Position numbers and translations under genes: made by a program. Positions 1 through 64,000 of a DNA stretch of 64,000 nucleotides are shown piece after piece. Each line of letters starts with the position of its first letter. Within the stretch, counting starts at the first letter, position 1. Location: positions 248,001-312,000 of the forward strand of contig NZ_JAPSKE010000005.1 of NCBI RefSeq assembly GCF_031177825.1. The letters run 5' to 3'. This DNA is from Paenibacillus sp. (GTDB taxonomy: Bacteria; Bacillota; Bacilli; Paenibacillales; YIM-B00363). The notes under the pieces were generated by a model. It saw only the letters and a program-made list of their open reading frames with translations, was not told the DNA's origin and did not search any database.

Positions 1-190
1 CCGCACGATGCAGGCGTAAATAAAGGTTGTTCAACGATCCTTCCACGGAACTCGACACCACTTGGTTCAGCATCGTCTCTTGATGAACGGCTCTCGACAG
101 ATCCCCGCTGCTCAGAAAATCAAACGTCAGTTCTCCCGCTTTGATCCGGATCACATCCATCGCCTTACGCGGATCGATTCCTGCTTCCAT
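1..190 (-). CDS. N-terminal fragment of an unrecognised protein, cut by the window edge
   Basis: An open frame runs from an ATG at 190 off the left edge (63 codons, no stop). An AGGAAGG ribosome site lies about 11 bases upstream. The visible protein begins MEAGIDPRKAMDVIRIKAGE and contains FDFLSSGDLSRAV and SLNNLYLRLH; there is no signal peptide. The pattern (a short lead, then FxFLxSGDL and a SLNNLYLR segment) reminds me of the N-terminal beta-sandwich of cellobiose-phosphorylase-like glycosidases of Firmicutes, but I cannot confirm this from 63 residues. It has its own promoter (273-301) with an operator at the expected transcription start, and it lies downstream of a sulfatase carrying the same operator, so a role in carbohydrate use is plausible. 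The existence of the gene is well supported; its function is not. Confidence 0.7.
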   Translation of the reverse strand, partial: MEAGIDPRKAMDVIRIKAGELTFDFLSSGDLSRAVHQETMLNQVVSSSVEGSLNNLYLRLHRA

Positions 191-249
191 GCTTTTCACT
201 GCCTTCCTGCTTGCAAAGTCTGAATGTAAGCGTCGTCATATTGTCAATC

Positions 250-259
250 GAAACGTTTC
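250..259. promoter_or_regulatory. LacI-type operator GAAACGTTTC
   Basis: This perfect 10-base palindrome lies within a 16-base sequence (245-260) that recurs, inverted, at 1927-1942. It sits about 14 bases downstream of the -10 of the promoter for the gene at 1-190, where a bound repressor would block initiation or clearance. GAAACG-type palindromes are typical of LacI/GalR-family regulators; no such regulator gene is in the window. Confidence 0.6.
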
Positions 260-272
260 TATTGATTACTGG

Positions 273-301
273 ATTATAAACAATTCTAATAGGATCGTCA
301 A
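273..301 (-). promoter_or_regulatory. Sigma-A promoter for the gene at 1-190
   Basis: On the minus strand, TTGACG (296-301) and TATAAT (273-278) are separated by exactly 17 bases. It lies between the sulfatase terminator and the operator at 250-259, so the gene at 1-190 is transcribed independently of the sulfatase. Confidence 0.8.
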
Positions 302-343
302 TGACAGATTCCCCCGGGCAACCCGCTTTAGCCGATCGCGCGG

Positions 344-375
344 CAAAAAAGAAGTGATGCCGGAGGCAACACTTC
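344..375 (-). terminator. Intrinsic terminator of the sulfatase gene
   Basis: On the minus strand, arms GAAGTG-T-TGCC and GGCA-T-CACTTC form a stem with one T/T mismatch and a 3-base loop, followed by six T. It lies about 50 bases after the sulfatase stop. Confidence 0.8.
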
Positions 376-427
376 CCATAGGTTCTATCATCGACCGTAT
401 CCATTTCATTTTCTAACTATCGGTATA

Positions 428-1831
428 TTAATGGATGTATTCGTCCTGAACGTCTTTCATTAACCCTTCCAACTGCTTCTTTAAATTTACGATCGTGTCC
501 GAGTAGTCCGGGTCGCCGTATACATTGTTCAACTCGTAAGGATCCCGCTCCAGGTCGAAGCATTCCCATTCCGGCGGACGGTCTTCGTCTCTCGAATCCG
601 TCGTCCCCAGCGCTTGGGCGTAATAATAAATGAGCTTATACCGATGCGTGCGGATGCCGTAGTGGGCATACACCTCATGGATGCCGTCCAGATGCATCCA
701 ATATCGGTAATACATCGAGGTCCGCCAGCCTACCGGCGTAACGCCGTTCAGCAGGGGGCGAACGCTTACGCCTTGCATGCGCACGTGCATCGGCAACCCG
801 GCATATTCCAAGAACGTCGGAGCGAAATCTACGTTCAGAATCATCGCCTCGCTCACGCTCCCGGGCGTGATCTCTCTCGGGTAGCGAATCAAGAACGGCA
901 TGCGAAGAGACTCCTCGTACATGAACCGCTTGTCGAACCAACCATGGTCGCCCAGGAAGAAGCCCTGGTCGGACGTGTAGATGACGATCGTGTCTTCCGC
1001 CAGACCGCTCTCGTCGAGGTAATCCAGCATGCGGCCCACGTTATCGTCGATCGAAGCGATGCAGCGCAAATAATCTTTGATATACCGTTGATATTTCCAC
1101 TTCCGAACCTCCTCGGGGGACAACCCTTCCGGCGGCGGTCCTTTCGTGTCGAGGTCGTGGAGGTCGTCGATGCGCATCTTCGCTTGCACGGCCGCTTGCG
1201 AGCGAGTGGCGTAGTCGTCGTTAAACGTCTCCGGCTCCGGAATGTCGATATCCTCGTAGAGATGCTTGTGCTTCTCGTCCGGCTCCCAATGACGATGCGG
1301 CGCCTTGTGATGGCACATCAACAGGAACGGGCGCTCCGCGTCGCGGCGCGCGATCCAATCGAGCGATCGATCCGTAATAATATCCGTCACATAGCCGTTG
1401 TATTTTTTCTTCGTTCCCATCTCGATAAAATCAGGATCGTGATAATCGCCCTGATCGGGCAGGACGCTCCAGTAATCGAAGCCTGTAGGATCGTAGTTGC
1501 CGCCATGCCCCAGATGCCACTTGCCGATCATCGCCGTCTGATAGCCGGCCGCCTGGAGGAGCTTCGGGAACGTGACCTGTCGACCGTCCAAGTCGTCGCC
1601 CAACGTCTTGACGCCGTTAATATGGTTGTAAGTCCCCGTGAGGATCGTCGCCCGGCTAGGCGCGCAAATCGAATTCGTGCAGAAGCAGTTGTCGAAGCGC
1701 ATCCCCTCGCGCGCCAACCGGTCCAGATTCGGCGTCTCGTTGATGCGGCTGCCGTACGCGCCGATCGCATGCGAGGCATGATCGTCCGACATAATAAATA
1801 GGATGTTGGGTCGTCTTGAAGTAGAGGACAT
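428..1831 (-). CDS. Type I (formylglycine) sulfatase, cytoplasmic
   Basis: A 467-residue alkaline-phosphatase-fold sulfatase. The N-terminal metal motif is NILFIMSDDH (residues 9-18). The sulfatase signature CAPSRATILTG starts at Cys56, the residue converted to formylglycine in this family. GKWHLGH and the later SDQGFFLGDHGWFDKRFMYE supply further active-site Lys, His and Asp residues. Length is typical of arylsulfatase-A-like and glycosaminoglycan sulfatases. No signal peptide is visible, so it should desulfate imported oligosaccharides in the cytosol. No maturase (anSME) gene is in the window. The start at 1831 follows AGAAAGAAGG with good spacing. It has its own promoter, a cre-like site and the LacI-type operator, and ends in a strong terminator. 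The natural substrate cannot be read from sequence; the glycosaminoglycan-type locus at 49.7-61.4 kb makes a sulfated glycan attractive. Confidence 0.93.
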   Translation of the reverse strand: MSSTSRRPNILFIMSDDHASHAIGAYGSRINETPNLDRLAREGMRFDNCFCTNSICAPSRATILTGTYNHINGVKTLGDDLDGRQVTFPKLLQAAGYQTAMIGKWHLGHGGNYDPTGFDYWSVLPDQGDYHDPDFIEMGTKKKYNGYVTDIITDRSLDWIARRDAERPFLLMCHHKAPHRHWEPDEKHKHLYEDIDIPEPETFNDDYATRSQAAVQAKMRIDDLHDLDTKGPPPEGLSPEEVRKWKYQRYIKDYLRCIASIDDNVGRMLDYLDESGLAEDTIVIYTSDQGFFLGDHGWFDKRFMYEESLRMPFLIRYPREITPGSVSEAMILNVDFAPTFLEYAGLPMHVRMQGVSVRPLLNGVTPVGWRTSMYYRYWMHLDGIHEVYAHYGIRTHRYKLIYYYAQALGTTDSRDEDRPPEWECFDLERDPYELNNVYGDPDYSDTIVNLKKQLEGLMKDVQDEYIH

Positions 1832-1878
1832 ACTCGTACCTTCTTTCTGCTGTCGGAATGGAATACATAAGTTACAAA

Positions 1879-1892
1879 TGAAACCGTTTACC
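1879..1892. promoter_or_regulatory. cre-like site (CcpA) at the sulfatase promoter
   Basis: TGAAACCGTTTACC matches the cre consensus TGWNANCGNTNWCA at 13 of 14 positions. It starts a few bases downstream of the sulfatase -10, a usual repressing position, which implies carbon catabolite repression. Confidence 0.5.
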
Positions 1893-1895
1893 GGA

Positions 1896-1924
1896 ATTAT
1901 AGATCATATACCTATCATGTACAA
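1896..1924 (-). promoter_or_regulatory. Sigma-A promoter of the sulfatase gene
   Basis: Minus-strand TTGTAC (1919-1924) and TATAAT (1896-1901) with a 17-base spacer. The LacI-type operator lies 4 bases upstream of the -35 and the cre-like site downstream of the -10. Confidence 0.75.
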
Positions 1925-1927
1925 GGA

Positions 1928-1937
1928 GAAACGTTTC
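1928..1937. promoter_or_regulatory. Second LacI-type operator GAAACGTTTC
   Basis: Same palindrome as at 250-259. The identity extends over 16 bases (1927-1942 is the exact reverse complement of 245-260). Here it abuts the -35 from upstream rather than covering the start site, so the bound protein could repress or, less likely, activate. Confidence 0.6.
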
Positions 1938-1948
1938 GATTGCAGCCA

Positions 1949-1978
1949 AGAAAAACCCCGAACCATTCGGCGCGGGGT
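1949..1978 (-). terminator. Terminator of the secreted repeat protein gene
   Basis: On the minus strand ACCCCG and CGGGGT pair around a 12-base loop and are followed by five T. It lies just after the stop at 1993. Confidence 0.65.
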
Positions 1979-1992
1979 CTGTTCGCTCTCAG

Positions 1993-3789
1993 TTATTCGG
2001 TCAACCTGTCGCGGATGCCGTTCATGTAAAGCGTTAAGGCTGCGTCGCTCTCTCCTTCGGTCATGCTGCCGTTATCGACGAATGCGACCAGCTCTCGATT
2101 GAACGCGCTCGCCAGCCGGAAGAGCAAGTCTTCGGCGTCCAGCCCGACGGCGCTTGCCAGCGACTCGCCTTGCGCCAGCGACCGGAGAAGCTCGTCCTCG
2201 GACATGTCCTCGTTCGACGCAAGAGCGGCAGTATCGGCTAAGGCCTGATCGAGACGCTCCTGCGCGTACGCTTCCGCATTCACTTCGGGAATGTAGCCCG
2301 GAGCGTTCACCGCATGGGCGATTCCTTCCCTCGCTAAGGCCTTCGTCGCTTCTGCGGCCGCAGCATCCAATTTTCCGGCCGTGACCTGAAGATCGATATA
2401 CCGATCCGCGGACCATTGCAGCGAGGAGATCAGCTCATCCGCTGAGCTGCTATCCAGGCCGATCGCCTCCGCGATCGTCTCGCCCGACTTTAACGCATCG
2501 CGCAGCTCGTCGGCCGTCGTCTCCTCCTCCGCGAAGAGCGCGCTTTGCTCGACGATGCCTCGGATGCTGGCCTGGGCTATGGCGGCATCGCCTTCCTCGG
2601 CGATTTCCGCTTCCTCCGCGGCAGGCCTGGATTTCACGGCCGACTGCAAGCGTTCCGCCGCTGCCTGCTTCAACCGATCCGCCAGTTCTACCGTAAGAGC
2701 GCCGTCCTTCCAAGCTGCATCAATCGATTGCTCGGCCTTGGCGATCAGGGCTTCCTCCAAATCGCCTTCGGACATGCCCGCAACCGATGCAAGACTTTCG
2801 CCTCGTTCAAGCCACGTCATCGCGTCCTCGAACGTTTCTCCCGAAAGGATCGCCGCGTCCACCGATATCGAGGCGATTCGATCGTTCACAAGGTCTTCGC
2901 CGAACCGCTCCATCCACTCCGTAGTTTCCCGATCGTAACCGGGCGTCGTTAACGCCTGGGAAATCGCGTCTACCCCTTCCTGCAGAAGCGATTCCGCTCG
3001 CGCCTCCGTCAGGCGGTCGCTCGCGACGACCGCATCGAGATCCCGTCTCATCAGATCGGCGAGGTACTGGGGGAGCGTCATTGTTTCATACAAAGCAGGG
3101 GTCTCGTTGAGATCGTCCTCCTCGGCCGTATTCTCCTCTTCAGCCTGCGGGATGGCTGCCTCCGTCAAGCTTTGGCCGTCGCGGAGCGCAAGACGCAAGT
3201 CATATGTACTCATGCCGGCCCATCTGGCGGCGTCCTGTACGATGTTCGCGATCCGAACGCTTATCGTCTCTTCCCCGGCGTCCTGTAATGCGAAAGCGGA
3301 CGCAACGGCGCTCCACGAACCTGAAATCGCCTCGTCGACAAAGTCCGTTGCGCCTTGGAGCGCTTGCTCCGCTTGCGCACGATTGATAGCTTCATTCGCG
3401 ACATTGAAATCCAAGACAGAGCGAATATGCTCCAGCATCGCAGTTCTCAGCGTTTCCGCACTTAACCCGGTCGCCTCCGTTAGCGGCTGACCGGATCGGA
3501 GCATCTCATGGACATCCGCCATTTCGTTGTCCGATTCGGCTATCCCGTTCGCCAGCATCGATTGAAGTTGGCGCTGCATGAACAGTTTTACGAAATCGGA
3601 ACCGGCCGCGTTTGCGTGGACCGTCGACTCCGACGCTTGGTTTTCCGCGAGCAGCGCTTCGTCCGCCGTTGCGGCGAAGGCGGATTGCGCCGGGATCGCG
3701 ATAACGGCGGAAGCTGCGATGACTGCGGCGCTTGAAAGCACCATCAAGCCTCTCTGTAACGATTTCATTCCAATCTTTTTGTTTCCCAT
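1993..3789 (-). CDS. Secreted helical-repeat protein of unknown function
   Basis: A 598-residue protein with a long signal peptide (positive MGNKKIGMKSLQRG, hydrophobic stretch, AQSAFA cleavage region). I do not recognise a named domain. The mature part is Ala/Glu/Asp-rich and predicted helical. It contains five copies of a degenerate motif: LRSGQPLTEATGL, LRDGQSLTEAA, LERGESLASVAGM, LKSGETIAEAIGL and LAQGESLASAVGL. Longer units also repeat, of the type LTEARAESLLQEGVDAISQA. This suggests tandem small helical modules. The start at 3789 is preferred over 3801: AAGGATGG is well spaced from it but would touch the upstream ATG. It is monocistronic with its own terminator. The acidic repeats could bind peptidoglycan or cations; that is speculation. 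Confidence 0.8.
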   Translation of the reverse strand: MGNKKIGMKSLQRGLMVLSSAAVIAASAVIAIPAQSAFAATADEALLAENQASESTVHANAAGSDFVKLFMQRQLQSMLANGIAESDNEMADVHEMLRSGQPLTEATGLSAETLRTAMLEHIRSVLDFNVANEAINRAQAEQALQGATDFVDEAISGSWSAVASAFALQDAGEETISVRIANIVQDAARWAGMSTYDLRLALRDGQSLTEAAIPQAEEENTAEEDDLNETPALYETMTLPQYLADLMRRDLDAVVASDRLTEARAESLLQEGVDAISQALTTPGYDRETTEWMERFGEDLVNDRIASISVDAAILSGETFEDAMTWLERGESLASVAGMSEGDLEEALIAKAEQSIDAAWKDGALTVELADRLKQAAAERLQSAVKSRPAAEEAEIAEEGDAAIAQASIRGIVEQSALFAEEETTADELRDALKSGETIAEAIGLDSSSADELISSLQWSADRYIDLQVTAGKLDAAAAEATKALAREGIAHAVNAPGYIPEVNAEAYAQERLDQALADTAALASNEDMSEDELLRSLAQGESLASAVGLDAEDLLFRLASAFNRELVAFVDNGSMTEGESDAALTLYMNGIRDRLTE

Positions 3790-3951
3790 GTTTTGTTCCA
3801 TCCTTCCGAAAAGTATGAATTGCGCTTAGACGTCCAAGGCCCAAGGCCTGCGCTCTTGGCGTCGTATCTCTGAGTTTGATAATAAAGAGGTTTGCTGATA
3901 TTCTCCTGAATGCGGGCTTAATGCCGGCTTAAGATTTGTTAGAACCGACGA

Positions 3952-3989
3952 AAAAGGCGCTTTTTGACCTAGGTCAAAAAGCGCCTTTT
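3952..3989. terminator. Perfect 38-base palindrome, bidirectional terminator
   Basis: The sequence is self-complementary over all 38 bases, centred on CCTAGG at 3968-3973, with an AAAA/TTTT edge on each strand. It can form a GC-rich hairpin with a U-tract in either direction. It follows the acetyltransferase gene on the minus strand; the only coding sequence to its left is also on the minus strand. Confidence 0.75.
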
Positions 3990-4072
3990 CTTTTGCCGCT
4001 CGCATTTCGGTTCAGCCGGCCTTCATCCTCAGCGCGAGAGCGATGTTCGGATCAGAGGATGATAAACAAAAA

Positions 4073-4549
4073 TCAGAGTTGCAATACGGTTATGGACTCG
4101 TTGTTGAAGACTTCGCCGTTGTCGCGGAAGCCGAAGCTTTCGTAAAGCTTTTTCGCAGCGACGTTTTCCGGTTTATAAGGAATCCAACAGCAATGCGCCG
4201 GACCTGCCGGAAAGGTGCGGATAAATTCCAAAATTTTCGTCATGGCTTCCCGACCGAAACCCCGATTCTGATATTGCTTATCAATCATCAGTCGCAGGAT
4301 GCAATAGTTTCCTTCTGCGATCGACGGTTCTTCGTATCCGGTGATTCCATAAGTGAACATAACGAAACCGACCGGCTGCTCATCCGCATAGATGGCGAAT
4401 GGAAATGGACGCCCCCCATTGGTTGCAAGGACATAACACGAAGCTACGCTTGACAAATTGGATGCAACGAAGCCCCGTTGATCTTCTGAAACCTCTAGGT
4501 TGAAAATGGCACGCCTGTTTTCCAGCGTGATTTTTTCGAGCGTAATCAT
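4073..4549 (-). CDS. GNAT-family N-acetyltransferase, BltD-like
   Basis: A 158-residue single-domain GNAT protein, the usual size. The acetyl-CoA pyrophosphate loop matches Q/RxxGxG/A in QNRGFGREAM, after the beta-4 strand CILRLMIDKQYQ. The C-terminal KLYESFGFRDNGE and the final strand match the spermine/spermidine acetyltransferase BltD pattern as I remember it, so polyamine acetylation is the best guess, though other amines are possible. The start at 4549 has AAGGGAGA about 9 bases upstream; the longer frame begins with an implausible Arg-rich lead. It appears monocistronic, ending at the palindromic terminator. The family is certain, the substrate not. Confidence 0.9.
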   Translation of the reverse strand: MITLEKITLENRRAIFNLEVSEDQRGFVASNLSSVASCYVLATNGGRPFPFAIYADEQPVGFVMFTYGITGYEEPSIAEGNYCILRLMIDKQYQNRGFGREAMTKILEFIRTFPAGPAHCCWIPYKPENVAAKKLYESFGFRDNGEVFNNESITVLQL

Positions 4550-4695
4550 AAGGAATTCTCCCTTCCCCCTCATCCTATTGCGCCGCGGCCGCATAAATAA
4601 CATACAATTCATACAAGAAAAGTAATAGACTTATATTCATTTTTTTAATATACTATCATGTATTCATGGCATTTTTAGGGAAATGATTTTTGCGA

Positions 4696-4731
4696 TAAAA
4701 AGCCCCTCCGTTATTAAAACGAGAGGGGCTT
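4696..4731 (-). terminator. Terminator of the methyltransferase gene
   Basis: Nine-base arms AAGCCCCTC and GAGGGGCTT pair on the minus strand around a 14-base loop, followed by a short T-run. Confidence 0.8.
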
Positions 4732-4738
4732 ACATGTC

Positions 4739-5518
4739 TTATACTTTTGTAGCGCGGTAAACGAATGTCTGATTGCCGCTCGTCGGTTTCTTGCCATCCT
4801 CAAAGTCCGCGCAAACGACAATGTCGGAAAAACCGATGCTTTCCAGGATGTACTTAAATTCCTCGACTCCGTACCAGCGCAATGCAAAGCGTTGCAATTC
4901 CGTTTGGACCAATACCCCGTTACGCCACTTTTCGTATTTCAAATGACTGACGCGATATTGATGAAAGAATAAGTCGGCTTCCACCGTCTTGCTTTCCATC
5001 GTAATGATGTCGCCGTTAGGCAAGCGGTGGGTTGCCGATCCGCTCCATCGTCCGAACTCGGAACTGTTAACGTTATTATCGGGCAAAAACAGATCCAGAA
5101 TCAATTGTCCGCCTGGTTCCAAATGTTCATAAAGTCGATGGAGAGCCCGCAACGACGCTTCTCGATGTTCGATCAACAAAAACGATCCGCCGGGAATGAT
5201 GATTGCTTCGTACTTATGAGGCAAAGAAAGTTCCTGCAAGTTTGCCTCATACAAGACAGGGGTTAAGCCGCGTTCCTCGCATCGTTTTCGGCAGGATGCC
5301 AACATTTGCGGGGAGTAATCCGCTCCGTCCACGGTTAATCCCGATTCAAGAAGAGGAATGATGACGCGTCCGGAGCCAACCATGGCCTCTAGAATGCGTC
5401 CCGTGCAATGTTTCAGTTTTTCGCGATAATATTCTACGTCCCCGTTGAGGGATTGACCGACTTTCTTGGTTAGGTCATAGACCTCTGTGCAAAGTTCACC
5501 GTAATGACTAAAGGACAT
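4739..5518 (-). CDS. Class I SAM-dependent methyltransferase
   Basis: A 259-residue soluble protein. SAM-binding motif I is LEAMVGSGRVIIPLLESG; the acidic residue after the next strand is in VDGADYSPQML, motif II is in YEAIIIPGGSFLLI, and GGQLILDLFLPDN forms the next strand. This is the Methyltransf_25/11 type, and the acceptor cannot be predicted. The start at 5518 has GGAGGG about 9 bases upstream. It follows the LysR gene on the same strand after 48 bases and may be cotranscribed with it. Confidence 0.88.
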   Translation of the reverse strand: MSFSHYGELCTEVYDLTKKVGQSLNGDVEYYREKLKHCTGRILEAMVGSGRVIIPLLESGLTVDGADYSPQMLASCRKRCEERGLTPVLYEANLQELSLPHKYEAIIIPGGSFLLIEHREASLRALHRLYEHLEPGGQLILDLFLPDNNVNSSEFGRWSGSATHRLPNGDIITMESKTVEADLFFHQYRVSHLKYEKWRNGVLVQTELQRFALRWYGVEEFKYILESIGFSDIVVCADFEDGKKPTSGNQTFVYRATKV

Positions 5519-5566
5519 ATCTATTTTCCCTCCGTCTCCAAGCACCGGTCAATACCGGCAGCTTCG

Positions 5567-6442
5567 TCATGCGTCGTCTCCGCTAAAATACCGTCCGACA
5601 TAGTCGATAAAATTGCGAGCAGCCTTGGATAGATAACGCTTGTTATGCCATGCGATTTTGAAATGCCGTCTGCAAACCGGGTATTCGATGGGAAGCAGTT
5701 GGAACGCAGCATTAGGCCCGCCGCAATTGCCGACAAGCGCAACGCCCAATCCCGAGGAGACAAGTTTGGCGATGGAGGCCGCGTCGTCCACTCTGCAGAC
5801 AAAGTTTGGCGCGATTCCCGCGGCGCGCAGAAAATCTTCGTTCATGATCTGAAAATGGAACCCTTCTTTGTAGCCGATAAACGGTTCGTTAGCCGCTTCG
5901 TTTAATTGGACGCTCTGGCGCCCGGACAACCGGTGCCCGGGAGGAACGGCTAAATAAACATCCTCGTATAGGACGGACGTCGAGCTGAAATCCGGCCTGT
6001 CCATGGGCAAAGGGGTAAAACAAAGATCCACTTCTCCGGATTCAATGAGCCGCGCCATCTCCCCCATAGAAGCTTGCGTAATGCGAAAATGAACATTCGG
6101 GTGAAGCGCGACGAACGCGTTCAACGGTTCCGACAACCGATCCAGCGTCGGCGTCGCCAGATGAATGCTCCCGTGCTCCGCCCCCGCGAGATCGGCGACT
6201 TCTCGTTGCCCCTCCTCCAGAAGGGTAAGCGCCGCCTCTACTTTATTCAAGAACGCCCTGCCGAATGCGTTGAGCCGAATTTTCCGGCCTTCTCGATCGA
6301 AAAGCGGCACACCCAAATCCTTCTCCAGCCGGGAAATCGTCTTGCTAAGCGCAGGCTGCGCGATGCGTAAATCCTGCGCCGCTTTCGTCATATGCTCCCA
6401 TCTGGCAACCGTGCGGAAATATTGCAGCTGCAGCAACTCCAT
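5567..6442 (-). CDS. LysR-family transcriptional regulator
   Basis: A 291-residue LTTR. The winged helix-turn-helix spans residues 1-60 (LQYFRTVARWEHMTKAAQDL, then AQPALSKTISRLE), followed by the linker helix and a PBP2-like effector domain from about residue 90. AAGGAGG precedes the start. It is divergent from an MFS exporter and oxidoreductase across 165 bases, the classic layout in which the LTTR activates its neighbour. The inverted repeat at 6480-6505 is a candidate binding site. The effector is unknown. Confidence 0.93.
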   Translation of the reverse strand: MELLQLQYFRTVARWEHMTKAAQDLRIAQPALSKTISRLEKDLGVPLFDREGRKIRLNAFGRAFLNKVEAALTLLEEGQREVADLAGAEHGSIHLATPTLDRLSEPLNAFVALHPNVHFRITQASMGEMARLIESGEVDLCFTPLPMDRPDFSSTSVLYEDVYLAVPPGHRLSGRQSVQLNEAANEPFIGYKEGFHFQIMNEDFLRAAGIAPNFVCRVDDAASIAKLVSSGLGVALVGNCGGPNAAFQLLPIEYPVCRRHFKIAWHNKRYLSKAARNFIDYVGRYFSGDDA

Positions 6443-6479
6443 TTCTACGGCCTCCTTATATATTCAAGGGAATGAATAT

Positions 6480-6505
6480 TATATAAAAAGATGTATTTTT
6501 ATATA
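6480..6505. promoter_or_regulatory. AT-rich inverted repeat between the LysR and MFS genes
   Basis: Ten-base arms (6480-6489 and 6496-6505, TATATAAAAA and its complement) flank GATGTA. It contains T-N11-A spacing and lies in the divergent intergenic region, as expected for a LysR site. A TACAAT -10 for the exporter lies downstream without a good -35, which suits an activated promoter. Confidence 0.45.
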
Positions 6506-6607
6506 TTGATTATCCGCTATACAATGAACCTATGCAAGGGCATGCGAGCCTTCCCGGGAAGACGCACTCCAATGCTGCTTAGAGTCTGAACTTCGGTTGA
6601 TGAAAGC

Positions 6608-7996
6608 GTGGTGAACGACGTGGAGCGCGGCGCCCGACAGCAAACAAACAACCTCTTACTCCGATTCCTCGCCTTCACGCTGATGGTCTCCGTGATGAGT
6701 GCGACAATGTTTACGATCGTACTGCCGGAAATTCGAGCTGAATTTCGGCTGACTTTCGCTCAAGTGAGCTGGGTGACGACAGCCTACCTGCTCCTCTATG
6801 CCATTGGTACGGTCGTTTACGGGAAGCTTGCCGACAGCTTCAAACTTAAAAATTTGCTGACATTCGGCTTGATCTTTTTTTCCTTCGGTTCCATGATCGG
6901 TCTGATGGCGCAAGCCTTTTGGATGGTTTTGCTGTCCAGAGTTTTGCAGGCGGCGGGAGCCGCGGTGATTCCGGCGGCGGCCGGCATGATACCGGTTCGG
7001 TATTTCCCCCCGGAGCATAGAGGGAAGGCGCTGGGGGCGTCGATGACGGGCCTTGCCGTCGGCGCCGCAATCGGCCCGTTGATCGCCGCTTTGGTATTAA
7101 GTTTCTCCCATTGGAGATGGCTGTTTTGTATTCCGCTCCTGACGTTAATCGCAATCCCCTATTATCGCAAAAATCTAGACGACGAAGCCAGAATGGCCGG
7201 CCCGATCGATTGGTTAGGCGGCGGACTGCTCGCCGGAACGGCCGCGCTGCTCCTTCTGGCCATCACGAATCGGATGTGGCTTCCGGGCGTTGGGTGTATC
7301 CTCCTATTCATCTTGTTGATCCTTCGCATCCGTTTATCGTCAAACCCGTTTATCCGCCTAGAGCTAATTCGGAACAAAAGCTATTCGCTCGTGCTCGGGA
7401 TCGCGCTTCTGACTTCAGGCATCGGATACTCGCTCGCATTTCTGAGCCCGCTGCTGCTAACCCAGGTCCAGCGCTTAGCCCCGCATGCGGTCGGCTTCGC
7501 GATCGTCCCTGCCGCCGTCGCGACTGCCGTGCTGAGCCGAAAGGCGGGGAAGCTGGCGGATGAAAAAGGGAATCCATACGTCTTTTACATCGCCTCCTTC
7601 CTGCTGCAGACTTGCTTCCTTTTGTTGTCGTTTTTCGCGGGCGCCTCCTCGGTCTACATCGCTTTGTTCCTGATCCTTGGCAATGTGGGCCAATCCTTCT
7701 TGATGATCGTCCTGTCCAATACGCTCTCCCAGGCGTTGCCGCAAGAGCAGACAGGGATCGGGATGGGCTTGCTGTCGATGCTGAACTTCATCTCCGGAGC
7801 GGTAGCCGCAAGCGTATATAGCGCAATCCTTGACCGAGGCGCAGTATCAAGCTGGAACGGAGTCGTTACGAACTCGGCCGCGTTCGCTTATAGCAATCTG
7901 TATTTGATCCTAGCCCTCTTGCACGTATTGATTTTATCGTTCTACTTTGTTCAATTCGGTAAGACCGACGCCGGAAGAAAACGGTACGGATCCTAA
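6608..7996 (+). CDS. MFS drug exporter, TetA(L)-like (DHA2)
   Basis: A 462-residue membrane protein with about 14 predicted helices. Helix 1 carries VSVMSATMFTIVLPEI; the loop 2-3 motif A is GKLADSFKLKNLL; motif C-like GLAVGAAIGPLIA is in helix 5; the C-terminal half has QEQTGIGMGLLSMLNFISG. The overall pattern resembles Gram-positive tetracycline/H+ antiporter TetA(L), but a drug cannot be assigned. The start is a GTG with a poor ribosome site, followed by a second GTG, so the exact start is uncertain. The next gene begins 13 bases downstream, so exporter and oxidoreductase form a probable LysR-controlled operon for a toxic or quinone-like compound. Confidence 0.9.
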   Translation: MVNDVERGARQQTNNLLLRFLAFTLMVSVMSATMFTIVLPEIRAEFRLTFAQVSWVTTAYLLLYAIGTVVYGKLADSFKLKNLLTFGLIFFSFGSMIGLMAQAFWMVLLSRVLQAAGAAVIPAAAGMIPVRYFPPEHRGKALGASMTGLAVGAAIGPLIAALVLSFSHWRWLFCIPLLTLIAIPYYRKNLDDEARMAGPIDWLGGGLLAGTAALLLLAITNRMWLPGVGCILLFILLILRIRLSSNPFIRLELIRNKSYSLVLGIALLTSGIGYSLAFLSPLLLTQVQRLAPHAVGFAIVPAAVATAVLSRKAGKLADEKGNPYVFYIASFLLQTCFLLLSFFAGASSVYIALFLILGNVGQSFLMIVLSNTLSQALPQEQTGIGMGLLSMLNFISGAVAASVYSAILDRGAVSSWNGVVTNSAAFAYSNLYLILALLHVLILSFYFVQFGKTDAGRKRYGS

Positions 7997-8009
7997 GGAG
8001 GACAATCTA

Positions 8010-8927
8010 ATGAAAGCAGCGGTATTTACATCTTTCGGGGGACCGGAAGTGATGCGGGTCATGGAGGTTCCGGATCCGCACGCCGGCCCGGGCCAAGTTC
8101 GGGTACGCGTAAAGGCGGCCGGCGTACAGCATTATGATTGCGCGATCCGCGGAGGCTGGACGCCTTCTTATGGCGTAACGGTGAACTTCCCGCAGATTCC
8201 AGGGAATGAGTTTGCAGGCGTGATCGACGAAGTGGGGGCCGGGGTAACCGGTTTTTCGATCGGCAGCGAAGTGCTTGGATTTGCAATCTTGAACTGTTAT
8301 GCCGAATACGTCGTCGTCGGAGCCGATCAGATCGTGGTGAAACCCAAGACAATGACCTGGGAGGAGGCCGGCGGCCTGACCGGCAACGGTCAGGGGGCTT
8401 CCATCGCTTTGACGGCGATCGGTGTGAAGCCGGGCGATACCGTATTCATTAATGGCGCGGCCGGGTCGCTTGGTTCAATCGCCGTTCAGCTTGCGAAAGC
8501 GTTGGGCGCGAAGAAGGTGATCGGTACGGCGAGCGAAACCAATCACGACTTTATCCGTTCCCTAGGCGCTATACCGATAACGTATGAGAAAGGATTGGCG
8601 GATCGGCTCCGGAAGATTGCGCCGGAGGGAATCGATTGCGCATTCGATACCGCCGGAGGCGAGGGTCTGCATGCGGCAGTCGAACTCGTAGCGGACAAGA
8701 AGCGAATTTGTACCTTCTTTGCCTACGACCTTATCGAGGAGCTTGGACTTCGCGTCGTCCGCGGCGAACGCTCGGCAGCGCGTCTGGCCGAGCTTGTAGA
8801 CCTCCACACGCAAGGCAAGCTGCATCTCCATATCAGGCAGATCTTCCCGCTGGACCGGGCCGGCGATGCGCACCGCGCGATCGAAAGCAGACACGGCCGC
8901 GGAAAAATCGTGCTGAAGATCGATTAG
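8010..8927 (+). CDS. NADP-dependent quinone oxidoreductase-like MDR protein
   Basis: A 305-residue zinc-free medium-chain dehydrogenase. The GroES-like half has GNEFAGVIDEVGAGVTGF; the Rossmann half has INGAAGSLGSIAVQLAKALG (AxxGxxG nucleotide motif). The zinc-ligand residues of alcohol dehydrogenases are not evident, and length fits quinone reductases. AAGGAGG precedes the ATG at 8010. It is translationally close to the exporter and ends at a hairpin terminator. A likely role is NAD(P)H reduction of a quinone or enone. Confidence 0.92.
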   Translation: MKAAVFTSFGGPEVMRVMEVPDPHAGPGQVRVRVKAAGVQHYDCAIRGGWTPSYGVTVNFPQIPGNEFAGVIDEVGAGVTGFSIGSEVLGFAILNCYAEYVVVGADQIVVKPKTMTWEEAGGLTGNGQGASIALTAIGVKPGDTVFINGAAGSLGSIAVQLAKALGAKKVIGTASETNHDFIRSLGAIPITYEKGLADRLRKIAPEGIDCAFDTAGGEGLHAAVELVADKKRICTFFAYDLIEELGLRVVRGERSAARLAELVDLHTQGKLHLHIRQIFPLDRAGDAHRAIESRHGRGKIVLKID

Positions 8928-8941
8928 GTCAACCGTGTCAA

Positions 8942-8980
8942 GAAACGGCTGCCATTACGAAGGCAGCCGTTTCTGTCTGG
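8942..8980 (+). terminator. Hairpin terminator after the oxidoreductase
   Basis: Perfect 12-base arms (8942-8953 and 8962-8973) with an 8-base loop, followed by a weak T-rich tail. Confidence 0.7.
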
Positions 8981-9092
8981 ATTCGGTTTTTGACCGCCGA
9001 AAAAAAGAATTGGTTGTCTAAATCACTGACACGATGCCGTCAAACTTCACCCGATAGAATGGAATCAATCCAAGCGAAAGGGTGTAGAAACG

Positions 9093-10628
9093 ATGGCAAG
9101 CAAAACGAACAAAACGGGATGGGTGATCGCAGGCCTCCTGCTCTCGATCCTGATGTCCTCGATGGACAACACGATTCTGGCGACAGCGATGGGGACGATC
9201 GTCGGGGAACTCGGCGGCATGGACCAATTCGTGTGGGTCGTGTCCGCCTATATGATCGCGGAGATGGCGGGGATGCCGATCTTCGGCAAGCTGTCCGATA
9301 TGTACGGGCGTAAACGTTTCTTCGTGTTCGGCATCGTGACGTTCATCGTCGGCTCCGCGCTGTGCGGCACCGCCGATTCGATCGCGGAACTGAGCATGTA
9401 CCGCGCGATTCAAGGAATCGGCGGAGGCGCGCTTATTCCGGTCTCGTTCACAATCATGTTCGACACGGTGTCGCCGGAGAACCGGGGCAAGCTAATGGGT
9501 CTGTTCGGTGCGGTATTCGGCTTGTCTAGCATCTTTGGACCGCTGCTAGGCGCCTATATCACCGACTACATCAGCTGGCAGTGGATATTTTACGTGAACA
9601 TTCCGCTCGGCTTGCTCGCCTTCCTGTTCATAGCCGCCTGCTACAAGGAAACGGTACGGCGCGAGAAGCAGCGCATCGATTGGCTGGGGGCCGTGACGCT
9701 CGCCGGGGCGGTCGTCTGCCTCATGTTCGCGCTCGAATTCGGCGGCAAACTGTATGCGTGGGATTCGGCCGTCATCCTAAGCCTGTTCGGCGGATTCGCC
9801 ATACTGGCGGCGGCGTTCGTCGCCGCGGAACGGCGCGCATCCGAGCCGATCATTTCGTTTCGCATGTTCCAAGACCGGCTGTTCGCGTCCAGCAATCTGG
9901 TAGCCATCATGAGCGGCGCGGCGTTCATTACGGCTTCCGTTTACATTCCGATCTTCATGCAAGGCGTGCTCGGCGGCACGGCGACGAACTCCGGCCTCGT
10001 GCTGCTGCCGATGATGCTCGGCACGGTCGTCTCTGCGACGTCCAGCGGCTTCATCATGAACCGGTTCTCCTACCGGTCGATTCTTGTCACGACGCTCACG
10101 CTGCTGGTCGCAGGCATCGCCTTGCTTACGACGATTCACGCCGAGACGCCGCGGCTTGCCATCACGCTGTACATGATCATGGTCGGACTCGGCATCGGCG
10201 CTTCGTTCTCCATTCCCACGAACGCCGCCATCCATTCGCTCCCCGCCGCGCAGCGCGGATCGGCCAACGCGACGCTGAACTTCCTTCGCTCGCTCGGCAT
10301 GACGCTGGGCATTACGATCTTCGGTATCTTGCAGAGCCACGGCATGGCGAAGAAGCTGTCGGCATCGCTGACGCAAGGCGGCGCAGCCGGTCCGGAAGGA
10401 CTCGACGTGAAGGATCCTTATCTGTTGATGGCGCCGGAGACGCGCGCGCTGATCCCGGACGATGTCTTATCGCTCGTTACGACGGGGTTGGCCGATTCGA
10501 TCGCGAACATCTTCGCTTGGGGATTGATTCCCGCGGTGCTGGCCGTCGCGGCGGCATGGCGGATGACCGGCGCGAAGCACGATCCGAAGGCGGAGCTCGA
10601 AGCGCGCGCCGCAGCGCATTCCCATTAA
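9093..10628 (+). CDS. MFS multidrug exporter, EmrB/QacA (DHA2) family
   Basis: A 511-residue, 14-helix DHA2 exporter. Motif D1 lies in SILMSSMDNTILATAMGTI, motif A is GKLSDMYGRKRFF, the motif B Arg is in YRAIQGIGGGALIP, and motif C is GLSSIFGPLLGAYI. Length is typical of the family. AAAGGGTG lies 6-7 bases before the ATG. The reading frame is GC-rich with a strong third-position bias compared with its neighbours. The remnant gene at 10646 follows closely. The substrate is unknown; a second drug exporter lies only 1 kb upstream. Confidence 0.95.
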   Translation: MASKTNKTGWVIAGLLLSILMSSMDNTILATAMGTIVGELGGMDQFVWVVSAYMIAEMAGMPIFGKLSDMYGRKRFFVFGIVTFIVGSALCGTADSIAELSMYRAIQGIGGGALIPVSFTIMFDTVSPENRGKLMGLFGAVFGLSSIFGPLLGAYITDYISWQWIFYVNIPLGLLAFLFIAACYKETVRREKQRIDWLGAVTLAGAVVCLMFALEFGGKLYAWDSAVILSLFGGFAILAAAFVAAERRASEPIISFRMFQDRLFASSNLVAIMSGAAFITASVYIPIFMQGVLGGTATNSGLVLLPMMLGTVVSATSSGFIMNRFSYRSILVTTLTLLVAGIALLTTIHAETPRLAITLYMIMVGLGIGASFSIPTNAAIHSLPAAQRGSANATLNFLRSLGMTLGITIFGILQSHGMAKKLSASLTQGGAAGPEGLDVKDPYLLMAPETRALIPDDVLSLVTTGLADSIANIFAWGLIPAVLAVAAAWRMTGAKHDPKAELEARAAAHSH

Positions 10629-10645
10629 CGGAAAGGGGAAGCTCG

Positions 10646-10774
10646 ATGCTGCGCGAAGCAACGATGCGTCCGGACCGGCGCAGCCTTACCCGTGCAACGC
10701 TGGAGCGACAGCTGCTGCTATGCCGCTCCAGCCTCCCGGCGGTCGATGCGGTCTCGCATCTGGGGGCGATATGA
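10646..10774 (+). pseudogene. 5' remnant of a winged-helix (HTH_42/YcaQ-like) gene
   Basis: A 42-codon frame begins 17 bases after the exporter stop with a good ribosome site (AAAGGGG). It encodes MLREATMRPDRRSLTRATLE followed by RQLLLCRSSLPAVDAVSHLG. This matches the N-terminus of winged-helix proteins of the HTH_42/YcaQ type, which usually continue with LQAQ. The frame stops just there, and the downstream 115 bases hold no continuation. I infer a 3'-truncated gene. A genuine 42-residue peptide is the alternative. Confidence 0.55.
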
Positions 10775-10891
10775 ATTATACCGTCTCGACCCCCTATCTT
10801 GCGGATGCCGCAACGAACGAATTGGTCATTGCGGAGACGTTGTGGTACGCTTTGCTTATGTCATTGTAGTGGAGAATGGAGGTGAACTGGA

Positions 10892-11269
10892 ATGACCGTT
10901 ACGAAGAAACTTCCTTTTCACCGGTTCCTGATCCTTGTAATGGTTTCTATTTTCATTCTCGTTTCTCCATTGTCCCTTGCGGCGCTGCAGCAAGATCATC
11001 CGAAAGCATCGGTTCAGGATGAACCCTCCTTCGAGGTCGATCGCGCACAGCAAGCCCATTTGGGAATCCGACAAGCGATCTCCCAACTAAGGCTGCTGCC
11101 GACTCCATGTTTTCAGCTATTGTTCGTCATCGTCTCCCTCATCGCGGTACTCGGCGTTGCTCGGGTGCTTCTATTCCTGTACCCCACGATTTTTCTACTC
11201 CGTAAAATCTTACTGCTCCTTCCGATCAAATTCACGTCCAAATACGTGCGCCTGACTTCCGACTTATAA
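10892..11269 (+). CDS. Small two-helix membrane protein upstream of secDF
   Basis: A 125-residue protein I do not recognise. Helix 1 (about residues 11-31) resembles a signal anchor. A 40-residue hydrophilic segment with SVQDEPSFEVDRAQQAH follows, then a longer hydrophobic stretch (about residues 75-110). GGAGGTG precedes the ATG at 10892. It ends 32 bases before secDF and is probably cotranscribed with it. It could be an accessory subunit or a holdover small membrane protein; only position supports a link to secretion. Confidence 0.65.
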   Translation: MTVTKKLPFHRFLILVMVSIFILVSPLSLAALQQDHPKASVQDEPSFEVDRAQQAHLGIRQAISQLRLLPTPCFQLLFVIVSLIAVLGVARVLLFLYPTIFLLRKILLLLPIKFTSKYVRLTSDL

Positions 11270-11301
11270 TCGAAAATTATAGTTTGGAAGGGGTATTTTA
11301 T

Positions 11302-13458
11302 TTGCTATTCCCTAAAAGAATACTTGCGTTCGTTCTGACGGTTCTCATTACCTTCGGGTGTTTCGCGATGACCGGCCCTGACATCGTCAAAAGCATTCGT
11401 CTCGGTCTTGATTTAAAGGGCGGATTCGAAATTCTATACGAAGCCGAACCCTTGAATTCTGGAGGGGAGGTCACGAAAGAAGCGCTTGTTCAAACGGCGA
11501 GAAGTCTGGAACAACGCGTGGATGCCCTCGGAACGACGGAACCCGAAGTGTTACCCGAAGGCGAGGACCGGATCCGCGTTCGGATCGCGGGCGTAGAGGA
11601 TGAAGCGAAGGTTCGGGAAATCCTGAAGAAACCTGCCGTATTGACCTTCCGCGGGCCCGATGGATCCGTTAAGTTGCAAGGGAACGATTTCGTCCAAGGC
11701 GCGGCCGTCGTCGCTTTCGACGAAATCCAGCAGCCAATCATACAAATCGAAGTGAAGGACAAACAAAAACTAAGGCAAGTTTCGGAGGAGCTGTTCCAAC
11801 AGCCGTTGGCTATCTTCCTAGACGAAACGTTGATTTCGGCCCCCGTCGTAAGAGCGATTCTGCCGGACGGGCGCGCGACAATCTCAGGAACGTATAGCTA
11901 CGAGGAAGCAAAAGACCTTGCCGACACCATCAATCTCGGTGCGCTTCCTCTCAAACTAACCGAAAAGTACACTCAATCGGTAGGCGCCTCCCTAGGTCAA
12001 CAATCATTGGAACAGACCGTGAAGGCGGGGATCATCGCTTCGATCTTTATTTTGTTGTTCATGTTGACGCTCTACCGCATTCCCGGCATCGTAGCCGGCA
12101 TCACGCTCATTACCTACACGTGGGCGCTGTTGCTAGTGTTTTACTGGCTGAATGCTACCTTGACCCTTCCCGGGATCGCGGCGTTCATCCTAGGGATCGG
12201 GATGGCCGTCGACGCGAACATCATCACGTACGAACGGCTGAAAGACGAGATTCGAAGCGGGAAAAGCCTGTTATCCTCGCTTCGCGCGGGTTCCAAACAT
12301 TCGATTCGCACGATCGTCGACGCCAACTTGACGACCGTCATTGCCGCCCTTGTGCTTTTCTACATCGGCACCGGAGCCATCAAGGGTTTTGCCCTGACCT
12401 TGATGCTTAGCATAGGACTAAGCGTCCTGACGAACGTGTTTTACTCCCAATGGTTATTGCAGCTTCTCATTACGTCGAACCTCGTCAAGAGCCCCGCCTT
12501 GTTCGGCGTTCGGGAATCCGAAATCGCGAAGGTGAACGAAGCTCCCATCCCGTTGAATCGGTTTTACGAACGTTGGGATTTCGTACGGAAGAGAAAGATC
12601 TTTTTCGGGGTGTCGGTCGTTGTTTCCGTCTTAGGAATAGGCAGCTTGCTGCTACAGGGATTGCACCTTGGAGTGGATTTTAAAGCGGGCACAAGCTTGG
12701 ATATCGCGCTTCCACAAACGACGACGAGAGCCGAAGTGCAAGCAATTACCCAAGGCATTCGCTTGGAACCTGCTTCGTTTACGGTGGGCGGCGAAGCGCA
12801 AGATCGGGTGGGTCTCCGTTTCGACAGAGTTCTTGACGCCGATACCGGCGAAGTGGACGAAACGATTACCGCGTTCAAGCAGCGCTTCGGAGACGAGATT
12901 TCCTACGAAGAGAACACCGTGGACCCTGCGATCGCCCGCGAATTGGTTCATAAAGCGCTTGTTGCGCTATCGATTGCGAGCATCGGCATCGTGCTTTATG
13001 TGACCGTTCGTTTCGAATGGCGTTTCGCTCTCGCCGCGGTCGCGGCGTTAATTCACAATGCGTTCCTTGTCGTCAGCCTGTTTTCGATCGTTCGGTTGGA
13101 AGTCAACCTGCCGTTCATCGCTGCGATTCTAACGATCATCGGGTATTCCATTAACGATACGATCGTAATTTTCGACCGAATCCGGGAGAACTTGCGCTTC
13201 GCGAAAGTGAAAACCTTCGAGGACTTGGCGGAAATCGTGAATCGGAGTATTCGCCAAACCTTGCTGAGATCCATCAATACGGGCGCGACCGTCATCTTCG
13301 CAACGATCGCATTGCTCCTTTGGGGGAGCCCGTCCATCGGCTTATTTTCGATCGCCATGACCGTCGGTTTGATCATCGGGATGTATTCATCCGTCTGCAT
13401 CGCCAGCCAGCTATGGTTGCAGGTAAAGAAGGGGTCGCTTGCACGGGCCGGCGACTAG
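11302..13458 (+). CDS. secDF: Protein translocase subunit SecDF (fused)
   Basis: A 718-residue natural fusion of SecD and SecF, as in Bacillus. The SecD half has IRLGLDLKGGFE and the P1 domain, then six helices including AFILGIGMAVDANIITYERL. The SecF half begins with LGVDFKAGTSL and has IGYSINDTIVIFDRIRENL. These are the hallmark RND-type motifs. SecDF uses proton motive force to pull exported proteins from SecYEG. The start is TTG at 11302, preceded by GGAAGGGG with 8-base spacing; the upstream in-frame TTG overlaps that ribosome site. It lies away from usual secretion neighbours, so it may be a second copy. It ends at a terminator shared with the GDPD operon. Confidence 0.95.
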   Translation: MLFPKRILAFVLTVLITFGCFAMTGPDIVKSIRLGLDLKGGFEILYEAEPLNSGGEVTKEALVQTARSLEQRVDALGTTEPEVLPEGEDRIRVRIAGVEDEAKVREILKKPAVLTFRGPDGSVKLQGNDFVQGAAVVAFDEIQQPIIQIEVKDKQKLRQVSEELFQQPLAIFLDETLISAPVVRAILPDGRATISGTYSYEEAKDLADTINLGALPLKLTEKYTQSVGASLGQQSLEQTVKAGIIASIFILLFMLTLYRIPGIVAGITLITYTWALLLVFYWLNATLTLPGIAAFILGIGMAVDANIITYERLKDEIRSGKSLLSSLRAGSKHSIRTIVDANLTTVIAALVLFYIGTGAIKGFALTLMLSIGLSVLTNVFYSQWLLQLLITSNLVKSPALFGVRESEIAKVNEAPIPLNRFYERWDFVRKRKIFFGVSVVVSVLGIGSLLLQGLHLGVDFKAGTSLDIALPQTTTRAEVQAITQGIRLEPASFTVGGEAQDRVGLRFDRVLDADTGEVDETITAFKQRFGDEISYEENTVDPAIARELVHKALVALSIASIGIVLYVTVRFEWRFALAAVAALIHNAFLVVSLFSIVRLEVNLPFIAAILTIIGYSINDTIVIFDRIRENLRFAKVKTFEDLAEIVNRSIRQTLLRSINTGATVIFATIALLLWGSPSIGLFSIAMTVGLIIGMYSSVCIASQLWLQVKKGSLARAGD

Positions 13459-13483
13459 TCATGCAGCCTCCAATTTGCGAAGA

Positions 13484-13511
13484 CTCCCGCCGTTAACAAT
13501 CGCGGCGGGAG
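13484..13511. terminator. Bidirectional hairpin between secDF and the GDPD gene
   Basis: Nine-base arms CTCCCGCCG and CGGCGGGAG with a 10-base loop between convergent genes. The T-run is short on both sides. Confidence 0.65.
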
Positions 13512-13534
13512 GTTTGACTATTATGCGCTTCCCC

Positions 13535-14248
13535 TTATTCCTCTGTTAAAAGAGTATCCGTCGTGATGTAATCGACGCCGGCATCGAGAAAGCGCAAGCT
13601 CTCTTCGCGTTGATTGATCGTCCATAGCGACACTTCGATCCCGGCTTCTCTGCATGCTCGAACCGCGTCGGGCGTCATTACCTTGTAGTCGTAGTCAAGA
13701 AACATCGGCATCAGCCGCTTCGCCAACTCGATATCCTCGGGCGACGGCGGCTTCGCGGACAAAAATCCGAGCGGGACTTCGTTGTCGATCGCCCGCACCT
13801 TCCTCAAATCGTCGGCGTTGAAGCAGATGAAGCTGCTCTGCCCTCGCATGCCGCACTCGTCGACGAGGCGTACGAGACGATTCAAGTCGGTATCGCGATG
13901 ATATTCTTCGATTTCAATGAATGCATGCATGTTATAGGACTTGCAGATGTACAACACTTCTTCCAGCGTGGGAATTTTCAGCCCTGAGTAGGCTTCAATG
14001 CCATGACCCGCGACGATCTGTAAATTCCGGATTTCCTCGAATGTGTGATCTTTCGCCTTCCCGCTTCCGTTCGTCATTCGATCGACCGTACGGTCATGAT
14101 GTACGATCCAATGTCCGTCGGTCGTGCAATACGTATCGCATTCGATGCCCCAGAAGCCCGAGCGGCCGGCTAATTCGAAAGCCGCCGTCGTATTTTCCGG
14201 CGCTCGCATACTGAATCCGCGATGTGCGACATACTTCGTCGTCGGCAT
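13535..14248 (-). CDS. Cytoplasmic glycerophosphodiester phosphodiesterase (GDPD)
   Basis: A 237-residue TIM-barrel GDPD. Catalytic motifs: AHRGFSMRAPENT (His-Arg, then Glu-Asn), WGIECDTYCTTDG (acidic metal ligands) and WIVHHDRTVDR (general His). There is no signal peptide, unlike secreted GlpQ, so it should act on imported diesters, giving glycerol 3-phosphate and an alcohol. It starts 33 bases after the permease stop, so it is the last gene of the operon that begins with the two-component system at 20644. That suggests the importer brings in glycerophosphodiesters, or glycans carrying them. Confidence 0.92.
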   Translation of the reverse strand: MPTTKYVAHRGFSMRAPENTTAAFELAGRSGFWGIECDTYCTTDGHWIVHHDRTVDRMTNGSGKAKDHTFEEIRNLQIVAGHGIEAYSGLKIPTLEEVLYICKSYNMHAFIEIEEYHRDTDLNRLVRLVDECGMRGQSSFICFNADDLRKVRAIDNEVPLGFLSAKPPSPEDIELAKRLMPMFLDYDYKVMTPDAVRACREAGIEVSLWTINQREESLRFLDAGVDYITTDTLLTEE

Positions 14249-14281
14249 GGCAAGTCGCTCCTTATGATGTAGATTGCGTTC

Positions 14282-15154
14282 TCAACCCTTCACGGAGCCT
14301 AACAGAACTCCTTTGTTAAAGTGCTTCTGCAAGAACGGATAGATGACGAGAAGCGGCAGCGCGGTCAGAACGATCGCGGCCATCTTGGCCGCCGGCGTAT
14401 ATTGAAACTCCAGATTCGAAGCGTTCGAGAGCGTCGTATCGCCCCCTTCGACAATCATCTGTCTGAGAAACACCTGCAGCGGCATGAGTCGGTTGTCGTT
14501 CAAATACAAGATGGCGGAAAAATACGTATTCCAGTTCGAAACGAAATAAAACAGCGTAAACGTCGCGATCGCAGGCAAGGACAAAGGCAGGATGATCGCG
14601 GCCAGCAGCCTCCATTCTCCGCTTCCGTCTATTCTTGCGGACTCCTCGAGCTCGACCGGGATCGATTGGAAGAACCCCCGCATGACGATCGTGTTGAAGG
14701 CCGAGATCGCCGAGCTGAGCCAGATCGCCCAGAAGCTGTCCAACAAATGAAGGGATTTCGCCACCAAATAGGTAGGAATCATGCCGCCCGAAAACAGGAT
14801 GGTGAAAAAGACGAGAAAATTGATCGAGGCGCGCAGCTTTAACCAGGGCTTTGACAATCCATACGCCATCAGGGTAGTAAACACGATATTGATTAGGGTT
14901 CCTACGACGCCTAGAATGACCGCATTTCGGAACGCCTGGGTAAACCCCGGGTGCGCCATTAAATACCGATACCCGTCCAGGGTGAATTCCTGAGGGAACA
15001 AATAAAATCCTCGCGTAAGGAATTCCTTCTCCGACGAGAAGGAAATCGAAAATACATAGAACAACGGGAACAATGCCAATCCGGCGGCCAGAATCACCAG
15101 CGCGTACACGAAGACGTTGAATACGCGGTCAATCGACGATTCGCGAATCCCCAT
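14282..15154 (-). CDS. ABC importer permease, LplC/MalG-like
   Basis: A 290-residue CUT1 permease with six predicted helices. The EAA loop for the ATPase is LEESARIDGSGEWRLLAAI, and the C-terminus GVLLGSVKG is the hallmark of the LplC subgroup. It overlaps the partner permease by one base at 15154 and precedes the GDPD gene. Confidence 0.93.
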   Translation of the reverse strand: MGIRESSIDRVFNVFVYALVILAAGLALFPLFYVFSISFSSEKEFLTRGFYLFPQEFTLDGYRYLMAHPGFTQAFRNAVILGVVGTLINIVFTTLMAYGLSKPWLKLRASINFLVFFTILFSGGMIPTYLVAKSLHLLDSFWAIWLSSAISAFNTIVMRGFFQSIPVELEESARIDGSGEWRLLAAIILPLSLPAIATFTLFYFVSNWNTYFSAILYLNDNRLMPLQVFLRQMIVEGGDTTLSNASNLEFQYTPAAKMAAIVLTALPLLVIYPFLQKHFNKGVLLGSVKG

Positions 15155-16053
15155 CAGAATACTCCCTCCTGCCCTAACCGCTTGGCGATTCGGTTGACGA
15201 GGAGAACCATCGTCAATCCGACGGCGGATTTAAACAATCCGACGGCGGTCGAATAACTGTAATCCCCCTGGAGCAGTCCGACTTTATAGATGAACGTCTC
15301 GAACACTTCGGAAACTTTGTAATTCAACGGATTTTGAAGCAGGAAAATATGTTCGAAGCCCAGATCCATGATATGCCCGATCCGCAAAATCAACATAATG
15401 ACGATAACGTTCCGCAACGAAGGAATCGTAATATGCCACAATTGACGCAGCCGGTTGGCGCCGTCCGTGACGGCCGCTTCGTACAAGGTAGGATCGATGC
15501 CCGCCAACGCCGCAAGGAAGATGATGGCCCCCCACCCCGCGCCTTGCCAAATATTTTGGAACAGCCATACCCAACGGAAATATTTCGGATCCGTCAACAA
15601 CTCGACCGGGCCGAAGCCCCAGTCCGCCAATATCTGATTCAGGCCCCCGGACCCGCTGGCGAACAATAGGACGGTAATGCCGACGATAACGACCCAGGAA
15701 ATAAAATTCGGGGCGTACAAAATCGTTTGTACCGGCACCTTCACCCATCGCCGCTTCACCTCGTTCAGCAGCAATGCCACGAGAATCGTGGTGGGGAAGA
15801 AAATGAACACGTCCAACACGTTCAGTAAAAGCGTATTTTTAAGAAGCAGCAGGAAGTCGCCTTCCGCGAACAATCTTCGAAAATGATGAAGACCTACCCA
15901 TTCGCTCTTCATGACGCCTTGGAATGGACTATACTCCATAAAGGCGATCGCGATGCCGAACATCGGAACATATTTAAAGACGATGAAATAAAGCAGCCCG
16001 GGTAAAATCATTAAGTAGATAGGAAACGCTCTCGACCAATACCCTCTAGACAT
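15154..16053 (-). CDS. ABC importer permease, LplB/MalF-like
   Basis: A 299-residue membrane protein. It begins with LMILPGLLYFIVFKYVPMFG, the signature first helix of LplB permeases. The EAA loop is LYEAAVTDGANRLRQLWHI. It pairs with the permease at 14282 and the lipoprotein at 16144. No ATPase is in this operon. Confidence 0.93.
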   Translation of the reverse strand: MSRGYWSRAFPIYLMILPGLLYFIVFKYVPMFGIAIAFMEYSPFQGVMKSEWVGLHHFRRLFAEGDFLLLLKNTLLLNVLDVFIFFPTTILVALLLNEVKRRWVKVPVQTILYAPNFISWVVIVGITVLLFASGSGGLNQILADWGFGPVELLTDPKYFRWVWLFQNIWQGAGWGAIIFLAALAGIDPTLYEAAVTDGANRLRQLWHITIPSLRNVIVIMLILRIGHIMDLGFEHIFLLQNPLNYKVSEVFETFIYKVGLLQGDYSYSTAVGLFKSAVGLTMVLLVNRIAKRLGQEGVF

Positions 16054-16096
16054 AGCTACCTCCCGCAGCAGCGCGATGACTTCATGTAGGTAAACC

Positions 16097-16124
16097 GTCC
16101 CGCGCGGCGGCAGCCGCGCGGGAC
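16097..16124 (-). promoter_or_regulatory. Intergenic stem-loop between binding protein and permeases
   Basis: A perfect 12-base GC-rich stem with a 4-base loop and no T-run. It sits just after the binding-protein stop inside the operon. Such hairpins often protect the 3' end of the upstream message, so binding protein is made in excess over permeases. Confidence 0.6.
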
Positions 16125-16143
16125 GCAGGGAGAATCGAACCGT

Positions 16144-17685
16144 TTATTTTGCTTTGTAAGCTGCATTGATTTCTTCGATGATTTGATCTCCGCCGCCTTG
16201 TTTCCATTCCTGAATCGCGTCGTCGATCGTATCGACGGGCTTCTTGCCCGCAATGATTTCGATCACCGTATTTTGAAACTTTTGGTTCAAGGCGCTGCCC
16301 TTTTCCGTATAGGCAGGAGACGAGACGATAAATTCGTCGGCTGCGTTCTTGTAGGGATACTTCTTCGCATTGACGATCGATTGCTCCATCTTCGCCGCCC
16401 ACTCGGGATCGCTCCACTTGTAAATATTGAATCGATTGCTATTGCTCCGAAGCACCCAATTCCACAGCAGACTCTGGCGGCCTTCGCCTTCCGCCTGTAA
16501 CGCTTCCGTCATTTCATAGGAGTCGTCCGCATTTTTCTTGTAATGCGCGCCTTCGATCCCATTCTTGATGATGTCTTCGCCTTCGGGAGACATCCACCAA
16601 TCGAAGAGCTGCAGGATCCGCTCGCGCTTCTTTTCGTCCACATTTTTGGTTAATACAACCTTAATCATGCCGCTTGTCGGCGTGTTATTGCCCCGCGACC
16701 CGTCCTCCCCGATCGGCGGCGACAGCTCGACGAACGCGGCGCCGGGTATGAACGACTGCAGCTGCTTATTCGTGTTTTGACTGAATTGGAAATGCATATC
16801 GGCGAATCCGACTTTGCCTTGCGCGTACTTTTCGTTAAAGTTCGTGTTCGTGATGAAGTCTTGATCAAGTACGCCCTCGTTGTAAGCGGTATTCATGAAG
16901 GAAAGGAACTTCTTCCATTCCTCGGCTTGGGCTTGCATCGGAATCAGCTCGCCGTTTTGTTCCTTCCACCCGTTCGCGATGCCGAACGCCGCCAGAAGCT
17001 CCGGAATGCCCAAGTTCGATGAATTGCCGAGCGCCGAAAATCCGAAGGTGTCTCGCTGGCCGTTCCCGTCCGGATCCTGCTCCGTGAATGCCTTCGCAAT
17101 CTCGTAAAACTTCTCGATCGTAAACTCGTCTTCTCCCGGAAGCTCGATCCCTAGCTTCTTCATCCAATCTTCGCGAACGTAGATCGTGTTTTGGGCCGTG
17201 TTATAAATCGGGATTCCGAAAATCCGGCCTTCGGGGTTCAACAGCTGCCATTCCTCCGGCGTCGCGACGCCTTGGAGCGTCGGGTAATCGGATAAATCGG
17301 AGCTCAGATCCAACAATGCACCCTGCTCCGCCCACTGCATAAATACACCGGGGCTGTCGATCCGAATGACGTCGGGAAACTGGCCGGACGCTGCGATCAC
17401 ATTCAGCTTCTCGTAAAAATTGGCGTTCGGGATCCACTGCATCTGCAAATCGACGTTAAACTTCTCGTTGATGTACTGGATCGTCGGATGATTGTTATCC
17501 GCCCATCCGCCGCCTGCCCAAGAGGCCGCCATCATCTCGATCTTGATTTTCTCAGATGCGTCCCCGGGCTCGACGTTCGGCGCACCGTCCGTCGTTTCCG
17601 GAACGCTTCCGCCTTGCGAGGAGCAACCTGCCGCTATGCCTGTAACCATGAGTAAAGCAACCAACGTCGAGAGCGCCTTCTTCAT
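16144..17685 (-). CDS. LplA-like solute-binding lipoprotein
   Basis: A 513-residue type 1 periplasmic-binding-fold lipoprotein. The signal MKKALSTLVALLMVTGIAAG is followed by the lipobox Cys and a Gly/Ser/Pro-rich linker. Later segments such as WGMKY-free SBP_bac_1 strands, FPDVIRIDSPGVFMQWAEQG and YVREDWMKKLGIELP are typical of large LplA-type proteins. The start at 17685 is preferred because GGAGGT lies 9-10 bases before it; the longer frame adds a charged lead. It is preceded by the sensor kinase and followed by a stem-loop and the two permeases. Ligand unknown; the GDPD in the operon hints at a glycerophosphoryl compound. Confidence 0.92.
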   Translation of the reverse strand: MKKALSTLVALLMVTGIAAGCSSQGGSVPETTDGAPNVEPGDASEKIKIEMMAASWAGGGWADNNHPTIQYINEKFNVDLQMQWIPNANFYEKLNVIAASGQFPDVIRIDSPGVFMQWAEQGALLDLSSDLSDYPTLQGVATPEEWQLLNPEGRIFGIPIYNTAQNTIYVREDWMKKLGIELPGEDEFTIEKFYEIAKAFTEQDPDGNGQRDTFGFSALGNSSNLGIPELLAAFGIANGWKEQNGELIPMQAQAEEWKKFLSFMNTAYNEGVLDQDFITNTNFNEKYAQGKVGFADMHFQFSQNTNKQLQSFIPGAAFVELSPPIGEDGSRGNNTPTSGMIKVVLTKNVDEKKRERILQLFDWWMSPEGEDIIKNGIEGAHYKKNADDSYEMTEALQAEGEGRQSLLWNWVLRSNSNRFNIYKWSDPEWAAKMEQSIVNAKKYPYKNAADEFIVSSPAYTEKGSALNQKFQNTVIEIIAGKKPVDTIDDAIQEWKQGGGDQIIEEINAAYKAK

Positions 17686-17759
17686 CCCCTGCTTACCTCC
17701 AATGCGAATGTTCACTTCCCTTTCTTTTTCATTATAAGTTTCCGGTTGCGGGTATTTTT

Positions 17760-19628
17760 TCACGATTCTACGCTCATTTTGTCTAATATTTCGGAGTTGC
17801 CTTTATCCTTTTTCGGGAATCGAAGCGTAACGATGCTCCCCTTCCCTTCGCCGGATCGAATGCCGACGCCGTAAGGGCTTCCGTAGGTCAACCTCATTCT
17901 GGCGTGAACATTGAGAATGCCGATCGATTCTTCCCTCGTGGACGGCTCGGGCCGATCTTCGATCGATCTCATCTTTTCATAGAGAGACTCCAGAACGTCC
18001 GTCGGAAACCCGCTCCCGTTGTCTGCAATGTCGATCAATAGATCCCCGTTCTCCTCATAGGCGCGAACCCGTACGCTCGCATTCCCGATTTTGGGTTCGA
18101 TCGCGTATTTTACGCAGTTTTCCACGATGGGCTGTAGAGACAGCTTAATGATAAGACAGTCCATAAACTTTGGGTCCACCGAGATCTCGCTCGTAAACTT
18201 CGCGCCGAAGCGAATATGGACAATATCCAGATAGCGCTCCAGATTACGAAGTTCCTCTCTAAGCGGCACCGTCGAACCAGCCATCTTGGTGGTGTAACGA
18301 TAGACGCCGGCTAAATTGGTAGCCATCTTCTCGATGGCAGGCACTTTCTCGATAAAAGCGATACTCTTGATGATCTCCAGCGTGTTGTAGAGAAGATGGG
18401 GGTTGATTTGGTTTTGCAACGCTTGGATCAATGCATCTCTTTGCCTCAATTGCAGATGCATCTCTTTCATCTCCAATTCATGCACGGTATGTACGAGTTC
18501 GTTCAACCTTCTCGTCATCTGATTAAAGCTTCGGTTCAGCTGCTGCACTTCGTCTTTCCCTGGTATCACTTCCGCGCTGACGGACAAGTCGCCGTTTTCG
18601 ACCCTTTTCATTAAATGCCTAAGCTGGAAAATCGGGTGGACGATCCAATGAAACATGCGCGGGATGGAAAGCAACGAAATCAAAATCAAACACAAAGTGA
18701 TATACAAGACCGACTTCTTGGCGACATCGAGCCCGCTGGCCATTTCATTCATCGGAACATAAGCGACAATATTCCACCCTGTCTGCCAGGAGCGGTTATA
18801 AGTTAATAAAATCTTCTCGCCGTCAAGTTTTATGGTTCTATCCGATACCGTAAGTTGGATTCCGTCTAAAGCCGTGTCTTCTAAGGGACGTCCAACGTAT
18901 TGCACGTCCGGGTGGTAGACGATCTCTCCGGCAGCGTCTACGATAAAGAAGTACCCCGTCTTCCCGAGCTGCACCTGCCCAAGAATGTTTTGAATTTCCG
19001 TGATCGATAAGGCAATGTTCAAGTTGCCGATCAGTTGCATCGTTTCGGGACTGTGAATGGGAACTACGATCGTAATAAAAGGGTAAGCGGCGACCTTTCC
19101 TTTGTGAAAGTAGGATGGGATCACTCGCTGCGTTTCGGAAAAGGGGCTGTGTATCCAGGGTACGGAGGAATACGCGGAACGCCGTAAAGAGCTGTCTTTC
19201 GAGTACAACAGCCGCTGGTCCGACGAGCGGAGGACGACTCCCAGAATATCGGAGTCATTCATGGCGATATATCTTGTCAAAATGTCTTCGACAAGCGCTT
19301 CTTGTTCTCGGTTGAAATGCTGCCCGGCCGCGAGCCATTTTTGGATCATGCCGCTCTCCGGGTTGTTTCCGAGCAACGGATTGGAGGGCAATGGACCGGC
19401 GATGGAGGAATAGGTCGATTGCGCAAGTTGGTTGAAGTAGCGGTCGAGCTGGTGATTAATCCGCGCCGTCGAGTCTTGTGCAATCAGATAAAAATCTTTT
19501 TTCGCCGATTCCGTATAGTAGTAGGAAGAAATCGCTCCCATCAGAACGATGGACAGAAAGCTAACGGAAAACACCATGGCGAGGATTTTGGTCTTGACGG
19601 AGAAACGATAATGCCAGTGCTTTCTCAT
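17760..19628 (-). CDS. YesM-type sensor histidine kinase
   Basis: A 622-residue membrane kinase. TM1 is near residues 15-37, an extracellular Cache-like sensor spans about 40-290 (YFFIVDAAGEIVYHPDV), TM2 is near 300, then HAMP. The HisKA_7TM-free His_kinase core has QINPHLLYNTLEII with the phospho-His, N-box ENCVKYAIEPKIG and G-box ADNGSGFP. It overlaps the response-regulator stop by one base (ATG at 19628; a GTG at 19631 is the alternative), so the pair is translationally coupled. It probably senses the sugar or its bound form and drives the importer genes downstream. Confidence 0.93.
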   Translation of the reverse strand: MRKHWHYRFSVKTKILAMVFSVSFLSIVLMGAISSYYYTESAKKDFYLIAQDSTARINHQLDRYFNQLAQSTYSSIAGPLPSNPLLGNNPESGMIQKWLAAGQHFNREQEALVEDILTRYIAMNDSDILGVVLRSSDQRLLYSKDSSLRRSAYSSVPWIHSPFSETQRVIPSYFHKGKVAAYPFITIVVPIHSPETMQLIGNLNIALSITEIQNILGQVQLGKTGYFFIVDAAGEIVYHPDVQYVGRPLEDTALDGIQLTVSDRTIKLDGEKILLTYNRSWQTGWNIVAYVPMNEMASGLDVAKKSVLYITLCLILISLLSIPRMFHWIVHPIFQLRHLMKRVENGDLSVSAEVIPGKDEVQQLNRSFNQMTRRLNELVHTVHELEMKEMHLQLRQRDALIQALQNQINPHLLYNTLEIIKSIAFIEKVPAIEKMATNLAGVYRYTTKMAGSTVPLREELRNLERYLDIVHIRFGAKFTSEISVDPKFMDCLIIKLSLQPIVENCVKYAIEPKIGNASVRVRAYEENGDLLIDIADNGSGFPTDVLESLYEKMRSIEDRPEPSTREESIGILNVHARMRLTYGSPYGVGIRSGEGKGSIVTLRFPKKDKGNSEILDKMSVES

Positions 19629-20644
19629 CACGGACTCAGCTTCTTTCTATATTTAAGCGGCGATACGCCCACGGCGGCTTTGAATACTCTGGTAAAATAA
19701 GGCATGGTTGAAAATCCGACGGTTTCGGCGATCTCCGATACCGAAAACGATGTTTTAAGCAGCAACTTTTTCGCTTCCTCGATGCGGAGGTCGTTCACAT
19801 AGCTGATCAATGATCTCCCGGTATGTTTTTTAAATAATACGCTGAAATGCGAAATGCTGAAATTCGTTACCTCCGCCATTTCCATCAACGTAATATCTCT
19901 CTTGTAATTTTCCACAATGTACCGGCATGAACGCTCGATCGCTTCAGGTTTGCCTGCGGAGACGGCGATCGGATATTCGAGATACCACTTTTCCAATAAG
20001 TTATTGAAGTAAGACATTATGGTTGAGTCCGCTTCCGAATTTGGAAAAGGCTTGTCCGAAAAGCCGATACCGAAATCATGTAACATAGACTTCAACTTGT
20101 TGTCGAGGATCTGAAGCAAGCTTACTCTAGCGCTTTTATTGATCTGATTGAGTTGGAGGATAGACTTCAATAAGTCGGAATGTTTTTGCAAGACGATCCG
20201 GGGAGACAACCCCTGCTTATTTTCCAACAAATTCTGAAAGCGGATCACGTATTGATTCAAGTCGCGTAATGTCTCCAACTTCTCTTTAGATCTGTTCAAG
20301 GATTCCGCGAAAGCCGCAAACTCCACAGGTTTCAACAAGTACTCCGATACGCCGTAACTCATTGCCTTCTGCGCGTATTGGAAATTATCGTAGCCGCTGA
20401 TAATGAGAGATACGAGGGGGAGGCGGTGCTCTTTAATTTTTTTAATCAACGATAAACCGTCCATGTCGGGCATCATAATGTCGGTGATCAGCAGCATGGG
20501 CCATACTTCATGGATCAAATTCCATGCTTCCTCCCCATTGCTGCAAGCACCTACGACCTCGAATTCCTCCCCGGCCGCTTTAATCATTTCCACGATACCT
20601 TTAAGTACCCAAGGTTCATTCTCGGCAACTACTACCGTATACAT
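19628..20644 (-). CDS. YesN-type AraC response regulator
   Basis: A 338-residue protein. The receiver is N-terminal: phospho-Asp in MLLITDIMMPDMDGLSLIKK, Lys in SEYLLKPVE. A helical linker follows, and the C-terminal AraC DNA-binding domain (about 235-335) has two helix-turn-helix units, with MEMAEVTNFSISHFSVLFKK and VSEIAETVGFSTMPYFTRVF. It is the first gene of the operon. A minus-strand TATAAT at 20690-20695 is the likely -10, without a convincing -35, as expected if the regulator activates itself. Confidence 0.94.
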   Translation of the reverse strand: MYTVVVAENEPWVLKGIVEMIKAAGEEFEVVGACSNGEEAWNLIHEVWPMLLITDIMMPDMDGLSLIKKIKEHRLPLVSLIISGYDNFQYAQKAMSYGVSEYLLKPVEFAAFAESLNRSKEKLETLRDLNQYVIRFQNLLENKQGLSPRIVLQKHSDLLKSILQLNQINKSARVSLLQILDNKLKSMLHDFGIGFSDKPFPNSEADSTIMSYFNNLLEKWYLEYPIAVSAGKPEAIERSCRYIVENYKRDITLMEMAEVTNFSISHFSVLFKKHTGRSLISYVNDLRIEEAKKLLLKTSFSVSEIAETVGFSTMPYFTRVFKAAVGVSPLKYRKKLSP

Positions 20645-20730
20645 ATCGTCTATTGACCCCCGAAACGTGATGTGCTGGTACGTCTATCTATTATATAACA
20701 TGAACGTAATTGCAATATTAAAACGAAAAA

Positions 20731-22002
20731 TCAATGATGGTGATGCGGACCGACCGCATGGACCCGGTGTTCCAGTTTCATCTTCAAGAGCGGCAGAACG
20801 GCGAGTACGCCGGCCAAGAAAATTCCTGACGCTGCCAGGTAAATCGCGCCGAGAGGCAAGTATTCCTTGATCACCCCCACGAAGCTCATGTTGAGGACCA
20901 TCCCGCCCATAAAGAGAGGGTTGAGGATGCCGTTCACTCTACCGACGTAGGCTTCCTCCGCTTGATTCAGAATTAACGTATTGCATGCGATATGGATAAA
21001 CGGGACCATGAGTCCGGAGAGAAATTGAGCGGCAAGGGCGATGCCCAAGACCGGAACCGTCCCCAGTACGGACACGGCCAGCGCATTCGCAATAAAACCG
21101 ATCAATAGCAGCTTCTGCGGCGGGACATGCTTCGAGAGTCCCATGGCAAGGATGCCGCCGAGAATCATGCCGATGCCGTTCAGCGAAGTAAACCATTGCA
21201 GACTTTCCGCCGATAATCCTAATTGCTCCGTAACCAAGAAAATCCCGAGCGGACTGATCAATCCAAGGCCCATGCCGCCGGCCAAGAAGAATGCGCCCAT
21301 ATACATAAAAATCTTTTTAGAGGTTACATATTTTATCCCCAGCTTCATCTCGCGGGAGACGTTCACCGACGAGGATGGCCCGCCTTTCCGTTCATTCCGA
21401 TCCGGAGGGAGCAACGTAAGCGCCGCCGCCGACAAGAGGAAGCAAATTCCCATGATCGCGATAGCGACTTGAATGCCGAACCGGAAATAAATCAACGTGC
21501 CGAGAATCGGTCCGAAGACCATAAAGACGGACATCATCGTTTGGTACATCGACATCCCCATGCCCATCAGCGATTCCGGTACATGAAGCTTAAACAACTT
21601 CATTCCGGACGGTTGGGAAAACTGAGACAGCACCGATGAAACCAGCGTGGCGAAGAAGATCGCTTCCCACCCGCCGTATACTAGTGCCAATAACACGACG
21701 AAGATGGATAAAGCGCTTAGTAAATCGCAAATCATCATCGTTCGTTTGGGTCTCCACCGGTCGGCGAACGTTCCGCCGATGAAGGAAAAGACAAAGATCG
21801 GCGCGAACTCCGCCACGGAGATCATCGCGATGGCTACGGGGTCTTTATTCGTTTGCTCCGTTACGAAGAGCAAAATCGCAAAATTGCGAATCCAGATCCC
21901 CATCTGTAATAGCAACCCCGACAATAGGATGGACTGCACGATCCGGTTACGAAATAGACTCCTTACACTGGGGGAATGGGCTTGATACGGAATCGACATC
22001 AT
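20731..22002 (-). CDS. MFS exporter (MFS_3, macrolide-efflux/EntS-like) with His-rich tail
   Basis: A 423-residue, 12-helix transporter. Helix 1 is LLLQMGIWIRNFAILLFVTE; motif A is FIGGTFADRWRPKRTMM; both fit the MFS_3 group (MefA, EntS). Two adjacent ATGs follow GAGGTG; either may start. The protein ends HAVGPHHHH, a natural histidine cluster that could bind metal, although such tails are also found by chance. Its operator region holds a 14-base palindrome. The gene ends only 86 bases before the YesN start region but is not part of that operon. Confidence 0.9.
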   Translation of the reverse strand: MMSIPYQAHSPSVRSLFRNRIVQSILLSGLLLQMGIWIRNFAILLFVTEQTNKDPVAIAMISVAEFAPIFVFSFIGGTFADRWRPKRTMMICDLLSALSIFVVLLALVYGGWEAIFFATLVSSVLSQFSQPSGMKLFKLHVPESLMGMGMSMYQTMMSVFMVFGPILGTLIYFRFGIQVAIAIMGICFLLSAAALTLLPPDRNERKGGPSSSVNVSREMKLGIKYVTSKKIFMYMGAFFLAGGMGLGLISPLGIFLVTEQLGLSAESLQWFTSLNGIGMILGGILAMGLSKHVPPQKLLLIGFIANALAVSVLGTVPVLGIALAAQFLSGLMVPFIHIACNTLILNQAEEAYVGRVNGILNPLFMGGMVLNMSFVGVIKEYLPLGAIYLAASGIFLAGVLAVLPLLKMKLEHRVHAVGPHHHH

Positions 22003-22106
22003 ACAACACCTCGCGAATTAGAATGCGGCGGGTCCGGTTCATATACCGCTTAGTGAATAGTAACCTAGTCCGGGCAACGCACTTCCGCAAATGTTGAAGG
22101 ACGTCG

Positions 22107-22120
22107 CGCAAATATTTGCG
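22107..22120. promoter_or_regulatory. Palindrome CGCAAATATTTGCG upstream of the MFS gene
   Basis: A perfect 14-base palindrome with a further half-site CGCAAAT at 22086-22092 and a degenerate one at 22127. It lies about 105 bases upstream of the exporter start. It looks like the site of a dimeric regulator; none is encoded next to it. Confidence 0.4.
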
Positions 22121-22159
22121 TGGGAGGCGCAAGTCGTTCCCGTCGCTACCCAAATCCTG

Positions 22160-22211
22160 CGAAAAAGAAAAAGCAAACTACAAGGATTTGCGAGCTCCCT
22201 TGTAGTTTGCT
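22160..22211 (-). terminator. Strong terminator of the OmpR/kinase operon
   Basis: Perfect 14-base arms (22172-22185 and 22198-22211) with a 12-base loop, followed on the minus strand by TTTTTCTTTTT. Confidence 0.9.
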
Positions 22212-22243
22212 GATTCCTGGATTGGATGAGATCATTATTCTGA

Positions 22244-23641
22244 TTAGTTTATCGGAACATAGCCGGATTCGGATTCGGCAGTAACGTACTTCGCCGGAAT
22301 GCGGATGGTGAACACGGAGCCGACGCCAAGCTCGCTTTCGGCCCATACCGTTCCGTTGTGCGCGTCGACGAGCGCTTTGACGATGCTAAGCCCCAGCCCC
22401 ACTCCCGAGTTAAACCGGGACCTTGATTTGTCCGCGCGATACAAGCGGTTGAAGATGTACGGCAAATCCTCTTCGCCGATTCCGATTCCCGTGTCCTCGC
22501 ATATAATGTCCGTGTGCTCGGGCTCGCATTCGATTCTTAGTTTCACGGTACCGCCGGGTTGGTTGTATTTAATGGCATTAGATAACACATTGGAGACGAC
22601 CCGAACGATCTTATCGCGGTCCACTTCGCAGAAGCAAGGAACGTTCGTGCTCTCGAACGTCAATTGAATGCCCTGCGAGCTCGCCAACGTGCGGAAATTT
22701 TCATGAACCTTCCGCGCCAAGCGAACCATGTCCGTCGTTTCGATATGAATGGAGAAGCGGGCGCTCTCCGCTTCGGACAGCCGTTCCAAATCGTTAATTA
22801 AACGGGAGAGCCGTTCCAACTCTTCGAAGATCTCCTGCATGCGCTGCTCGTCCGCCTCGTATACCCCGTCTTGGATCGCTTCGATTTGCGTGAGCATCGA
22901 AGTCAACGGCGTTCGAAGCTCATGGGTTAGATCCTCCATTAAGTGTTGCCGCCAATCTTCCTGTTTCTTTAGTTCCTTCACCATCTCGTCGAGCGTAACG
23001 GCCAGCATCCTAACTTCCTCCGGTCCCTTCGAGGAAATTCGCAATTCCCTGCGGCCCATCCGAATTTGATTCGTTTGCTCCTCCAACAGCTTGAGATGTC
23101 TCGACAAGACGCGAGCGATCCAAAAGCTTAACAGGAATGCGATGACGATGATGGAGGCATACAAGATCTTGGAACGAAACTCCAATTGTTCCTGATATTC
23201 GATCATCGTAGGATTCAACTTGTTCCGAGCGGCCAGATTCGCCGCCTTGAGGGTTCCGACCGTACGGCCGTCGATAATATACGGATATTCGTTGGCTTCC
23301 TCCAAGTACGCTTCATCGAAGTCCCGAATCGTATCGATCCAGATCGACCGTCCGTCCAGCGACGTATATTGGATTAAGATCCCGTAAAGATTCGCTCTCC
23401 TCTTCACCCATGCGATCTCTTCCTCTTCCGGCGCGCTCGCTCGAATCTCGGCCTGACGCATATCGTCCATCAATCGATAGGCATTGCCATCCAACAAGCT
23501 TCTTTGGTAGGTCGAGAACAAGCTGTCCCAATGGAACCGATGGGCGGAAGAAATGAGCAAAATAAATACGAGCGAAAAGAAGAAAAAGGCCGTGAATAGC
23601 AAAACGTTCATCCGGCGTAAATAGCGGAGCAGCCCTTTCAA
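22244..23641 (-). CDS. Sensor histidine kinase, classical HisKA type
   Basis: A 465-residue kinase. TM1 is about 12-32, an extracellular domain of about 130 residues follows (LYGILIQYTSLDGRSIW), TM2 is about 175-195, then HAMP. H-box LTHELRTPLTSML, N-box VLSNAIKYNQPG, G1 DTGIGIGEED, G2 GVGLGLSIVKAL are all intact. It starts 2 bases after the response-regulator stop. The signal is unknown. Confidence 0.94.
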   Translation of the reverse strand: MKGLLRYLRRMNVLLFTAFFFFSLVFILLISSAHRFHWDSLFSTYQRSLLDGNAYRLMDDMRQAEIRASAPEEEEIAWVKRRANLYGILIQYTSLDGRSIWIDTIRDFDEAYLEEANEYPYIIDGRTVGTLKAANLAARNKLNPTMIEYQEQLEFRSKILYASIIVIAFLLSFWIARVLSRHLKLLEEQTNQIRMGRRELRISSKGPEEVRMLAVTLDEMVKELKKQEDWRQHLMEDLTHELRTPLTSMLTQIEAIQDGVYEADEQRMQEIFEELERLSRLINDLERLSEAESARFSIHIETTDMVRLARKVHENFRTLASSQGIQLTFESTNVPCFCEVDRDKIVRVVSNVLSNAIKYNQPGGTVKLRIECEPEHTDIICEDTGIGIGEEDLPYIFNRLYRADKSRSRFNSGVGLGLSIVKALVDAHNGTVWAESELGVGSVFTIRIPAKYVTAESESGYVPIN

Positions 23642-23643
23642 AA

Positions 23644-24354
23644 TCAGTCTCCCTCCGGCGCGGCGGCGAATTGATACCCAGCGCCGATCCGAGTCATAAT
23701 ATACTTTGGCTGCTGACTGTCTTCCTCGATCTTCTTGCGTAAATTTTTTACATGGGCGTCTATCGTCCGACTATCCCCTTGGAATCTATAACCTTGGACA
23801 ATATAGGAAAGCTCGCTGCGACTGAACACTTTCTTCTGATTTTCGCACAAGACGGTCAGGAGCTTGAATTCGGTTGCCGTTAACTGCACCGTTTTGCCGT
23901 TTACGAGCACGCTTTTGTTAGCCGGATTTACGACGAGCCGACCTCTGTCGTATACCAGCGGTTGGCCCTCTTCGTTCGTATCGTCGGTTTCATGCAGATG
24001 AAAGCGACGCCTCAGCGCTTTAATTCTCGCCACGACTTCTTTCACCCGGAACGGTTTCACGATATAATCGTCCGCCCCCAGATTTAATCCGCGGATGGTA
24101 TCGTTCTCCCGGTTTTTCGAGGTAATCATGATGATCGGCACATTCGACTTCTGCCGCACTTGGCGGCAAACGTCTTCGCCGCTTAACCCTTCTAACTTAA
24201 GATCCAATAAAATAAGATCATGTTGATGCAGATCGAATTTGCTTACGGCCTCGTGCCCGTCGGAAGTAAAGTCGACCGCCCAGCCTTCCATCTCTAGATA
24301 AGCCCTCAACACATCCCTAATCTTCGGTTCGTCCTCTACGATCAATATGTGCAT
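23644..24354 (-). CDS. OmpR-family response regulator
   Basis: A 236-residue regulator. Receiver: IVEDEPKIRD, phospho-Asp in LILLDLKLEGLSG, switch residues and Lys in ADDYIVKPF. Winged helix at the C-terminus: LTATEFKLLTVLCENQ and SRTIDAHVKNLRKKIE. ATG at 24354 follows GTGAGG; the longer frame would use TTG. The promoter carries a palindrome across its -10. It lies 57-80 bases downstream of the four-permease operon on the same strand with no visible terminator between, so read-through is possible and the pair may serve that system. Confidence 0.94.
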   Translation of the reverse strand: MHILIVEDEPKIRDVLRAYLEMEGWAVDFTSDGHEAVSKFDLHQHDLILLDLKLEGLSGEDVCRQVRQKSNVPIIMITSKNRENDTIRGLNLGADDYIVKPFRVKEVVARIKALRRRFHLHETDDTNEEGQPLVYDRGRLVVNPANKSVLVNGKTVQLTATEFKLLTVLCENQKKVFSRSELSYIVQGYRFQGDSRTIDAHVKNLRKKIEEDSQQPKYIMTRIGAGYQFAAAPEGD

Positions 24355-24383
24355 CGCGGCCTCACCCTTACGCAACGTATTTA

Positions 24384-24398
24384 CAGGTATTATACCTG
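24384..24398. promoter_or_regulatory. Palindromic operator across the -10 of the OmpR operon
   Basis: CAGGTATTATACCTG is a perfect odd-length palindrome. On the minus strand it contains the -10 TATAAT (24389-24394). A protein bound here would block the promoter; the -35 is poor. Confidence 0.55.
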
Positions 24399-24432
24399 AT
24401 ATTCCGCCATCCGGCTGTCTCGAATTTCCTCT

Positions 24433-25419
24433 CTATTCGACCAGCCCCGTGCGTTCCACGCCTTCTACGAAATATCGCTGGGTGAACATGTAAAGCACTA
24501 ACGGCGGCAGGATCATCAAGAAAGAGGTAGCCATCTTGATCGGCTCGTCGAATACCGTCGGACCATTCTCCGCGATTCTTGCTTCGATCCCCGCCGAAAT
24601 CTTGGACATGCCGAGCGAAAGCGGAACGTCCTGCGCGTTGATTAGATACATTGCAGGGTAATAGGAATCGTTCCAATTCCACACGAACGAGAATAGGAAC
24701 ACAACGATGATCGCAGGCCGGGCCAACGGAAGCATGACCTTGTAAAACACCTTAAACACGTTCGCTCCGTCGATCCGCGCCGCTTCCTCCAGATCCTTCG
24801 GCTGGGTGCTGAAGAATTGCCTGAAAATAATGACGAACAACGCCCCTTTCAGCCCATGGCCGAATAGCGCCGGAAGCAATAGCGGATACAGCTTGTTGAT
24901 CCAGCCCAGCTCGCTCGCGGCGAGCAGCATCGGCAATATCGTAAGCTGGGGCGGAACGATGAACGTTAACAGCAAACAAAACATCCAGAACGTCTTGAGC
25001 GGAAATTCGAGTCGGGCGAAAGCATACCCCGCGACGGCGCACAGCAGCGTCTGAGACGCGGCGATGGCTAGCGTAAGGCCTGTGCTTAGCAAGAACGCTT
25101 TCGCATAATCGAGCATAACCCAAGCTTCCTGCAATGTCCCTAGATATATAACGCGCGGTACCCAATTGACGGCAGGATCGACCAGATCCGCGGCGTCCTT
25201 CACCATCGTCGAGATCATGAAAAACAAAGGATTTAAATAAATATAAGCGGTGTCGATAAGAATGACGTAAATAAATAGCTTAAACAGAAGGCCTTGGTCC
25301 GCTTCTTTCCCTAATAAGGCATACTTCGTTTTCCGCAATACCGTTCCGTTTCGGATCCATTGCCATTTTCTCCTTATGGCTTTCTTATCCGTATGCGTCG
25401 CCGTATTCCCCACTCCCAT
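24433..25419 (-). CDS. ABC importer permease, MalG-like (pair 1)
   Basis: A 328-residue permease with a long, charged N-terminal extension of about 45 residues before helix 1 (YVILIDTAYIYLNPLFFM). The EAA loop is intact: LEEAARIDGANVFKVFYKV. It is the last gene of the long operon starting at 36754. AGAGGGGG lies directly before the ATG, so the GTG two codons later is an alternative start. Confidence 0.9.
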   Translation of the reverse strand: MGVGNTATHTDKKAIRRKWQWIRNGTVLRKTKYALLGKEADQGLLFKLFIYVILIDTAYIYLNPLFFMISTMVKDAADLVDPAVNWVPRVIYLGTLQEAWVMLDYAKAFLLSTGLTLAIAASQTLLCAVAGYAFARLEFPLKTFWMFCLLLTFIVPPQLTILPMLLAASELGWINKLYPLLLPALFGHGLKGALFVIIFRQFFSTQPKDLEEAARIDGANVFKVFYKVMLPLARPAIIVVFLFSFVWNWNDSYYPAMYLINAQDVPLSLGMSKISAGIEARIAENGPTVFDEPIKMATSFLMILPPLVLYMFTQRYFVEGVERTGLVE

Positions 25420-25426
25420 TCCCCCT

Positions 25427-26287
25427 CTACGAATTTACGACCCGGTAAGATCTTGTGATCCGATGGAAAACGAGAAGCGTTACGCCCAAAAACGCCAGAA
25501 TAATCATGAAATAAATCCATGCCAGCGCGCTGGATAGCCCGTAATTGCTCGAGTTCACCTTGGCGATGATCGGATTCGTCGGGAAGGTGAACAAGTCCAC
25601 CACCGTATAGACCAAGTTCAGGAAAATGAAAGGAATCATACCCGGCAGCGTAATTTTCCAAAACGTCTCCCAAGGGTTCGCCCCATCGATGCGAGACGCC
25701 TCGTAGATCGAGCTCGGGATCGTCTGGCGGCCGGCAAGGAAGAGCAAAATTTGAACCCCGGAATACCAAAGGATCAAAATGAACGATTCCAACACCGTTA
25801 TGATGGCGTTCGCCCATAGCTCCGGGAGGCGGGTCGCGATGAACGAGTTCACGTTATATCGCGACAGGAAATCCAGCCCGCCTTCCCCTTGCGCGATAAA
25901 TTCGAGAATGACTCTGCCCGTCGTAAAGATCACCGGCAAGAAGAAGATCATCCGAAACGCCAATCGACCGGGAAACCGTTGGTTTAAAATAATCGCGATC
26001 AGTAACGAGAAGATGATAATGATCGGCAACATAATAACGGCTTCGCTCAAAAATGGGATCAGGTCGTTGTAAAGGACGCTCCCGTTTTCAAATAAGATTG
26101 ATTTGTAAAGGTCGAATCCGACGAAATTGGCCTCGATGCCCGTTGCCAACACCTGTACCCGATGGAAACTCATATACAGCGAATACAAAATCGGAAACGC
26201 CATAAAGACGAAAAATCCGACGACCCAAGGAGCGATGAACAACGAGCCTTCGATATTCCGCACCGCCTTGGCGCTTAGACGCTTCAT
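25427..26287 (-). CDS. ABC importer permease, MalF-like (pair 1)
   Basis: A 286-residue permease. Helix 1 is FIAPWVVGFFVFMAFPILYS; the EAA loop is IYEASRIDGANPWETFWKI. The start at 26287 overlaps the DUF5696 stop in ATGA and has AAAGGAG upstream; the longer open frame is spurious. It pairs with 24433. Confidence 0.93.
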   Translation of the reverse strand: MKRLSAKAVRNIEGSLFIAPWVVGFFVFMAFPILYSLYMSFHRVQVLATGIEANFVGFDLYKSILFENGSVLYNDLIPFLSEAVIMLPIIIIFSLLIAIILNQRFPGRLAFRMIFFLPVIFTTGRVILEFIAQGEGGLDFLSRYNVNSFIATRLPELWANAIITVLESFILILWYSGVQILLFLAGRQTIPSSIYEASRIDGANPWETFWKITLPGMIPFIFLNLVYTVVDLFTFPTNPIIAKVNSSNYGLSSALAWIYFMIILAFLGVTLLVFHRITRSYRVVNS

Positions 26288-28572
26288 TGTTCGCTCTCCT
26301 TTACGATGAAATAACCTCTCGCCTCGACATGCATAGTACCGACCGAATAAGGAGTGCTCCCATAATTCACAACGATCCGCGTCCCGTTCTCGTAGGTCGT
26401 CTCGAACACATCGTTCGCCAACGCCCGGTGGTTCACGATAAATCGATCCTGCAGATCGCGTTGCGCCTCGTTGTAGGCTTGGTATTGCTGAACCGCCTTC
26501 TCCGCCCAATCCTCGTACTGCGTGCTGAACATTCTTAGGCTGTATGAATCGTTCATTCGATGCGTCGGCTCATGCGTGAAGGCGAAGGACGGAAGCGCCC
26601 CGTATTCCAAATCCCGCAAGAATTGCTCTTGATATTCCCCTCGATCGTTCACGTATCGGGAAGAATAGGTAAGCAGCCCGTGCAGCGCGATCTGCATGAA
26701 CGGAACCGCCCGATCCGAGAACAGGTCGTAAGAGTAATCGTCGACCATCCCGAAAATATGGTCTGCATATGCGTTCACGTACTGCGCGGAATAGCTTGCA
26801 TTAACGGTCGAGAATCGCTCCGCCGCCTGACGGTAGAACTGCGCTTGCAGCGCCTTGGCCTCGCTTCGGCTGCTGCCGTACCGCGTATTGAAGTCGCTGA
26901 TCAACCATTGCCCCACTCCCCCGCCGTAACCGTATCCATGGCCGAATGTCATTCCGTCGAACCCTAGCTTGGAAATCTCCTGCAGATCCTCGTCGAAATA
27001 CCGTTCGACGAACCGCAGGCTCGCCATGGGCAAGTCGTTCCCGTACCAATCTTCGAAATTCATGATCGTGCCGGACATATCGCGCATCGCTGAATGCCGG
27101 CTAGAGAAGCCGTGCGCCCCCGTGTTGTTCAACACATAATTGACGCCGTAGGACACCGGAAACCCGAGCGAATGCGCGAAATCGACGAAATGCCGGATGC
27201 CTTCATTCCCTCCCAAGCGGGAATCGACCGGGAGAACGTCGCCGAAACTCGTGAACCCGTCTTTCTGCCAACCGAGCAGGTTAATGCTCATCCGCTCCAC
27301 TCCCATGCCGTAGAGGGTATTCACGATTTCCATCGCTTGACTGGAGGTCGTCATCGGAACGTAGGCATCCATGAACAAGCCTTCTTCCCGATCCCCGCCG
27401 ATGAGGGACACTTGGAGCGGAATCGAACGTTGCTCCGGCACAAGGCGTTCGTACCCTTGTTCTTCCATCAAATACTGACGGTACCGAGAAGCCATTCCCG
27501 CATACGTGCTCTGCTCGCCGGTCAATACGTAGTAGCGGACGACGCGGTCGGACCCGAAACGGCGTTCCTCGTCATAAGCCAGATACGAGGTTTCGCGGTG
27601 GCGGTTCGTGACCTGCTCGTACGGGGAGCGGTAACGCATCTCCGCGCCGATCCAATTATATAGACTGTAAACGCCGGCCGGGGAGGCGATGATGTCGGCG
27701 TACTCTTCTCCCCCTTCCACGACCGATAGGAATCCGTTATCGCCCGACTTCATGCCGAAGACAGGCATTCTTACCGTATGTCGCGAAGACTCGTCGGCGC
27801 GGTAGGCGAAGTCCGGTCCGTAGATCGGTTCCTTGTAAAGATTCATCTTATTCCGACTGGATTTCGAAAAATTCATAATCGCCCCCGAGCCGTCGGGGAT
27901 GAACAAATACCCGTCTTGACCGATGCTGTGTTCGGCCCCGAAGAAGGGGAACAAGCGTACCGATAACAATCCGTTCCTCGCCTCTTGAATTCCTTCGTTC
28001 ACGATCTTCGTCTCTATATAATCGTCCTGAATCCGAATTTCTACGGGAATGGATACTTGTACGTCGGTGAACGCGTACGTGAGGCGAACGCCGCCTTCGA
28101 TCGGCTCGTAATCGCGGATCGCGCCGTTGGCGGAAATCCAGTTCGTTAATTCCGGACGCGCATTATGTCTCGTAAAATCTAATGTCTGGATCATAACCGG
28201 GGATCGCAAATGATCTTTCCAGATGCCACCGATCGTCTCGTCCTTCCAATGCTCGGGGTTCGGGTAGGAATGCCATAGATTCCCGCTCCGCTTATCCGTA
28301 ACCATGAAGTGACCTGACCCCGGATCGACTCGCAAAACGAGCGTATGCGTTTCCGCCACTTGTTCGAATTGCCCCTCCGACGGCAGCTCCTCATGACCCG
28401 ACATCGGGTTCTGCACGGCTTCGATCGTCGCCGCGAGAGGCGGAGCCGTTGCCCCTTCGGAGCTCCATCGGATGTCCGTCGTCATCGCCAGATAGATCAA
28501 CACAGCGAGGAAGAGCGACATCACGATCGTCTGCGGGATTCGCGCGCGAATCGTACCAACGATTCGACTCAT
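26284..28572 (-). CDS. DUF5696 surface protein, probable glycosidase-like
   Basis: A 762-residue protein with one N-terminal membrane anchor (about 15-31) and an extracellular remainder. The order is beta-sandwich (about 60-360), a TIM-barrel-like middle (about 370-640, with YGMGVERMSINLLGWQKDGF and ISKLGFDGMTFGHGYGYGGG) and a C-terminal beta domain. I recognise the DUF5696 family, common in Paenibacillaceae ABC clusters; no catalytic residue is established. The layout mirrors GH31/36/101-like enzymes, so a surface glycosidase feeding the importer is inferred. AGGAGGTGA precedes the ATG. It overlaps both neighbours by ATGA, so translation of the three is coupled. Confidence 0.8.
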   Translation of the reverse strand: MSRIVGTIRARIPQTIVMSLFLAVLIYLAMTTDIRWSSEGATAPPLAATIEAVQNPMSGHEELPSEGQFEQVAETHTLVLRVDPGSGHFMVTDKRSGNLWHSYPNPEHWKDETIGGIWKDHLRSPVMIQTLDFTRHNARPELTNWISANGAIRDYEPIEGGVRLTYAFTDVQVSIPVEIRIQDDYIETKIVNEGIQEARNGLLSVRLFPFFGAEHSIGQDGYLFIPDGSGAIMNFSKSSRNKMNLYKEPIYGPDFAYRADESSRHTVRMPVFGMKSGDNGFLSVVEGGEEYADIIASPAGVYSLYNWIGAEMRYRSPYEQVTNRHRETSYLAYDEERRFGSDRVVRYYVLTGEQSTYAGMASRYRQYLMEEQGYERLVPEQRSIPLQVSLIGGDREEGLFMDAYVPMTTSSQAMEIVNTLYGMGVERMSINLLGWQKDGFTSFGDVLPVDSRLGGNEGIRHFVDFAHSLGFPVSYGVNYVLNNTGAHGFSSRHSAMRDMSGTIMNFEDWYGNDLPMASLRFVERYFDEDLQEISKLGFDGMTFGHGYGYGGGVGQWLISDFNTRYGSSRSEAKALQAQFYRQAAERFSTVNASYSAQYVNAYADHIFGMVDDYSYDLFSDRAVPFMQIALHGLLTYSSRYVNDRGEYQEQFLRDLEYGALPSFAFTHEPTHRMNDSYSLRMFSTQYEDWAEKAVQQYQAYNEAQRDLQDRFIVNHRALANDVFETTYENGTRIVVNYGSTPYSVGTMHVEARGYFIVKESEQ

Positions 28573-30728
28573 CGAAGCGTCACCTCCTGGTACACTTCAT
28601 AAATAAACAATCTAAGCTCGTTCGACAAGCCGATCACGATAAAGGCGAGTACTCCTGTGACCAGCATGGCGAAGACGGACAGCAAGATGTTGACGACGGT
28701 CTCTCCTACGCCGTAATTTTGCAACGACTGCACCTTCCAGAAGAACATGGCGCCGACCCAGACGACCAAGCCGTAAAACAGATACTGATAGATCGCTTCC
28801 TCGGACAACGTCAAGGCGTTGGAAACCAACGTTAACGGGATGGCGAAAAGCGCGAACGGGATCAGAGCGTATGCGCTGCCGACGAACACGTCCTTGAAGC
28901 GGCCCTCCCCGCGGTAGATCGAGCTGATTAAATAATTGCAGATCACCCATATGAGCCACACGAGCGAAAATTGAATGAATACGGTCAATGCATTGACCGA
29001 GTGTTCCTCTGCCTTGAGGAAGGAGAAGCTCGTTAACATGCGATACACGAGCAAGGCGGCATACATGCCGATCAAGACGAGGAAAGCTCCCCGGTAGCCG
29101 CCCTTATTTTCGAACCGCAGCGCCGTAAACCCGTCTATCGGATGCTTCAGCATGTAGAACGCATGCTTCAGCTGCTCCCATACCGGATGGAGCCCTCGAG
29201 TTGGTCGTCGGGCGGCGAACCGAGCGGCCAGCTTCCGGACGAACCGTCCGGAGGCGAGGTATATGGCGCTAAACGCTACGAATAACGTCGCAAAGAAGGA
29301 AAATCGTTCTTGGAACCATCTTAGCCGCAGCTGCCAGAACGAATCCGAGTACCCCACTTGGTCCCCGGCGCGTCGAAACAGTTCCTTCGCCGTGTCGTAC
29401 TCTTCCTTCTGGTAGGCCGTCTTGGCCAATCCAAGAATGGCGGGCGTATATTGCGCGTTCAGCTCGAGCACTCGATGCCAATAAGGCTCGCTCTCCGCAT
29501 AAAACCCCTTATTCGTCAAATCGTTCGCATGATAGACGAGTTGACCGAATTCCGACAGCCGGAACACTTGGAGCACATTCTCTTGATCGTCCAGGAGGAA
29601 CAACTCGTTTCGCGAATTGACCGCTACGGCCACCGGATTTTTAATCAAGCCGAGCTGCGTCGAAGACGGCGCCGATCGGCCGCCCCAGAAAAACAGAAGA
29701 TTGCCGTAAGCATCGTATTGGTTGACGTATCGGTATTGTTGGTCGATGGCGATGATGTTGCCATACTGATCTACGGCAAGATCCGCGATTTGCGGAAGCA
29801 GCTTCCGCCCTTCCTCGGAATACCGCGTCCACAACCGTTCTCCGAAAGAAAGCGACTTCGATTCTCCTTCAAGCCGTTCCGTCGAATTCACCAACAGGTT
29901 TTTCCCTTCGTAGTTTAACCGCTTAACCTGGCTGCTGCTGATATTTCCCGAAGTCGAGGTGTAAATGAATCCGTCCGGTCCGATCGCCACATTGCTGATC
30001 GCTCCCGGCAACTTGCTGATTTCGTTCGCGTACATCTCTTCGGTATACAGCGCTCGCTTCACCGCGTCCAGCACGGAGAACTCCGTTTTATTGGCTCCAT
30101 AGAAGCTTTGGAAATTCCCCTCTTGATCGATCTGCAGCAAGCCCCTGTAACCCCCGAGCGTTACGACATACAGGTACCCCCGCCGATCCGCTACGACCTT
30201 GATCGGATCGTATTTGAAATCCTCAGGAATGAACCGCGAATCCGGACGCCCCATCTCCTGTACGAAGTTTCCTTCCGAATCAAGGTGCACGACCCGTTGA
30301 TTCCCCGTGTCGGCTACGTAGATGTCGCCCTCTGGGTCGACGAATACGCCTTCAGGGGCTTTGAACGGGGAAGATTCCGACTCAATATACCGAAGAAAAT
30401 GTAGATTTTCATCGAAGTGCACGATTCTGTTGTTCCCGGTGTCCGCGATATAGACATGATCTCTCGAATCGACGAACACGTCCTTCGGTCCCGACAGAGG
30501 CGAGGACTGTTCGGATTCCGGCTCCTCCGGGTCCGGAACGACAAGATCGTCGCCCAGTAGTCGGATCGGCGTATATGCCGGTTGCGTGAAGATCACGTTG
30601 CCGTAACTGTCTTTCGTGAACGTCGGATACATCACATCGGCCTTGACCGCAGGGTCTCCGGCTCCCGCTACAGTGGTCAGAAGCACGGCGGCTACCGCAG
30701 AGAGCAAGGTTTTTCTCCAATACTTCAA
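28569..30728 (-). CDS. Exported NHL-repeat protein with C-terminal Yip1 membrane domain
   Basis: A 719-residue protein. Signal peptide about 1-30; NHL beta-propeller about 80-385 with repeats such as VYIADTGNNRIVHF and IYVADTGNQRVVHL; one or two TPR-like helices about 390-440 (YTPAILGLAKTAYQKEEYDT); then six or so membrane helices forming a Yip1-type domain to the end. TTG start at 30728 is set by AAGGAGG and the signal peptide; a frame extending to 31667 is an artefact over the permease gene. The propeller should face outside. Function unknown; perhaps a scaffold or sensor linked to the importer. Confidence 0.85.
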   Translation of the reverse strand: MKYWRKTLLSAVAAVLLTTVAGAGDPAVKADVMYPTFTKDSYGNVIFTQPAYTPIRLLGDDLVVPDPEEPESEQSSPLSGPKDVFVDSRDHVYIADTGNNRIVHFDENLHFLRYIESESSPFKAPEGVFVDPEGDIYVADTGNQRVVHLDSEGNFVQEMGRPDSRFIPEDFKYDPIKVVADRRGYLYVVTLGGYRGLLQIDQEGNFQSFYGANKTEFSVLDAVKRALYTEEMYANEISKLPGAISNVAIGPDGFIYTSTSGNISSSQVKRLNYEGKNLLVNSTERLEGESKSLSFGERLWTRYSEEGRKLLPQIADLAVDQYGNIIAIDQQYRYVNQYDAYGNLLFFWGGRSAPSSTQLGLIKNPVAVAVNSRNELFLLDDQENVLQVFRLSEFGQLVYHANDLTNKGFYAESEPYWHRVLELNAQYTPAILGLAKTAYQKEEYDTAKELFRRAGDQVGYSDSFWQLRLRWFQERFSFFATLFVAFSAIYLASGRFVRKLAARFAARRPTRGLHPVWEQLKHAFYMLKHPIDGFTALRFENKGGYRGAFLVLIGMYAALLVYRMLTSFSFLKAEEHSVNALTVFIQFSLVWLIWVICNYLISSIYRGEGRFKDVFVGSAYALIPFALFAIPLTLVSNALTLSEEAIYQYLFYGLVVWVGAMFFWKVQSLQNYGVGETVVNILLSVFAMLVTGVLAFIVIGLSNELRLFIYEVYQEVTLR

Positions 30729-30754
30729 TGGCTTCGCTCCTCCTTTCCGCGCGA

Positions 30755-31660
30755 TTATTTGATACCGGAGTGGGCCATCGTGGCGATCACCTTGCGTTGA
30801 AAGACCAAGAAGACGAATAAGGTCGGTACGATCATCACCAGCGAAGCGGCTGCCGCAGCCCCTTGCCGCGCTACGGAATTCGCTAAATTTTGCGTCAACG
30901 TCTGCAGGAAATAAGGGAACGTCTTCATCGAATCGTCGGTCGTAAACAAAACGGACGTTTCCGTATTCCCCCAGATGTTCTGGAATTGCAAGATGGCGAC
31001 GGTGGCGACGGCCGGCATGCACACCGGCATCACGATGCGCAGAAAAATCATCACTTCCCGGGCTCCATCGAGCTTCGCCGCCTCGATCAGTTCGTTGGGC
31101 ACTTGGTCCATGAATTGCTTCATGAGGAAGACGCTGACGGGTGCCGCGACGTGCGGCAATACATGGGCCCAAAACGTGTTCGTAATGCCTAGGGACGATA
31201 CAACGACATAACGGGGAATTTGCATCGTCTCCGGAACGAACATCAACGACACGATGATGACGAAGAACAGTGCGTTGGCGCCCGGAAACTTGTGTTTCGC
31301 CAGCGGGTACGCGCAGAGGGCGCTGACGATCGTCACGGCTAACGTCGCGATCACGGCGATCGAGATGCTGTTGAACATGTACCGCGACGCCGGGATGGCC
31401 GAGTCCCGGGTCACGACGAACAACTCCGTAAAGTTGGCCCAAGTCGGATCCATCACAAAAATATTCGGCGGAAATATGAACAGCTCCGAGTACGGCTTCA
31501 GCGCGTGGTTGAAAATATAGATCAACGGGAGAAGCATGAAAATCCCCAGCAGCAGCAGTACGACCGCGATCCATATTTGCCCGCGGTCCCATCCGAGGAG
31601 CAGGGACGCTCGGCGTCGCAGCGCAACCGCTGCCCGCTCGTTCCAACCTAACCGGTTCAT
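30755..31660 (-). CDS. ABC importer permease, MalG-like (pair 2)
   Basis: A 301-residue permease. Helix 1 is WIAVVLLLLGIFMLLPLIYI; the EAA loop is LIEAAKLDGAREVMIFLRI. It overlaps its partner by 4 bases at 31657-31660. It is divergent enough from the permease at 24433 not to be a recent copy. Confidence 0.92.
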   Translation of the reverse strand: MNRLGWNERAAVALRRRASLLLGWDRGQIWIAVVLLLLGIFMLLPLIYIFNHALKPYSELFIFPPNIFVMDPTWANFTELFVVTRDSAIPASRYMFNSISIAVIATLAVTIVSALCAYPLAKHKFPGANALFFVIIVSLMFVPETMQIPRYVVVSSLGITNTFWAHVLPHVAAPVSVFLMKQFMDQVPNELIEAAKLDGAREVMIFLRIVMPVCMPAVATVAILQFQNIWGNTETSVLFTTDDSMKTFPYFLQTLTQNLANSVARQGAAAAASLVMIVPTLFVFLVFQRKVIATMAHSGIK

Positions 31661-32586
31661 GCCTCATCCTCCTTCGCTCCGAACAACCTCCAGCTCAGTC
31701 GATTGGCTAAGAATATAATAATCAACAGGACGACCGACACGGCGGAGGCATACCCCATCTCGAACCGGATCAACCCATAATCCTCTACATGGTTCACAAG
31801 CAGATGCCCCGCATATTGCGGCGTCGGATTTTGTCCGGAAAGCTCCACCCCGATATGCCCCGCTTTGAACGCGCCGACGATCGCCATGACGGCCGCGAAC
31901 AGCATCTGGGGTTTCATCGACGGGATCGTAATCAACCACACCTCCTGAAGCCTGCTGCGGATGCCGTCCACCCGCCCTGCCTCGTGCAACGTCTTATCCA
32001 CGTTGAGGATGCCCGCCAACATGGCAAGGAAGCCGATGCCCATCGAAGACCACAACGTCACGGAAATCATCGAATTCATCAAATACTTCTTATCCAACAC
32101 CCACAATCGCGGTTCGTCGATGAATCCAATACCTAGTAGAAAGCTGTTTAAATACCCGATTCTATCGCCCGACAACAACGGGATCCAGATGATCGACATC
32201 GCCACTCCCCCCGCCAAGGAGGGAGCGTAGAACGCTAACACATACCACAGCCTCGCTCGATCGGGAAGCTGCGCCAGGAGCCAAGCCAGCGCGAAGGAGG
32301 CGATATAACCGCCCGGCCCTACGATAACGGCGAATTTCACCGTATTGGGCAACGCATATTGCAAGAAGAGCGAATCCTGAGAGAACAAGTATTCGTAATG
32401 CTTCCAGCCGACCCAGCGCGGCGCCTCCATCCCGTTGAAGGCGGTGAAGCTAAGTCCCATGGCCGCAAGCACCGGAATAAGGATAAAGATGCCGAATGAA
32501 ATTACGAACGGCGCTATGAAGAGATAGGACAACCGGTATCGCCAAATTTCCTGCGCTGCCGCAGACCATCGCATCCTAATCGGCAT
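31657..32586 (-). CDS. ABC importer permease, MalF-like (pair 2)
   Basis: A 309-residue permease. Helix 1 is LFIAPFVISFGIFILIPVLA; the EAA loop LHEAGRVDGIRSRLQEVWLI is intact. AAGGGG lies before the ATG at 32586, which overlaps the end of the binding-protein gene by 11 bases, so translation is coupled. Confidence 0.92.
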   Translation of the reverse strand: MPIRMRWSAAAQEIWRYRLSYLFIAPFVISFGIFILIPVLAAMGLSFTAFNGMEAPRWVGWKHYEYLFSQDSLFLQYALPNTVKFAVIVGPGGYIASFALAWLLAQLPDRARLWYVLAFYAPSLAGGVAMSIIWIPLLSGDRIGYLNSFLLGIGFIDEPRLWVLDKKYLMNSMISVTLWSSMGIGFLAMLAGILNVDKTLHEAGRVDGIRSRLQEVWLITIPSMKPQMLFAAVMAIVGAFKAGHIGVELSGQNPTPQYAGHLLVNHVEDYGLIRFEMGYASAVSVVLLIIIFLANRLSWRLFGAKEDEA

Positions 32587-35500
32587 ATCGATCGACCCCT
32601 TCCCATGGGCGATTCACTTCGGGCAATCCGAACGTTTCGAGAATGTTTCCGGCCTCGTCGCGGTACCCGAATTCGCTCTGCTTCCGGATCAACTCCCGGT
32701 TGATGTTCATCACCGCTCTCTCCAGCGAGCTGCGGTAATTCATGCCGTCGACGACGGTCCGGTTCCAAGCGTTATTTAGCTCTCTCGGAATGAAATACGA
32801 GCCCGGTACATTAACCATTGATTTGTACCAACGCCACTGCTCCAACAGCGGATCCAACTCATCCGGCGTCCAAGGCAGCTTAACGAACGCCTCCGCATTC
32901 GCTGTGTTCCATCGGAATTCAGCCCCATAGAAGCCTTCCAACTCGGAACCGAACTGCTCTTGAATTTGGGAAGACATCCACCAACGGATAAATTCCCAGC
33001 CCCATTCCGGATTCGAAGATTTCTTCATAATCATCGCGGAGCTCTGACCGGCGGCTCCCGATGCCGGCGTCCCCGCTCCGAAACCTCCGAGACCTTGGGA
33101 CAGCATGCCGATATTGCCGCCCGCCCAACGCTCCACCTCGCCTAACTCGCCTTCGTACCCCGGGATCGGCGCCATTCCCCACCATCCGGTCAACTCGGGA
33201 GCGGCCACCGATAATTGGAGATACGTATTCAAATCCGCGATTCCGATCGGCATATCGCCGTCGCGGAAATGCTGGTAAAAGCTCGGGACTTGCTGCTCGA
33301 TGCCGTAGAGACTAAACAGCTCCGTCGCTTGCTGGAACGAAGTGAATCCTTCCGGCGTATCGAGCCCCGTCCGCATTCCGTCCTCCTTATAGAAGTCGGC
33401 GCCGTTCTGATAGACGAACATCAGAAATTCCCCCGTAGGAATGTAGAAGTTGTATCCATTCTGCTGCAAGGTCGGCAGCATCTCGTATACGTCATGCCAC
33501 GTGTTCGGGATCCCGAGACCTAATTGGTCTAAGATGTCCTTCCTATAGAACAGCATCTTGAGCTGCAAGGTTTCCGGTACCGCATAATATCCGCCGTCAT
33601 AATAATAGGGGAGCATCGATCCCGGCGCGAAGTTCTCGATGAATTCCTCGGATCCTTCGAATGCGGACAAGTCCACGGCGGAGTTGCGGAAGGCGAATTC
33701 CGACGGTTTGCCTTCGCTGATCCCGAGCGCCACATCCGGAGCTTTGTTCGTCGCATTGGCCAGTACGAGCAGCTCCTCGCGCGGCAGCAAGTCGATCTTT
33801 ACGGGAATGCCCGTCTCCGGCGTGAAATACTGATCGGCCAGCTCCTGAAGCAAATTCACATAGTCCCGGCCATAATTCATCCAGACGTTTAGTACGCCCT
33901 CTTCGTTATCGGACAACTGATTCTCCTCGCTGAAGGACCGGGCGAAGTTCATGACCCCGCTCGTCGCCTTCTCCCAGAGGTTGGCCGTCATTCTAGGAAA
34001 GTCGCTTCCATGCGGGACGAGAACGATCTGGTCGAGCGCAAGCGGCTGTTTCGTTAATTGATTCGTAATCGAGGCTACCTTGGACTGAATGATCGCCAGC
34101 GTGTCCTTCTTGTTCGGAATCTGATTCGGCCGATCGACCAAATCTTGAATATCCGATATAGCTGTACGAAGCGACTGGTAGTTATTATCCTTGCGCCCGT
34201 TATTCGCGATCCACAGCTCGGACATCGTGTGCAGCTTCTCTTGAATTTGCCGCAGCTGCTCCGGGATTTCCGGAAAATTGTCTTCGATGTCCCAAGTGCG
34301 GTTCGGATCGTCCTCGCCCCTTGTCAGCATCTGCACATCGCTCGTTACGTTGCCGAGCTGCTGAATCGCTTGTTCGAGAAGCACTTGCACTTCTTTATGC
34401 GGCGCATAAGTGACGCTCATGGACAATGTGTGTTCGCCCGCTTCCAAGTAAAACGCATAGGGCTGTCGTTCCTCGTTACTAAGGATGTATCGCTGCCACT
34501 TATTGTCGTAAGGGATTCCGAATGCGAGCATCTCTTGGAAAGGAACCTTCCCATCGATCAATAGCTTTCTATAAGAAGTCACATTGGACTGCAGGTTATT
34601 CAAGACGCGAAGACCGATATCGTACAAGCCGGCTTCCGGAACCGTGAACGCCCATGTGATCTGCTCTCCTCCGTCGTTCCACCGGTTTCCCCCCACTCCG
34701 TTAAATAGGGTGGCTCCGTCGGACTTCGGCGTCATGAAAGCGTCTTTATCGCTCAAGATCTGAATCGAAACTTCGTTTTTCTCGTGCATCCGTTCCGCTT
34801 CGATAACGATCGGCTCGCTGCCGGCCGAAGGATTCGCCGCCGGGTATCCGGCGAGTACCTCGCCGTAGGTCGGCAACGCTTCCGGCGGTCCGAACGCGAT
34901 CGTGTCTAGCACGATTGAGGAGAAGCCCTGCAGCCGCAACGTGTGCGTCCCCTCCGTTAGTTTCCACAACAGCGGAACGCCATAAGAATCCTCCCGATCG
35001 GTGACCGCCAAGTCTGCCCAACGTTCTACCTCGATGGGCTGCGGACGCATATGATCCCCGAAGCGATCGACTTTCAGCGGCATCGCGTCGCGGAAATACC
35101 GAGGGAACCGAATCGACCGAGCTTCTCGGAAAGGAAATGCGCCGTCCACCGCGATAGAAAACGTCGCCGGACGATAGGTACTCGACCCTGAAGCGCTTTC
35201 ATCCCGGTAATGGTTGTAGCGTACCGTCATCTCGTACAGGCCGGTCTCCGGCACTTCCACTTCGTATTCGATCCAGTTGTCCCGGTCGTTACGCCAGATG
35301 AGGACATCTCCGGCACCTGCGTAGCTACCCTTCGCAAGTCCGGATTCATCCGATGCAGCGATGTAATCGGTCGCCTGAATACGAAACGATTCCGTCCCTG
35401 CGGACAACCCTTCCGCCTGCCATTGCCGCAGGACGTCATGGTACATGTGCCCGAACTGTTCTTGCATCGATTGGAGTCGATCCCGAGGTTCGTCCGCTGC

Positions 35501-35620
35501 AGCCTGCGATGGATGCCACACGGCGGAAGTCAGCACGAGCGACATCGATAGGATTGCGCAAAGCGCGGATATCCATAACCTGACCGCGGGACGGGACCTC
35601 CGTGTATTCCTCGCTTGCAT
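32576..35620 (-). CDS. Giant solute-binding protein fused to two carbohydrate-binding-like modules
   Basis: A 1014-residue exported protein. A signal peptide ends near AQAAA-like PSQAAADEP (about 41); there is no lipobox. Two beta-sandwich modules of the CBM6/35-like type follow (about 75-240, with WIEYEVEVPETGLYEMTVRY, and about 265-410, with EPIVIEAERM and ITWAFTVPEAGLYDIGLRV). A helical spacer spans about 415-545. An SBP_bac_1 domain covers about 560-1014 (VLNVWMNYGRDYVNLLQELA, WGWEFIRWWMSSQIQEQFG). Ordinary binding proteins have 420-550 residues. The extra modules could hold polysaccharide near the importer. It follows the ATPase gene by 15 bases and precedes permease pair 2. Confidence 0.85.
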   Translation of the reverse strand: MQARNTRRSRPAVRLWISALCAILSMSLVLTSAVWHPSQAAADEPRDRLQSMQEQFGHMYHDVLRQWQAEGLSAGTESFRIQATDYIAASDESGLAKGSYAGAGDVLIWRNDRDNWIEYEVEVPETGLYEMTVRYNHYRDESASGSSTYRPATFSIAVDGAFPFREARSIRFPRYFRDAMPLKVDRFGDHMRPQPIEVERWADLAVTDREDSYGVPLLWKLTEGTHTLRLQGFSSIVLDTIAFGPPEALPTYGEVLAGYPAANPSAGSEPIVIEAERMHEKNEVSIQILSDKDAFMTPKSDGATLFNGVGGNRWNDGGEQITWAFTVPEAGLYDIGLRVLNNLQSNVTSYRKLLIDGKVPFQEMLAFGIPYDNKWQRYILSNEERQPYAFYLEAGEHTLSMSVTYAPHKEVQVLLEQAIQQLGNVTSDVQMLTRGEDDPNRTWDIEDNFPEIPEQLRQIQEKLHTMSELWIANNGRKDNNYQSLRTAISDIQDLVDRPNQIPNKKDTLAIIQSKVASITNQLTKQPLALDQIVLVPHGSDFPRMTANLWEKATSGVMNFARSFSEENQLSDNEEGVLNVWMNYGRDYVNLLQELADQYFTPETGIPVKIDLLPREELLVLANATNKAPDVALGISEGKPSEFAFRNSAVDLSAFEGSEEFIENFAPGSMLPYYYDGGYYAVPETLQLKMLFYRKDILDQLGLGIPNTWHDVYEMLPTLQQNGYNFYIPTGEFLMFVYQNGADFYKEDGMRTGLDTPEGFTSFQQATELFSLYGIEQQVPSFYQHFRDGDMPIGIADLNTYLQLSVAAPELTGWWGMAPIPGYEGELGEVERWAGGNIGMLSQGLGGFGAGTPASGAAGQSSAMIMKKSSNPEWGWEFIRWWMSSQIQEQFGSELEGFYGAEFRWNTANAEAFVKLPWTPDELDPLLEQWRWYKSMVNVPGSYFIPRELNNAWNRTVVDGMNYRSSLERAVMNINRELIRKQSEFGYRDEAGNILETFGLPEVNRPWEGVDRYAD

Positions 35621-35635
35621 GTCGCTCCCCCTCCC

Positions 35636-36754
35636 TTACTCCGTAATCCGTTCATGGCTATCCCGGTCGAAAAACACCGCTTTGCTCATGTCCATCGTCA
35701 CCGTCAGCGGCTCGTCTATGTCGTACCGATACTTCGGATGTACGCGCACGATGAGATCATTTTCCGTCCCGGCATCCAGGAAGAGGAATCGATCCGCCCC
35801 CATCAGCTCGCTGGATTTGTGCATCCCTTGAAGCTCCGCATGAGGGGAAGTACCTGACTCGAATCGTTCGTTGCTAATATTTTCCGGTCGGATTCCAAGA
35901 ATGACAGTCCGTTCGACGAGATTGCGAGCGCGCAAGGCAGCCGCTTTCTTCACGGGGATTTCCAAGGCGAATCGACGGGTATGAAACTCCAGCTTGTCTC
36001 CGTTCTCTAGCAGTTTACCGCTTATGAAATTCATAGGCGGCGATCCGATAAACCCGGCGACGAACAGATTGTTCGGCAAGTTATAGATTCCTTCCGGCGT
36101 ATCCACTTGTTGGATGACGCCGTCCTTCATCACCACGATCCGGTTGCCCATCGTCATCGCTTCCGTCTGATCATGGGTGACGTAAATCGTGGTCACGCCA
36201 AGCTGCTTGTGCAGCCGGATGATTTCCGTGCGCATCTGCACCCGCAGCTTCGCATCCAGGTTGGATAACGGTTCGTCCATGAGAAACACTTGCGGATTCC
36301 TTACGATCGCCCGGCCTAAGGCGACCCGCTGCCGTTGTCCGCCGGAAAGCTGCTTCGGCTTGCGGCTGAGAAACTGTTCGATCTCCAGCACTCTAGCCGC
36401 TCGCTTCACGTGAAGGTCGATTTCGTGCTTCGGAAGCTTCCGCAGTCGAAGGCCGAACGCAATATTCTCGTACACGCTCATGTTCGGATATAGGGCATAG
36501 TTTTGGAATACCATCGCGATATCCCGATCCTTCGGGGGGAGATCGTTGATTAAGCGGTCGTTAATATACATTTCCCCTTCGCTGATCTCTTCCAGCCCCG
36601 CCACCATTCGCAGCGTCGTCGATTTCCCGCAGCCCGAAGGACCGACAAAAACGACGAATTCCTGGTCTTGGATTTCTAAATTGAAGTCTTTCACAGCGTA
36701 GGTCGAGTCTTTCGCGTACTTCTTATAGACGTGATTAAACAAAATTCGCGCCAA
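35636..36754 (-). CDS. Sugar importer ATPase, MsmX/UgpC-like
   Basis: A 372-residue CUT1 ATPase. Walker A GPSGCGKST, Q-loop in MVFQNYALYPNMSV, signature LSGGQRQRVALGRAI, Walker B VFLMDEPLSNLDAKL and H-loop YVTHDQTEAMT are intact; the C-terminal OB/TOBE regulatory domain has ILGIRPENISNE. The start is TTG at 36754 after AAAGGGGAG. It heads the long operon. It is the only ABC ATPase in the window although ten permeases are present. In Bacillus subtilis MsmX serves several sugar importers, so this protein may do the same. Confidence 0.95.
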   Translation of the reverse strand: MARILFNHVYKKYAKDSTYAVKDFNLEIQDQEFVVFVGPSGCGKSTTLRMVAGLEEISEGEMYINDRLINDLPPKDRDIAMVFQNYALYPNMSVYENIAFGLRLRKLPKHEIDLHVKRAARVLEIEQFLSRKPKQLSGGQRQRVALGRAIVRNPQVFLMDEPLSNLDAKLRVQMRTEIIRLHKQLGVTTIYVTHDQTEAMTMGNRIVVMKDGVIQQVDTPEGIYNLPNNLFVAGFIGSPPMNFISGKLLENGDKLEFHTRRFALEIPVKKAAALRARNLVERTVILGIRPENISNERFESGTSPHAELQGMHKSSELMGADRFLFLDAGTENDLIVRVHPKYRYDIDEPLTVTMDMSKAVFFDRDSHERITE

Positions 36755-36864
36755 GCCGCAACTCCCCTTTCCCTATCCGTCTGAATCTCTTATATTCACT
36801 GTAATGGAACCGGCGTGAATTTCGTGTGAAGATTTCCTTTACAATAAAAAACATGGAAGGCGCA

Positions 36865-36914
36865 TGAAAAAAGAGGCCCTCTCTAGGTTCCAATGGACAT
36901 AGAGAGGGCCTCTT
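36865..36914 (-). terminator. Strong terminator of the oxidoreductase operon
   Basis: Perfect 15-base arms (36871-36885 and 36900-36914) with a 14-base loop and six T on the minus strand. It separates the IclR-controlled operon from the ATPase operon. Confidence 0.9.
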
Positions 36915-36918
36915 CTTC

Positions 36919-38241
36919 TTACGTCAATTCGCGATATTCATTCAGATAGACCCATCGTCCTTCCTCCATCGATCGGTCCGCCGCGAACCCGACCAGATGA
37001 CTCGTGATCGAATCTTCCAGGCTCGTCGTGTTGGGGGACGGCTCGCCGCCTTGGATGATCCGGACGAAATCTTTAATCAGAATCGAATCCCCTCCCCCAT
37101 GCATCCCCTTGGAGGCGTTCAATTCCACCCGTTCTTCCGTATATTCGCGACCCTGGCGCGCGTCGTATTTCCGAATGACGAACGCCCCGTCTTCCAAAGC
37201 GCCTTGAATTTCACCCTTCGTGCCGTTGATATGAAGAGAGCGATGGTTCATCGGGGAATTGCCCACGAGATTGAATACCGCCGTGGAGCCATCCTCGAAT
37301 TCGATCGATACCGACTGGTGATCCGCTACGGTGTTGTCGCATCTCCAGACGCACCGTCCGAACGGGCTATCCGTCTTTAAGGACTCCCGCTTCTCTTCCT
37401 CCGTCATCGATTCATGCTTCCCCGGCCACACGTATTTCGCCCATAGGTTCATCTCCACGTGATGCTTCTGAGCCGAATACGGGCAGGAGGCTTCGATCTG
37501 ACAATCTACCAGACAGCGTTCGCCGGAGCCGGCAGGCGCCTGTTCCTTCGTAAAATGCGTTAACCCCCCGAAGCTGCTGACGCGCTTCGGCGCGATACCC
37601 GATTTCATCCATGCGAGAATATCGAGATCATGGCATGATTTGGCGATAAGCATAGACGTCTTGCTAAGCTGTTGATTGCTCCATTTTCCGCGAATATACG
37701 ACACGGCCATATGATGATATCGGATATGCTCGGACGCGTACATGCTTATGATGTCGCCGATTTCCCCGTCGGCGATTCGCCTGCGGATTTCCGAGTAGAA
37801 CGGGGCGTATCGAAGCACGTGACATATCATCACCTTGCGGCCATGCTTTTTGGCTTCTTCTTCCAGGGTCACGATTTCTTCCGCGGATGTCCCGATCGGC
37901 TTCTCCAGAAGGATATCGTATCCTGCCCGGAGCAAGGGAATCGAGGTTTGGACATGCAGGGGATCCATTGTCCCGTTGATCGCGGCATCGGCGAAACGAG
38001 GAACCCGTACGAACGCTTCCACCGAGTCGAAGCAGTTCTCTTGGGCGATTCCGTGAACCTCCGCCGCCCGTTGTCTTCGCGCCGGATCGGGATCTACGAC
38101 GCCAACGATTTTCATCTCGTCGGGATAACGCAACGCATGCGTAGCATAACCCATCCCTCGGTCGCCCGCTCCAACCAACACAACCTTAATATGCTTAGAA
38201 CCTTTACTCGGTGTAACGGTTTGTGTCTCTACGCTAACCAT
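36919..38241 (-). CDS. Gfo/Idh/MocA-family oxidoreductase
   Basis: A 440-residue NAD(P)-dependent dehydrogenase. The Rossmann loop is VVLVGAGDRGMGYA and the catalytic-region motif EKPIGTSAEEI contains the family EKP. The C-terminal alpha/beta domain is longer than average. Such enzymes oxidise or epimerise sugars, inositols and amino sugars in catabolic operons. AAGGAGAG lies upstream of the ATG. It is the last gene after the sialidase-fold, aldolase and binding-protein genes. Confidence 0.93.
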   Translation of the reverse strand: MVSVETQTVTPSKGSKHIKVVLVGAGDRGMGYATHALRYPDEMKIVGVVDPDPARRQRAAEVHGIAQENCFDSVEAFVRVPRFADAAINGTMDPLHVQTSIPLLRAGYDILLEKPIGTSAEEIVTLEEEAKKHGRKVMICHVLRYAPFYSEIRRRIADGEIGDIISMYASEHIRYHHMAVSYIRGKWSNQQLSKTSMLIAKSCHDLDILAWMKSGIAPKRVSSFGGLTHFTKEQAPAGSGERCLVDCQIEASCPYSAQKHHVEMNLWAKYVWPGKHESMTEEEKRESLKTDSPFGRCVWRCDNTVADHQSVSIEFEDGSTAVFNLVGNSPMNHRSLHINGTKGEIQGALEDGAFVIRKYDARQGREYTEERVELNASKGMHGGGDSILIKDFVRIIQGGEPSPNTTSLEDSITSHLVGFAADRSMEEGRWVYLNEYRELT

Positions 38242-38284
38242 TGGATTCGTTTCTCTCCTTTGCCCTCAATGTGGATCCAGTCGA

Positions 38285-39634
38285 TTATGGATTTTCGGAG
38301 ATCGCCTGGTTGACAGCCTCGTCGACTTCTCTCAAGACGGTGTTGATGTCGACGTTCTCCGTGACGACGCGGGTCAAGCCCTCCGTCACCTTGGTGGCCG
38401 CGGCGGCGTCCCACTTCGACTTCGCATATGGCGCCGCGAATTGATTTTCGTAGAGGACGTTAACATCCACTAGGCCGGCCACTGCATTGCCCTCGTACAA
38501 TTTGTTGCGAACATCCGGATTTACCAGCGGCGTAGCCAAACCAAGCGTCGCCAACTCCGATTGCACTTCGTCGGACGTATAATACTTAATGATTTCCAGC
38601 GCCAGCTCCGGTTGCTTCGAGGTCGTGGAGATCGCCAAGCCGCCTCCGAACAACCCCGTACCGATGCCCGGCGCGTCCTTGAACACCGGATAGGTCGTTA
38701 CCCCGATATCCATGCCCGCGTTAATCGCTTCAACCCAAGCCGAGCTGTGAACGGAAATCAGATGCGGGAACATCGCGAGGTTCTGGTCTTTGATAAATGC
38801 GTTGTTTCCGTCGCCTAGCGTCGCTCCTTCCGGGAAGTTCCCAGGCACGCCGTAGATGTCCTTGTAGGTTTGAAACAGCTTGCTCCAGCCCTCGTTGGAG
38901 CCGACGACCGATTTCCCTGAAGCCGCATCGACGTACGGCAGCGAAAGCTGCATTTGCAGTCGGTTCACGTTTATGCCGGCATGCAGCCCGCGGTAATTTA
39001 CGCCGTCCTGCGTTCTAGAGAGCTCCTTGGACAATTCGATTAACTCTTCCCATGTGCTGTTCGGTTTCGGGTAATCCACCCCGAACTTATCGAAGATCGC
39101 TTTGTTGTAATGCAGCACGAACGGCTGAATCGTGTAGGGAATCAAATACAGCTCCCCATTCGCCGCGTACGACCGGATATCGTCGACGATGAAAGGATCG
39201 AAGCGGTTCAAATCGATATTTTGTTCCTTCGCGAGCGGGTCCAGATCAAGCGCGAGATTCAGATCGATAATGCTCTTCAAGTTCGTAATGCCTTGGTCGA
39301 TAATATCCATCTGCGTGTTGGAGGCGACGACATCCGCGAAGGTGAAGTCTTTCGACGTGACGAGCTGTTTGACGGTCACGTTCGGGAATTGCTTGGTAAT
39401 AATGTCGATATACCGCCTCTTGAAGTCCGCTTCGCTGAAGTTTACCGAGATGACGATTTCGCCCGTCGCCGAGGACGGATCGAACTCCGCCGGCGCGTTC
39501 TCCGTCGGCGTCGGCGTCGGCGTCTCAGCCGGCGGCGACTGCGCCTCTTCGCCGGCGCCGCCGGCCCCCGAGCACCCGACGATCATCGTTGCAGCGAACA
39601 TCCCCATGACTACCGCTTTCATTTTGTTCTTCAA
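38285..39634 (-). CDS. Orphan sugar-binding lipoprotein (MalE/UgpB type)
   Basis: A 449-residue lipoprotein: signal MKAVVMGMFAATMIVG, lipobox Cys, then a Thr/Pro linker (PAETPTPTPTENAP) and an SBP_bac_1 domain of normal size. The TTG start is chosen because GGGAGG lies 8 bases upstream. The operon has no permease. The nearest unmatched permeases are the second pair of the four-permease operon just downstream. It follows the aldolase gene by 40 bases. Confidence 0.92.
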   Translation of the reverse strand: MKNKMKAVVMGMFAATMIVGCSGAGGAGEEAQSPPAETPTPTPTENAPAEFDPSSATGEIVISVNFSEADFKRRYIDIITKQFPNVTVKQLVTSKDFTFADVVASNTQMDIIDQGITNLKSIIDLNLALDLDPLAKEQNIDLNRFDPFIVDDIRSYAANGELYLIPYTIQPFVLHYNKAIFDKFGVDYPKPNSTWEELIELSKELSRTQDGVNYRGLHAGINVNRLQMQLSLPYVDAASGKSVVGSNEGWSKLFQTYKDIYGVPGNFPEGATLGDGNNAFIKDQNLAMFPHLISVHSSAWVEAINAGMDIGVTTYPVFKDAPGIGTGLFGGGLAISTTSKQPELALEIIKYYTSDEVQSELATLGLATPLVNPDVRNKLYEGNAVAGLVDVNVLYENQFAAPYAKSKWDAAAATKVTEGLTRVVTENVDINTVLREVDEAVNQAISENP

Positions 39635-39674
39635 TCGTAAAACCTCCCTTAGTCTATGTAAGAATCATTGCGAT

Positions 39675-40607
39675 TCAACTGCTGACGTTAGACTTCAGCC
39701 GTTCTCTTACGTAGGAAGTTAAGACTTGAAGCTGCTCGATCTCGAGCTTCTGATTCGGTTTAAAACACGTCTCGTCGATTACGCGGCTTCGAAGCTGCAG
39801 AGGAACTCCGCTCAGCTGCAAATGATACTTGGCATTCACAGGATAGTATTGCAATTCGACTAGGGACGCGACCCCGAGGAACGCCTGAATCGCATCCGCG
39901 ATCGCGGGGTCCGTACGCCAACGTTTCACCAAGTACGCATAAAGATCTAAATGAAAATTCGCCATAACGCCGCTGAAGCCAGCAGCCCCTAGTTTTAAGG
40001 ATTCTAGTAATGTAGAAGAGTTGGCATTGAATAGTTTCAAGCGGCTGCCTCTCACCGCCTCGAGCTTCGCCCTCATTTGCTCGACATCGCAACAAGTATC
40101 TTTAAGGAAGGAAAATCTCCCGGTGTCCGCGCACCATCTGAGCAACTCGGGACTTAACAGTCTCTTGTAAGGATAAGGACATTCGTAAATGCCGAACTGC
40201 ACTTCCGGCACCCGCTCTAAGAGATACTCCGCATTTCGCTTCCAAATCTCATCGTCCTCCTCGCGGGCAGCCAGTCGATTGCTAACGAGAACGACGGCGT
40301 CCACCCCCGTCGATGCGATCCTGCCCAACTCCTCGACCTGATCGTCCGATCGGTCCGAAATATGCCCCGAAGCGATGACGGGGAGCCGACCGTCCGCTTT
40401 CTCGACGACGAACTTCGCTAGAGCGACTCTCTCCTCCAGGGATAGATAGAACATCTCGCTGGACTGGCAGACGGCGAACAACCCGTCGCTGCCATGCGCG
40501 ATATACCATTCGATCAACATCTCTAATGCATCGTAATCGATGCTTCCCGAAGCCGTAAACGGCGTTACCATCGTCGGCCAAATTCCGTTAGGCACTTCTG
40601 GTTTCAT
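39675..40607 (-). CDS. Dihydrodipicolinate synthase-family aldolase/lyase
   Basis: A 310-residue class I aldolase TIM barrel. Schiff-base Lys169 lies in RFSFLKDTCCD and Tyr141 in GIYECPYP (the YxxP element). The carboxylate-binding loop reads VCQSSEMF instead of the GxTGE of DapA/NanA, so a different 2-keto acid is expected. Family members include NanA, KDG aldolase and hydroxyproline-pathway lyases. AGGGGG precedes the ATG. It sits between the sialidase-fold gene and the binding protein. A decayed homologue lies at 49250-49516 in front of another binding-protein gene. Confidence 0.92.
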   Translation of the reverse strand: MKPEVPNGIWPTMVTPFTASGSIDYDALEMLIEWYIAHGSDGLFAVCQSSEMFYLSLEERVALAKFVVEKADGRLPVIASGHISDRSDDQVEELGRIASTGVDAVVLVSNRLAAREEDDEIWKRNAEYLLERVPEVQFGIYECPYPYKRLLSPELLRWCADTGRFSFLKDTCCDVEQMRAKLEAVRGSRLKLFNANSSTLLESLKLGAAGFSGVMANFHLDLYAYLVKRWRTDPAIADAIQAFLGVASLVELQYYPVNAKYHLQLSGVPLQLRSRVIDETCFKPNQKLEIEQLQVLTSYVRERLKSNVSS

Positions 40608-40625
40608 GCGTGATTCTCACCCCCT

Positions 40626-42095
40626 CTATATCTTCCTGAAATCTGTGATTCTATGGTAAGTGATGTAGTTCGCATTGTGATAATTGAACGCCCCGTTCAG
40701 CGCCGTACGCGAGAGGAACACCAGATCGTCCCCGTGAATTTCCCAATCCACGTATTGAAAACCAGCTTGCTTGTCGTCCTCCGGCCATCCATTATCTTGG
40801 TAGTTGAGAATGTCTCGGCATATCGTCCAATGCTCCAGGTCGGGAGAGGAAACCAATGTCAGTATGTTGCGTTGAAAGATGTTCGACGAATTGACTCTGT
40901 TTACAAGCGACCAGTAGAGTCCGCTTACAGGATCGTATTGGATCGAAAATTTCGAAAGATTTCCGTAGAAATCTATTACTTTCCCGAAGGACAATGGACG
41001 TTCCGGATGCCGATCGTCAATTTCAAGAATAACCGCGCGGCCGTGTTCCGGCTCCCCGCCCTTCGTATGATAACGCAGAATATTGACTAACTTCCCGTCG
41101 GGCGTCACGACCACGTTCCCTTCAAGCACGCTCGGCGCGGCTCCTCCGCGTATCGATCCCGGCCAACTCGGATCGTAGGGCAGGAACGGCGAACAGATCC
41201 AACTGGAAGGATCGAGCAAGTCGCCATCGACGCTCGCGGAGACGACCCCCGCATCGTGACCGCCTAACGACCAGGCGCCGTACTCGATCGCCGACCAGAG
41301 ACGGCCGCGATGCTCGACGACCGGCATCGGCGCTTTATGAGGGCCGCCGGAATCCCGATCCCCACCGGGTAAAATCACGCTGGGTCCGGACCAGGTTTTC
41401 CCTTCGTCGTCGGAGCGACCGATGATCAAGTCCCCGTATTCCGTGCGTGTCGCCAACATATAGACGCTCCCGCGATGCTGGAACAACTTGCCCCAGAAGC
41501 ACGGATATAAGTCGCATAAGAAGCTCCAGGTTCGGCCGCCATCCAGGGATTCGAAAATCTTACTTAGATTCTGCCCCCCCTTCTGCCAGTAAACGTCATG
41601 CGAAACTAACATGCGGCCGTTCGGCAACGTCGTGATCGACGGACTCGCGGGCGATCTCCCCGAGTAATCGTATGTGTAGTCCTCCGGATGGATATAGTTC
41701 ACGACAGTGCCGGGGACGACTCCGGGCCTAGCCAATCTAACGGCGCTTTCCGAAACGACCTCTTCCGTCCCTTTCGCGCCGGCCGTCACCTTCAGTTCAT
41801 AATCCTCGCCGTTGGTTAAGCCGCGAACGACGACCGACGTCTCCCCTTCGGCCGCCGGATACGCGCCAACCCGTCCCGAACTGCCGCGGCGGAACAGTTC
41901 TACGCGAAACTCCAACCCCCGCAGATCGGTTTCTTTCCCCTCGTACGCGAAGTCTACTTCCAGCATGCCGTCCCCCGGGGCCAATCGGACGATATGGATG
42001 TCATTGAGCGCGTCGTAACCAACCGCCGCACCAAGCGCGCTTTGGGTTCGGAAACTCCACGTCGGCCACGGCGGTCGGATGTCCTTATTCCGCAT
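40626..42095 (-). CDS. Intracellular sialidase-fold (BNR/Asp-box) protein
   Basis: A 489-residue protein with no signal peptide. A fibronectin-like strand region covers about 40-125 and a six-bladed propeller follows. Two clear Asp boxes are present: SLDGGRTW (183-190) and SDDEGKTW (228-235). The propeller starts with SPSITTLPNGRMLVSHD. These are features of exo-sialidases and relatives. I cannot place the full Arg triad, so the activity may be on another acidic sugar. First gene of the IclR-controlled operon: a long leader with two operators precedes it. Confidence 0.85.
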   Translation of the reverse strand: MRNKDIRPPWPTWSFRTQSALGAAVGYDALNDIHIVRLAPGDGMLEVDFAYEGKETDLRGLEFRVELFRRGSSGRVGAYPAAEGETSVVVRGLTNGEDYELKVTAGAKGTEEVVSESAVRLARPGVVPGTVVNYIHPEDYTYDYSGRSPASPSITTLPNGRMLVSHDVYWQKGGQNLSKIFESLDGGRTWSFLCDLYPCFWGKLFQHRGSVYMLATRTEYGDLIIGRSDDEGKTWSGPSVILPGGDRDSGGPHKAPMPVVEHRGRLWSAIEYGAWSLGGHDAGVVSASVDGDLLDPSSWICSPFLPYDPSWPGSIRGGAAPSVLEGNVVVTPDGKLVNILRYHTKGGEPEHGRAVILEIDDRHPERPLSFGKVIDFYGNLSKFSIQYDPVSGLYWSLVNRVNSSNIFQRNILTLVSSPDLEHWTICRDILNYQDNGWPEDDKQAGFQYVDWEIHGDDLVFLSRTALNGAFNYHNANYITYHRITDFRKI

Positions 42096-42134
42096 CTCCC
42101 ATTCCCCTTCCGATGACTTCTTGTTCCTAAATAG

Positions 42135-42147
42135 AGAACGTCGTTCT
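42135..42147. promoter_or_regulatory. IclR operator, leader copy
   Basis: AGAAC-GTC-GTTCT lies about 85 bases into the transcribed leader of the sialidase-fold operon. It could act as a roadblock or secondary site, together with the copy at 42217-42229. Confidence 0.65.
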
Positions 42148-42203
42148 TGTAATAGTTCAAAAAAAAAGAACCTAGTGAGTCATCTGTGCGTCCGATTCCC
42201 TAA

Positions 42204-42229
42204 TGTTCTTAATTAGAGAACGACGTTCT
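42204..42229. promoter_or_regulatory. IclR operator at the transcription start
   Basis: AGAAC-GAC-GTTCT (42217-42229) begins next to the expected +1. The 18 bases at 42204-42221, with an extra GTTCT half-site, are identical to 49540-49557. Confidence 0.75.
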
Positions 42230-42237
42230 TTATAATT

Positions 42238-42266
42238 AGTATAGCATGAGCACTTTTCCGTCACAA
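42238..42266 (-). promoter_or_regulatory. Sigma-A promoter of the sialidase-fold operon
   Basis: Minus-strand TTGTGA (42261-42266) and TATACT (42238-42243) with a 17-base spacer. The operator starts directly downstream. Confidence 0.75.
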
Positions 42267-42309
42267 TACTTTCCGAGAAATTCCTTTCCAACAAATTTAT
42301 CCGATCGTT

Positions 42310-43062
42310 CTACAACTTGTTTTCAATTTCGGTTACGGCCTGTTTCAATAAAGAGGATAACTCCCGAATTTTCTCTTCGTCGAAGCGCAAGGAAGGTCCC
42401 GAGACGCTGATCGCCGCAATCAATTGCTTGCGCTTGTTTAGAATCGGCATTCCGATGCACTTGATCCCATACTCATGTTCCATTCTATCGAGCGAATACC
42501 CTCTTTCCCGGGTCTCGGCGAGTTCTTGCAATAAGAGCTCCGCGTTCGTGATTGTATTATCCGTGAATTTCTTCAATCCTCTCGAAATTACGTCCGACAC
42601 CGTCTCTTCCGGCAACACCGAAAGCATCGCCTTGCCGGTGCCCGTGCAATGAAGCGGCGCCTTGACTCCAAGCATGGATCTGGTCGATAACTGGTTTTTC
42701 GGCAAGCAAGCATCCAAATAGATAACTTCTCCTTCGTAAGGAACCGCCAAATAAACGATTTCATTCACTTTATCCGCGATTTCCTGCATGTAAGGGATCA
42801 TCAGCTTCCGGAAGCTAATGTTGCTGGAGATAATGTTACCGAGTTGCAAAATTTTGAACCCGAGACGGTACTTCCCGTTGTCCTCGTTCTGTTCCAAATA
42901 GCCCGCCTTGACGAATGTCGTTACGATATTCGAAACATTGCTTTTATAGAAACCGAGGTGTTGGCTGAGCTCGGTAATTCCCCATTCCGGTTTTTCCAAC
43001 GAAAAACAATCCATGATCTTCAATGCCCTGAATAAGGACTTGACTTTAACATCTTCCTCCAC
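42310..43062 (-). CDS. IclR-family regulator
   Basis: A 250-residue regulator. The winged helix (about 8-70) has LFRALKIMDCFSLEKPEWGI and ITELSQHLGFYKSNVSNIVT; the effector-binding GAF-like domain contains LHCTGTGKAMLSVL and the closing GPSLRFDEEKI. GTG at 43062 is chosen because GAGG lies 8 bases upstream; GTG at 43071 would touch it. IclR proteins usually repress catabolic genes until an aldehyde or keto acid binds. The repeated AGAAC-N3-GTTCT sites around it are its likely operators, and a degenerate copy in its own leader suggests autoregulation. Confidence 0.94.
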   Translation of the reverse strand: MEEDVKVKSLFRALKIMDCFSLEKPEWGITELSQHLGFYKSNVSNIVTTFVKAGYLEQNEDNGKYRLGFKILQLGNIISSNISFRKLMIPYMQEIADKVNEIVYLAVPYEGEVIYLDACLPKNQLSTRSMLGVKAPLHCTGTGKAMLSVLPEETVSDVISRGLKKFTDNTITNAELLLQELAETRERGYSLDRMEHEYGIKCIGMPILNKRKQLIAAISVSGPSLRFDEEKIRELSSLLKQAVTEIENKL

Positions 43063-43085
43063 GAACGACACCTCGCATCATTTTA

Positions 43086-43098
43086 ATAACACTGTTCT
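43086..43098. promoter_or_regulatory. Weak fifth IclR operator in the iclR leader
   Basis: ATAAC-ACT-GTTCT matches the operator arms except for one base. It lies 24 bases upstream of the iclR start. Confidence 0.4.
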
Positions 43099-43171
43099 CA
43101 ATGATTGTACTACAGCTCAGCCTATCATTCCACAGCCCTCTACTGGATCTGAATTTTCAAAAAAAAATGTA

Positions 43172-43201
43172 TTGCCCACCCTACATCCCATGAATTACAA
43201 T
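43172..43201 (+). promoter_or_regulatory. Promoter of the Tat-substrate/tatA operon
   Basis: TTGCCC (43172-43177) and TACAAT (43196-43201) with an 18-base spacer, 5-20 bases upstream of the IclR operator. Confidence 0.6.
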
Positions 43202-43211
43202 CCACATTAGG

Positions 43212-43224
43212 AGAACAACGTTCT
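43212..43224. promoter_or_regulatory. IclR operator at the Tat-substrate promoter
   Basis: AGAAC-AAC-GTTCT is placed at about +5 to +17, the same position relative to -10 as in the other two promoters. Confidence 0.75.
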
Positions 43225-43293
43225 TCTATAAGGAACACCTTAGGAGGATGATGGCTCTCTATTTAACCATTAACTACGAAGGGAGAAGTTAGA

Positions 43294-45399
43294 ATGAACG
43301 AAAGTTCTAAGACGGACGACTTGCATGGAAATTCGCAACAATCGTGGGAGAAGGCGACGATCAGCCGCCGGAAACTGTTAGCCGCGCTTGGCGTATCCGG
43401 CGTAGCTTTCATCGCATCCGGGCTGCCCGGCGGATTATTGCCGAGGGCCCAAGGCGAGACCGTGTCCGAGAACGTATACGGCAGCGGCAAGGATCAGAAG
43501 AAGGTCACGCAGTTGGAACTGCAGAGCATGAACGGCATCCAAGCAGGTACGTTGGCCGAATGGTTAAGTCAGCCTCCCGGGAATAACAATCAGATATACT
43601 ATGTTACGGATGCCGGTAGGGAGGGGCATTTCTACTACGATGTTACAGACCTTACCTCTCCGGCGGATGGCGGTACGATATACATAACCGGCGAGGGCGT
43701 AAGATTTAAGAGGATCTATGAGGGGAGTCTGAACGCCCGTTGGTTCGGCGCCGCGGCCGATGGCGTTACCGACGATACGGACTCGCTTCGAAGAGCGCTC
43801 GAGGCTTCGCGCGGGAAATCGTTGTATCTTCCGCATGGCGTCTACTTGGTTACGGACACGCTCACGATTCCGCGGAATACATTCGTTCGAGGCGCTGGTA
43901 ATTCTTCATGGTTTACCTTCGGCCAACGGAGGAACGAACTGCCCGACAGCATTTTAGACATGGAAAACGGAACGATCCTTAAATTTATCGGCAGCGGCTC
44001 CAGCCGCTTCTCCAGCAACCGATCCGAGTTCCAGAACTTCACCTGCGCCGTGAGGTTCGAGCGCGACGGAGACGGCATTCAACTATCCGACCTCAAGATA
44101 CTGTCCCACTTCCGCATTCGCGACGATTTCGGCGCGATCACGACGCCGGATACAGACCAACACGCGATGATCGATGTAGGGCTTTGGATCGACAACGCCG
44201 ACCATATTAAGCTGAATAGAGTCTCTGTCGTGGGGTATTGGCAGAAGGCCGGGTTGTATATCGACGCATCGGGCCGTCTCTCCCAGGGCGGAGAGTTCGG
44301 AGCCGTCGAATATGCGACGATCGAAGATTGCTTCTTCCAGGGTAAAATCGGCGTGGCCATCCTCGGCGGAGACGAAGGAAATCCTCCCGACGAATTCGGA
44401 TTCTCCCCCCCTGCCGTCGGCTCGGATGAGATGTCGGAAGGTCAGTTCGGCATCTCCCATGTCCTCGTATCCGATTGCTTCTTCTCCGGAACCGATCACC
44501 ATTCCAATGGGTTCGCTTCCGGTTGGCAGCAGCGAATCGCGCCGGATAGTACGCCTCTGATGATCGACGGCTTCATCGGCAGCGGCAGCCCCTATCGCGT
44601 GAACCATCAGCGATTCGTCAACTGTTCGTTCCAAACTCGGGAGAGCGCTTCCATTGTGTTAAACCGCGTGATTCGCCCTGCGTTCGTGAACTGCCGCGCG
44701 GAGAGCGGCCCGATTCGGGCAAGCAAATACACCTTGCTGCCCCGCCTCATCAATTGCGAATTTCCGTACAATCGAACCAACCCGGCTTATCAGGAAATAG
44801 AACACTGTCCCGGAGCTGTAATCATCCCTGAGTTCCGAAGACTTGGACATGTCCACCTTCGGACGTTCGAGTTCAAGATCGAGCTTCGAAACAACAACGG
44901 CGTGATCGAGCATCGGATGGGCAAAGCCAACGGCATCCAGAGCAGCGCCGCGTCCAAGGACGTAGAAGCCCTGTTTCGTTACGCGATCCAGTCGGGCGGT
45001 TGGAATTATCGGACATGGTCGGCCACCCCCGTTCCGGGTAACGGAGCGAGCGACGATTATTCCAAGGGCTGCTTCCTTGGAGAGAAGTCGTTCCTTGCCA
45101 AGTATAATTTGTTTACGTGCGCGGCGATCGATAACCATCCCGATTATCAAGAAGCCGAGGTTTCCGTCGTCGAATCGCGAGCGGCCGACCCGGAGTTATG
45201 GGTTAGGGCGGCGGTGTTTTCCACGCAAAACGTACCTTACCGCATGAATGGGTATTCCAGCGCATTAAAACTCGAACTGCGCAACGGCTCGGGCCCGGCC
45301 ACGACGTTATCCCAGAATCTCCCCATGGAGAATAACGGTCCAGCCAGCTTAATTCTGAAAGTAAGAGGGAAATTTTACGAGCAAATCTACGGGGTGTGA
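43294..45399 (+). CDS. Tat-exported right-handed beta-helix protein (Pectate_lyase_3 type)
   Basis: A 701-residue protein. The Tat signal is ATISRRKLLAALGVSGVAFI (twin Arg, then hydrophobic core, about residues 20-45). A short beta-rich lead ends with ARWFGAAADGVTDDTDSLRR (about 150), the entry to a beta-helix of the Pectate_lyase_3 superfamily, with YLPHGVYLVTDTLTIPRNTF. Later coils such as HIKLNRVSVVGYWQKAGLYI follow, and a C-terminal beta domain closes it. Tat use implies folding, perhaps with a cofactor, before export. Polysaccharide lyase, epimerase or hydrolase activity on an acidic glycan is likely. GAAGGGAGA precedes the ATG. tatA follows 12 bases later. Confidence 0.88.
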   Translation: MNESSKTDDLHGNSQQSWEKATISRRKLLAALGVSGVAFIASGLPGGLLPRAQGETVSENVYGSGKDQKKVTQLELQSMNGIQAGTLAEWLSQPPGNNNQIYYVTDAGREGHFYYDVTDLTSPADGGTIYITGEGVRFKRIYEGSLNARWFGAAADGVTDDTDSLRRALEASRGKSLYLPHGVYLVTDTLTIPRNTFVRGAGNSSWFTFGQRRNELPDSILDMENGTILKFIGSGSSRFSSNRSEFQNFTCAVRFERDGDGIQLSDLKILSHFRIRDDFGAITTPDTDQHAMIDVGLWIDNADHIKLNRVSVVGYWQKAGLYIDASGRLSQGGEFGAVEYATIEDCFFQGKIGVAILGGDEGNPPDEFGFSPPAVGSDEMSEGQFGISHVLVSDCFFSGTDHHSNGFASGWQQRIAPDSTPLMIDGFIGSGSPYRVNHQRFVNCSFQTRESASIVLNRVIRPAFVNCRAESGPIRASKYTLLPRLINCEFPYNRTNPAYQEIEHCPGAVIIPEFRRLGHVHLRTFEFKIELRNNNGVIEHRMGKANGIQSSAASKDVEALFRYAIQSGGWNYRTWSATPVPGNGASDDYSKGCFLGEKSFLAKYNLFTCAAIDNHPDYQEAEVSVVESRAADPELWVRAAVFSTQNVPYRMNGYSSALKLELRNGSGPATTLSQNLPMENNGPASLILKVRGKFYEQIYGV

Positions 45400-45411
45400 G
45401 GAGGAATTGGA

Positions 45412-45585
45412 ATGTTGAGCAGCATCGGAATTCCTGGACTTATCCTGATCTTTATCCTGGCGTTGATCTTGTTCGGACCGAGTAAACTGCCGGAATTGGG
45501 AAAGGCCTTCGGCACCACTCTTAAGGAATTTAAGAACTCCGCAAGGGAATGGACCGAAGATTCGGAAAAGACGAAGGGATCGTAA
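45412..45585 (+). CDS. tatA: TatA-family twin-arginine translocase subunit
   Basis: A 57-residue protein. One membrane helix (about 7-21, [20 protein letters not shown]) leads through the invariant FGPxKLPELG hinge into an amphipathic helix, [12 protein letters not shown], and a short charged tail. This is the minimal TatA. GGAGG lies 7 bases upstream of the ATG. It directly follows a Tat substrate under an IclR-controlled promoter and no tatC is nearby, so it must work with a TatC encoded elsewhere. The layout recalls phoD-tatAd in Bacillus subtilis, where substrate and Tat genes are neighbours. Confidence 0.93.
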
Positions 45586-45603
45586 TGTAAAAGGATCAAG
45601 TAC

Positions 45604-45650
45604 ATGTCGTCCGACGAATTTCCGCGTCGGACGACATTTCTGCTTTTGTA
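45604..45650 (+). terminator. Terminator after tatA
   Basis: Perfect 13-base arms (45604-45616 and 45625-45637) with an 8-base loop, then TTTCTGCTTTT. It may also serve the converging permease operon. Confidence 0.85.
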
Positions 45651-45664
45651 GCCATTCATACTTC

Positions 45665-46567
45665 TTACCCTTTCACCGACCCGATCATGACGCCTTTGAC
45701 GAAATATTTTTGCACGAACGGGTAGAAACATAGAATCGGCAGCGTGGACACGATAATGACCGCGTAACGCATCGACTCCACCAAATAGATTTGCGCCGCG
45801 GCGTCCCCTCCCATGCTGGCGGAATCGCTGGCCATGCTGAGGGCGGATTGGTTGACGATTAAATCCCGCAACACCATCTGAAGCGGCATCTGCTCTTCTT
45901 TCGTTAAATAAATCATTGCGGTAAACCAGGAATTCCACTGGGATACAGCCGCGAAGAGCACCAATACGGCGATCAAGGCTTTGGAAACCGGCATTACGAT
46001 ACGAAAGAAGAACGAGGTATGCGAGCAGCCGTCGATGCAGGCGGCTTCGTACAATTCGTCGGGAATCGTCGACTTCATGAACGTTCGGCTAATGATAATA
46101 TTCGTGACGTTGACCGCGCCCATCAGGACGATGATGGCCGGACTGCCGTACAAACCGATTTCCTTCATCAGCAGGTACGTAGGGATGAGACCGCCGTTGA
46201 AGAACATCGTGAATAGCAGGAAGGCGATAACGGCGGTTTTCCCGGGGAATGGCTTCCGTGAGAGCGCGTATCCGGCCATCAGACTGATCATTACTGATAG
46301 AGAGGTGAACAAGACGGTATAGATCAGCGTGTTGCGGTATCCCGTCCAGATCGGCGAATACTGAATGACCTCCATGTATCCATCTAAATTGAAGCTTTGA
46401 GGCCAAAGCAGAATGCGCCCGGTGGCGACCAGCTTCGGATCGCTGATCGAAGCGATGACGACGAAATACAGCGGATAAGCCACAAGGAGCAGCAGCAGAA
46501 TCAAGATCGCATAGTTGAAGGCGTCATACAGCCGATCCTGATTCGACCGCTTCATCGCATGTCGCAT
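45665..46567 (-). CDS. ABC importer permease, LplC-like
   Basis: A 300-residue permease. Helix 1 is YAILILLLLLVAYPLYFVVI, the EAA loop is LYEAACIDGCSHTSFFFRI, and the C-terminus is GVMIGSVKG. The ATG at 46567 is favoured by GGAGGGAGG; the frame opens 6 codons earlier. Last gene of the importer operon. Confidence 0.92.
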   Translation of the reverse strand: MRHAMKRSNQDRLYDAFNYAILILLLLLVAYPLYFVVIASISDPKLVATGRILLWPQSFNLDGYMEVIQYSPIWTGYRNTLIYTVLFTSLSVMISLMAGYALSRKPFPGKTAVIAFLLFTMFFNGGLIPTYLLMKEIGLYGSPAIIVLMGAVNVTNIIISRTFMKSTIPDELYEAACIDGCSHTSFFFRIVMPVSKALIAVLVLFAAVSQWNSWFTAMIYLTKEEQMPLQMVLRDLIVNQSALSMASDSASMGGDAAAQIYLVESMRYAVIIVSTLPILCFYPFVQKYFVKGVMIGSVKG

Positions 46568-46578
46568 AGGCCTCCCTC

Positions 46579-47526
46579 CTACCATAACGATTCCTGGCCA
46601 AGTCGTCTGCTGACCTGGTTCACCAGGAGAATCATAATAAAGTTGATGCCGGAGTTAAACAAGCCGATGGCGGCGGAGAGGCTGTACTGCGCCTCCCGGA
46701 TCCCGATTTTGTACACGTACGTGTTGATGACCTCGCTTGTGCTTAGGTTAAACGCGTTCTGCATCAAGAACGTTTTCTCGAAGCCCACATTCATAATCGT
46801 TCCGGATTCAAGAATCAGGAGAATGACGATGGTAGGCAGAATTAACGGCAGATCGATGCGTATCACCCGCTGAAACTTGGTCGCTCCGTCGATAATGGCG
46901 GCCTCGTGCAGCGCAGGATCTACGCCCGACAACGCGCCGAGATAGATGATGCTGCTCCAACCGAGGGTTTGCCATACGCCGCTCCACACATACAGATGCG
47001 GAAAACTTGACGCGCTCATGAGCACGTCGATGTTGCCTTCCATCAGTCCCACGTTGGTAAGCAGGCTTCGGACGATCCCTGTGGAAGGGGAGAAGAAGAT
47101 GTTAATCATGCCGACGATGATGACGATGGATATGAAATGCGGAGCATACGTGACCGTCTGGACCAACTTCTTCAGCCTCTGATTCGGCGTGCTGTTCAAG
47201 GCCAGCGCCAATAGAATCGGTAGAGGAAAGCCCGCAATCAACATGTAGAAGCTGAGAATCAGCGTATTTTTAAGAATGACGTCGAACATCGGCATAGAGA
47301 AGAATCGGTCGAAATACTTCCACCCCGCCCATGCGCTGTCGAGGATGCCGAGATGAGGCTTGAAGTCCTTGAATGCTACCAAGATGCCGTACATCGGCAA
47401 GTAGCTAAAGACAATGACCAGTACGACGGCGGGCAGAAGGAAGAGATACAGTTCGCGGCTTTGCCAGATTCGAAAGCGTAAAGGCTTCTCCTTCTCCCGC
47501 GGTTTGCCGAGGCCTGTTGTGACCAC
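46579..47526 (-). CDS. ABC importer permease, LplB-like
   Basis: A 315-residue permease. Helix 1 LFLLPAVVLVIVFSYLPMYG is the LplB signature and the EAA loop is LHEAAIIDGATKFQRVIRI. It starts with GTG 21 bases after the lipoprotein stop, with GGGGGAGG upstream. Confidence 0.92.
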   Translation of the reverse strand: MVTTGLGKPREKEKPLRFRIWQSRELYLFLLPAVVLVIVFSYLPMYGILVAFKDFKPHLGILDSAWAGWKYFDRFFSMPMFDVILKNTLILSFYMLIAGFPLPILLALALNSTPNQRLKKLVQTVTYAPHFISIVIIVGMINIFFSPSTGIVRSLLTNVGLMEGNIDVLMSASSFPHLYVWSGVWQTLGWSSIIYLGALSGVDPALHEAAIIDGATKFQRVIRIDLPLILPTIVILLILESGTIMNVGFEKTFLMQNAFNLSTSEVINTYVYKIGIREAQYSLSAAIGLFNSGINFIMILLVNQVSRRLGQESLW

Positions 47527-47547
47527 CCGTTCGCCTCCCCCTTCCGG

Positions 47548-49206
47548 TTACTTCGCCATGACTTCGTACGCCTTCTGTCTTAATGCGATAAACGGCTCCA
47601 ACCCGAGGTTGTTCATCTGCTCGACGTAAGCATCCCAATTGGCGTCGATATCTTGTTTCCCGGTGATGAAATCCGCGAATACCGCCTTGCGGTAGTTGGT
47701 CAAATCCGTACGGTATTGGTTCAGCATTGCGATGTCGTCCGGCCCGAGCGCGCCTTCTACGTACACCATGTCGTTGGGCATAACGACGTCCTTATAAACA
47801 TTTTCATAGGCCCAAGCTCTGGAATTTACGGTATCGTATGACAACTCTTTCCACACTTCTTCATAAAAGGTTTGACCCTTCAGCGCGACAAACGAGTTAT
47901 GCAGTCCTAAATCCCCTGCATGCTCCGCCATCTTGTCCGGGGATTCCTCCCAGAAGTGCTGGAATGCCTTCCCCTCGTTATCGATATCCCAGACGATTCC
48001 CTTCGTTCCCCGGCTGATCGTAAGTCCTAGCTCCGTATCGGTCGCGATGGCTTCGAGCAGACGAACCGTGGCGACCGGATATTTGTTGTTCTTGGTAATG
48101 ATCGCGGTATGGGCAGGGCCCGGAACATAGGCTTGACTTCGCATCAGCGGCTTCCGGCCGTTTCCGGTGTCCAGCGGCCCCATGGGCGCGCCGAGATCGG
48201 GCTGCCGGTTCGCATAAGAGTGATAGGATCCGACGATGGGAGGAATCGAACTGATCTTCGAAGCATAGGTGTTAAAGTCGTCCGTAAACACCTCGGGCGG
48301 AATCAGACCTTCCGCATACAGATCTCTTAAATATTTCAACGGTTCCTTGATCGCCGGATTCGTGGACTGATCCTTCACGACGCCGTTCTCTACGACGACA
48401 TAATCGGCGCTGGTAATGTAGACCCCGAAGCTGCCGTAGATGTCGAACTGCCCGCCGACATAGCCGTCGAAGTAGAAATAATATGGGATGACGTCAGCCG
48501 GTATCGTCCCTTGGCCCGCATTCGCCTTGATGGCCTTCAGCGCGTTTTTAAACTCCTCCGCTGTTTTGGGAATCGGCAGATTCAGCTCCTTCAGCCATGA
48601 GTCCATCACGATCCATTGGTCCCGCAAGTTCCGGTCGAACGGAGCGAAGTCGATATAAGGCAAACTGTAGAGCTTCCCGTCCGTTGCCAGAGAAGCGTTG
48701 TACACCAACTTGTTCTCTTCCAGAAAACGGTTCCACGTCGGCGCATATTGTTCCAACAGCGGCTTCAGCTCGACGAAGTTGCCTCCCTCCGCAGCATTCG
48801 TCATCTGGTTGGCGTTGATCCCGACGTTCATCAGGAGATCGGGGAAGTCGCCGCTCGCGAACATAAGGTCCGCTTTATCCCGATCCTTCAACACTTCGAT
48901 CTCCAAATTGATGTTTGTCTTCTTGGCTACGTACTCCCATATGGCCGTCGTATCCATCTCGGGGCGTAAGGAGCTATACATGACTGCAGCTTTAATGGTG
49001 ATCGGTTCCTTGGTTATCGGGTACCCCTCCGGATGGGTCACCCCGCCGTCCGCCAGCCCCGATGTGTCCTCGTTCTGTTCCGCCGGCGGAGCGGACTCGC
49101 CGGTCGGCGGTTCGCTGGAGTCGTTCATACAGCCGGCGAGGACGCCGAAGGCCAACACGACGGACATACCTGACGAGACGGCGATACGATTTCTTTGCAG
49201 TTTCAT
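47548..49206 (-). CDS. LplA-like solute-binding lipoprotein
   Basis: A 552-residue lipoprotein: signal RIAVSSGMSVVLAFGVLAG, lipobox Cys, Ser/Pro/Glu linker, then a large LplA-type binding domain (WEYVAKKTNINLEIEVLKD, DFPDLLMNVGINANQM). GGGAGGTT precedes the ATG. Its promoter and IclR operator lie about 350-400 bases upstream; the gap holds a decayed aldolase gene. The order aldolase then binding protein therefore matches 39675/38285. The ligand is probably an oligosaccharide released by the Tat-exported beta-helix protein; this is inferred from co-regulation. Confidence 0.93.
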   Translation of the reverse strand: MKLQRNRIAVSSGMSVVLAFGVLAGCMNDSSEPPTGESAPPAEQNEDTSGLADGGVTHPEGYPITKEPITIKAAVMYSSLRPEMDTTAIWEYVAKKTNINLEIEVLKDRDKADLMFASGDFPDLLMNVGINANQMTNAAEGGNFVELKPLLEQYAPTWNRFLEENKLVYNASLATDGKLYSLPYIDFAPFDRNLRDQWIVMDSWLKELNLPIPKTAEEFKNALKAIKANAGQGTIPADVIPYYFYFDGYVGGQFDIYGSFGVYITSADYVVVENGVVKDQSTNPAIKEPLKYLRDLYAEGLIPPEVFTDDFNTYASKISSIPPIVGSYHSYANRQPDLGAPMGPLDTGNGRKPLMRSQAYVPGPAHTAIITKNNKYPVATVRLLEAIATDTELGLTISRGTKGIVWDIDNEGKAFQHFWEESPDKMAEHAGDLGLHNSFVALKGQTFYEEVWKELSYDTVNSRAWAYENVYKDVVMPNDMVYVEGALGPDDIAMLNQYRTDLTNYRKAVFADFITGKQDIDANWDAYVEQMNNLGLEPFIALRQKAYEVMAK

Positions 49207-49249
49207 ACAACGATAACCTCCCTCATGATTTTTATTGAATGGTGCTTAA

Positions 49250-49516
49250 TGGCCGGCGCCGGCGAAACGGAGCACTTTCGTCGTAAAGAGTCTCTTGTAA
49301 GGTTACGGGCATTCGTAAATACCGAGAGGGACGGAGGGGATATGGATAAAAGCGCTTCCATCTTATCGACCAAAAAATCATCCGAATGATCGGGGTCAGC
49401 GAATCGACTGAACCTGCCCCTCCGGTCGGCGCCGTATGCTCCGACGCAACCACCTGCAGATCGCCCGAAAAGGGTGTCACCATAGTCGGTCATACGCCGC
49501 TGCGGATGTGTTGCAC
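49250..49516 (-). pseudogene. Decayed dihydrodipicolinate synthase-family gene
   Basis: From GTG at 49516 (AGGGGGAG upstream) the minus strand reads IRSGV-stop-PTMVTPFSGD, matching NGIWPTMVTPFTAS of the aldolase at 39675-40607, with Trp changed to TGA. After a deletion, LQVVASEH matches LPVIASGH and GADRRGRFSRFADPDHSDDF matches the segment around GVDAVVLVSNRL. After a frameshift, LGIYECP-stop-PYKRL matches GIYECPYPYKRL; there 33 of 37 bases are identical. Stops, a frameshift and an internal deletion show it is dead. It remains between the IclR promoter and the lipoprotein gene. The 3' boundary is approximate. Confidence 0.8.
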
Positions 49517-49539
49517 AGAAAACTCCCCCTTTTTCTAAT

Positions 49540-49565
49540 TGTTCTTAATTAGAGAACATCGTTCT
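49540..49565. promoter_or_regulatory. IclR operator of the importer operon
   Basis: AGAAC-ATC-GTTCT at 49553-49565, preceded by the 18-base segment identical to 42204-42221. It sits at about +16 to +28. Confidence 0.75.
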
Positions 49566-49587
49566 CTAATTATTCGGATTTGCTCCA

Positions 49588-49616
49588 ATCTTAGCATAGG
49601 GTTATTTTGGTGTAAA
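49588..49616 (-). promoter_or_regulatory. Promoter of the decayed aldolase / importer operon
   Basis: Minus-strand TTTACA (49611-49616) and TAAGAT (49588-49593) with a 17-base spacer. Confidence 0.5.
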
Positions 49617-49631
49617 TACCTTTCTCCCGCC

Positions 49632-49663
49632 AAATAAAAAGAGACGCGCTCGATGCGCATCTC
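49632..49663 (-). terminator. Terminator of the DUF2264 operon
   Basis: Nine-base arms GAGATGCGC and GCGCGTCTC (one T-G pair) with a 5-base loop, followed by TTTTTATTT on the minus strand. Confidence 0.8.
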
Positions 49664-49708
49664 CAAAACAAAGCAGATCGGTTAGGATACGTAGAACCAA
49701 CTGTTGCA

Positions 49709-51574
49709 TCAACCCAGTTCGATGCGAGCCGCTTCTTTCGTCGATGTCCCGAAATAGACAAGCAACTCCTCCGCCGTAAGCTCAAGATAGGGCGGATGGC
49801 TCCATTGCCCCAGACCATCCTCTTTTCCAGGTTGCCCGTACACGCCGGTCGCGAGCCAAGTCGTTCCCGGGGCAAGCGTCGTCGCGATCGTCGGGATGAC
49901 CGTTCGAGGATGGATCAGATTCGTGTTCGCGTTCGGATGAACGAGATGGGCGCCGCCTCCTCCTAGAAGCCGAATCACGCCGCTCGCTCCCAAATAAGAA
50001 GAAGCCACAAGCTTGGACTCTTCGGGAACGGCATGCCAGCGATCCCCTGCTTCGACGTCCCGGTTTTCGATGCCTAACGCAAACCCGCCCTCGGCCGCAA
50101 CCAAGGATCGGTTCGAGCGAATGCAGTGCACGCGAACATGCCAGGGAGCGCCCGAAACGATCCACGTACGCACTTCGACGTCGCGCCAGGGCTTCCACTT
50201 CATGTAGATAACGTTCTCTTGGATGGAATACTCTTCGGCGGTTCTTTTCACGCGATAAAGATTGTCTTCCTCGCTGAGCGCCAGCATCGAATCGAACGCC
50301 CCCTGCGCTAGACCCCATTCCGCCCGGGGCACGCTGAAACCGAAGACGTTCGAGTAAGCGAACTTTTCGTATTTCGCGGACGTATGCGTGTGCTCGTTGG
50401 TCGCCTTATGACCCGCATTGAACGCTACTACGTGATTTCTTTCGTCCTGCCGATGAACGATCTGCCGCGACTCCGCCTGAACGGCGGACGCGGCAAGCTT
50501 CGGCAGCGGCAGCTCCTCGGCTTGCCAGAACGGGTGATCCGCCTGCAAAGCCAACGGCAGGAACGTTTTTAACGCCCAATACGGAGAACCCGGAGCGTTA
50601 TAATTTTCCGCCATAATAAGATTCGGATAGGCATACCCGATCGTCAAGGTGCCGTCCGCTTGAAAGATCGGCTGCCGAAACCACCATCGCAAATTCCGAA
50701 GGATAATCCCTTTCATCACGCCCATAGGGTAGGCTTCTACGTCGGCGTACGCCATGGCGCTCCAGAACGCAGCTTGCGTAAAGCGATAGGCAAGGCTTCG
50801 CCCGAACGGCAAGGCGCTCCCGTCGCCGGCGAACCAATGGATGAAGTCCTTCGCGAAGCTGGCCGCTCTCTCCTTATATAAGGCGGATCGCTCCGGATCC
50901 TCCTTCTCCATGAAGACGGCATAGATGAGGCAGCAATAATGGATGGCGAAAGGACCGTAATAGTCGCAGTGGGCGTCGCGGCCGTCGGAATACCACCCGT
51001 CGGACAAAGAAAACGCGTCGATTCTGTCCAAATTTCGGTGCATTAACGCTTGATCGTACGGGAGACCGACCGCTCGAAAGCCCAAATTGACGACCACTTG
51101 AAAAAGGAGCCAATTGCAATCATGAAGCTTTCGATGATTGATTTGTTGAAGCCACTGGTACAGCCGTTGCCGTTCCGGCTCCTGCAGCGGCTCCCAAATC
51201 TGGTCGGGAGCTAAAGCTAGCGCCAGCCCGATCGCCGCCATCTCCACCAGCTTCTGATCGTAATCGGCCGCTTCGCCCCAATATTCTCGATGCGCAGGGT
51301 CGGTGCCGTTCCGGATGCCTTCGCGAACCGTCTCCCACAGCTCGCTCTTCCCGCCTCCGGCAGCTAACGGCGCGAGCCCCCATAACACCCTGGAGAAGCC
51401 CTCCAACTCGGCCGTTGCGCCGGTGCAACCCGAGGCCGTCGCTCCGAGCCGCAGGCGGGCTTTCCCTTCGCTGTAGTAAGGCAGCAACGGCAGACACAGC
51501 TGGTTCACCGCGGCTTGCAGATCTTCTCTTGTAGCTAACGGATTACGTTGGATCGGTAATGTCAAGGAATGCAT
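49709..51574 (-). CDS. DUF2264 protein, probable carbohydrate-active enzyme
   Basis: A 621-residue protein that I recognise as DUF2264. There is no signal peptide. The N-terminal two thirds are helical, as in alpha/alpha toroids (LHDCNWLLFQVVVNLGFRAV, SDGWYSDGRDAHCDYYGPFA), followed by a beta-sandwich from about 400. Polar, possibly catalytic clusters include GRDAHCDYYG and KATNEHTHTSAKYEKF. No reaction is established; the fold and neighbours suggest action on oligosaccharides in the cytosol. It is last in the operon, 16 bases after the GH88 gene stop. Confidence 0.85.
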   Translation of the reverse strand: MHSLTLPIQRNPLATREDLQAAVNQLCLPLLPYYSEGKARLRLGATASGCTGATAELEGFSRVLWGLAPLAAGGGKSELWETVREGIRNGTDPAHREYWGEAADYDQKLVEMAAIGLALALAPDQIWEPLQEPERQRLYQWLQQINHRKLHDCNWLLFQVVVNLGFRAVGLPYDQALMHRNLDRIDAFSLSDGWYSDGRDAHCDYYGPFAIHYCCLIYAVFMEKEDPERSALYKERAASFAKDFIHWFAGDGSALPFGRSLAYRFTQAAFWSAMAYADVEAYPMGVMKGIILRNLRWWFRQPIFQADGTLTIGYAYPNLIMAENYNAPGSPYWALKTFLPLALQADHPFWQAEELPLPKLAASAVQAESRQIVHRQDERNHVVAFNAGHKATNEHTHTSAKYEKFAYSNVFGFSVPRAEWGLAQGAFDSMLALSEEDNLYRVKRTAEEYSIQENVIYMKWKPWRDVEVRTWIVSGAPWHVRVHCIRSNRSLVAAEGGFALGIENRDVEAGDRWHAVPEESKLVASSYLGASGVIRLLGGGGAHLVHPNANTNLIHPRTVIPTIATTLAPGTTWLATGVYGQPGKEDGLGQWSHPPYLELTAEELLVYFGTSTKEAARIELG

Positions 51575-51590
51575 GGAGCGAGATCCCCCT

Positions 51591-52718
51591 TTACCAAAAT
51601 AGCTCGCCGTGTCCCAACCATTGAGAGAGACCTTCCACGAAGTAGTAATCGCCGTAGATCAGAGGGACGTCAATATTTCTGCCTTCCGGGTAATGGCTCG
51701 TTCCATGTAAAATCAGCCCTTCTTCGTCTTCCTTATCGAAGGTGCCGTAATGCTCATACAAGGAACGAAGGATGCGCTCGCCCGCATGGCGGTAAAGGTC
51801 GGACTCCACGACGGCCACCTGCTTCGCAAGCAGCAGGAGTCCGCAAGCCGCGCACGCCCCGGCCGACGAATCGCGGTACTTGGGCACCTCCGCGGGAAGA
51901 CGGAAATCCCAGTGGGGGACATGATCCTCCGGGAGATTGGCGAGGAAGAAATGCGCCACGCGCTTCGCCGCCTGTAAATAACGCTCATCCCCCGTATGTC
52001 GATAGCTGAGCGCCATACCGTACAACGCCCATGCGGTGCCGCGCGACCAAGCCGACTCGGCCGAGTAGCCCTGTCCTCCGTTCGCTCCGACCTTCTCGCC
52101 GGTCAAGGGATCGAAGATGACGATATGGTACACCGAGCCGTCGGGTCGGATGAAATGCTCCAACACCGTATCCGCGTGCGCGACGGCGATATGCTTGAAG
52201 CGCGGATCCCCGGTCGCCTCGGAAGCCCAATGCAATAACGGCAAATTCATCATACAATCGATGATCGCCCAGCCCGCGTTGTTTTCCCCGGGTTTCCAGG
52301 GATTCCAAGCCCGAATAAACTTTCCTTGAATATTGAAGCGCGCCGCAAGAAGGTTGGCCGCCAGCAGCGCGCGGCGCCTGGAATCTTCGTTATCGAGCAG
52401 CTTATACCGGGCAACGCTGGTTAAGGTCCACATAAAACCGATATCGTGATCCAGACGATAATACTCGGCAATGACTGGATCCAGCTTCTCCTCGCACGCC
52501 TCGGCGATGTTCCGCAGCGCCTCGTCCTTCGTATCGCGGTACACGAGCCAAAGCAGACCGGGCCAGAAGCCCGCGGTCCACCAATGAGCCGGCTCCAACG
52601 CGTATTTACCGTTCACGCTGGCGTGAGGAAATGCGGGTCCGATGCGGCCGCTCGTTCGAGACACCTTCTCTACCACGTCGTTCCAAGCGCTCTGCGCCCA
52701 ATCCGTTCGTACGTTCAT
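51591..52718 (-). CDS. GH88 unsaturated glucuronyl hydrolase
   Basis: A 375-residue alpha/alpha-barrel hydrolase without signal peptide. The two key Asp of unsaturated glucuronyl hydrolases are seen as Asp92 in LDHDIGFMW and Asp154 in WAIIDCMMNLPLL; the aromatic PAHWWTAGFWPGLLW also fits. It removes the 4,5-unsaturated uronate left by lyases, by hydration of the double bond. The start at 52718 follows GAGAGGGTG; the longer frame begins inside the upstream gene. It is next to a heparinase-like lyase, as expected for its substrate source. Confidence 0.93.
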   Translation of the reverse strand: MNVRTDWAQSAWNDVVEKVSRTSGRIGPAFPHASVNGKYALEPAHWWTAGFWPGLLWLVYRDTKDEALRNIAEACEEKLDPVIAEYYRLDHDIGFMWTLTSVARYKLLDNEDSRRRALLAANLLAARFNIQGKFIRAWNPWKPGENNAGWAIIDCMMNLPLLHWASEATGDPRFKHIAVAHADTVLEHFIRPDGSVYHIVIFDPLTGEKVGANGGQGYSAESAWSRGTAWALYGMALSYRHTGDERYLQAAKRVAHFFLANLPEDHVPHWDFRLPAEVPKYRDSSAGACAACGLLLLAKQVAVVESDLYRHAGERILRSLYEHYGTFDKEDEEGLILHGTSHYPEGRNIDVPLIYGDYYFVEGLSQWLGHGELFW

Positions 52719-52737
52719 CGGGGACACCCTCTCCATG

Positions 52738-54564
52738 TTAAGTAAGACGATAGGTTTCAAAACGGACCGTAATCGGCACTTCTTCGGCCGGATGCTCCGC
52801 CTCCAAATCGATTGCATACACCGGAATGCGCTTGGAGTCTTTGTTCACAAATTCAAATGTATGAATGACCGGCCTCACCGCCCGTCGATCGAACACCGCT
52901 TCGACGCCGGACGCAGCCCCTTCGACCCGGACGCGTCCGTCCGCGGAAACCTTCGGTTCATGTAAAGTTATGAATCTACTGATCGCGGATGATGGCGGCG
53001 TAAGAAACGAATACCTGTCTTTCAACTCAAGAACATGTCGCGCAAAGGTAAACTGCCGGACCAGCGACCGCAGATTCGCCGTTCCGTACGCTTCCGTCAT
53101 GTCGAGGGTATAGGTTACTTGCTCTTCGCTTTCTTCGAACCGAAGCACCTTCGCTCGATACGTTGCGCCGGCTTGTTGATCGGCACCCTCGACGATCGGA
53201 ACGGAATGCCCCGCCGAGCTGTTGCATAAATACGAGTACCGCTCCGCCCCGAAATAGCCCTTCGTATATTCGCCGGAGCCGAGATCGGTCAGCAGCGTTT
53301 CCCCGTCGACATGGAGCACGAAGCTCCCGATATCGTTCTGGTTATGCGGTTCGTCGTTATGGCCGCCTTTCGCGGCGAACGCGTACCGTACGCCGTCGAA
53401 CGTCCGTCTGACGACCGCCCACTGCGCGTCCGGCAGCAAGTACGCACCGTCCGGCCACTCCTCGCCCGTCCACTCGGCGCGGCTCCAGAGGAAGTCCCGA
53501 ATGAAGGGGCCCCATCTCCCGATCGGATCCTTCACGATGCTCCACTTATTCTCTACGTTCGGAACGTGGATCTCGGGGTAACGACGTTTCAATGCATGAA
53601 TCAAGCCCATGGAAAACAGGGACGTCGGCTCGCAATCGGAGAACGGCACCGTGTAAGGCCCGCTCAGGTAACACTTCTGATGAAACAACGCGATTTGCTT
53701 GATTTTCTCGCCTTCCAGCAAATCGATCCGTCCCGCGGTTCTTTGCTTGAGCAGCGAGGCGAAGTACGAGTAAAAGCCGAAACCGTAACTCCAGTATCCT
53801 ACGCCCTCCGTGGAGGCGCCGTCGTTTCCGAAGCCGTGCAGGTAGCTCTCCATCGTCCCCAACAACCGATGAACGATCGGCGCGAGCTCCTCGGCGCTTG
53901 GGATTAGATACAAGGCGGCGGCGCCGACGGAGCCGCCGCATACGCTCGCCCAGTTGTTCCCCAAAGTTTCCCACTCATAGGTGGAGCCGAGGGTACAGTA
54001 GGTTTCTAGAATCCTCTCTCTCACTTCCGCTTCCGCTCGGGACGCGACCGCAGGACTTATTCTCTCTTTAAGAAGAAAGACGATTTCCGCAAGGGCGAAC
54101 CCGGTCTCCGCGGCGAACAAATCGATGCTGTATCGATTTCGCCGCAGGTGCGACGGGTTCAGTGAATTCCCGCCCAAGTGAGCCGGCAGGCACCAAGTAT
54201 ACTCGTCGCATATGGCCCATATCGCGTCCTCCAGCGCATGAACATAGAGGTCGGAATCCTTGTCGAGCAGAGCCAAAAACGCAAGGACCGATAAACGCTT
54301 TCGCCTCGCGAAAAACAAACGTTCGAATTCGATTCTCGACCCCTGGGTATCGAATGACTTGAAGGAAGAGAACGCAAGCGTAACGATCGGCTCGGAGAGC
54401 AGACGTTCCCCTTCTTCCCGGATCTCCTCCACCATCTCCCGATAGAAGGGGGACGTCCGGATTTCCTCCCATTTGCCCGCGTCTCTCGCCTCGTCGAACA
54501 ACATCGTGCGCCGATCCGAACGATCGCCGATCTGCAAGGCCCGTTTGATAGCAACGTAATCCAT
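52738..54564 (-). CDS. Heparinase II/III-family lyase, cytoplasmic
   Basis: A 608-residue protein: an alpha/alpha-toroid (about 60-370) with NNWASVCGGSVGAAALYL and the Tyr-rich EGVGYWSYGFGFYSYF, then a beta-sandwich starting at GGHNDEPHNQNDIGSFV, the Hepar_II_III signature. Tyr and His in these motifs are candidate catalytic residues. No signal peptide, so it is probably an exo-lyase for imported oligosaccharides (heparin, alginate or exopolysaccharide type). GAGGGG serves ATG at 54564 (another ATG two codons earlier). Only 12 bases separate it from the response regulator. Confidence 0.9.
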   Translation of the reverse strand: MDYVAIKRALQIGDRSDRRTMLFDEARDAGKWEEIRTSPFYREMVEEIREEGERLLSEPIVTLAFSSFKSFDTQGSRIEFERLFFARRKRLSVLAFLALLDKDSDLYVHALEDAIWAICDEYTWCLPAHLGGNSLNPSHLRRNRYSIDLFAAETGFALAEIVFLLKERISPAVASRAEAEVRERILETYCTLGSTYEWETLGNNWASVCGGSVGAAALYLIPSAEELAPIVHRLLGTMESYLHGFGNDGASTEGVGYWSYGFGFYSYFASLLKQRTAGRIDLLEGEKIKQIALFHQKCYLSGPYTVPFSDCEPTSLFSMGLIHALKRRYPEIHVPNVENKWSIVKDPIGRWGPFIRDFLWSRAEWTGEEWPDGAYLLPDAQWAVVRRTFDGVRYAFAAKGGHNDEPHNQNDIGSFVLHVDGETLLTDLGSGEYTKGYFGAERYSYLCNSSAGHSVPIVEGADQQAGATYRAKVLRFEESEEQVTYTLDMTEAYGTANLRSLVRQFTFARHVLELKDRYSFLTPPSSAISRFITLHEPKVSADGRVRVEGAASGVEAVFDRRAVRPVIHTFEFVNKDSKRIPVYAIDLEAEHPAEEVPITVRFETYRLT

Positions 54565-54576
54565 AGTCATCCCCTC

Positions 54577-56187
54577 TTAAGCGCCCCGGTTCCGGTAATC
54601 GATCGGGGTGACGCCGGTGTACCCTTTGAATAATTTAATGAAGTAGCTTTGATTGTCGTAGCCGAGCAGCTCGCAGATTTTCGCTACGGGCTGGGCGGTC
54701 TGGTCGAGCAATTCCTTCGCGCGCTCCATCTTCGTCCGAATGACGTATTCGATGAACGTCTCGCCCGTCTCTTTCTTAAACAACCTGCTGAAATAGCTAG
54801 GGTTTAAGTGCAGATGCTCCGCGATGTCGTCCAGACCGATCCTACGATCCAGATGTAGGGACACGTACTGGTACGCGTCTAGCACTTCCTTCCGCTGCGT
54901 CCGCACGCGGGAATTCTCGGCCGCCGTCATCGCCGCGAGGAGATGTTCGGTCAGCCAATTCCCCAACTCGCGAAGGGACCCGATCTCCGCGATGTCCTTA
55001 TGCAAGCTCTCGGCGGACTTCGACGAACGGAAAGAATGTAAAGACTGATGTTTGAGGCGAATGTCGAGCAGCAGCTTTAACATCCAATCCTTTACGGTTT
55101 CAGGCGCGTATTTGGCTTTCCTAAGGAACTCTATCCATTCCCCGACCTTCGCCTTCACCTCTGCCGGATCCCGCTTCGCGATGCTTTCGCGGAATCGCTC
55201 GCTCGCTTCGTCGTAATAGGCGAATAAATCGCCCTCGGTCGGCTCGAACCGCGCGAACGACGCAATCTCTCCGCGCTCCATATAGAATCTCTGGCCGGTT
55301 TCCGTCAACAGGTTGGTTAACCCAAACTTGGTTTGCTCCGGCGCGCGGCACATCTCCCCGATCACGAACGACATCGACAGCTTAAGCGAACGGCCGAGCG
55401 ACTGCCGAATCCGTTCGATCAGCTTCCGAGCTTCGTCGAAGCCGTTCACCGTCAAAGTCGGACGGAAGGAATGCAAAATCATCCATTCTTTCTCGCTATA
55501 TGGGAACAGTACGGCTTCCGCGCCGGATTCGGCAATGATCTCTTCGATCACGTTCGTGACGGCGAACCGCAAAATATCGTCCGACATGAACCGTTGCTGG
55601 GCCTGAAGGGAATCGTCGATCGTTCCGATCGTCGGCAGCACCGCTCTTCCCTCGACCGGCAAGCCGAACGAAGCGAGCTCCTCGTTCCACGCCTTCGCTT
55701 GCAGCAGCGGCTGTTGGATCGCGTTCCGAATCCACTTCTCCTTCATCGCTTCGCGCGAGCGGTCCACCAGATGACGCAGCTTGTGCCGCTCGAGGTCGAG
55801 CTTGCGCTCCTCGTCGAGGCTGGCGGAAAACCGGACGAGGACTTGCTCTAAATCGTTAGGGTCCAGCGTATCCTTCACGAGGTAATCCTGTACCTGCATC
55901 TTCATCGCGCGCTGGGCATAATGGAATTCGCTGTGGCAGGACAAAATCGCGACTCGAAGGCCCGGCTTCCGTTCCTTCAGCCGTTGCACGAGTTCCAAGC
56001 CGTCCATCTTCGGCATCCCGATATCGGTAATGAGGATATCGGGCATCTCCCGATCGGCGGCCGCCAGCGCTTCGAGACCGTTTTCATATGCGCCTTCTAA
56101 CGTAAGTCCGAGCCGCTCCCAATCGATTGCTTCGGATAACAGCTCCAGCACCGGATAATCGTCGTCGACCAACATGACTTTATACAT
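54577..56187 (-). CDS. YesN-type AraC response regulator, long form
   Basis: A 536-residue regulator. Receiver with phospho-Asp in DILITDIGMPKMDGLELVQR and Lys in YLVKDTLD; a central helical domain of about 300 residues; C-terminal AraC domain with LDDIAEHLHLNPSYFSRLFK and KICELLGYDNQSYFIKLFKG. AGGAGGGG precedes the ATG. It lies between its kinase and the lyase genes in the same operon, so it is likely an activator of the locus, including its own promoter upstream of 61367. Confidence 0.94.
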   Translation of the reverse strand: MYKVMLVDDDYPVLELLSEAIDWERLGLTLEGAYENGLEALAAADREMPDILITDIGMPKMDGLELVQRLKERKPGLRVAILSCHSEFHYAQRAMKMQVQDYLVKDTLDPNDLEQVLVRFSASLDEERKLDLERHKLRHLVDRSREAMKEKWIRNAIQQPLLQAKAWNEELASFGLPVEGRAVLPTIGTIDDSLQAQQRFMSDDILRFAVTNVIEEIIAESGAEAVLFPYSEKEWMILHSFRPTLTVNGFDEARKLIERIRQSLGRSLKLSMSFVIGEMCRAPEQTKFGLTNLLTETGQRFYMERGEIASFARFEPTEGDLFAYYDEASERFRESIAKRDPAEVKAKVGEWIEFLRKAKYAPETVKDWMLKLLLDIRLKHQSLHSFRSSKSAESLHKDIAEIGSLRELGNWLTEHLLAAMTAAENSRVRTQRKEVLDAYQYVSLHLDRRIGLDDIAEHLHLNPSYFSRLFKKETGETFIEYVIRTKMERAKELLDQTAQPVAKICELLGYDNQSYFIKLFKGYTGVTPIDYRNRGA

Positions 56188-56202
56188 ACCCTCGTGCCCC
56201 TC

Positions 56203-57999
56203 CTAGAACGGAACGAACATCGTCACCGTCGTCCCGCTTCCCTCTTCGCTGTCGATATGCATCTCGAACGCGTCTCCGAATCTGATGCGCATTCGCTCGT
56301 TCACGTTGGTCAATCCGATGCCGGAAAACCCGGAACGATGATCCCCTTCGCCTGTCGGAAGCTCTTCGCGCTTCAGCCGGTTCCGCAGATGCGTTACCGC
56401 CGCCGGACGCATTCCCGTGCCGTCGTCCCGAACGGCGATCCGCAACGTCTTCCCCTCTACTTCGGCCGACACGAGAATCGTTCCGGACCGCTGCTGGAAG
56501 CCGTGAATGAGCGCGTTCTCGATGACGGGCTGCAGGAAGAAGCGCGGCACCTGCGCCAGCATCGCCTCCGACGAAATCGCAACCGACAGCGTCACGCTTT
56601 CCTTCTGGCGCATATTCATCAGGTTCACGTAATCGATCGCCGTGCTGACCTCTTCGTGCAGGGTAATCGTCTCTTCGTCGCGGTCGATCGTCATGCGCAG
56701 CAGCCTCGACAGCGAGGAGAGCATCTCCGCGCTTTCCTTATCGCCCTTGCGCAGCACCTTCATCCGGATCGAATTGAGCACATTGAACAAGAAGTGCGGG
56801 TTGATTTGCGCCTGCAGCATCCTCAGCTCCGCCTTCCGCTTGCGCGATTGCTCTTCGGTAATTTCCGCGATCATCTGCTTGATCCGGTCCAACATCTGAT
56901 CGAACTGTCGGCCGAGACGCCCGATTTCGTCGCGCCCCTTCATCCGCGAGCGCACCTCGAGATTGCCCCGTTCTACCGTCAGCGCGAGCTTCCCTAGACT
57001 GACGAGGGGCTTCGTAAATGCGCGAATCAGCAATACCAACACGATTAGAAACACGGTGAAGGCGATCACTTGAAACGCGAATACGGTTTGGAAAATGTGA
57101 TTGATTTGATGCACCGCATCCTTATATGGGGTCAGAAGCACGAGCTTCCAATCCTTAATCCCCGCGGCATGCTGAGCGACCAGGTATCGCTCTCCATCCA
57201 GCTCGACGATGGACGATTCTTCGGGTTCATCGGACAAATACGTCAGCCGTTCGCCGATCCGGCCGGCATCGAGATGCGACATGACCCGGTTCTCCCCGTC
57301 GACGAGCATCACCTCATGCCCCGTGCCGAGTCGCTCGAAGATCGATTCGATCTGATTGTCCGGCACCGTAACGACGACATAAGCGTACACCCTTTGGTTC
57401 GGGCGCCTCAGCGTTCTAGCGACCGAGATTTGTTGTCTTCCCGCGGCTTTCTCATATAAATAAGGCGAAGGTTCCGCTTCCACCCAATACGCCGCCATGC
57501 CGGTTAATCCCTCAAGGTCCGGGAACCAAGGCTCCTCGAATAAAAGCCGCGGGTCGTATTCGTGGAGCAAATAATTGATGAAAAATCTGCCGTTCGGCAG
57601 CAAGATCGTCACATACGTTCTTTCGCCGATGATGGAGATGTTGTCGATCTTGCTCGTGATCTCGTAGCGATCCGCGAATTCCCGGTACTCCGCGTTTTCC
57701 CCCGTATATTCCTTGCCGGCCGCCTGCTCCTTCAAGATCACGTTCATATCCGGATCCGCAATGATGTAGTTCGAGATATTCAGCATGTTGTCGAACAATC
57801 CGGTCAGGTACCCTTCGATCAGCTTCAGCTGCTCTTGCGCATTCTTCTCCGCTTGTTCCTGAACGGCATCCCGCGTCAACACGTTCGAGACGGACAACGT
57901 GATGAGCGTGGGGACCAGAAGGCAGGCGATCGAAGTCAAGATCAGCTTATACCGGAACGAACCGATAAACGGCCGAAGCCAATGCTTTCCCTTCTCCAA
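56203..57999 (-). CDS. YesM-type sensor histidine kinase
   Basis: A 598-residue kinase. TM1 is about 15-37, an extracellular dCache-like sensor about 38-290, TM2 about 295-320 (VIAFTVFLIVLVLLIRAFT), HAMP, then His_kinase with QINPHFLFNVLNSIRM and HATPase with ENALIHGFQQRSG and DDGTGM. TTG start after GAGGAGG. It is placed after the binding protein it may interact with and 16 bases before its regulator gene. Confidence 0.94.
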   Translation of the reverse strand: MEKGKHWLRPFIGSFRYKLILTSIACLLVPTLITLSVSNVLTRDAVQEQAEKNAQEQLKLIEGYLTGLFDNMLNISNYIIADPDMNVILKEQAAGKEYTGENAEYREFADRYEITSKIDNISIIGERTYVTILLPNGRFFINYLLHEYDPRLLFEEPWFPDLEGLTGMAAYWVEAEPSPYLYEKAAGRQQISVARTLRRPNQRVYAYVVVTVPDNQIESIFERLGTGHEVMLVDGENRVMSHLDAGRIGERLTYLSDEPEESSIVELDGERYLVAQHAAGIKDWKLVLLTPYKDAVHQINHIFQTVFAFQVIAFTVFLIVLVLLIRAFTKPLVSLGKLALTVERGNLEVRSRMKGRDEIGRLGRQFDQMLDRIKQMIAEITEEQSRKRKAELRMLQAQINPHFLFNVLNSIRMKVLRKGDKESAEMLSSLSRLLRMTIDRDEETITLHEEVSTAIDYVNLMNMRQKESVTLSVAISSEAMLAQVPRFFLQPVIENALIHGFQQRSGTILVSAEVEGKTLRIAVRDDGTGMRPAAVTHLRNRLKREELPTGEGDHRSGFSGIGLTNVNERMRIRFGDAFEMHIDSEEGSGTTVTMFVPF

Positions 58000-58074
58000 T
58001 CGCCCCGCCTCCTCTTGTTCTTACGACGAAAAGAGGCGCGATACCGCCGCCTCTTTCCCCCATCATATCGCTTC

Positions 58075-59481
58075 CTATTTGTTATTGTCGATAATTTCTT
58101 GCACGGCGGTTTTCATATTGGCAAGCGTCGTATCCAGGTCTTGCGATCCGAGAATCAACAGCTCGTATTGCTCGTTGAGCGCCTTATATACTTCCGCTTG
58201 GTATGTGACCGGAGGAATGATTTTGCCCGACTTGGAATTCGCCAACACGTTGATGAGCGACGCCTTGTCGACGTTCTCCGGCTTCTGCGTTCCGCTGAGG
58301 ATCGAATCGACGATCTTCTCGAGGTCTGCGTCCGACACCTTGCTCCAAGAAGGAATGTTGCGCCCGTACTTCGCAAGACCTTCCGTCGTATACCAACGGA
58401 TGAATTGATACGCTTCTTTCTTATGCTGCGACTTCTCCGCTACGGCCATGAAGTCCGTCGTCACCGGCGTATATCCGATCGCATCGGTGTCGCTGTTTCT
58501 CGGATAAGGCGCGATCGCGACGTTGAAGTTGAGCGGGTTTTGCTCCGTGCCGCCGAGCTCGCTGTTCATCCAGCTGCCGATCAGCACCATGCTGGCCGAT
58601 TGGTTGAAGAACTGCGTCCGGTAATGCAGCTTCTGCGACAGCATATCCGCATACGGCGTGGACGATCCGTCTTCCCGCTCCATCTTCAGGCGCAGCTCCA
58701 GCGTCCGCTTGAACATCGGATCGTCCAAGTTCGACGAGCCGTCCGCCTTGAGGAAATCGGTATCTTCCGCTTTGTTCGCGAGCGAGAGGCGCAAGAACTC
58801 CATCCAACCGCCGTTCTGCGGACCGTGGAAGTACGTGCCGTACCGCTTCGTCGCGCCTTCGCCCGTCGTGAGCGTCTTCGCGTACTCCGCGAACTGGTCC
58901 CACGTCCAATCCGTCGGCACTTCAAGCCCCGCCGCATCCAGATGATCTTTATTAAGCATCACATACCATGGGTTGAACTTGCCCGGCAATGCATAGTATT
59001 GCCCTTGCATCAGCGTGTCGACCTTGTACTCTTCCGACACCTTGAAGCCTTCTTCCTCGATGAAGGCGTTGATCGGCGCAACCATGCCGAGGCCTACGCG
59101 CTGCGCATAGGAAGCCGGGTCGCTGAACATGAGGACGTCCAGCTGCTCGCCGGAAGCGGCCGCCAAGTCGAGCTTCTGCGTCGCTTCGTTCGTATCGCCC
59201 TTCTCGCTGAGGGTGACGAGTTCCACCTTGATGTTCGGATACGCTTCTTCGAAAGCGGCGAGCGTCGCTTCCCAGTTGTACTGCGCTTCCGTACCGTGCG
59301 TGTGGAATTTGATCGTCACGGGTTCGGCTGCAGGCGTTTCCGTCGCGGGCTGTTCGCCGGCAGGCGCCGAGCTCCCGCCCGTTTCCGGCGCCGGCGTCGT
59401 GCCGCCGCCGCTGGAGCAGCCTACTAATAAGCTAAGAATAAGACCGGTCGCGAACATGCTTTTTCCAAAGTTCCTTTTCAT
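58075..59481 (-). CDS. Sugar-binding lipoprotein of the heparinase-type locus
   Basis: A 468-residue lipoprotein: MKRNFGKSMFATGLILSLLV, lipobox Cys, Gly/Pro linker, and an SBP_bac_1 domain (ITIKFHTHG-like start, YPNIKVELVTLSEKGDTNEA). ATG at 59481 is 7 bases after GGAGGG; the longer frame is an artefact. A cre-like site lies in its leader and a TACAAT -10 may give extra, binding-protein-specific transcription. Confidence 0.93.
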   Translation of the reverse strand: MKRNFGKSMFATGLILSLLVGCSSGGGTTPAPETGGSSAPAGEQPATETPAAEPVTIKFHTHGTEAQYNWEATLAAFEEAYPNIKVELVTLSEKGDTNEATQKLDLAAASGEQLDVLMFSDPASYAQRVGLGMVAPINAFIEEEGFKVSEEYKVDTLMQGQYYALPGKFNPWYVMLNKDHLDAAGLEVPTDWTWDQFAEYAKTLTTGEGATKRYGTYFHGPQNGGWMEFLRLSLANKAEDTDFLKADGSSNLDDPMFKRTLELRLKMEREDGSSTPYADMLSQKLHYRTQFFNQSASMVLIGSWMNSELGGTEQNPLNFNVAIAPYPRNSDTDAIGYTPVTTDFMAVAEKSQHKKEAYQFIRWYTTEGLAKYGRNIPSWSKVSDADLEKIVDSILSGTQKPENVDKASLINVLANSKSGKIIPPVTYQAEVYKALNEQYELLILGSQDLDTTLANMKTAVQEIIDNNK

Positions 59482-59494
59482 GTATGACCCTCCG

Positions 59495-59508
59495 TGTAAC
59501 CGTTTTAT
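59495..59508. promoter_or_regulatory. Possible cre site in the lipoprotein leader
   Basis: TGTAACCGTTTTAT fits the cre consensus at 12 of 14 positions. Confidence 0.3.
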
Positions 59509-59595
59509 TTTCCTTTTCGTGATGATTGTATCAAGGGAAGGCGATGGAACCATGCTCTTAAATTGACTATTCTTACAACTATTTTTACTTTTTTA

Positions 59596-60429
59596 TTATC
59601 CTTTCACTCCGCCCATCGCGATTCCTTCGATTACTCTCTTTTGTCCGATCACGAACATCATCAGCAGCGGCAAGATCGCGGAGACGGCCGCCGCCATGAT
59701 CAGGGAATAAAACTCGCCGTTGATCGACGTAAACTTCTGCATCGCCAATTGAATCGTGAACAGCGAATCCGTTCGAAGGAAAATCAACGGATATTTATAG
59801 TCGTTCCACGTCCAGATGAAGCGAAGAATCGCATACGTGGCGATCGCCGGTTTCACCAGCGGGAATGCGATCTGCGCAAAGATGCGAAGGTGTCCGGCGC
59901 CGTCGATCTTGGCCGATTCGATGAATTCGTTGTGCACGCCCATGAAAAACTGTCTTAGCATGAACGTGCCCAGCACGCTGAAGCTTCCTAATAATATTAA
60001 TCCCCAATGGCTGTCGAACAACCCGATCATCCGGTATAGGATAAACTGCGGCACGAGAATGCCTTCCTGCGGCACCATGAACGTGGCTAGGACGATGAAG
60101 AACAACCATTTCCCCGCCGGGAATTGCACCTTCGAAAAGCCGTACGCCGCCATCGCGGATACGGTGCAAGAGACGACGGTCGTCACCACGGTTACAAAGA
60201 TGCTGTTGAGGTAATACTTCCAGAACGGGTGGTCTCCGAACCACACTTCCTTATAGTTCGAGAAGCCGATCCACTCCTGCGGAATCCATCGGATCGGGTA
60301 GGTGAACACCTCCCCTTCCAGCTTGAAGGAGGCGGATAACATCCAAGCGAACGGAAGCACGAACACTATGCCGACGAACGCCAAGGCGACGGTGACAAGC
60401 AGCTTTTTTACATCTAACGTTAGGCTCAT
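59596..60429 (-). CDS. ABC importer permease, MalG-like
   Basis: A 277-residue permease. Helix 1 is LLVTVALAFVGIVFVLPFAW, the EAA loop is FIESAKIDGAGHLRIFAQI and the tail is EGIAMGGVKG. The start at 60429 shares one base with the stop of the partner gene. Confidence 0.93.
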   Translation of the reverse strand: MSLTLDVKKLLVTVALAFVGIVFVLPFAWMLSASFKLEGEVFTYPIRWIPQEWIGFSNYKEVWFGDHPFWKYYLNSIFVTVVTTVVSCTVSAMAAYGFSKVQFPAGKWLFFIVLATFMVPQEGILVPQFILYRMIGLFDSHWGLILLGSFSVLGTFMLRQFFMGVHNEFIESAKIDGAGHLRIFAQIAFPLVKPAIATYAILRFIWTWNDYKYPLIFLRTDSLFTIQLAMQKFTSINGEFYSLIMAAAVSAILPLLMMFVIGQKRVIEGIAMGGVKG

Positions 60430-61367
60430 CAGTAGTTCACCCACTTTTTCTGTCCGACCCATTGTACGAACGTGATGACGAGCACGCATAGGAACAGGAA
60501 GATGGCTTGCGAAGAGGCGTACCCGATCTTCAAATTGACGAACGCGGTTTCGTACAAGTAATAAACGATGACATTCGTAGACCCCGCCGGTCCGCCCGCC
60601 GTCAGTACCGCAATGATGTCGAACACCTTGAATGTGTAGATGATTCCGGTTATGAGCAGGAAGAAGGTCGTGGGCGACAGCATCGGCAGCGTAATCCGGA
60701 AGAAGCGTACGAAGCCGTTCGCGCCGTCGATATCGGCCGCCTCGTACAAATCACGAGGAATCGATTGCAGCCCGGCCATATAGACGATCATGTTATAGCC
60801 GATCGAGATCCACACCGAAATCATCATCACGGAGACGAGCGCGAATTGCGGGTCGGCGATCCATTTGGGCGGATTGTCGATGCCGACGGACATCAGAAAC
60901 TGGTTCACCGGCCCCATCGACGGATGGAACAGCACGCGCCATACCGTCGCTACCGCAACGACGCTCGAGATGTAAGGCAAGAAGTAAATGACTTTAAAGA
61001 AACCTTTCATATATACGAACTTATTGATCAGGACCGCCAGGATCAGCGAGATGGCCAAGTATACCGGAACGGTGAGAAGGAAAATGGCATTATTCCGCAA
61101 TCCTTTAAGAAACTTGGTATCGTGAAACAGCTTATCGAAATTTTCCATTCCGATCCACTTGATGCCTTCGATGCCCGTGATCATGCTCCACTCCGTGAAG
61201 CTAAGGTAAAGCGCCGCCAGGATCGGCAGCAGCACCATAACGGTGACCCCGAGAAGCATCGGGCTTACGAATAGGAAACCGGCGAGCGACTCCATCCGCT
61301 GCATGCGGCCGCCGCGCCGCTTCTTCTTCCGCGATACGCTTGCCTGCACCTCCGAAACGGAATGCAT
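60429..61367 (-). CDS. ABC importer permease, MalF-like
   Basis: A 312-residue permease with a basic N-terminus (SRKKKRRGGRMQR). Helix 1 is LAGFLFVSPMLLGVTVMVLL and the EAA loop LYEAADIDGANGFVRFFRI. First gene of the operon running to 49709; AGGTGG precedes the ATG. Upstream are AGACA/AGAACA repeats that could be regulator sites. Confidence 0.93.
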   Translation of the reverse strand: MHSVSEVQASVSRKKKRRGGRMQRMESLAGFLFVSPMLLGVTVMVLLPILAALYLSFTEWSMITGIEGIKWIGMENFDKLFHDTKFLKGLRNNAIFLLTVPVYLAISLILAVLINKFVYMKGFFKVIYFLPYISSVVAVATVWRVLFHPSMGPVNQFLMSVGIDNPPKWIADPQFALVSVMMISVWISIGYNMIVYMAGLQSIPRDLYEAADIDGANGFVRFFRITLPMLSPTTFFLLITGIIYTFKVFDIIAVLTAGGPAGSTNVIVYYLYETAFVNLKIGYASSQAIFLFLCVLVITFVQWVGQKKWVNY

Positions 61368-61408
61368 ATTACCACCTCGTCTATGTTCTATGTCTGTGTC
61401 TACATTGT

Positions 61409-61442
61409 AAAAAAAAATACCGCTACGACCGTAACGGTATTT
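61409..61442 (-). terminator. Terminator of the decayed surface-protein gene
   Basis: On the minus strand the 28 bases of 61415-61442 fold into a near-perfect stem (one T-G pair) followed by nine T in all. It lies upstream of the importer operon start, so it could also act as an attenuator if transcription begins beyond it. Confidence 0.75.
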
Positions 61443-61469
61443 TGATCAATATGCAATTATTTTGACTTC

Positions 61470-61553
61470 TTAGGTCATCCATCCCCCGCCGTCGATGCGG
61501 TATTCGCTCCGCTTCACCCCCGTGCCTTCGTCATAAGCGCCCCCCCTTCCGAT
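61470..61553 (-). pseudogene. C-terminal remnant of an Ig-like (OmpL47-type) surface protein
   Basis: A minus-strand frame ends YDEGTGVKRSEYRIDGGGWM-T-stop, which fits the conserved GSGV-xx-xEYxxDGG segment of OmpL47/Ig-like repeats in large surface proteins. The frame is closed 27 codons upstream by a stop and no start is credible. A proper terminator follows, as expected for the 3' end of a deleted gene. Confidence 0.45.
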
Positions 61554-61561
61554 TCAGCAAA

Positions 61562-61577
61562 ATGAAAGCGCATGCAA
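61562..61577. promoter_or_regulatory. cre-like site between the divergent genes
   Basis: ATGAAAGCGCATGCAA fits WTGNAANCGNWNNCWW at every position. It could give glucose repression to the plus-strand gene, the importer operon, or both. Confidence 0.4.
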
Positions 61578-61757
61578 TCAACTTTATGGTAAGGATATCC
61601 ACCTCCTACTTCATCCAATTTTTTTACTTGTCATGCTGTTATTTTGACTACTTACCTCTTTATAGCTTGCATTCCCGGGCCAGAACCCGACTTTCATGTT
61701 ACAGTATAGAAAAGAGTACTATCGATGAGCGCATATGGAAAAGGAGCAAACTCGGTC

Positions 61758-63416
61758 ATGTCTACGGCTCAAGAGCGGCGGCAGCGGATTCTAGCCTTCA
61801 CGGCGCGGCAAGCGTACGATCGTTCGCTGCTGGATAGCGGTTTGTGGTTTCACGACGATATTCGAAACAACTTCTATTTCGCCTCCTATCTATTTGCGGC
61901 TTCCGTCGACGAAACGACGGAGATCGGCTTCGACAAGCGGGAAGCGATGCTTAGAGCCGAAACGGTGTTGATGAACACGCTATCGCTGCAGGACAAAGAT
62001 TCGAACAGTGCGACGTACGGGCACTGGCCGCTCGGTTTGCACCCCAACCCGAAGGAAGCGAAACCCAATGCGCTCCCGGCGGAGCTGATGGGGATTCTTG
62101 CGGTTTGGTTTTACCGGAAATACTCCGCTTGGATGTCGGAAGACTTGAAGGCGGCTTTCGAGGATGCGAGTCTACACCTGTACCGCAGCGGATATTACCG
62201 GCTTCCGTTACGCCGGTATCATCATCACGAAGCCAAATATACGGCTGCCAAGCTTGTATATGGGACTCATTTTCAGGACGAGGCTCTGCTGCAGGAAGGG
62301 AAGGAAAGTCTGCACCTCACGCTGAAGCGCTTGTCCGAGCGAGGGATGCCCGAATACGGCGCTTTGCCGTGGTTTTGGCACTGGGTTCAAGGGTTCACAT
62401 GCGCGCTGGAGTGCGCGACGGATGAAACTTTGATTGAACCGCTGCGACGGATCCTCGATGGATTATGGGACATAAGAGCTTCGTATTATGTGCCGGGCGC
62501 ATGGGTCGGAGCGCATTCCCGCGGGTTGGCGCACGACCTTCCGAAGGACGGTAACGTCGGCTTCGATTATGTTCAGTTCGGCGACTTTCCTCTCCCAGCA
62601 TCGTTACCCCGCGTCGAATATGCGGGATTGCTGTATTATGAGGCTCCGCAGGAAGCATTCCGGAAGGCCGTCCAAAGGGCGGAGCCGAAAGAAATACGGC
62701 ACGCCGTGTATCCGATCGGGTCGGGGGCGGAGCCGCTCCACAATTACGCGTATATTGCGGAGCGTTATGCCGTCGGCGGCATGTGGGAACGCGTCAAGGA
62801 GTTTGATAACGAGCAGCATCGATGGGAAGCGACGCTGCCTCTAACCGGCAGCCGGTCTGTCAATCGTTTGTATTTCTTTCAACCGGGCGAGGGATATAAA
62901 TCGGGCGATCCGCGTCACCAAAACGACAGCGGAGGCATGCTGTTTCACCGAAGCGCCGTCATCGCTTATTATGCCGACGAAGCCGCAATCGAAGAACGCA
63001 ATGTCCTTCATGGCGTGCTTCCGAAAGGACAATGGATTCAAAGGCCTACTGCATTGTATGGGTATACGCAAGGAGTGTATTTTGCGGTGTTCCTGTCTTC
63101 GGGGTACAAACTAACGGAAGCGTCCGACCGTTTCGAGGTAACGCTTGGGGGGTTGCCTGCCGGCGTTGTCGTCGAGGCTCTCGACGACAGGGAAGCGAAT
63201 CGAATGGGGATCTCCGATTTGGAAACGTTCGGCTCGGTCTTGGAGCAAAGAGCGCCGCTTTGGAATTCCTTGTCGGACGGACTCTGCGGTGTCGAATACC
63301 GTTCGCTCTCCGGCGACCTCCTGTCGTTGAAGACGGACGGACGAACATGGAGCCTGCCTGCGATTAACGGAAGGCCTGTAGATTTTCATGCATACCATCC
63401 GGAAGCAAAATCATGA
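61758..63416 (+). CDS. Unrecognised 552-residue protein, probable alpha/alpha-toroid enzyme
   Basis: I do not recognise a named family. There is no signal peptide or membrane helix. The first 330 residues look helical with paired-helix spacing (FYFASYLFAASVDETTEIGF, AELMGILAVWFYRKYSAWM), and the rest is beta-rich. Conserved-looking polar clusters are YGHWPLGLHPNPKE, PGAWVGAHSRGLAHDLPKD and DPRHQNDSGGMLFHRSAVIA, the last with a His-Gln-Asn-Asp pattern like that of polysaccharide lyases. ATG at 61758 follows AAGGAG by 11 bases; an ATG at 61725 is the alternative. Divergent from the heparinase-type operon, so it may be a new lyase or hydrolase. Confidence 0.8.
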   Translation: MSTAQERRQRILAFTARQAYDRSLLDSGLWFHDDIRNNFYFASYLFAASVDETTEIGFDKREAMLRAETVLMNTLSLQDKDSNSATYGHWPLGLHPNPKEAKPNALPAELMGILAVWFYRKYSAWMSEDLKAAFEDASLHLYRSGYYRLPLRRYHHHEAKYTAAKLVYGTHFQDEALLQEGKESLHLTLKRLSERGMPEYGALPWFWHWVQGFTCALECATDETLIEPLRRILDGLWDIRASYYVPGAWVGAHSRGLAHDLPKDGNVGFDYVQFGDFPLPASLPRVEYAGLLYYEAPQEAFRKAVQRAEPKEIRHAVYPIGSGAEPLHNYAYIAERYAVGGMWERVKEFDNEQHRWEATLPLTGSRSVNRLYFFQPGEGYKSGDPRHQNDSGGMLFHRSAVIAYYADEAAIEERNVLHGVLPKGQWIQRPTALYGYTQGVYFAVFLSSGYKLTEASDRFEVTLGGLPAGVVVEALDDREANRMGISDLETFGSVLEQRAPLWNSLSDGLCGVEYRSLSGDLLSLKTDGRTWSLPAINGRPVDFHAYHPEAKS

Positions 63417-63421
63417 GGAAG

Positions 63422-63444
63422 GGGGCGCCGAGGCGCCCCTTTCC
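63422..63444 (+). terminator. Terminator after the 552-residue protein gene
   Basis: Eight-base GC arms GGGGCGCC and GGCGCCCC with a 2-base gap (a larger loop in practice), then TTT. It may also stop the converging gene at 63524. Confidence 0.6.
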
Positions 63445-63523
63445 GCTCCAAGCGATTCCGATGCAGGCATGCGTATCGAAAATCACGTCTTCGCCTTGCG
63501 GAAGCCAGCCGGATTTTACCGAA

Positions 63524-63874
63524 TCAAGACGACGGCGGAACCCTAGTGATGATGTCGATATTGGATTGAATCTCCGTTCGCAAGAATGCTTTCGCTTCTT
63601 CGGATCCTGTCAGTTGAAGCAAAATCGGCTCCTCTTCATTGCTTGCGATAACCGAAAACGTTAGAAACGGACAGCATTTCCGCTCCATGCCGATCCAATC
63701 TTGGATAAGCCGCAGCGTTTCCGAGTCGCCGGGGAATCGATATTGGAATCCGTTCGCAAGCTCCGTCAAACCAAGCCTTCTCTTTTCGATTTCCGTCCAG
63801 ATGTGTTTGTACTCCGCCCGCTGTTCATTCGTAAATGCGGAATGGCAGCAAGCAACCGGAATTTCTTTGCTCAT
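63524..63874 (-). CDS. Small conserved protein with two Cys-Cys pairs
   Basis: A 116-residue cytoplasmic protein. Cys pairs occur in PVACCHSAFT (residues 9-10) and GMERKCCPFLTFSV (about 67-68), with LQLTGSEEAKAFL near the C-terminus. I recall similar CCPFL proteins near metal-resistance genes, so thiol or metal binding is a guess. Its start at 63874 is preceded by GAAAGGGG. It is convergent with the gene to its left and divergent from the promoter at 63949. Confidence 0.75.
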   Translation of the reverse strand: MSKEIPVACCHSAFTNEQRAEYKHIWTEIEKRRLGLTELANGFQYRFPGDSETLRLIQDWIGMERKCCPFLTFSVIASNEEEPILLQLTGSEEAKAFLRTEIQSNIDIITRVPPSS

Positions 63875-63948
63875 GTCCGTTTGCCCCTTTCATTTTGCGC
63901 AGGAGTTACGGCTACTCCAAAAACAGCGAGCCGCCCCCTCTCATTTCA

Positions 63949-63987
63949 TTTACATCGCCTTCCATGTCAAGTTATACTCGCAGTATA
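63949..63987 (+). promoter_or_regulatory. Promoter with operator for a gene beyond the right edge
   Basis: TTTACA (63949-63954) and TATACT (63973-63978) with an 18-base spacer. The -10 lies in the perfect 15-base palindrome 63973-63987 (arms TATACT and AGTATA around CGC), which suggests repression or autoregulation. Confidence 0.5.
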
Positions 63988-64000
63988 AAACTTAAAGTTA

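Follow-up and report, generated by a model that had tools for sequence, protein, structure and literature searches.

Positions 49246-49516 on the minus strand of the window (the whole 64,000-nucleotide stretch of Paenibacillus sp. DNA analysed here) hold what reads from the sequence as a true pseudogene, native to its own operon. The remnant is very probably the decayed original first gene of a sugar-uptake operon, aldolase-SBP3-permB3-permC3 (lineage A), beside which lies a second cluster (lineage B) with the same operator that is the probable supplier of a working aldolase. The best reading is ordinary gene decay with paralog replacement in a mosaic operon cluster, not recent duplication. 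The initial annotation had placed a dead aldolase behind an IclR promoter at 49250-49516; tblastn, a genome search, a profile and shuffled sequences uphold the remnant and nearly its exact limits, and both the lesions and the retained three-box IclR-type site at 49541-49564 bear out the description. The remnant and the operon that it heads comprise the following features.

49246-49516, minus strand: aldolase pseudogene of the DHDPS family, lineage A, from a GTG at 49516-49514 to a TAA at 49248-49246
49424-49519, minus strand: pseudogene piece 1, SVQHIRSGV*PTMVTPFSGD and LQVVASEHTAPT, with a deletion of about 55 codons between them (alignment to syntenic aldolases)
49335-49409, minus strand: pseudogene piece 2, in another frame, SRFADPDHSDDFLVDKMEALL (44% identical to syntenic aldolases)
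49264-49341, minus strand: pseudogene piece 3, in a third frame, IPSVPLGIYECP*PYKRLFTTKVLRF (76% to Paenibacillus agaridevorans)
47548-49206, minus strand: SBP3, an intact ABC binding protein
46579-47526, minus strand: permB3, ABC permease of the SBP3 operon (78-86% identical in relatives)
45665-46585, minus strand: permC3, ABC permease of the SBP3 operon; the BNR gene that follows it in relatives is absent (comparison with relatives)
49588-49616, minus strand: SBP3-operon promoter, TTTACA-17-TAAGAT, its -10 preceded by TG; the sister genome G001 and the syntenic relatives conserve it

The remnant adjoins the upstream side of SBP3. It is homologous to an intact family and has an intact syntenic ortholog, yet a TGA interrupts it after eight codons, its frame changes, internal deletions have removed parts of it, and the C-terminal half is absent. 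Two in-frame stops fall within it and three reading frames are used, with the pieces still collinear. The catalytic residue is lost, the Schiff-base lysine region (FLKDTC in the intact gene) being absent altogether. Searching the window by tblastn with its intact aldolase recovers the third piece at 49341-49264 (E=1.7e-5, internal TAA) and, in a different frame, SGV*PTMVTPFSG at 49501-49463 (internal TGA); a whole-genome search recovers the third piece independently (E=1.4e-4). With a profile built from nine homologs, two frames score 27.7 and 8.6 bits and are collinear; the third frame, that of the middle piece, is non-significant in the profile but clear against the syntenic aldolases. Against these intact syntenic genes the best remnant piece reaches 45.1 bits, while the maximum among 500 shuffles is 23.9.

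An intact aldolase lies directly upstream of SBP3 in all four syntenic relatives, P. agaridevorans (locus L042), P. sabuli (L041), Paenibacillus sp. HB172176 (L045) and 'Bacillus' sp. FJAT-28004 (L043), which answers in the affirmative the initial annotation's question of whether relatives carry an intact gene here. The layout is the same in the four: a divergent IclR gene, then operator-aldolase-SBP-permease-permease-BNR. The window shares with them the promoter, the three-box operator, the aldolase-SBP3-permB3-permC3 order and transport proteins that are 72-86% identical (72-77% for SBP3). Unlike the relatives' complete operon, that of the window keeps its aldolase in wrecked form only and is without adjacent IclR and BNR genes. 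No BNR remnant was found in the sequence downstream of permC3, and no lineage-A IclR was found in either the window's genome or G001.

The kinship of the remnant points the same way, to an aldolase subfamily that, as far as the surviving residues tell, is other than that of the window's intact gene. Of its 77 residues compared, 46 are identical to the P. agaridevorans aldolase, the nearest relative, and 34 to the window's own. A tree of 41 sequences places the remnant with the four syntenic aldolases (support 96/96), and forcing it beside the window aldolase is 16 log units worse (p-AU 0.023), although in this 77-residue test the pieces are set on the columns of the P. agaridevorans gene, which may favour that clade. 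A stricter test, of the 39 most certain residues on window-gene columns, returns the syntenic clade with support 97/100 and a p-AU of 0.12 for the rival. The remnant is a long branch in the tree. The stricter test leaves the window grouping unrejected, and synteny therefore carries much of the weight. The genome holds a further intact aldolase of the family, 59% identical to the window's, on contig C24 (L017:9320-10243), next to another ABC operon. As a source of the remnant, this paralog is 14 log units worse (p-AU 0.024).

The intact window aldolase belongs to a neighbouring group of genes that is of the lineage-B kind.

39675-40607, minus strand: intact aldolase, lineage B, probable functional replacement (PF00701; homology)
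40626-42095, minus strand: BNR-type protein, lineage B, 489 aa, upstream of the intact aldolase (below the Pfam cut-off)
38285-39634, minus strand: SBP2, the binding protein that follows the intact aldolase
42310-43071, minus strand: IclR-family regulator, lineage B, the sole member of its subgroup found in the genome

This aldolase matches PF00701 (E=3e-25, above the cut-off), with the catalytic Lys and Tyr present. Its similarity to the characterised members of the DHDPS/N-acetylneuraminate lyase superfamily (class I pyruvate aldolases, PF00701) is only distant; the remnant, by comparison, is entirely without the lysine region. In the nearest solved structure, YagE, annotated as a probable 2-keto-3-deoxy-galactonate aldolase, the lysine of KDT and the Y of GIYECP align with the window aldolase. 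The lineage-B layout recurs in other genomes of the order: tandem operators, an IclR that is 63-66% identical to the window's, an aldolase at 65-68% and often a BNR gene at 55-62%. The A and B aldolases are about 53% identical to each other.

The initial annotation explained the two units differently, by duplication of a promoter-aldolase-binding protein unit within the cluster and later decay of one aldolase copy. Two observations speak for such an event: the same operator sequence lies upstream of an aldolase followed by a binding protein in both units, and one stretch of 40 bases is 87.5% identical between them. The shared gene order is true as far as it goes, but it leaves out the 489-aa BNR gene that stands between the operator and the living aldolase. 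The 40-base stretch is GIYECPYPYKRL, a motif conserved in the family, and the best-scoring DNA match of the remnant is P. agaridevorans, longer (67 bases, 80.6%) and with a higher score. Likewise, the pieces do align with the aldolase at 39675-40607, but the one rendered as LPVIASGH reads LQVVASEHTAPT, nearer to the syntenic DGLQVIVSGHT than to the window's GRLPVIASGHI. Beyond this one motif and the operators, no DNA similarity was found between the units, and SBP2 and SBP3 have no homology detectable by BLAST (best E=0.11). With a BNR gene between operator and living aldolase and binding proteins that lack BLAST homology, the units are therefore not copies. The differing promoters, the tree and AU test and the intact syntenic genes in relatives also contradict duplication, which is thus a very unlikely origin for the remnant.

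The operator shared by the two units accounts for the remaining resemblance. Its pattern, GAAC-N3-GTTC-N9-GAAC, consists of three boxes in alternating direction, and four copies lie in the window.

49541-49564, minus strand: operator copy 1, three-box IclR-type, GAACGATGTTCTCTAATTAAGAAC, downstream of the -10 (pattern search; boxes aligned with relatives)
42205-42228, minus strand: operator copy 2, before BNR-aldolase-SBP2 (pattern search)
42123-42146, minus strand: operator copy 3, in tandem with copy 2 (pattern search)
43213-43236, plus strand: operator copy 4, in front of gene 43294-45399, which is pectate-lyase/epimerase-like (pattern search)

The pattern has four matches in the 6.36-Mb genome, every one in the described cluster, and G001 likewise has four in the same cluster; a reversed control pattern matches zero to one time per genome. 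At one mismatch or fewer, 0.48 matches would be expected within the window. The operator stands before the syntenic aldolase once each in genomes G375 and G309, the latter with two more matches elsewhere, and is present in all four syntenic relatives (with one mismatch in two of them). The alternating boxes and their conservation across orthologous promoters mark it as a predicted operator. Between the -10 of the SBP3-operon promoter and the start of the operator downstream of it lie about 23 bp. In alignment with the promoters of the syntenic relatives, the dead gene's promoter outscores every shuffle or almost every one; the window's other operator regions align with it weakly or not at all. 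The 18-base identity on which the initial annotation relied is real (TGTTCTTAATTAGAGAAC at 49541-49564 and 42205-42228) but not unique, given the two further copies. It is best read as the site that the local regulator recognises and not as a copied promoter; a shared regulator site explains the identity without duplication.

Three-box sites are known for the IclR-family regulators PcaU, PobR and HmgR, and 32 groups have been predicted (PMC8222616). The window sites resemble those of PcaU, PobR and HmgR in their three alternating boxes and in the tandem sites before one operon, but the window regulator belongs to another subgroup than these systems (PMC8222616). Neither Paenibacillus nor a GAAC-type word was found in the main text of that study (PMC8222616).

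The close-relative comparison consists of one genome, G001, whose cluster has about 93% DNA identity to the window's. There, the segment 49266-49538 is swapped for about 94 other bases whose translation in one frame, KYSLSLHSVPIEIGSRVLNADL, has 55-68% identity with the syntenic aldolases over residues 259-283; none of 500 shuffles scores as high. This C-terminal scrap (L016:6550-6716) complements the window's N-terminal half, and the last codons, the closing TAA and the SBP3 leader are common to both genomes. The aldolase gene was most likely already there in the common ancestor of the two genomes, with different deletions in each line afterwards.

The comparison with G001 bears on three further explanations. 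That the remnant is alive, whether as a small protein-coding gene or as a structured leader, is very unlikely: a 96-codon frame is indeed open at 49203-49493 and overlaps the SBP3 start, but it crosses the pieces of a frameshifted gene and has no counterpart either in the different bases of G001 or in the relatives with an intact aldolase. Still less probable is a foreign aldolase fragment, inserted before SBP3 and never functional there. Such an insert would suit the almost wholly different length and content of the segment in the two genomes, but gene order, start region, promoter and kinship fit the relatives' intact operon, and G001 retains, in this very position, a different portion of the aldolase gene. 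An intact gene broken by sequencing or assembly error can be dismissed, although the genome is a 60-contig draft, because hundreds of bases are gone, three frames are used and G001, an independent genome, has no intact gene either but a remnant of its own.

The surroundings hint at the substrate. Behind operator copy 4, the plus-strand gene 43294-45399 encodes a protein that resembles pectate lyases/epimerases and has a twin-arginine-like leader; with that operator in front, it is therefore probably a member of the same IclR regulon. On the other side, a run of minus-strand genes in one direction (49709-54570: DUF2264, GH88 and heparinase II/III-like) is probably a uronate-polysaccharide locus, and a terminator-like hairpin at 49664-49640 closes this run just before the SBP3-operon promoter. 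The GH88, heparinase-like lyase, DUF2264 and pectate-lyase-like neighbours together point to uronate-containing polysaccharides as the setting.

Decay of the operon's own first gene, the preferred reading, suggests the following course. Ancestrally, the lineage-A operon would have been complete, the aldolase coming first, BNR last and a divergent IclR gene ahead of them. In the window lineage, stops, frameshifts and extensive deletions have destroyed the aldolase, and the IclR and BNR genes that belonged to the operon are missing too. The SBP3 operon now stands beside the lineage-B cluster (IclR, BNR, aldolase and SBP2) with its same three-box operator, and this cluster probably supplies it with IclR, BNR and aldolase functions. 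The lineage-B IclR protein would bind the operator downstream of the -10 and block transcription until an inducer, probably a uronate breakdown product, lifts repression. The induced operon would then yield nothing but the transporter, with SBP3 translation starting from a ribosome-binding sequence of its own, while the lineage-B aldolase at 39675-40607 would perform the aldol cleavage. Regulation, substrate and functional replacement are all inferred here; the paralogous aldolase in the adjoining operon plausibly explains the loss. Whether the outcome is a hybrid regulon, in which the SBP3 transport operon was captured through the shared operator by a second, 46%-identical IclR and its aldolase, with the redundant parts decaying after the takeover, is an evenly balanced question.

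Nothing specific was found in the literature on a Paenibacillus cluster of this kind. The sister genomes, with their different and complementary scraps of one gene, and the shared operator make a neat case of otherwise routine decay. The cluster might also catch in the act how redundant enzymes vanish once two operons for sugar utilisation that share an operator have met. Among Paenibacillus relatives, the four operators in one cluster would define a small predicted IclR regulon, of which the regulator, the site and the targets are directly testable.
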